Part shown: piece after piece, positions 1 to 25,831 of the stretch | How positions within the stretch are numbered: position 1 is the stretch's first letter | Layout: every line of letters begins with the position of its first letter | Virus record (IMG/VR): IMGVR_UViG_3300031772_000248 | Span: 1 to 25,831 of that record | Strand: one strand, 5' to 3' | DNA length: 25,831 nucleotides | Source: a virus | Notes under the pieces: generated by a model | Database searches by the model: none | What the model was told of the DNA's origin: nothing | What the model saw: only the letters and a program-made list of their open reading frames with translations | Position numbers and translations under genes: made by a program

Positions 1-1
1 G

Positions 2-2143
2 TGGGCCTGGGAGATGGAAGACGAGATTCACCAGGTCTGTCCCATCACGTATAATCACCTGTGGGACAATCCTCCGTGGCCTGAATTCAATCGCGTGTTG
101 TATGATTCTACCGACTTGATCAACTGCATCAACTGGCCCACCTATGAGATGGTTCACAAGAGGTTTCCTGATAAGACGCACTACGTGCCTCATGGGGTGC
201 CCAAGGAACTGTTCAAGCCCCTGCCGGCTGCCGACATAGCACGCTTCAAGCGCAGCTTGTTGGGCCCTGAGCGGGCTGATCACTTCATGGTCTTGTTTGT
301 CTCGCGGAACGCCCGCCGTAAGATGCCGAGCGACATTTTGGTCTCATGGCGCATGTTCCTAGAAGAACTGAAGGCCAAACACGGGCACGCCAAGGCAACA
401 TTCATCATGCATGCAGATCCTCTAGATCCAGAGGGCGCTAACTTGCACCACGTGATCGATGTGTTGCAGATCAAAGATAGTGTTGTTTTTTCAAAAGACA
501 GAGTGGGCTTTCCGGAGATGGTTGGCATCTACAACATGGTCGATGTTGTTGTCAATAGAAGTTGTTTTGCAGCTGGCACTCGAGTCGTGGTGAAAGATCG
601 TGGCTACGTTCCTATTGAGGAAGTTGCTATAGGTGATCAGGTGTTGACGCACAAGCGGCGCTGGAAGCCTGTCATCGATTTGATTAGGAATGACGGTCGC
701 TCGAAGCGCATGATCCAATTGAAAATCACAAATTCGAATCCAGTTCGATGTACAGATGATCATAAGTTGCTAGCGATCAAACGCCGCGATCTGCCGGCTA
801 ATTTCTTTTTCAACGTTCATGGTCAGACGTCACTCGACTATGCAAGATTGACACCAGCGTCAGAGCTTATGGAAGGTGACTACCTCGTCAGTTCATACGA
901 AGGACCAAAACTGAAACTTTCAGATATCACAATCACCCCTTGGGAACTTGTGAAAGATGACACGTATCTCAGAGCGGGTCACAAGTCGGTACCAACCTAC
1001 GAGAAAAACGACAACAGAATCATTTCTCGTATCATGATGCGATATGACCATGGTCCCGCTGAACTTAGTTTGACACAAGACGTTGCATACGTACTGGGAA
1101 ATTGGACAGCTGACGGAACAACACATTCAACCTCGATTTCTTTTGACAAGAAACATCCTGATCGTGTAGAAAAATACATCGAGGCAGTCAAGAATGGGTT
1201 TGGAATGGATTGCACTATCAATGAAAGAAAATCACATGTTGAAGTTTGCATGCGCAACGGTGCAGTCATGGCTAGAATGTTCATGTCTTTGTGTGGTAAA
1301 TACTCAACTGGCAAACATGTCCCAGAATGCATCTTGCATGCAAATGATGAATTGAAACGTGCGTATCTTGCTGGGTACCTTGCTGGTGATGGTTGTACGT
1401 TGAAACACCCACAGTACGGTCACTTCACCCATCGAATTAGAACGATCTCAAATTCAATTGCATTTGGCTTGCGCCACATTCTGGTAGATTTGGGATACGT
1501 TCCGAACGTATACGAAAGCAGCAACGCTCACGGCTATAACAAGGCGGGACGAATCTGGACTATTGAATGGAGAGACCGCGTTGGAAATCAGGCTGGCAAT
1601 GGCAGCTGCCGTTCGTGGAACATAAATGGTAACATCATCAGTCGTATTAACGGAATTCATGAATCAAATGCTGAAGATGTTGTTTATGACCTTACGGTCG
1701 ATGAAGACCACACATACATGGTTGAAAACGTTACAGTTTCAAACTGTAATGAGGGTTTCGGACTAGGAACCCTTGAGGCCATGATGTGTGGCAAGCCGAT
1801 CATTGCTCTGAAAACGGGCGGTCTAACGAGGCAAGTTGAGGACCCAGAGACAAAGGAGCAGTATGGTATTGCCATGGAACCCGAAGTGAAGTGTCTAGTG
1901 GGTAACCAGTTGGTACCGTACATTTTTGAGGATTTTGTCTCTCATGAGACGGTCGCCAAAGCATTCATGAAAATGTACGAAATGGGTCCTGAGGCCCGCG
2001 CTGAACTGGGTGCCAAAGCAATGGCGCACGCCCACAAGGATTACGACCTGCAGAACACAGTCAACAAGTGGGATGAAACACTGACAGAGTGCATTGAAAA
2101 TTGGCAAGGCCGACACCAACGTTGGTCCAACGAGGAACTGTGA
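2..2143 (+). CDS. GT4-like glycosyltransferase, 5'-truncated, interrupted by an intein
   Basis: Retaining GT-B (GT4-type) glycosyltransferase that would move a sugar from a nucleotide-sugar donor to an unknown acceptor. The reading frame is open to the window edge (codons before the ATG at 14 read WAWE), and only about 90 residues precede the inter-domain region, so the true start and most of the N-terminal Rossmann domain are probably upstream. Residues here are numbered from the ATG at 14. Visible: VPHGVP (the usual linker signature), VLFVSRNARRK at the start of the C-terminal domain, and the donor-site E-x7-E motif NEGFGLGTLEAMMCGKP. That motif is reached only after removal of an intein (residues 184-577). 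The spliced product from this ATG would be 315 residues (183 + 132). It is followed after 1 base by a second glycosyltransferase gene. The substrate is unknown. The family call is firm, the exact reaction is not. Confidence 0.85.
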   Translation, partial: WAWEMEDEIHQVCPITYNHLWDNPPWPEFNRVLYDSTDLINCINWPTYEMVHKRFPDKTHYVPHGVPKELFKPLPAADIARFKRSLLGPERADHFMVLFVSRNARRKMPSDILVSWRMFLEELKAKHGHAKATFIMHADPLDPEGANLHHVIDVLQIKDSVVFSKDRVGFPEMVGIYNMVDVVVNRSCFAAGTRVVVKDRGYVPIEEVAIGDQVLTHKRRWKPVIDLIRNDGRSKRMIQLKITNSNPVRCTDDHKLLAIKRRDLPANFFFNVHGQTSLDYARLTPASELMEGDYLVSSYEGPKLKLSDITITPWELVKDDTYLRAGHKSVPTYEKNDNRIISRIMMRYDHGPAELSLTQDVAYVLGNWTADGTTHSTSISFDKKHPDRVEKYIEAVKNGFGMDCTINERKSHVEVCMRNGAVMARMFMSLCGKYSTGKHVPECILHANDELKRAYLAGYLAGDGCTLKHPQYGHFTHRIRTISNSIAFGLRHILVDLGYVPNVYESSNAHGYNKAGRIWTIEWRDRVGNQAGNGSCRSWNINGNIISRINGIHESNAEDVVYDLTVDEDHTYMVENVTVSNCNEGFGLGTLEAMMCGKPIIALKTGGLTRQVEDPETKEQYGIAMEPEVKCLVGNQLVPYIFEDFVSHETVAKAFMKMYEMGPEARAELGAKAMAHAHKDYDLQNTVNKWDETLTECIENWQGRHQRWSNEEL
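563..1744 (+). mobile_element. Intein with LAGLIDADG (DOD) homing endonuclease domain
   Basis: A 394-residue in-frame insertion with the hallmarks of a self-splicing intein. Block A begins at Cys184 (CFAAGTRVVV). Block B carries the TxxH motif as CTDDH (residues 246-250). Block F is VYDLTVDEDHTYMV, and block G ends VTVSN followed by Cys578 as the +1 extein nucleophile. The middle holds two LAGLIDADG helices, VLGNWTADG (360-368) and LAGYLAGDG (452-460), each with its acidic residue, so the endonuclease looks intact. The insertion lies directly before the NEGFG motif of the host glycosyltransferase, so enzyme activity should depend on splicing. The penultimate residue is Ser rather than the common His. 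Hand counts of 60 bases give 38% GC inside (1141-1200) and 60% in the upstream extein (301-360), although other genes here are also AT-richer than that extein. Confidence 0.93.
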
Positions 2144-2144
2144 G

Positions 2145-3305
2145 ATGAAAACTGTAATTCTCAGGGGACCTGCCTTGACTCAGTCTGGTTATGGAGTTCA
2201 TTGTCGTCAAGTAGCTCGTTGGTTGCTAGCTCGGCCGGGTCTCGATGTCAAGTTTCACGTGTTGCCCTGGGGTGATACACCTTGGATCTTGAACGCTGAT
2301 TCACATGACGGTTTGATCGGTGAGATCACAAAAAGAACCGTCGACGGTTCGGCACGAGCTGATGTGTCATTTCAACTGCAATTGCCTAATGAATGGGATC
2401 CTAAGATTGCAACACACAACGTGGGCATGACAGCTGGTGTCGAAACAAACAGATGCAATCCTGACTGGATCACGGCATGTAATTCAATGTCACAAGTCAT
2501 CGTTCCATCTTCCCATGTCGCAGCCTCACTCGAGGCTACTGGGACTATCACCGTACCTGTGCACGTAGTGCCTGAGGCTTACATTGATGCAATTCAACTT
2601 CCGACTGAAAAATTGCCCACGTTGCCTGAATTTTCAACGCCATTTAATTTTTTGGTCTTTGGTCAATTGACAGGAAACAACCCACACAATGACAGGAAGA
2701 ACATATTTTTCACACTGAAGTGGCTCTGTGAAACGTTCAAAGATGATAAAGACGTAGGGATTGTCATCAAGACTAACATGGGTCGTAATACCAAGATCGA
2801 TCGCAACGTAGTCAAAGGAATGTTGCTGGGTGTACTAAATGAATGTCGCAAGGGTCCATATCCACGGGTTCATTTTTTGCACGGTGATATGAATGACATG
2901 GAGATCGCTTCCTTGTACCGACACCCACAGATCAAAGCGCTGGTTTCACTGACACGAGGCGAGGGTTTCGGTCTTCCAATTCTTGAAGCAGCAGCCTCAG
3001 GGTTGCCCATCATTGCGACGGGTTGGTCTGGTCACTTGGATTTTTTGAAACATGGAAAGTACGTCAGCGTCTATTACCAGCTAGCTGATGTGCATCCCTC
3101 GAGGATTGATGGAAAAATTTTCATGCAAGGCTCGCGGTGGGCAAATCCTTCTGAAGAAGACGCTAAAAAACGATTCATCAAATTCAGATCATCACCGTCA
3201 GTTCCCACAAGTTGGGCCCAAGAACTGGCCATGGCTGTCCGCGAGCCTTATGGATTTGAAAGCGTTGCACGACAATACGATGAACTGCTGAAAGGAATTC
3301 TATGA
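2145..3305 (+). CDS. GT4-like glycosyltransferase (no intein)
   Basis: A 386-residue GT-B glycosyltransferase. The N-terminus reads MKTVILRGPALTQSGYGVH, the glycine-rich first strand-loop of GT4 enzymes. The C-terminal half has FLVFGQLTGNNPHNDRKN, then the donor-site E-x7-E motif in RGEGFGLPILEAAASGLPI, and WSGHLDFL, which contacts the donor in relatives. It aligns by eye with the preceding gene but has Arg-Gly where that gene has Cys-Asn, and carries no intein. I chose the ATG at 2145 over an upstream in-frame ATG at 2094 because GAGGA lies 8 bases upstream of it, it directly follows the previous stop, and the extra 17 residues look unlike a GT start. Its stop overlaps the next start (ATGA). 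Acceptor unknown: DNA bases, virion proteins or host glycans are all possible. Confidence 0.85.
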   Translation: MKTVILRGPALTQSGYGVHCRQVARWLLARPGLDVKFHVLPWGDTPWILNADSHDGLIGEITKRTVDGSARADVSFQLQLPNEWDPKIATHNVGMTAGVETNRCNPDWITACNSMSQVIVPSSHVAASLEATGTITVPVHVVPEAYIDAIQLPTEKLPTLPEFSTPFNFLVFGQLTGNNPHNDRKNIFFTLKWLCETFKDDKDVGIVIKTNMGRNTKIDRNVVKGMLLGVLNECRKGPYPRVHFLHGDMNDMEIASLYRHPQIKALVSLTRGEGFGLPILEAAASGLPIIATGWSGHLDFLKHGKYVSVYYQLADVHPSRIDGKIFMQGSRWANPSEEDAKKRFIKFRSSPSVPTSWAQELAMAVREPYGFESVARQYDELLKGIL

Positions 3306-3610
3306 TATGGTTCATCATAGTTGTGCTAGCACTGTTGTGTCTGTGTCTCGTGATCGGTCTTGTTTGGAGCCTCAGGCTTAACTTGAGTTATGCCGACAAG
3401 ATGGAAGAGATCAGAGATCAGGTAGATCAATCACTTGACGTGTTGAACACGTTTTATCAACGCGCGGTATCGCGAGCTGAACTTGAGGTAATGAGCGACG
3501 AACCGGTAATCCGAGAACTCGTCGCAGACCTTCAAGGCTCGCGAGATGCCATATTGCTCGTTGCCAATTTGATCGTCGATCCTCTCCAGGACGACGAGGA
3601 AGGTCAATGA
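3302..3610 (+). CDS. small single-pass membrane protein, function unknown
   Basis: A 102-residue protein. Residues 2-24 are a continuous hydrophobic segment (IWFIIVVLALLCLCLVIGLV), consistent with one N-terminal transmembrane helix or uncleaved signal anchor. It is followed by a charged, heptad-like helix (about 30-60) and an acidic C-terminus ending DDEEGQ. The start overlaps the stop of the upstream glycosyltransferase by 4 bases and has AAGGA 5-6 bases upstream, implying coupled translation. I do not recognise a family. Small membrane proteins of this shape in phages can be spanin-like, lysis regulators or envelope-modifying, but there is no lipobox or spanin pair here, so none of these is claimed. 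The 3411-3731 minus-strand ORF over it is a shadow. Confidence 0.7.
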   Translation: MIWFIIVVLALLCLCLVIGLVWSLRLNLSYADKMEEIRDQVDQSLDVLNTFYQRAVSRAELEVMSDEPVIRELVADLQGSRDAILLVANLIVDPLQDDEEGQ

Positions 3611-3616
3611 GTAAGA

Positions 3617-4426
3617 ATGGCATCGAGAAAAAAGAAGGTACCTGCACCGCCAGTTGAAGAAGTGCAGTTGTCACCTGAAGAAGAAGCGCTCCGCGCTGAA
3701 ACAAAAAGACTGGCCGATGAGGAGGCTGCAAAGAAAAAGGCAGCCCGCATGTACTTTAATGCCAACACCCAGGCGGCGATCTGTGCCTATCAAAAGGCTG
3801 ACGCTCGAAAAGAACGTGAACGTCTCTATGTCAAAGAGATCGCGCCGGCGTTCGAGAAGTTGACGGAAAACTTGATCAACATTCACAAGTTCACGTCACT
3901 TCATGATACGTACGACGATCTCAAAAATGACTGTGTCAATTTCTTGTTCGAAACGATTCACAAGTTTGATGGAAATCGTGGCACGAATGCTTTTTCATAT
4001 TTCAACGTTGTCGCCAAAAATTGGTTGATCATCAAGACAAAACAAAAGGCCCTCCGTGTCAAGCGTTCTGTCTCGCTCGATGATCCAGATGCACTCAATT
4101 CTCTGGAATCGAAAATTGTCGAAGAGTACTGCATTGTCCCGTCAGCAGAAACATTGCTCGAAAATGAATCGTTGCCAGGCAACGTGCTCAAGTTGCTCTA
4201 TGAAATTCGGAGCAAAGTGAAGACAGAAAATGAACTGGCGTGCATCAATTCTATCATCACCATCTTTGAAAATGTTGATGACGTCGACCTGCTCAACAAG
4301 AGCGCCATCCTGCTCTACATGCGTGAGCTGTCAGGGTTGAGTCCAAAACAGTTGACGACGACGATGCAGATGGTGAAGCGCCACTATAAGAAACTCAAAG
4401 TTGATCCCAAATTTAAGCTGTGGTGA
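3617..4426 (+). CDS. gp55-like phage RNA polymerase sigma factor
   Basis: A 269-residue protein that probably redirects host RNA polymerase to phage late promoters. A Lys/Glu-rich N-terminal extension (residues 1-45, likely helical) precedes the core. The stretch at about 104-142, containing ETIHKFDGNRGTNAFSYFNV and VAKNWLI, matches sigma-70 region 2 as it appears in T4 gp55 and cyanophage relatives: an amphipathic helix, a Lys-Phe-Asp turn, then an aromatic-rich helix. The C-terminus (MRELSGLSPKQLTTTMQMVK followed by RHYKKLK) resembles a helix-turn-helix or flap-binding tail. T4 gp55 is 185 residues, so this protein is longer, mainly at the N-terminus. The start is 6 bases after the previous stop with only a weak ribosome site. 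The alternative, a generic sigma-70-like protein of other function, cannot be excluded. Confidence 0.72.
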   Translation: MASRKKKVPAPPVEEVQLSPEEEALRAETKRLADEEAAKKKAARMYFNANTQAAICAYQKADARKERERLYVKEIAPAFEKLTENLINIHKFTSLHDTYDDLKNDCVNFLFETIHKFDGNRGTNAFSYFNVVAKNWLIIKTKQKALRVKRSVSLDDPDALNSLESKIVEEYCIVPSAETLLENESLPGNVLKLLYEIRSKVKTENELACINSIITIFENVDDVDLLNKSAILLYMRELSGLSPKQLTTTMQMVKRHYKKLKVDPKFKLW

Positions 4427-4429
4427 ATT

Positions 4430-4804
4430 ATGGAAGACGACGACACAGGCAACATCGTAGTAATTCAAGACCGTGACATCGAAGAACGCATCAAGGATTT
4501 CGGGGGCTTGCTCAATCAGATTGAATCACTGAATGACAAGAAGAGGAAACTTTGGCTAGAAATTTATGAGAATTCGATCTCTGATCGGCAGAATTCATAT
4601 GCAATGTTCAGCCAACTCGTTAAAATTGTCAAAGACAAGAGTTCTGAACACGCAGTCCATGGGAAGACCATTGCTACCTACATTGAACGGATGAGCAAGG
4701 CCAATGATCAGCTGATCAAACTGGCTGAGTTGATCGCTCGCGCCGAAAAAGGTAATGAAGAAATTGACCCTGACGACATGTATAAACGCATAAACAAAGA
4801 CTGA
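4430..4804 (+). CDS. small charged coiled-coil protein, function unknown
   Basis: A 124-residue acidic, helical protein with no membrane segment. Heptad-like spacing of Leu/Ile runs through residues 18-50 (IEERIKDFGGLLNQIESL and onwards) and 85-105 (KANDQLIKLAELIARAEKG), suggesting a coiled coil. It starts 3 bases after the sigma-like gene stop and is co-directional with it, so the two are probably co-translated. It could be a partner of the sigma factor or a virion assembly chaperone, but no motif supports either. No recognisable family. Confidence 0.65.
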   Translation: MEDDDTGNIVVIQDRDIEERIKDFGGLLNQIESLNDKKRKLWLEIYENSISDRQNSYAMFSQLVKIVKDKSSEHAVHGKTIATYIERMSKANDQLIKLAELIARAEKGNEEIDPDDMYKRINKD

Positions 4805-4832
4805 TCGCGTGTTATCAACCTTAGGTACCGTC

Positions 4833-6434
4833 ATGGGTTATGAAAAGATCGATAAACACGCAGCTGAGGGTTCTGCTGACAGGATCCTCAGGGAACGTGC
4901 TAAATACGACAGCGGGACTAAAGGACCGCTGCCCGTCTTTTATCGGTACGTGGTGCTAGAAACCGTCTTTGATCCCACAGTAGCCTACGTTGACCTGACG
5001 AAGTACAACTATTGGGAAAATGCCCTGGGCGTCTCAAACATGGAATTCGCTTTGGCCTTGCCAAGGAACACAATCATCGGTCAACGAATCATTGATGGTA
5101 CATCGACTTCTTCTGAAGAACCCATGTTTTTGTTTCCGTTTTTTCCGTCACACCTGGCGATGCCCTGTAAGCCCGGTGAACACGTGTGGGTCATGTTTGA
5201 AGCACCGGGCATCGTTGACACCAACATCGGTTACTGGTTTTGCAAGATCACAGAAGTAGGCCATGTAGATGACGTCAACCACACCCATGCTCCTAGGGCC
5301 TATGAGTCAAGTTTTGTTCCTAATCTCAAGGACCTATTCACTGACACCGCTGATGCAGTCTATGAATTTGCTAACGGACAACGTGATAAGGCCGACGGCG
5401 AACGTTTCACGATTGCAGAGTCAATTGTCATCCCCGGAGACGACGAGGGGGCCTACGAAAAACTGTTGACTGAGACCGACAGTAGCCAATTGATGAAATA
5501 CGAAAAGGTCCCGAGATACCGCAAGAGGCCCGGAGACCTGGCTTTCGAGGGCAGCAACAATACTTTGATTGTCCTAGGAACTGACCGTACTGGTGCTGCG
5601 GCTGACTTGTCGGCGTCGCCAGATCCTGCCAAGGGAGTGAAGCCTGGCAAATTTGATGCTGACATGGACGGCAATGCTGGCATGATCGACCTAGTCGCTG
5701 GTCGCGGTCAAACAGACGACACGGGAGGCAAGGAAGTCACCTCCAAAAAGCTCGATAAATCTGAATTCAATAAAGAACTTGGCAAGAGCGGCACCGAAAT
5801 ATCAGACAAAGAAGGCAATCCCGACTGGAAGACTGATCGATCACGGGTGATGATCGTCCAGAGGACGATGGTCGATGCCAATTTGGGTCTCGATTCGTTC
5901 AACACTGACAAGTTTCCAGACGGTAAAGGCAAGCCCGGGTCGGCAGTCAAAGACCCATCTGCGGGCTCCGGTGCCATCGTCATCAAGTCAGACAAGGTCA
6001 GAATTATTGCTCGTGCAGACGTGGAAATTTTGGTCTCGGGGTACGAGACTGATGCCAAAGGCAACGTCAAGGCGTTGGATGATCCCGATAAATTTGCTGC
6101 AATTGTCATTCGCAGCAACGGCGATATCATTTTTAGACCGTCCAAACTCGGGTACATCAAGTTGGGCGGCGACGATGCGGACAAAGGCTTGGTATGCAGT
6201 GATGCCCCTGTCACAGCAGAGAATGGCGGTGTTTCAGGCTCACCGCTGGTCACCACTATGGGAGGATTCTTTGCCGGCGCGAAGCCCGAAGGTGGAAATA
6301 ATGGACCTGGATTGAGTCCCGGGTTGGGAAAATTTGCAAACAAAATTCTTGTGAAATTACATCATGTCAACACCAGGAACAGTAGGAAATTGTCAGACCG
6401 ACGCAGGGATCTTGAAATCAGATCAGAGCGGTGA
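4833..6434 (+). CDS. gp5-like baseplate spike/OB-fold protein
   Basis: A protein of about 533 residues. Residues ~113-140 (KPGEHVWVMFEAPG, then GYWFCKI) match the OB-fold strand pattern of gp5/VgrG-type hub proteins. After a Gly/Lys/Asp-rich linker, the C-terminal part (~380-460) shows strand repeats typical of spike beta-prisms: IVIKSDKVRIIARADVEILV, IVIRSNGDIIFRP and GYIKLGGDDADKG. This suggests a membrane-piercing central spike, with the lytic domain supplied by the next gene instead of a gp5-internal lysozyme. The upstream in-frame GTG at 4809 lacks a ribosome site. The ATG at 4833 has AGGT about 6 bases upstream, so I prefer it. The last ~23 codons overlap the next gene, and the residues encoded there are charged and look unlike the rest of the protein. 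Confidence 0.65.
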   Translation: MGYEKIDKHAAEGSADRILRERAKYDSGTKGPLPVFYRYVVLETVFDPTVAYVDLTKYNYWENALGVSNMEFALALPRNTIIGQRIIDGTSTSSEEPMFLFPFFPSHLAMPCKPGEHVWVMFEAPGIVDTNIGYWFCKITEVGHVDDVNHTHAPRAYESSFVPNLKDLFTDTADAVYEFANGQRDKADGERFTIAESIVIPGDDEGAYEKLLTETDSSQLMKYEKVPRYRKRPGDLAFEGSNNTLIVLGTDRTGAAADLSASPDPAKGVKPGKFDADMDGNAGMIDLVAGRGQTDDTGGKEVTSKKLDKSEFNKELGKSGTEISDKEGNPDWKTDRSRVMIVQRTMVDANLGLDSFNTDKFPDGKGKPGSAVKDPSAGSGAIVIKSDKVRIIARADVEILVSGYETDAKGNVKALDDPDKFAAIVIRSNGDIIFRPSKLGYIKLGGDDADKGLVCSDAPVTAENGGVSGSPLVTTMGGFFAGAKPEGGNNGPGLSPGLGKFANKILVKLHHVNTRNSRKLSDRRRDLEIRSER

Positions 6435-8169
6435 ACTGACCAAGAGAGCCAAAGACAAGTTCATCAAAGACGTCAAAGAAGAACTGAAGTTTGGCACTGC
6501 GGGGTTGCCCGTGCCTCCTGCGTTTCCATGTGGTCCAGACGTGCCACCTTTTGAGTTTGCTGACCTGTTTCCATTGGAAGACGAGGCTAAATTTCCTGAT
6601 TTTCACGAGAACATCCTGGGTAAGGACGGGTTGTACGCAAAGTTCGCCCAAATGTTGGACCTGCCGGGCGGTTACAAGTTTTTGCCCATTTGCTGTCCCA
6701 TATCAATTGCATTTAATCTAAAACTTAAACTGCCTAACATTAAGTTTCCGTTCATTTCTATTTTGATTCCAAACTTGCCTGGACTGGCACTTAAATTGAA
6801 CCTCAAACCTCCGAAACTAGCACTCCTGTTTCCGAGTTTGCCTTTGCCTCAAATTCCAAAGTTGCCTAAGTTCAATTTTGATCTTCGTTTTATTGAATTG
6901 ATCAGCCTAACTCTGCCAAAGATTCCTGATTTTGTGCTTAGTCTTGTGTTGAAAATTCCAAACTTTGCACTCAAGATACCCAATCTACCTGATCTTTTCA
7001 AGTTGATCTGCAAACTAGCGTTTGATTCCAAGTTGTTTAGCGTCACAGGACCTGAGTCACTCACTGAAATCGTTGCGCTCAAGGTCTTGACACATAGGAT
7101 CGTTGAGATGGCATTCATCGCCGCGATAGGCACATCACTTGGATCGGCTCCAGCTGGTCTCACGGGAGGAATCGGGAAAAAACAGGGTTATGAGCCACCA
7201 CCTCAACCAGGTGAACCTGACGACAGCATAATTCGCGATAAAATCATCAAATTTGCGCAAGATTGCATTGACGAAAGTATCAATGGAAATGGTCACGCAT
7301 GGAGCGACGGCGATGATCTTTACATTCAAAAATTGTTGCCCACAGAATCAGCAGATCCCAAAAATAAAAATGACCCAGCTTTTGATCCACGTGCCATAGG
7401 AGTTGCGGCTGCAAAATTCAAGTGCTCAGTCCAGTCCTCATGCGGCATGTTTTTGCGCGTGGCCCTCGCGGCAGGCGGAGCCCATGGAAACATTGCAAAA
7501 AATGGACAAAAACAGCTGTCAAGGTACAAGAATCCAGACCCTAAGATTGTCATCTATTATGATTTTTTTCAAGATGAATACCGCGTTGGAACCGGCCTGT
7601 CGGGCATTGTCGAGGCTGCCAAACAAAGAGAAGAAGAAATTCCTGGTTCCATCATCGTTAATGGTGCCACAAACCCCGTAAAAGACGATTTGCCTCCGAT
7701 GAAGCGCGGCGACGTTATCATCGTCTATAAACCAGGCGCGAACGGAAAAGAGCACGGGATCCTAGTCGGTGAAGACTATCCAGGTAATGGCAGCCTCAAC
7801 TTGACAACGTACGAAGGCGGTCAAACTGACCCAGGAAATACAAAACCCCCGGCGGCGCCAGGCGGCGCTCCGACTGCGATCCGAAAGAATACGTACCAAG
7901 ACGGTGCTAACATCACAAAGGGAACGCCTTGGAACGAACAACCTTACGGGATCTACCGTGAGTCGGGAACGGGTCACATTTTGATGGGCGGGCGCAAGGT
8001 CCTGTGGATCTTTGACGGTGAAAAACTCTGTGGAGGTAGCCCAGATGATCCTGTGGGTGAAAAAGCCAAGGAACCAGATCCTACTCAAGAGCCCAGGACG
8101 ATCAAAGAAAATCTTGCAGACAACAATGATCCTCAGGACCCTGATCAATTCTTGCCAGTACCCGCGTGA
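6364..8169 (+). CDS. tail protein: proline-punctuated hydrophobic repeats plus cysteine peptidase-like domain
   Basis: A 601-residue protein in three parts. Residues 1-110 are mixed and charged. Residues ~112-225 are a striking hydrophobic stretch with Pro every few residues (LKLPNIKFPF, LIPNLPGL, PLPQIPKLPKF, LPKIPDF, KIPNFALKIPNLPDL). Residues ~290-560 resemble an NlpC/P60 or CHAP amidase/peptidase: Cys360 in SSCGMFLRVALAAGG as the likely nucleophile, GDVIIVYKPG, then His464 in EHGILVGED as the likely base, and a late strand RKVLWIFDGEKL. The role would be local peptidoglycan cleavage by the baseplate hub during infection. The start lacks a clear Shine-Dalgarno, but an in-frame stop at 6352 makes this ATG the first possible one and MSTPGTVGNCQTDAG reads as a natural N-terminus. 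The 71-base overlap with the upstream gene is unusual. The exact peptidase clan is uncertain. Confidence 0.68.
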   Translation: MSTPGTVGNCQTDAGILKSDQSGELTKRAKDKFIKDVKEELKFGTAGLPVPPAFPCGPDVPPFEFADLFPLEDEAKFPDFHENILGKDGLYAKFAQMLDLPGGYKFLPICCPISIAFNLKLKLPNIKFPFISILIPNLPGLALKLNLKPPKLALLFPSLPLPQIPKLPKFNFDLRFIELISLTLPKIPDFVLSLVLKIPNFALKIPNLPDLFKLICKLAFDSKLFSVTGPESLTEIVALKVLTHRIVEMAFIAAIGTSLGSAPAGLTGGIGKKQGYEPPPQPGEPDDSIIRDKIIKFAQDCIDESINGNGHAWSDGDDLYIQKLLPTESADPKNKNDPAFDPRAIGVAAAKFKCSVQSSCGMFLRVALAAGGAHGNIAKNGQKQLSRYKNPDPKIVIYYDFFQDEYRVGTGLSGIVEAAKQREEEIPGSIIVNGATNPVKDDLPPMKRGDVIIVYKPGANGKEHGILVGEDYPGNGSLNLTTYEGGQTDPGNTKPPAAPGGAPTAIRKNTYQDGANITKGTPWNEQPYGIYRESGTGHILMGGRKVLWIFDGEKLCGGSPDDPVGEKAKEPDPTQEPRTIKENLADNNDPQDPDQFLPVPA

Positions 8170-8177
8170 GACAAAAT

Positions 8178-8651
8178 ATGGGAAATTTTAGCTTCAAAAG
8201 TTCAGGCAAGACGCAAGAACAACAGTTGATTGAGACGTTGCAGGTCTCTGCCACGCCGATCGGCATCAAGACGCCTCTGCGCCTCAACTACGGTGAAGGG
8301 ACTGAGATCTTGGTCACCTACAACAACTTGGTCGACTCTGTGAAAGACAACCTGCGTAACCTGCTACAGACCAACTGGGGTGAACGCTTGGGATTGTACG
8401 ATTTCGGTGCCAACCTCCGCCCGCTGATGTCAGAATTCGTCTCGACTGAAAACTTCGATGGTAAGGCCATCGATAGGATCTCAGGAGCTGTGACGAGGTG
8501 GATGCCCTACGTTTCTCTTGAGAACTACGTCTCCACGTCGGACAGGACCGACAATAAAAACCTGGCCCACATCAACATCACAGTCACCTACAGCATACCG
8601 GTGCTGAATTTGACGAATCAACAGCTAGAGATCAGCCTCTACGCCATGTGA
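8178..8651 (+). CDS. gp25-like baseplate wedge protein (GPW/gp25 family)
   Basis: A 157-residue structural protein of the baseplate wedge with the lysozyme-like fold seen in T4 gp25, P2 W and TssE. The family core is clear at residues 62-83: LLQTNWGERLGLYDFGANLR, the helix-turn that carries the conserved GER motif, preceded by LVDSVKDNLRN. T4 gp25 is 132 residues, so the length fits. I chose ATG 8178 (MGNFSFKSSG), because the alternative GTG at 8166 overlaps the previous stop and adds only four residues; both lack a strong ribosome site. It is followed by the gp6-like gene, matching the functional pairing of gp25 with gp6 and gp53 in contractile baseplates. Confidence 0.92.
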   Translation: MGNFSFKSSGKTQEQQLIETLQVSATPIGIKTPLRLNYGEGTEILVTYNNLVDSVKDNLRNLLQTNWGERLGLYDFGANLRPLMSEFVSTENFDGKAIDRISGAVTRWMPYVSLENYVSTSDRTDNKNLAHINITVTYSIPVLNLTNQQLEISLYAM

Positions 8652-8657
8652 AGTGGA

Positions 8658-8672
8658 TCCCACGTGTTGGGA
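8658..8672 (+). other. short intercistronic hairpin between gp25-like and gp6-like genes
   Basis: TCCCA-CGTGT-TGGGA forms a perfect 5-bp stem with a 5-base loop in the 48-base gap between the two wedge genes. There is no following T-run, so it is not a canonical terminator. It could be an RNA processing or translational spacing element, or chance. Confidence 0.25.
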
Positions 8673-8699
8673 CACGATACTTACAGCTGACGGTGAACC

Positions 8700-10547
8700 A
8701 TGGCACTTAAAAAAGACGACATTGTACCCGTACGTCAACGGAAATATCTGTCAAAAGATTTTGACGGCATGCGGTTCCAACTGCTTGAATATGCTAAACT
8801 TTATTATCCCGATCGCCTCCGTGACTTCTCTGAAGCATCACTGGGTGGCTTGTTTCTCGATATGGCGGCCTACGTGGGCGACAACATGTCGTTCTACCTT
8901 GATCACCAGTACTCAGAGCTCAATCCCGAAACAGCCGTCGAAACAAATAACATTCAGCGTCACCTGCGTACCACCGGCGTGCCGATCGTCGGCTCCTCAC
9001 CCGCAGTTGTTCCAGAAACGATCTTCATTCAAGTACCTGCAGCCTTGCAACCCAATAGCAACACTTTGGGTCCGCGGACAGATTGTATTCCTCACGTGTT
9101 GCCTGGCAGCATCTTTGCCGCTGACAATGGCACTGAATTCATCCTGATCGAAGAGGTCGATTTCAATGACCGTCGTTCAGATGGTTCATTCGTTGCACAG
9201 GTCAAAGTGGGAACCAAAGCTCCCGATGGGACACCAAAGACATTTATCATGGCGCGCGCCGGCCTGTGTGTCTCAGGAAAAGAAACTACCGACACGTTCA
9301 ACATCGGTTCAACGTTTGTGCCTTTTAGACAGTTGACATTGGGCAATGGCAACGTCACAGACGTTGTTAACGTTATTGATGGATTCGGTAACATTTACTA
9401 TGAAGTCAATGCCTTGACACACGATGTGGTATACCGCAACGTGATCAACACGGCCAAAGACAACGATTTGGTACCTGAAGCCTTGAAAGTCATTCCGGCA
9501 CCTTATCGTTACAAGAGCGATGTTGACCTCGGTACTCGCAAGACGACGCTGACGTTCGGTGGAGGTTCTGCCGATAGCCTTGAGGACGACATCATCCCAG
9601 ACCCATCAGAGTTTGCTATCACGTTCCCATACTCCAAGACATTTTCAAGGATTGCAGTCAATCCGCAACAATTGCTACAAACTAACACCCTTGGTGTAGC
9701 TGCAGCAAACACGTCAGTCAGTGTCACATATCGTTATGGGGGAGGTCTGAACCACAATGTTCCACCCGGGAGCATTCGCAATATTGTTGTCTTGAACATC
9801 TTTTTTCCTGGCAATCCCCCGGCTGGATTCGGGGCAATTGTTCGTAATACGATGGAGGTCAGCAACCAGATCCAGGCCGCCGGAGGCGAGGACGCGCCTT
9901 CATCAGACGATCTCAAGGCACTGATCCCGTCGATCCGTAACTCTCAAGAAAGAATTGTCACCCGTGAAGACATGCTAGCACGGGTCTACACCATTCCTTC
10001 AAATTTTGGCCGCGTCTTTCGGGCGGCTATCAGGTCAAACGACAACAACCCGCTGGCAACACAGTTGTTCATTGTCTCACGGTCGACTGACCAGAAGTTG
10101 ATAACTTCACCCGATACATTGAAGCAAAACTTGATCAAGTACCTCAATCCGTACCGCATGATCTCAGATGCCATCGACGTGCTCGATGCTCGTGTCATCA
10201 ATCTGACGTTGACTTTTGAAGTCGTCGTCGATCCAGCATTGAACCGTAGCGTCGTTTTGCAAAATGTGTTGACCAAGCTACAGACAACGTTCAACATCAA
10301 AAACTATCACATCAACCAGCCCATCATCGTGTCAGAAGTCAGAAACGCGATCTTCTCAATACAAGGTATCATCAGCCTCGATCAGGTGAGATTCAGAAAC
10401 ATCACCGGGACTGTCAACAATCGAACGTACAGCAACGATACATTTGATGTCGACATCAACATCAAACAGGGCATCTTGTTGGCACCTGAGGGTGGAATCT
10501 TTGAAATTCGTTATCCAGAAGTCGACATTGTAGGAAGGGCAATCTGA
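8700..10547 (+). CDS. gp6/J-like baseplate wedge protein
   Basis: A 615-residue baseplate protein of the gp6/BplJ type (T4 gp6 is 660 residues), which forms the inner ring of wedges with gp25. The N-terminus shows the conserved pattern RQRKYLSKDFDGMRFQLLEY and then SLGGLFLDMAAYVGDNMSFY with HQYSELNPETAV, typical of gp6-like wedge proteins. The C-terminal J-like part includes NSQERIVTREDMLARV, then NLIKYLNPYRMISDAIDVLD and a final beta domain. The GGTGA just before the ATG serves as ribosome site. Its TGA overlaps the next ATG by one base. A + strand ORF from 8653 in another frame is a shadow. Confidence 0.9.
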   Translation: MALKKDDIVPVRQRKYLSKDFDGMRFQLLEYAKLYYPDRLRDFSEASLGGLFLDMAAYVGDNMSFYLDHQYSELNPETAVETNNIQRHLRTTGVPIVGSSPAVVPETIFIQVPAALQPNSNTLGPRTDCIPHVLPGSIFAADNGTEFILIEEVDFNDRRSDGSFVAQVKVGTKAPDGTPKTFIMARAGLCVSGKETTDTFNIGSTFVPFRQLTLGNGNVTDVVNVIDGFGNIYYEVNALTHDVVYRNVINTAKDNDLVPEALKVIPAPYRYKSDVDLGTRKTTLTFGGGSADSLEDDIIPDPSEFAITFPYSKTFSRIAVNPQQLLQTNTLGVAAANTSVSVTYRYGGGLNHNVPPGSIRNIVVLNIFFPGNPPAGFGAIVRNTMEVSNQIQAAGGEDAPSSDDLKALIPSIRNSQERIVTREDMLARVYTIPSNFGRVFRAAIRSNDNNPLATQLFIVSRSTDQKLITSPDTLKQNLIKYLNPYRMISDAIDVLDARVINLTLTFEVVVDPALNRSVVLQNVLTKLQTTFNIKNYHINQPIIVSEVRNAIFSIQGIISLDQVRFRNITGTVNNRTYSNDTFDVDINIKQGILLAPEGGIFEIRYPEVDIVGRAI

Positions 10548-12031
10548 TGTTCAAAGTCTTTCATGTTGACAAGGACACGTACATCACTGACAAGGTCATC
10601 AGGTCTGTCAGATCGTCAGGTTCAAATTTTGGCATCGCAGGATCACTCAACCTCTTCAAGTTGTATGGTGCCACCAGCAGCGGTACTTTGCCCAACATTG
10701 AACTGTCGCGGTTGCTGGTTCACTTTGATTTGACGCAATTGAAATCACTGGTCACCGCTGGCAAAATCGACTTCACCAACGGCAGTTTTTGGGCCCACTT
10801 GCAATTGCACGATGTCTACGGTGGCCAGGCCAACCCAGACAATTTCACTGTCACTGTGGCGCCACTATCGAAGTCGTTTGATGAAGGCCACGGCAAAGAT
10901 GTCGTTTATTGCAGTGACTATGACGTGGCAAATTTCTTGACTGCCTCCTCAGGAATTCCATGGTTGTTGTCAGGATGTAACCAATCAGGATCTGTCGGCA
11001 GTTCGTGTGATTACTTCACAGGGTCTGTTGCAACATCACAGTTCTTTGTCACCGGTGAAGAAGACCTAGACGTTGACATCACTGCAGCCATGGTTGCTTT
11101 GTTGACGGGGTCTATCCCTGATTCTGGGTTTCGGATCGCCTTGACTCCAGCTGCTGAGACTAACAAACAAACGTACTTCGTCAAACGTTTTGGTTCGCGG
11201 CATGCATACAACGAGACCAAACATCCTCGGTTGGTGGTGGGTTTCGATGATTCAATCCGCGACTCATCACAGGGCATGACGCTGGATTCTAACGAGACGC
11301 TTTTCTTGTTCAGTTATGACCATGGGGCACCCGCAAATCTGTCCGTGACAGGTAGCAATTGCATCGCTTTGAAGATGCGACTAGCGGTGTCAGGAGGCTT
11401 CTTTGAGACCGCCTTTACCGGTAGCCAACACTATAGTGGAATTAACCCTGTCGTCGGCGTATACTCGGCATCGGTGTACCTATCGTCGAGCAATCCTGTC
11501 ATTGCCGCGGCACTACAATCATCAGGTAGCGTTCTTAAATTTACTCCCATCTGGGGATCTTTGAACGGCGCGGGAACTTTCTTGACTGGATCACAGGTCA
11601 CCGTCAGTCGTCCTCTACGTGGATCGACTAGTCTTTCTCCGCGGCGTTTTGTTGTCACAGTCACTGGTCTCAATGTTCAACACAGTGCAGATGAATCACC
11701 GACCATCAGGGTCAATGTGTTCGATCACACGTCGCCGTTGGTCACAGTCACTCGAACTCCAGTAAATTCTCCAGGAACTTTGCAAGGCCTGGCGACTGAC
11801 GCATTTTATCGGATCAGAGACGTTGACAATGATACTGCAATCATTCCATTTGATTCTTCCCGAGGATCAACACGGCTGTCGAGTGATTCTGACGGTATGT
11901 TCTTTTCGCTCGACATGTCGAACCTTGTCATTGATCGTAGCTATCTCATTGACATCATGTTGTTGGTCGGCGGTGCCCCACAGTACTATTTCGCGGCCTC
12001 TCCTGTTTTCAAAGTTGTTGCTGCACAATAA
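10547..12031 (+). CDS. virion structural protein with DNRLRE-like carbohydrate-binding-type domain
   Basis: A 494-residue beta-rich protein. The first ~230 residues resemble the DNRLRE/CBM-type jelly roll found in cell-wall and phage proteins: DTYITDKVI near the start, then SRLLVHFDLTQL, a strand with WAHLQLHDV, and FVKRFGSRH followed by HPRLVV, the usual SR..PxL ending. The remainder (about 230-494) is Ser/Thr/Gly-rich strands with no motif I can name. It starts on the stop of the gp6-like gene (TGATG) with AGGAAGG upstream. The position after gp6 suggests a baseplate-peripheral or fibre-connector part. It could be the functional counterpart of gp7/gp8/gp10, but I see no direct sequence match to these. 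Confidence 0.65.
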   Translation: MFKVFHVDKDTYITDKVIRSVRSSGSNFGIAGSLNLFKLYGATSSGTLPNIELSRLLVHFDLTQLKSLVTAGKIDFTNGSFWAHLQLHDVYGGQANPDNFTVTVAPLSKSFDEGHGKDVVYCSDYDVANFLTASSGIPWLLSGCNQSGSVGSSCDYFTGSVATSQFFVTGEEDLDVDITAAMVALLTGSIPDSGFRIALTPAAETNKQTYFVKRFGSRHAYNETKHPRLVVGFDDSIRDSSQGMTLDSNETLFLFSYDHGAPANLSVTGSNCIALKMRLAVSGGFFETAFTGSQHYSGINPVVGVYSASVYLSSSNPVIAAALQSSGSVLKFTPIWGSLNGAGTFLTGSQVTVSRPLRGSTSLSPRRFVVTVTGLNVQHSADESPTIRVNVFDHTSPLVTVTRTPVNSPGTLQGLATDAFYRIRDVDNDTAIIPFDSSRGSTRLSSDSDGMFFSLDMSNLVIDRSYLIDIMLLVGGAPQYYFAASPVFKVVAAQ

Positions 12032-12046
12032 GATTGGAAATGCTCG

Positions 12047-15000
12047 ATGGCGGTCTCTACTTCACCTTACATTCCTTCTTTTCTGAAATCAGCGCTGTCA
12101 GACGTTAAACCCATCGAACTGAGTTTCAGCGAGGTGAAGCACACCAACATCTCGAGTACGTCGTCATTTTTGTACGACGCGGGTGGGGTCGGACTCAAGA
12201 ATTCCCAACAGCTTAACGTTGACTGGTCGAAATTTGAGAATCACACTTTCTTTTCTTCGGCCGAGGCCAAAGTCAACCTATCATTTGATCAGATCATCAA
12301 TGGATATCCATTTGATGGCTCACGGGCTGAGATCGAAGCTTTCTTTGAAAAATTGACAGGGTTTGATCGTTGGGTGTTCGACAATTTTCCGAGGTTCAAG
12401 GGACAACTGCTGTTTTCAGGCACACAAATTGGTGAAGACACCGATGGAACATTGGGCACGTGGATCAAAGTCAAAGACCACGCTGGTGCCTTGTATCCAG
12501 AAATTTCCAAAAACAAAACAGGTGAATCGATCGTCAATCCTAAAGATGGCGTATCGTTCACTCTCGAGGCCCATGTCTTTGTTCCGGCCCAAAGCAATGA
12601 TACACAAGTCGTCTTTCAAAAATTGTCAGGCAGTCTGCAAGGTATGTCGTTGTACTTGGTTCCTAATGCTACGACGTCATCAGTTGAAACACGGTTTACT
12701 TTTGTCTCAGGGTCGACTTCGATCACGGCTGCGGGCGCATTGACCAAAGGTAGATTCAATCACGTTTGTGCAGTGTTGAACAGAGAGACGGGTGTACACT
12801 ATGTTGATCTATACGTCAATGAAGTGTTGGCCGGCCGGTCAAAGGTCAACAATGACATTGGTGAACTTGACATTGATTCTTCTAACATCTTGTTCGGCAC
12901 TGGCACATTGTTGTCACTGACGTCGGGTGACATACTTCCCACACAAACGTTTTCAGGCAGTCTCGATGAAGTCCGCATTTTTCATTCACCTCGTAGTGTG
13001 CACCAGCAAGAACTGTTTGCTAAAAAAGCAATTTACGCAACGCCCGAGTTGCGACTCTACTACCGTTTCAATGAACCGCCTCCGCCGTTGACGCCTAATT
13101 TGAGCGATTCAGTCAATGCCATTGTTCTCGACAGCTCAGGCAACTCACTACATGCACTGATCAATAATTTCACAGGGACCTTGCGACAAGATGCATCACA
13201 GGATGCAACGTCATTGATGATATATGAAAAACCTGAGACGCTAGCAGTGTTGTTTCCAGCGTTCCCAGCCACAGTAAGTCTCAACACGAAATTGCTAGCT
13301 TCAGCTTCAGCATATGACATTGCAAATCCTAACTTGATCACGCGATTGGTGCCACAGCACTATCTCCGTGACGGTGCATCACAGGATGGAACCAAAGAAC
13401 ACGATGACCTAGGCCAAGATCCATATGGAGGAACTGGAATCCCAGGCCAGGGGCATATGACCTCGCCTCAAATCATCGTTTCATTTCTCTACATTTGGGC
13501 ACGCTTTTTTGACGAGATCAAGTTGTACCTCGATGCATTCAGTACACTGAAATATTTGGACTACGCGAGAACAGACAATTCTCCCAATAATTTCTTGTAC
13601 GATCTTGTCAAGTCATATGGGTTTCACCTACCTCCCCTCTTCAACGGTTCGACAATTGATCAATACGTCAATGCTGAAAACGTGGGACTTGAAATTGCTA
13701 CATCAGCATTTCCACTGCGTGAAGTTCAGAACGAACTCTTGCGACGCGTCTTGATCAACATGCCCGACGTAGTCCGCTCAAAGGGTACTCAACACGCGAT
13801 CAAGTCATTCTTGCGCGCTGTCGGCATTGATCCTGACAATTCTTTGAGAATCCGTGAGTTCGGTGGACCCACGTCGCGGCAGCTATCATTTTCCCGTGAA
13901 AAAAGAATCAGTACGGGAGCCATGGTCGAATTTGTCACTTCTTCTTTGGCTGTGACTCCATTCTTGTCGGCTTCCCGTGTTGAGGTAGGTTTTCCATCGC
14001 CGCAAGGGACCATGATTTCACAACATGAGTACCCACCACACGGGATATCAAATGCACGCTCTGACGGGTTGTTGACCTCAGGGTCATGGACCGTCGAAGG
14101 AATTTACAAATTTACACCAATCAATGTCAAACAAATGACATCGACAACACAGAGCTTGGGCCGTCTGTGTGTCACAGGATCGAACGGTACCCAATTTGTC
14201 GCTAATTTGTTGGCTGTCTCTTCATCGCTCGATCCCAAAGTGATGTTGTACGTCAGGCCGGGAAACTCTTCGACCTCGCCGCTACTCAAGATGCAGGTGT
14301 ACCTGCCGCGGCCAGGAATCTTTGATTCTGATCGGTGGTCGGTGTCGTTCGGGTGTCAACGCAATGATGAGGTCAACTCGGTTGTCTCATCGAGTTATTT
14401 TCTCCGTGTAGCCACACAAAATGTCGGCGAGATCACGTGGATATCTTCGACTTCATCGTTCTTTTATGAAACGCCCAACAGTGAGACAAACTCTTTCCGC
14501 ACGTCTTCACTTGAGAGTCCGTCGGGCAGCTTCCTAGCCTTGGGAGAAAATCAACTCACTAATTCAGGCAGTGTATCTAGCTTCCTATTTTTGAACAATA
14601 CTCTTGAGGCCCCTGCCGAGGCACGAGTTACGGCATTTACCGGGAGGAGTTCCAACCTCAGGTTCTGGTCTAAGGCCTTGTCTGAAACGGAATGGCGCGA
14701 ACACGTGAGGAATTTTAAGTCGACTGGCGTAGAAGATCCGCTAGTTCACTACAATTTTGTCACTGCAGCCTCAGGCTCGTGGGGTAAAATTCGTCTAGAT
14801 ACCTTGACTAAACAAGCCGAAAGGGTTGCCAACGCTACTGCATCGTTGGGACCTGTGGGATCATTGAACTTTCTTGACTTCAGTCTCAATGGAAATCACA
14901 TGACAGGAAGCGGATTCCCGCTAGTCGTCAAATCAATCGTCGGCGAGATCTTTGATTATTCGTACCTGTCACCGTACTTTGATGAAGCATCCAATTCTGA

Positions 15001-15532
15001 AAAAGTTCGCATTCGCAGTTATCTCAATCAAGATCTGGTCGATGCTACGCCGTGGGCCTCGGTCGCACCGTTGCACGAAATCAGGAGATCAGAACGCCCG
15101 ACAGACGATACACGACTCAGCATCGAATTTTCATTGATCGACTCGTTGAACCGTGACATTGTCAACCTGTTTTCAACTTTTGATGCAATTGACAATGCTT
15201 TGGGTGCTCCTGAGTTGATGTTTTCACCCGACTATCCAGACATAGAAAGAATCCGTGACGTGTATTTCAATCGCATCTCACGGAGGATAAATTACCAAGA
15301 TTTTTTTGAGTTCTTCAGGTGGTTCGACAAGTCGCTCGGTACGTTCATTGAGCAGTTGATTCCACGTAAGACTCGGTTCAAGGGAACCAATTTTGTCGTT
15401 GAATCTCACATGCTCGAGCGCAGCAAATTTGAAAATCTCAACGTAGAGATTTACCTCGGTGAAGAAACACGCAGTCGCATTCGCAGCGTGCTATTGACAC
15501 AATTCATCGAAGGTTCTGCGAGGAAGTACTGA
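12047..15532 (+). CDS. large baseplate structural protein with two LamG/concanavalin-like domains
   Basis: An 1161-residue virion protein. The first LamG-like domain (about 168-315) has VSFTLEAHVFVP, GRFNHVCAVLNRETG, VDLYVNEVLAG and the ending FSGSLDEVRIFHSPRS. The second (about 680-885) has GSWTVEGIYKF, DRWSVSFGCQR and SSNLRFWSKALSETEW. Between them lies DVVRSKGTQHAIKSFLRAVG, which reads as a conserved helical structural element. The C-terminus (NRISRRINYQDFFEFFRWFD and onwards) is helical and aromatic-rich, likely for assembly. The length is close to T4 gp7 (1032 residues), and the gene sits where a gp7-type wedge protein would fit, but the LamG domains are not part of T4 gp7. The start follows the previous stop by 15 bases with GGAA upstream. 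Confidence 0.75.
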   Translation: MAVSTSPYIPSFLKSALSDVKPIELSFSEVKHTNISSTSSFLYDAGGVGLKNSQQLNVDWSKFENHTFFSSAEAKVNLSFDQIINGYPFDGSRAEIEAFFEKLTGFDRWVFDNFPRFKGQLLFSGTQIGEDTDGTLGTWIKVKDHAGALYPEISKNKTGESIVNPKDGVSFTLEAHVFVPAQSNDTQVVFQKLSGSLQGMSLYLVPNATTSSVETRFTFVSGSTSITAAGALTKGRFNHVCAVLNRETGVHYVDLYVNEVLAGRSKVNNDIGELDIDSSNILFGTGTLLSLTSGDILPTQTFSGSLDEVRIFHSPRSVHQQELFAKKAIYATPELRLYYRFNEPPPPLTPNLSDSVNAIVLDSSGNSLHALINNFTGTLRQDASQDATSLMIYEKPETLAVLFPAFPATVSLNTKLLASASAYDIANPNLITRLVPQHYLRDGASQDGTKEHDDLGQDPYGGTGIPGQGHMTSPQIIVSFLYIWARFFDEIKLYLDAFSTLKYLDYARTDNSPNNFLYDLVKSYGFHLPPLFNGSTIDQYVNAENVGLEIATSAFPLREVQNELLRRVLINMPDVVRSKGTQHAIKSFLRAVGIDPDNSLRIREFGGPTSRQLSFSREKRISTGAMVEFVTSSLAVTPFLSASRVEVGFPSPQGTMISQHEYPPHGISNARSDGLLTSGSWTVEGIYKFTPINVKQMTSTTQSLGRLCVTGSNGTQFVANLLAVSSSLDPKVMLYVRPGNSSTSPLLKMQVYLPRPGIFDSDRWSVSFGCQRNDEVNSVVSSSYFLRVATQNVGEITWISSTSSFFYETPNSETNSFRTSSLESPSGSFLALGENQLTNSGSVSSFLFLNNTLEAPAEARVTAFTGRSSNLRFWSKALSETEWREHVRNFKSTGVEDPLVHYNFVTAASGSWGKIRLDTLTKQAERVANATASLGPVGSLNFLDFSLNGNHMTGSGFPLVVKSIVGEIFDYSYLSPYFDEASNSEKVRIRSYLNQDLVDATPWASVAPLHEIRRSERPTDDTRLSIEFSLIDSLNRDIVNLFSTFDAIDNALGAPELMFSPDYPDIERIRDVYFNRISRRINYQDFFEFFRWFDKSLGTFIEQLIPRKTRFKGTNFVVESHMLERSKFENLNVEIYLGEETRSRIRSVLLTQFIEGSARKY

Positions 15533-15535
15533 CAC

Positions 15536-16396
15536 ATGGCTAACTCAGAGATCAAGGATTTCTTTCAAAATATCTTCCATGATGATTCTACCTTTTTCGA
15601 TGAAGGTCCGATCATATACCGGCCCATTGCCAAAGGTGTCATCACAGGTAGCATCGATACGACTCGCGTAGACCCATACCGCCAAGGCGTTGAACTGACG
15701 AGATTCAAGCACTTTGACGCTGGCATGACCAAAATTCATGCTGGCGAGCCTGGCCACGTGCTGCGTAAGAATCGACTTGGAATGGATCGATCAATACGCC
15801 CGGAAGCCAATTTTCAGGATCTCGATTACTTCAATCCTGTCAAATTTTTGGAAGGTGAAGCCATTACGGGGCTCACCGGCGAACAAATCTTGACGTTTCC
15901 GATCATCATCGGAGACAACGACCAGATTGGAAATATTTCACTCGATGGCGTCATTGAATTCTTGGCGATTCGCTCGGTCGCAGGTTTTCACAGCATTGAC
16001 ACGCCTTTTGAGTCTCATTCAGTCTGGGGTGCTTTGATGGGAAGCACTGTCGATTCACACAGGGCCGCGGCTCTAGTAGAGACCGTCAATGAATTTGATC
16101 CACAACCCCAGTTCATCGGTTACCTTGACATGGTCGACATGATTAATGCGACGCCAACAAATGGCTTCTTTCAATTTTCAAGATCACACCTCAAGCCGTT
16201 CATTGATGCCCGTGATCCTCGAAATGTCGTGTACACTTCACGCGGCACCGACATGGACACTGCACTAGCACTGATGTCAGGATCGACAGACAATTACATT
16301 TCATTCAAACAGAAATCATCAACTTCAGGATGGGATTATGATACTGTCGCGGGGATAGGTACCGACTCGCTTGCCTTCGGAGGCATGACCCACTGA
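15536..16396 (+). CDS. virion structural protein, unknown family
   Basis: A 286-residue soluble protein with no membrane segment. The N-terminus (MANSEIKDFFQNIFHDDSTF) looks like an assembly helix. The middle has mixed strands and several turns with His, Asp and Glu (FKHFDAGMTKIHAGEPGHVL). It starts 3 bases after the preceding stop with GAGGAAG upstream, and its stop overlaps the next start by one base. Position between two giant baseplate/fibre proteins suggests a linker or cap subunit. I do not recognise the family. Confidence 0.6.
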   Translation: MANSEIKDFFQNIFHDDSTFFDEGPIIYRPIAKGVITGSIDTTRVDPYRQGVELTRFKHFDAGMTKIHAGEPGHVLRKNRLGMDRSIRPEANFQDLDYFNPVKFLEGEAITGLTGEQILTFPIIIGDNDQIGNISLDGVIEFLAIRSVAGFHSIDTPFESHSVWGALMGSTVDSHRAAALVETVNEFDPQPQFIGYLDMVDMINATPTNGFFQFSRSHLKPFIDARDPRNVVYTSRGTDMDTALALMSGSTDNYISFKQKSSTSGWDYDTVAGIGTDSLAFGGMTH

Positions 16397-19300
16397 TGCC
16401 ATCATCAAAACTTTCCCGCGCTGCTCCTCCACGACGATTCGAAAATTACGTCTTTACAAAAGTCGTCTCTTCAAACGTCGGCTTGTTTCCAATTGCGTCA
16501 ACTGCAATGACCCAGGCACCGGGCCCAGGTGGAGCCTCGGGCGCGCTCGGCGCTTCTAACACAAGCATCATTCCGATTGGTTTTGATTTTAACTTTGATG
16601 GCCGGCCTTACAAAAATTTCGTCGCCAATCCTAGCGGCTGGATGGCACTCGTCGATCCGGCTTTCGGCTCATTTAGCACGGGTCACGTGATGACTGTCGG
16701 CTACATCAATGATTCTATTCTGAACTCATTTAGTCTAAATCACGTCTTGTTGTGTCCATGGTTTGATGACCTTCGCAACATGTTCAATAATCTTGCCACC
16801 GTCGGTGCTACCTTTGGTGTACCTGTTTTGCAAGATCAAATACGAATCAACCACGGTCTTGATGTACCTCCAGTACAGTACAATCCTGTGGAATATGGCA
16901 TCAAATATGCCAATACTACTGATGCTTCTGGTCGTCGTTGCTTGATTGTCAGGTGGTTTTCTCTCAGTGGTAATGCCGCGGCACCTACAGCTTCTGTCTT
17001 GAAATTTGATGTTGTGTTGTATGAGAATGGAACGATTGAATATCGATACACGCCGAGGACTGGAATCAAGCTGAGTGATCCCATTTATGAAAGTGCCACA
17101 GTAGGCATTTTTCTCAATAACGATCCTTCAGTTAACTGGCGTTTCCGTGACATGTCGGTGGGCCTGGGTTACCGCGACGGTGAACGACAAAATTACAAGT
17201 ACGGTGGGTCAGAGTACACGGCAACGTATTCAGACAATTCAATTGCCGGAGCAGTCTACGATCCAGTACCTTTTACGGTCAATCTACAACCTAGCACACA
17301 CTGGCCAGGATTGAATTCAGAAGGTTGCGTTATGACGCTGCAACCCCCAGTTCAACGTCGTAAAATTTTGGCTCGCAGTGAACTGCGCTCGCGGGATTCT
17401 AAAATTTCAATGCCACTTCACGCTCGTACTGGAGACGTTGATAGGCTTGGAACACGTCTATCGACTTTTGACGATCGTCGCAGCATTAATTTTGTATCCG
17501 GAACAGTTGTCAACTATCCCACGACGATTCCTCGATTTTATGCTGGATCTGAGGACGGCATCGTCGACAGACAAGACTTGTTCGCAGGTGACTTTGAACT
17601 GACTGCCAGCATTGTCCAGAACCTCATCGATGATTTTGTAGGAAATGTTCCCACGACGTACGTGACACCGTTCAGTGAGCACAATCGTCCAGACCAAAAC
17701 AACGAGGTCAACGATTTTTTCAGCGTAGGTTCAAACATTGATCAATTTGGAGACGGACTGTCACAGCCTCTCCGCGACAAGACACAGATCAGGCTTGAAT
17801 TTCCGGTCAATTTTCCGACCCAGATGTTTGACGTAACGTCGAGCATTTATCACTACAACAAGACCTCACGTGGTTTCTTTGTGCCTCAACAGGCCAAAAA
17901 AGACTTGATGGATCCTCTTAGTTCAATCCAGACTATTTCTTTTTTTGAAGACGCTCGTGGTTTTGGCGCCCTGGGCAATGTCATTTCATCAGGATCAGCA
18001 CCAGGAACTCCTACAGGACCACAGTGGCAATCTGACCCAGGTATTGGTCAGAAACAGCCGTTTAAAACATCAGTGATGTCAACGTTGTTGACGCGGTACT
18101 TCTCAAAAAGCGTTCAAAATAATCCAGAATACATTGCAGCATCCGATGAACAGTTTGAATTGCCCATCAATCACCCATTTTTGATTGAAAAAGTCGTATT
18201 TGAGATTCCATTCACCATGGGTGATGGTTGGTTTCAAGACAGGACGACGACAGGTATACCTTTTGCGTACACAGGGGGCGCCGGCGTCGGCGCAGGCTTC
18301 GTTGGCGCAAGTAGTGGACTAGTCCTCGATACTGCGGGCCCAGCAATCACAGTTTCATTGTTTAATCAAGTCGCGGCCGGCCCAAATACGTACCGTGATC
18401 TGATTTTGACTGGAAGCATCATCCCGATAGGTGACAATTACGGCAATATCAAAGCATCTGTGACTACCACAACTGCACCAGGATCAATACTTTGGGTCTT
18501 TTCGCCTGAAGGATTTGTCAGCTATGGATCAACACCAGCCGCAGTAGTTGCTCCCGGTATTGGTACTAATTTCACTGGATCTGTGACTGTCCCGTGTGTC
18601 GCAGGAGTTTCAAACGGTGTTACAGTAGGATTGTTCGCATCGATGGCGTCGAACAACATAGAAAATAATCGACTTCAAGCCATTCAACTTTTGAATCAAA
18701 AATACATCCGCATTGAAGACATACCGATCTCCGTCGGTGGCATCATCATTCGTAATTTTGTCAAAGACATCGACACATTTGGCAGGTCGGCCAAATCATT
18801 TAATCCATCTGGACGTTCAGTTTTTGGCAAAGAATTTGTCACCACTCAGAAAGTTCAAAAAGACGGAACGTTCGCAAGTCCGTTGTTTGCGTCTTCGAGT
18901 TTTGATTCATTTCCCGCAAACCTCAAGGCAGCGCTAAATGACCCAGTATTTCGAGCGCTCGCAGTCAGCGCTATTCCTGTGTCAGCACAGTATCCGTCAC
19001 CGTACCTGGTGATGCCAGGCGACAAATTGACGCTAGCGATCTCTAAAATGAGACCGACTGTGTATTCAAATGGATCTGATCCTTTCACCAATGCCGTGCT
19101 TGATCATTTCACAGCGTCTTTGCGTCACAATGTGACACTGGCCACAGGCAGCATCAAGATGACGCTGTACGGTAGCATGTTGATCGAAGACCGTGAGTAC
19201 CACGATACACTGAACCAGCCACTGGCATCCGATGCAATCCATGAGTTGGTGGGATCAAATCCTCCACCAACGCTCGATCAATACGAGGTTGAATATCGAG

Positions 19301-20550
19301 ACGCATATTACGGGACATCATCTGATGATTACATCACTGGTAGTCTAGTGACAGTGTTCTCGGCTTTTGGTTCAAAAATTCTCATAGCTGGCAACCGCGG
19401 CCGCGTCTTCAGCAAGCTACAGGCTCGTTCACAAGATCCACCAGATTCAAATCCCGCCGGCGCCGAGGTCAAAAATAATCACTCGAAAGCATTCAGGTTG
19501 CAACCGTGGTTCGAACGTGTCGGTGAACAGCGTGTGACATCTCACGTGTCGTCACTGGAACGCTATTATGATTCCATGATGCCGGCGCTGAACGATTGTC
19601 TTAGGGCCTCATCAGGAATTGGCCTCTTTGTTGAGGATCTCTCAACATCGACCATTGATTCTACACGCGTCATCAGCAATGCGGCTGTGGGTTATGTCTG
19701 GTTCAATTATCAGTTGGCATATTGGAACACTCTTGTTCCAAGCGTTATACCAGCGTACAACGGTACCTGGACCTGGTCATATCCTTTCGAACCGACGTAT
19801 TCTGCAGTACCGCGATTGACGTCAGTTGAAAAATCTTTTGTGGCAGACAGCCTGTACGATCTGGCAGGCCCTACGCTATCAACGCTCCCACAGTCAGTTG
19901 CGCTCACCTACATCATGCCCAGATTTGTTGGGTTTGTAAAAGACGATCTGATAAACTTGTTTCCAGGCTCTGAGCCGACATTTGAAGTCCTAAGCGATGT
20001 TAACTTGAACAGTACGTCACCGTTGTTTCTGACATCAAGTGCCTCGACTGTCGACACCATCAAGTGTATGTACGGTTTCGGTGACGCAAACACGTGTATG
20101 ATATACGGAGGAGCCTTCACGACCAAAGAAAGGCTAGGTTGGAATCACAGCCCAGAATTCCGAAATGCTGACAACAATGTCTCCGACGAATTTCGGTATT
20201 CCGTCGGGCCCATCATCCGCGGTTGGCGCTATGGCGTCTCTAACGGACTGCCTGAGTTCAGCAAAGCATACTGGCGCCGTGGTAAATACGGACAATTGCG
20301 CGATATGCTAGAACAACGTCCATATACCAAGTTCTTTCAACCCGTTGATACGCCCGACGGATCGGCCGGCGTTCAGAACTCGCCGATCCATGTCACGTTC
20401 ATCGATAACAACGGCAAATTGACAGATCCTATTAACACATGGTCTCAAAACCTCAGCACCGAGGCCACATCGTCCCTTCCATATTTTGACGGCGTCGCAC
20501 GTAACAGACCTCTATTCACGTTTGTCAATAAAAGCATATTTGTCTTGTGA
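16396..20550 (+). CDS. giant virion protein with nidogen-like N-terminal domain
   Basis: A 1384-residue protein, the largest here. Residues ~20-240 follow a beta-sandwich pattern seen in bacterial surface proteins and nidogen-like domains: IIPIGFDFNFDGRPYKNFVA, NPSGWMALVD, LLCPWFDDL, CLIVRWFSLSG, then KFDVVLYENGTIEYRYTPR. The remainder is Ser/Thr/Asn-rich beta structure without a named motif. Recognisable landmarks are RSVFGKEFVTTQKVQKDG and, near the C-terminus, WRRGKYGQLRDMLEQRPYTK. No signal peptide or membrane helix is visible. GGAGG lies about 12 bases before the ATG, which overlaps the previous stop as TGATG. It is likely a long tail or baseplate appendage just before the fibre genes. 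Confidence 0.6.
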   Translation: MPSSKLSRAAPPRRFENYVFTKVVSSNVGLFPIASTAMTQAPGPGGASGALGASNTSIIPIGFDFNFDGRPYKNFVANPSGWMALVDPAFGSFSTGHVMTVGYINDSILNSFSLNHVLLCPWFDDLRNMFNNLATVGATFGVPVLQDQIRINHGLDVPPVQYNPVEYGIKYANTTDASGRRCLIVRWFSLSGNAAAPTASVLKFDVVLYENGTIEYRYTPRTGIKLSDPIYESATVGIFLNNDPSVNWRFRDMSVGLGYRDGERQNYKYGGSEYTATYSDNSIAGAVYDPVPFTVNLQPSTHWPGLNSEGCVMTLQPPVQRRKILARSELRSRDSKISMPLHARTGDVDRLGTRLSTFDDRRSINFVSGTVVNYPTTIPRFYAGSEDGIVDRQDLFAGDFELTASIVQNLIDDFVGNVPTTYVTPFSEHNRPDQNNEVNDFFSVGSNIDQFGDGLSQPLRDKTQIRLEFPVNFPTQMFDVTSSIYHYNKTSRGFFVPQQAKKDLMDPLSSIQTISFFEDARGFGALGNVISSGSAPGTPTGPQWQSDPGIGQKQPFKTSVMSTLLTRYFSKSVQNNPEYIAASDEQFELPINHPFLIEKVVFEIPFTMGDGWFQDRTTTGIPFAYTGGAGVGAGFVGASSGLVLDTAGPAITVSLFNQVAAGPNTYRDLILTGSIIPIGDNYGNIKASVTTTTAPGSILWVFSPEGFVSYGSTPAAVVAPGIGTNFTGSVTVPCVAGVSNGVTVGLFASMASNNIENNRLQAIQLLNQKYIRIEDIPISVGGIIIRNFVKDIDTFGRSAKSFNPSGRSVFGKEFVTTQKVQKDGTFASPLFASSSFDSFPANLKAALNDPVFRALAVSAIPVSAQYPSPYLVMPGDKLTLAISKMRPTVYSNGSDPFTNAVLDHFTASLRHNVTLATGSIKMTLYGSMLIEDREYHDTLNQPLASDAIHELVGSNPPPTLDQYEVEYRDAYYGTSSDDYITGSLVTVFSAFGSKILIAGNRGRVFSKLQARSQDPPDSNPAGAEVKNNHSKAFRLQPWFERVGEQRVTSHVSSLERYYDSMMPALNDCLRASSGIGLFVEDLSTSTIDSTRVISNAAVGYVWFNYQLAYWNTLVPSVIPAYNGTWTWSYPFEPTYSAVPRLTSVEKSFVADSLYDLAGPTLSTLPQSVALTYIMPRFVGFVKDDLINLFPGSEPTFEVLSDVNLNSTSPLFLTSSASTVDTIKCMYGFGDANTCMIYGGAFTTKERLGWNHSPEFRNADNNVSDEFRYSVGPIIRGWRYGVSNGLPEFSKAYWRRGKYGQLRDMLEQRPYTKFFQPVDTPDGSAGVQNSPIHVTFIDNNGKLTDPINTWSQNLSTEATSSLPYFDGVARNRPLFTFVNKSIFVL

Positions 20551-20556
20551 TCTAAC

Positions 20557-22005
20557 ATGCCGATAAAAAACGATACTTCACAATCGCTTTTTGTTGTCGT
20601 CAAAAACAATAATACAGGCGAGATCGAGCAAATCGCGGTTCCACACGACATCCAAGTGGGTATGTCAAACGATCCGTTTGATCTTTCGTTGTTTGGTAGA
20701 TTTTCCATCAACGTTGGAACGTACACCGGTAATTCAGCTTCTAACACTGTGCTTGCTATCAAAAGCAGCGACACTAGTGTAAACGTCTTTAAGGGAACTG
20801 CGGGCGCCTCCAGCAAAATCACCTTGACAGTACCGACTGATCCTAAAGAAGGTCAGTTGCACTTCATCAAAGATAATTCTGGGACTGCTGCGACGACGAA
20901 CATCGTCGTACAAACAATCGGTAAAGTGACAATCGATGGTGCAACATCTAAAACGATTAACACCAATTACGGTTTGTTGATCATCGGATGGTCAAGTGGA
21001 AGTTGGCACGTATTTTCATCAACCGTCGCAAACAGTGTTACAGGCAGCGGATTGTGGCACAGTGTTTCAGGATCACTAGTTTCAGCAGCATCAAATTTGT
21101 TGGCAAATGACGTTGACGGTCCACAAATCAACTCAAACGTAGTCACATTGGTTGCGGGTGTACCTAAATGGTCAGCGTCCTCGGGCGGTACGGTAACGTC
21201 GGTGGGCGCTACGGCACCGATCACGTCAACCGGCGGCGCGACACCGAACATCGGGATCACGGTGTCACCTGGTGCTGCCACCACGGTTGTCGGCACCACG
21301 CGTGCGATCAACACCACTGCCCCCATCACGGGCGGAGGTAATCTGTCGGCAGATCGCACGTTTGCTATCTCCGCGGCATCTGGTGTGGCGGCCGGCAGCA
21401 TGAGCTCGGCGGACTTTACGAAACTCGGGACGTTGTTCGTCCCCACGGGCACGGGTCTCGTGCATACGACGGCAGGAATACTCAATGCTGCGAGTTCGCA
21501 GCTCATATCCGGCGACGTAGCGGGTACGACGACCAATGGATTCGTGGTACAGCTAGTGGCTGGTGTTCCGACTTGGACGGCTAGCTCATCTGGAGCGATT
21601 GCTGATCAACGACTTTTTCCTCTTATCACTGGTTTGCAAACAACTGGCCAATCTAGCATAGAAACGCTTGGTGGCTGTTCTTTCAACCCAGCTGTGATTC
21701 AAGCTACTGGCGGCGGTGTAACTAGAACTATTCTGTTTGCAGCCCAGTTCTTTACAACCATCGGTACTGGAGAGGTTACACTCTTTGATGTAGATGACAA
21801 TGTCACGATTGCTACGTTGACAACAACGTCTACAACTATCACCGAAGTGGAATCAGCGACAATCACGATAGGTTCTGTTGCATCTGGCGTAATTCCGAAT
21901 GCGAAACGAAAGTACGAAGTTCGTGCTAGATTCTCTGCTGGATCTCCTAGCGTAACTGACCGTGTTGCTGTCGAGTGGGCAGCATTCGTTATCACCTATA
22001 CCTGA
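20557..22005 (+). CDS. tail fibre / receptor-binding protein with internal repeats
   Basis: A 482-residue fibre protein. The N-terminal ~155 residues are beta-rich and Ser/Thr-rich. The middle carries classic phage-fibre low-complexity repeats (VGATAPITSTGGATPNIGIT, INTTAPITGGGNLSADRTFA, GSMSSADFTKLG). Two related ~48-residue copies, at about 163-211 and 298-347, each run from a GLxH segment through DVxG to LVAGVPxWxASS. The C-terminal ~110 residues form another beta domain, probably the receptor-facing tip. The central segment (about 21180-21545) is far richer in GC than either end, suggesting a mosaic gene. It starts 6 bases after the preceding stop. Confidence 0.75.
   Translation: MPIKNDTSQSLFVVVKNNNTGEIEQIAVPHDIQVGMSNDPFDLSLFGRFSINVGTYTGNSASNTVLAIKSSDTSVNVFKGTAGASSKITLTVPTDPKEGQLHFIKDNSGTAATTNIVVQTIGKVTIDGATSKTINTNYGLLIIGWSSGSWHVFSSTVANSVTGSGLWHSVSGSLVSAASNLLANDVDGPQINSNVVTLVAGVPKWSASSGGTVTSVGATAPITSTGGATPNIGITVSPGAATTVVGTTRAINTTAPITGGGNLSADRTFAISAASGVAAGSMSSADFTKLGTLFVPTGTGLVHTTAGILNAASSQLISGDVAGTTTNGFVVQLVAGVPTWTASSSGAIADQRLFPLITGLQTTGQSSIETLGGCSFNPAVIQATGGGVTRTILFAAQFFTTIGTGEVTLFDVDDNVTIATLTTTSTTITEVESATITIGSVASGVIPNAKRKYEVRARFSAGSPSVTDRVAVEWAAFVITYT
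21043..21591 (+). repeat. two divergent in-gene fibre repeats
   Basis: Copy 1 (from 21043) and copy 2 (from 21448) encode related segments: GLWHSVSGSLVSAASNLLAN against GLVHTTAGILNAASSQLISG, then DVDG against DVAG, and LVAGVPKWSASS against LVAGVPTWTASS. Conservation is at protein level; the DNA has diverged and differs in GC. They frame the TAPITGGG-type spacer. Confidence 0.6.
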
Positions 22006-22015
22006 AATACCTGAA
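21998..22015 (+). repeat. 9-bp tandem duplication over a stop codon
   Basis: ATACCTGAA occurs twice without a gap, so the fibre gene's TGA at 22003 is repeated in frame at 22012. The second copy is in the leader of the next gene. Confidence 0.7.
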
Positions 22016-22027
22016 AAAGAGAGAAAC

Positions 22028-23269
22028 ATGTCACTATCCTATAGCGCGAATAACACGGCATTCACTGGTCCTCAGACCATGTTCGAGCTGAAGAAGCTCC
22101 TGGCTGGTACGGGATCTAGCACATCTCAGGGCACTGCTGGTGGGCAGGGCTGGCTCGTTGCTGGGTCATCCGATGGGACGAGTTTTTCGCACATGACGAG
22201 CATCGCGGCAGCTTCGAATAGCGTCGCGCTACCAACGGCGACAATCTCTGTCGCCTCTACTACGGGCTTTGCAGCCAGCGGCACGTTTCAGGTTATCATC
22301 GGTCAGACCGTTACGACGGTCACGTACACCGGAACCACCGCCACTACATTTACAGGCTGCACCGGGGGCACAGGTACGTTGCTGACGGGGCAAACGGTCA
22401 ACGACTCGTTGAACGACCGCTGGTCTGCTACACCGACAGCCAACGGGGCTTGGGCGGTACTCCAGATGCCCTTGGCCAACGGGGTCTACCGACACATACT
22501 GATTCAGAGAGGATCAACTAACACCTCGTGGCGCATCGGGTACTCCTATTCAGCGGGGTTCAATGGGGCGCTCAACAACGCTATCGGTGCAGGGCTGTTG
22601 GCTGCCCCCACGGCAACGGATGGTCAAGCACTAGCTGGAACATTTTTCGGTGCGTCTGCCAACGCTACACCCACGTATTCTACTTCGTTCTTCACCACGG
22701 ATGCTACATACAACGCATCGTGTGCTGCTGATAGCGCCAGCCCTTACGGCTTCTGGATGTGGACGGCGAGTGGTACAGCTACAACGACTGGACTTGTATT
22801 CGATCCACTTATTACTGGAACGTACCCATCTGCTGACACTGATCCATATTGCATCTACGCTGGAGCTTCGGCTGGCAACGGCTTCCAGGGCAGCGTAAAT
22901 ATGGGCGGTGGCACCGCCATTAGTACTAGCAACATCCAGGCTTGGCTAAAGAAAGGCCTTGCTGGTGAAGGCTTTGTTAGGATGGGTGCTGCTGCTCTGT
23001 TTTTGAACGGCGGTGCTATCCAGAACAAAGTCGCTACAGTACTTGGACCAAATGCAGCTGATGGCAACGATGTCTTGCTACCAATCTACTACGGAAGAAC
23101 ACCAACAGAAGCGAGTCCTACGGGTGGTAAAGGGATGTCAAGCTTGATGCAGTGGGTTGTAAACATTAGAGCACTCAAAGATACAGTGTCTGTAGCTTCA
23201 GCCGGTGCTAAAGATTACATTGTGATCAACGACATTGCATTCAAGTGGAATGGATCGGTACCTGCGTAA
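22028..23269 (+). CDS. tail fibre/tip structural protein with inserted Thr/Gly-rich beta domain
   Basis: A 413-residue protein starting MSLSYSANNTAFTGPQTMF. Residues ~68-130 are a recognisable phage beta-domain: ATISVASTTGFAASGTFQVI then TVTYTGTTATTFTGCTGGTG and TGQTV. It appears inserted between GSSDGTSFSHMTS and DRWSATPTANGAWAVLQMPL, which read as one continuous fold. The rest is Gly/Ala/Ser-rich strands (YRHILIQRGSTNTSWRIGYS) ending in a compact C-terminal domain. I chose ATG 22028 (GAGAG upstream) over the longer frame from 21962, which would overlap the upstream fibre gene in another frame. Its stop overlaps the next start by one base (TAATG). Confidence 0.7.
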   Translation: MSLSYSANNTAFTGPQTMFELKKLLAGTGSSTSQGTAGGQGWLVAGSSDGTSFSHMTSIAAASNSVALPTATISVASTTGFAASGTFQVIIGQTVTTVTYTGTTATTFTGCTGGTGTLLTGQTVNDSLNDRWSATPTANGAWAVLQMPLANGVYRHILIQRGSTNTSWRIGYSYSAGFNGALNNAIGAGLLAAPTATDGQALAGTFFGASANATPTYSTSFFTTDATYNASCAADSASPYGFWMWTASGTATTTGLVFDPLITGTYPSADTDPYCIYAGASAGNGFQGSVNMGGGTAISTSNIQAWLKKGLAGEGFVRMGAAALFLNGGAIQNKVATVLGPNAADGNDVLLPIYYGRTPTEASPTGGKGMSSLMQWVVNIRALKDTVSVASAGAKDYIVINDIAFKWNGSVPA

Positions 23270-23592
23270 TGGCCGATTTCAGCGGTGACATAGTTACGGG
23301 AACACCCACAGCCGCCTTTTCTTCGTTTTCGGGTGATGGTCTAACAGCGTATCCCACACTAGCTATTGTCTCTATTCGTGGCGATATTCCACCAGGATCT
23401 GGAGCCACAGGTGCTTTGGCTGCCACTTGCTACGCTATGCGTGGTAATGATCCAGGTCCTGTTACACAGCCAACTTACAGAGTCTGGATTGTTGTGGGCT
23501 TTCCAGACTTTTCAGGAGTACAGTACACTGGAGCCGGCGCAGGTACACTCACTGGCATTACCGTAGCTGCATCGTGGATTGCGGGAACGTAA
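23269..23592 (+). CDS. small fibre-cluster protein, unknown family
   Basis: A 107-residue Gly/Ala/Thr-rich beta-type protein (MADFSGDIVTGTPTAAFSSF, ending ITVAASWIAGT). The start at the TAATG junction continues the coupled fibre cluster; the longer frame from 23245 lies inside the preceding gene and is less likely. It could be a fibre-tip cap, an assembly accessory or a small structural protein. No motif supports a specific role. It is the last + strand gene before a convergent minus-strand gene 3 bases away. Confidence 0.6.
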   Translation: MADFSGDIVTGTPTAAFSSFSGDGLTAYPTLAIVSIRGDIPPGSGATGALAATCYAMRGNDPGPVTQPTYRVWIVVGFPDFSGVQYTGAGAGTLTGITVAASWIAGT

Positions 23593-23595
23593 TTT

Positions 23596-23754
23596 TTAAG
23601 GTTCAACGGGAATGACCTGCACCTGAGGTTGACGCCACATTAGTTCTTCAAAGAACTGTTTACGGAGCGCCTCGCGGCGCGCTTCTTCTTCCAGGTCTTT
23701 CTCCAGTTTGATCTGGATCACGTCATCCTCACCGAACAAATCGATCACGATCAT
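23596..23754 (-). CDS. 52-residue charged protein, unknown function
   Basis: A small gene: MIVIDLFGEDDVIQIKLEKD, then LEEEARREALRKQFFEEL, ending VIPVEP. After a short acidic strand-like start, residues 17-38 form a highly charged amphipathic helix. A strong Shine-Dalgarno (AGAGGT on the coding strand, 23760-23765) sits 5 bases before the ATG, which is much better than chance for so short an ORF. It lies downstream of the RNA ligase gene on the same strand and may share its transcript. Family not recognised. Confidence 0.65.
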   Translation of the reverse strand: MIVIDLFGEDDVIQIKLEKDLEEEARREALRKQFFEELMWRQPQVQVIPVEP

Positions 23755-23871
23755 GGCTGACCTCTATTCATAGATAGGCCGTCGATTTGCAGCCCACCTA
23801 GAACTAGTGTAACCATTCTTGTGACGGTTGGATAGGCCTCTTTGAGGCCCACCCGAGACCCACGAAATAAT
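23755..23871 (-). other. intergenic stretch between RNA ligase gene and small downstream gene
   Basis: This 117-base gap holds the Shine-Dalgarno of the 52-residue gene and one complete hairpin plus part of a second. Short open frames here (for example a GTG-started frame of about 33 codons ending in ATGA overlap with the small gene) have no ribosome site and are not called. Confidence 0.6.
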
Positions 23872-23887
23872 TCATGAATCTCGGGTG
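23835..23887 (-). other. back-to-back hairpins at the 3' end of the RNA ligase gene
   Basis: Hairpin A: GGCCTC (23835-23840), loop of three bases, GAGGCC (23844-23849). Hairpin B: CACCCGAGA (23850-23858), 20-base loop, TCTCGGGTG (23879-23887), a perfect 9-bp stem. Hairpin B starts on the base after A ends, so the two stems could stack coaxially. The ligase stop codon (23872-23874) lies in the loop of B. No T-run follows on either strand, so a classical intrinsic terminator is unlikely. An mRNA 3'-end stabiliser, processing site or attenuator is possible. Confidence 0.55.
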
Positions 23888-25122
23888 AGGGGTAATCGGT
23901 CCAATTTTGATAGAATGACGTCGAGGCTCGAGTTCGACAGCTTGCTGCCCTCGTACGTCTTCCTGATCCAATCCAAGGCATTTCGCGAACGATTTTCCCA
24001 GAGGTTGAAGTAAGGCGCCGTCCAGTCGCCTGACAGCATCACCTGTTCAGCGAATCGTTTCCGTGATGTTCCCGCTTCTTCACGGAACAGCGCCACGTTG
24101 GCATCGATGCTCTTGCAATACTTCAGAAAAGAATCCTGAATGTGCAACAACTTGTCACCGATGTCTTTCTCGACCAACGGTATCACGTCATCCAATTCGC
24201 CCAAGATGATGCATTCCAAGGCCGACCGTGGACTCACAGTCACCATGTCTTTGGCCCGTGAACTCATGACCCAGGCCTTGTTTTTGATCTTCAAGCGATT
24301 GAACTTAGAATCGACAACGACTGCTCCTTCGAGTTTAGCAGGATCGGCACAGTCAATGAACGTCACTAGCGCTGTCGGCTCACGGAGGCCCCACGTTTGG
24401 GGCCGACCCACGTGCTGCAAACGCAAGTCTTCAATTGAAACCTCACGGCCTGAGGCCGTGTGCCGCGCTGCCAACAGGTGAACACGTGGTTCATCGTATT
24501 TGACAACGACACGGTTGTGTGGACTGGTCAATTCGAAGACGTAAGTCAGTTCCTTATTGAGGTGGACAACTTTATCGAATCCATCAGGATTCCACCCTAG
24601 CTTCTGGCCAGAGCTCGCCTCGCGAGAGGCAATTAGTGCCTTGAAAAACAATCCTGAGAACGTCATGTCACCGATCTGCAGGTCGTCCTTACGGATCGGC
24701 AAGTCAGCCTCGGGCACCCCTCGCGTGGCAGCGTGCCACCGGTCCTGTGCGGGATCCCAATAGACAATGATGCAAGTCCCGTCGAGCTTCTCGTAGACGC
24801 GCAGGCCCGGGTCTGACCAGTCAATCATAGCCCCCGCGGGATCACCGTGATTATAAAATCGATTCATGGGCCAGGCCAAGAGTTCCACTTCACCTACACG
24901 AGCGTCCTTCCAATCGTCTTCGGGCAATCGTTTGGCCGGTCGGATCACCATGCCGCGGCACTGTTCCGCGATCAGGTCGCCATTTTTCACCAGGATTTGG
25001 TCGTAATTCAAGCTGAGTTTATCACCACCAGCACTCAACCGCGAACAGACACCGTGGTCGTCTTCTAGTTGTCGCAAAGAGTGCAAGCGCAGGTATTCGA
25101 TCACTAGAGGCTTCATCATCAT
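23872..25122 (-). CDS. T4 Rnl1-like RNA ligase
   Basis: A 416-residue ATP-dependent RNA ligase that would seal 5'-phosphate and 3'-hydroxyl RNA ends. Nucleotidyltransferase motifs appear in order: an N-terminal RGMVI segment (56-60), motif I EKLDGT with Lys112 as the AMP-accepting lysine, motif III/IIIa FELTSPHNRVVV (196-207), motif IV LEGAVVV with Glu265, and motif V LKIKNK with Lys278 and Lys280. T4 Rnl1 is 374 residues, so the C-terminal domain is somewhat longer. All key residues are present, so it should be active. Three successive ATGs begin the gene. AGGAG (25125-25129) is 2, 5 and 8 bases from them, so the second or third (25119 or 25116) may be the real start. Confidence 0.9.
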   Translation of the reverse strand: MMMKPLVIEYLRLHSLRQLEDDHGVCSRLSAGGDKLSLNYDQILVKNGDLIAEQCRGMVIRPAKRLPEDDWKDARVGEVELLAWPMNRFYNHGDPAGAMIDWSDPGLRVYEKLDGTCIIVYWDPAQDRWHAATRGVPEADLPIRKDDLQIGDMTFSGLFFKALIASREASSGQKLGWNPDGFDKVVHLNKELTYVFELTSPHNRVVVKYDEPRVHLLAARHTASGREVSIEDLRLQHVGRPQTWGLREPTALVTFIDCADPAKLEGAVVVDSKFNRLKIKNKAWVMSSRAKDMVTVSPRSALECIILGELDDVIPLVEKDIGDKLLHIQDSFLKYCKSIDANVALFREEAGTSRKRFAEQVMLSGDWTAPYFNLWENRSRNALDWIRKTYEGSKLSNSSLDVILSKLDRLPLTRDS

Positions 25123-25124
25123 GG

Positions 25125-25129
25125 CTCCT
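25125..25129 (-). promoter_or_regulatory. Shine-Dalgarno of the RNA ligase gene
   Basis: AGGAG on the coding strand precedes the ATG-ATG-ATG start cluster. Spacing favours the second or third ATG over the first. Confidence 0.6.
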
Positions 25130-25195
25130 ATTTATGAACATTGTACCATGCCAAAGGCAAACAATACACCGTCCAACAGGATGATAAGATCAATC

Positions 25196-25831
25196 ATGCG
25201 ATCCGATATGAATCTCTTGAAAGAGTGCATTCGGGTCATCCTCTGCGAGGAAATAGGTCCACGGAGACTCCGTGTGTTCGATTTTGACGATACGTTGGTC
25301 AAAACAGGGTCTAAAGTTGGCGTCAACAACAAGGTCACAGGCAAACATTTCTTGTTGACGCCAGGTGAATTCGCCGTCTATGTTGCAAATCCTGATGAAA
25401 TTTTTGACTACAGCGACTTTGAACGCCTCGTTGATCCCCAAACTATCCATTGGACCGGGCGCATCTTGGGAAACATATATGCAAAACATGGACCTGCCGG
25501 CGTCGTCATCCTGACCGCCCGTGGAAATCCAGCACCGATCAAACAATTTTTGAACGACGCAGGGTTCCCAGGAATCGAAGTCCAGGCACTGGGGTCTGCA
25601 GATCCTCAAGCCAAAGCAGATTGGATCGATGCCCGCATTTCACAGGAGGGGCTACACCTGGTCGAGTTTTTTGACGACTCGTACAAGAACATTGCGGCAG
25701 TCAAGGCGCTGCAGGACAAACACCCAGGCGTCAAGGTCATTGTTCGGCACATCGTGCATCACCACGAACCACCGGGCTTCACCATGAAGCCTATAGAAAA
25801 CTTAACCGTCCGAAGGTTCAGGTTCCACTTC
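25196..25831 (+). CDS. HAD-superfamily phosphatase-like protein, 3'-truncated by window end
   Basis: At least 212 residues, with no stop before the window edge. It has all four HAD motifs: I, VFDFDDTL (Asp29 nucleophile, Asp31 acid/base, Thr33); II, VVILTARG (Thr107); III, Lys140 in PQAKADW; IV, FFDDS (Asp160, Asp161). The long insert between motifs I and II resembles a cap. The helical N-terminus MNLLKECIRVILCEE is amphipathic. It could be a polynucleotide 3'-phosphatase-like or RNA-repair HAD enzyme, given the divergent RNA ligase next door, but substrate is not shown by sequence. The start is uncertain: in-frame ATGs lie at 25121, 25148, 25181 and 25196 without a strong ribosome site. I use 25196 because AAGA lies near it and the helix follows directly. 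The minus-strand ORF at 25190-25609 is a shadow. Confidence 0.8.
   Translation, partial: MRSDMNLLKECIRVILCEEIGPRRLRVFDFDDTLVKTGSKVGVNNKVTGKHFLLTPGEFAVYVANPDEIFDYSDFERLVDPQTIHWTGRILGNIYAKHGPAGVVILTARGNPAPIKQFLNDAGFPGIEVQALGSADPQAKADWIDARISQEGLHLVEFFDDSYKNIAAVKALQDKHPGVKVIVRHIVHHHEPPGFTMKPIENLTVRRFRFHF

Follow-up and report, generated by a model that had tools for sequence, protein, structure and literature searches.

A predicted class 1 intein with a LAGLIDADG homing endonuclease domain in the donor motif of a phage GT4 glycosyltransferase

The DNA analyzed here (the window) is a metagenomic viral fragment of 25,831 nucleotides (IMG/VR record IMGVR_UViG_3300031772_000248), which opens on its plus strand with an uninterrupted reading frame of 713 codons (positions 2-2143), the 5' end of the gene being cut by the window edge. 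This frame consists of the N-terminal flank of a GT4 glycosyltransferase (N-extein, 2-562), delimited with uninterrupted homologues; a 394-residue insert (563-1744); and the C-terminal flank (C-extein, 1745-2143, stop codon included), which starts with Cys+1 (TGT at 1745). The insertion is in frame, between Ser and Cys of NRS/CNEGFG (the slash marks the insertion point), and the first Glu of the E-x7-E donor motif (EGFGLGTLE, 1751-1777, identified by alignment with homologues) is found two residues on. The initial annotation had placed an intein of 394 residues at 563-1744, and these coordinates proved exact; profiles, structure models, empty-site homologues, and five inteins at the same site all bear out the intein. 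It had called the junction Ser183/Cys578: the junction is right, but, the gene being cut by the window edge, the numbering runs from an internal ATG at position 14. A contig that is 99.98% identical to the window across 5.7 kb (L023) extends 2 kb farther upstream and adds 98 residues if translation begins at the ATG that corresponds to the starts of relatives. From this ATG, the precursor has 811 residues (285 + 394 + 132), and splicing would leave an enzyme of 417 residues instead of the approximately 315 first proposed. L016, L023, L040, and L052 are one and the same contig, possibly sampled in the same series as the window; L023 is thus not independent evidence. On L023 (872-4192), the frame of the upstream PD-(D/E)XK nuclease has no stop and enters the glycosyltransferase in frame, giving 1107 residues that include nuclease, glycosyltransferase, and intein; the stop which ends the nuclease frame after HCT in L003, L004, L005, L007, L008, and L010 is absent there. 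This open frame may be a true fusion or merely the result of a lost stop.

Directly downstream, a second GT4-type glycosyltransferase gene, assigned from profiles (2145-3305, plus strand), has no intein at the corresponding position (LTRGEGFGLP). In L002 (557-2977), the nearest relative of the window enzyme without an intein, the two adjoining glycosyltransferases are fused into a single frame of 807 residues, and in Flavobacterium phages of the genus Immutovirus, a relative of the enzyme has a PD-(D/E)XK nuclease and another glycosyltransferase as neighbours, which is also the arrangement seen here. Farther along, a T4 gp55-type late sigma factor (phrog_234; 3617-4426, plus strand) is followed by baseplate wedge genes, which assigns the window to a contractile-tailed T4-like phage. 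Near the other end, a homologue of the T4 RNA ligase 1/tail fibre attachment catalyst (phrog_562, E 2e-39; 23872-25122, minus strand) adjoins a plus-strand frame that runs from 25121 and carries a DFDDT phosphatase-like motif.

The nature of the host enzyme is supported by several approaches. The C-terminal flank matches the Pfam families Glycos_transf_1 and Glyco_trans_1_4, and among PDB sequences a chlorovirus GT4 enzyme, B736L, comes closest. We also modeled an intein-less homologue that is 69% identical to the spliced window enzyme (L004). The model (pLDDT 75) adopts a GT-B fold, with Z scores of 31.8 to MshA, 29.2 to BaBshA, and 27.2 to PimA. On this model, the insertion point corresponds to S282/C283, in the loop linking strand 277-281 to the helix that starts at E285, and E285 is the first Glu of E-x7-E. 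Both Glu residues of this motif are invariant across 16 relatives, and after the predicted splicing the window enzyme would carry it as EGFGLGTLE. Hence, profiles, model, and homologues bear out the earlier proposal of a GT4 host interrupted two residues before the catalytic Glu of E-x7-E, and they support the prediction of the host protein as a GT4 glycosyltransferase.

The insert has the signatures of an intein. It is matched by the Pfam families LAGLIDADG_3 (E 3e-9) and Hint_2, by NCBIfam intein_Nterm, and by Pfam Intein_splicing with an E value of 2e-8 and 34.5 bits, slightly below the curated cut-off of 35.8 bits. All the class 1 nucleophiles are there, i.e., Cys1 (TGT, 563-565), the first-step splicing nucleophile, in block A (CFAAGTRV) and invariant among 40 relatives; the terminal Asn394 (AAC, 1742-1744) in block G (VTVSN, 1730-1744); and Cys+1. 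The assisting residues are also kept: in block B (TxxH, 734-772), aligned with relatives, Thr B:7 is T64 (752-754) and His B:10 is H67 (761-763), and in block F (VYDLTVDEDHTY, 1682-1717), which also contains H383, Asp F:4 is D376. Alignment and model place two LAGLIDADG helices at 1088-1117 (YVLGNWTADG) and 1364-1393 (YLAGYLAGDG), each ending in a predicted catalytic acidic residue (D184 and D276, respectively); these positions are Asp in all six same-site inteins, and the helices thus appear intact, as had been proposed. An AlphaFold2 model of the intein, built with an alignment of 39 relatives, reached a pLDDT of 88.7 and a pTM of 0.88. Foldseek related it to the TliVMA and PI-SceI inteins (E 2e-18), with Z scores of 27.9 for TliVMA (318 residues aligned, rmsd 4.3) and 21.8 for PI-SceI, PI-PfuI being likewise among the full-length matches; the splicing domain of the model superposes on that of Mtu RecA (Z 18.5, 131 residues aligned, rmsd 1.7), as expected of a Hint fold. 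The VMA inteins, which are the best structural matches (Z 22 and 28), share the same two-domain Hint and LAGLIDADG build. However, their host gene encodes an ATPase, their identity to the window intein is approximately 17-22% across the aligned residues, and PI-SceI has an extra DNA-recognition region that the window intein does not have. The initial annotation had named as a refutation any homologues in which the insert is a structural domain devoid of intein blocks; these were looked for and not found. From sequence and model, we therefore predict that 563-1744 encodes a class 1 intein, with a Hint domain split by a two-motif LAGLIDADG homing endonuclease, and the explanation as a whole, including its mobility, appears very probable to us.

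The same site exists in both empty and filled states. A scan for homologues recovered 21 loci, 20 of which are intein-less and aligned as a single continuous match of 942-960 nt, or nearly so; the closest empty homologue, L002, has 82% amino acid identity. The empty site mostly reads NRS/CNEGFGL, and NRS/VNEGFGL in L002. More broadly, residue +1 of the empty homologues can be C, V, S, A, or Y (observed at the insertion point of L002, L006, L007, L017, L019, and L020). With V, A, or Y at this position, an inserted intein would be unable to complete splicing, which may protect those alleles. Further GT4 inteins at this site were sought in viral contigs with a DNA-level scan for the pattern N-[CST]-x-E-G-F-G-[LF]-x-x-x-E, and five more contigs were found to carry a glycosyltransferase intein at the identical point (L026, L029, L041, L043, and L046), their full genes being taken from L056, L053, L055, L140, and L054, respectively. 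Many other matches of this viral scan correspond to an unrelated protein with NSGEGFGFNGFEG and were rejected. The five inteins share 27-39% identity with the window intein, and in a tree of 68 inteins, which included four of the five, these four and the window intein form one clade (support 98/96).

Within this group, the window intein differs in its splicing centre. The penultimate residue (G:6) is usually His, which is typical of class 1 inteins without being a defining feature, and in the window it is Ser393, a substitution that had been overlooked in the initial annotation, as had the truncation of the gene start. Among the 68 related inteins, G:6 is His in 64, Ser in three, and Tyr in one, and among the six same-site inteins only that of the window has Ser. 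This Ser is associated with Asp at F:4, whereas the five siblings combine Asn at F:4 with His at G:6; as judged from these alignments, the Asp/Ser pairing could possibly be a compensating exchange in the splicing centre. By analogy with published inteins, Ser393 would be compatible with splicing. Ser occupies G:6 in every class 2 intein, and these inteins splice (PMC4031507). The class 2 KlbA inteins share this penultimate Ser with the window intein (PMC4031507). They start at Ala1 and skip the first acyl shift, whereas the window intein has Cys1. In mycobacteriophage inteins (Kelley et al. 2016, PMC5050341), G:6 is variable, the native Gly of one intein supports splicing better than His does, and the penultimate residue can alter the splicing rate.

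Other inteins have reached the GT4 motif at other points. Among the best 80 intein relatives in viral contigs, we identified four more insertion sites in or beside this motif: YSN/SEGMG in L111; SETF/CCTSVEA in L108 and L122; EGWGLPL/CEAMA in L120; and GGGFE/CNALES in L089. Pfam glycosyltransferase families were found in L120, L089, and L108. For L111, the GT4 assignment rests on the motif, because Pfam matches its intein alone; a second scan with a glycosyltransferase motif pattern returned L111 again and nothing else. In L089 (1117-4671), two different inteins interrupt one viral GT4-like gene, one upstream (CYDEETRIL...VVSGN/S) and the second in the donor motif. All these inteins resemble that of the window in lying in or beside the E-x7-E of GT4-like proteins; their insertion points differ, however, and the tree gives no supported join to the same-site clade, with which they may share an origin. 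Phage terminases offer a precedent for an active centre with more than one insertion site (PMC5050341). Mycobacteriophage inteins of TerL, of a RecB-like nuclease, of TOPRIM, and of a methylase are, like the window intein, class 1 elements with homing nucleases beside catalytic motifs, with multiple sites per active centre and, in some of them, Gly, Lys, or Ser instead of the penultimate His (PMC5050341). The hosts named in the passages covered, including Table 1 to the extent displayed, are DNA packaging and nucleic-acid enzymes, and a glycosyltransferase is not among them (PMC5050341).

The distribution of the intein in the glycosyltransferase family suggests that it moves. In the extein tree, intein-bearing genes are scattered, with at least three gains or losses forced by well-supported branches, and the window gene is sister to the empty L002 inside a mostly empty group. 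Homing with repair is expected to copy some of the flanks too, and we looked for such a footprint. Within 10 codons on either side of the insertion, the window shares 77% nucleotide identity with the intein-bearing L053 (58% gene-wide) and 65% with the empty L002 (70% gene-wide). The contrast between intein-bearing and empty sequences at the site reaches a z of 3.4, exceeded at 0.3% of gene positions, and all 14 empty sequences used as controls stay at or below 1.75. The width of the footprint was explored: for half-widths between 6 and 20 codons, the share of positions as high ranges from 0.3 to 3.2%. The contrast drops when third codon positions are taken (z 2.2, with the empty control L019 reaching 2.3), and with the flanks of L140 alone, in contrast to L053, it is not significant (9% of positions as high). 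Close to the site, the third codon positions of L019, which is empty, resemble those of intein-bearing alleles (z 2.3-3.0), a likeness that may be due to chance or be the trace of a lost intein. Altogether, the footprint is suggestive of homing with co-conversion of the flanks. The catalytic Asp pair kept in all six inteins, the patchy distribution, and this footprint support the earlier suggestion that the intein may still be mobile.

We thus propose the following mechanism. A single precursor, 811 residues from the homologous ATG, would be translated; the Hint domain would excise the 394-residue intein and ligate Ser285 with Cys+1, so that a 417-residue GT4 enzyme regains its E-x7-E donor site. 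Once released, the intein would cleave intein-less alleles in related co-infecting phages and be copied into them during repair, along with a short flank; the empty site in close relatives, the patchy distribution, and the footprint in the flanks support this step. The element would be a site-specific selfish element of phage GT4 genes, targeting the codons of S/C-[NA]-E-G-F-G. The insertion site owes its conservation to that of the donor motif, which would make precise removal difficult and allow the target to persist. No role in regulating glycosylation is needed in this explanation.

Other explanations account for part of these observations. The intein could be an old, vertically inherited component of this glycosyltransferase family that underwent repeated precise losses, with no recent homing. 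Indeed, intein and extein identities increase together in the ten pairs compared, so old vertical inheritance with losses keeps some probability for the family as a whole. We nevertheless consider this explanation unlikely, since the genes around the window would by themselves call for no fewer than three or four independent exact losses, and the footprint at the insertion point favors transfer. As the window is a metagenomic fragment, we also considered whether assembly had artificially fused part of an intein with a glycosyltransferase gene. Such a chimera has practically no probability: the junctions are exact and in frame, the same arrangement is found on L023 (possibly from the same sample series), and the independent same-site inteins on five diverged contigs refute it.

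The altered splicing centre lends itself to two further explanations. On the one hand, slow or signal-dependent splicing could act as a post-translational switch of glycosylation late in infection, as the insertion blocks the donor motif, the Asp F:4 and Ser G:6 of the window differ from the Asn and His of its siblings, and the penultimate residue can shift the splicing rate in a phage intein (PMC5050341). We consider such a switch highly improbable: most close relatives of the enzyme have no intein, so the switch would be dispensable; an active-site insertion is expected for any homing element; and in the phage intein examined in that study, a non-His residue gave faster, not slower, splicing. 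Furthermore, our analysis of sequence, structure, and distribution found nothing pointing to a regulation of glycosylation by splicing, which the initial annotation had envisaged. On the other hand, the change from His to Ser, found in the window alone among the six same-site inteins, could mark the decay of a splicing-impaired relic in a glycosyltransferase that is being lost, while the second GT4 gene directly downstream covers its function. Yet the 394-codon frame is intact, all the other catalytic residues are kept, including both nuclease Asp residues, the exteins are intact with their E-x7-E, and the class 2 inteins, which are splicing-competent, have Ser at G:6 (PMC4031507); such a relic is hardly to be expected. 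A broader proposal would be that phage inteins generally settle in the GT4 donor motif, with five sites in or beside it, and at the same time that the Asp F:4 and Ser G:6 of the window time glycosyltransferase activation in infection; this combination seems very unlikely to us.

Phage inteins are reported mostly from genes of DNA metabolism and packaging, and as a rule these elements are found in catalytic motifs. A DNA-level search of the window against named phages gave no match. The hosts of named-phage inteins recovered by tblastn with the window, L053, L120, and L111 inteins include ribonucleotide reductase, DNA methylase, portal, DNA polymerase, and thymidylate synthase, among others; the unannotated matches, read by eye among the matches listed, are methylases, reductases, and one unassigned protein. 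Neither by annotation nor by reading the unannotated matches did we find a glycosyltransferase intein in 50,697 phage records, among the matches listed. In 84,980 cellular species genomes, the same-site intein pattern was not found, the sole match being an intein-less GT4 of an Opitutaceae bacterium, and in the open-access papers covered we found no description of an intein in a glycosyltransferase. Within this scope, the same-site inteins form a genuinely new intein allele family, a known kind of element at a new address. The six diverged same-site inteins, together with their natural empty alleles, are a good set to measure homing and to compare penultimate Ser and His, and they could also provide splicing domains for protein engineering. 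For phage biology, a sugar-transfer enzyme joins the genes that host inteins, and the same rule is extended to it: a conserved catalytic motif is targeted, at several sites per active centre, by elements that spread among phages.
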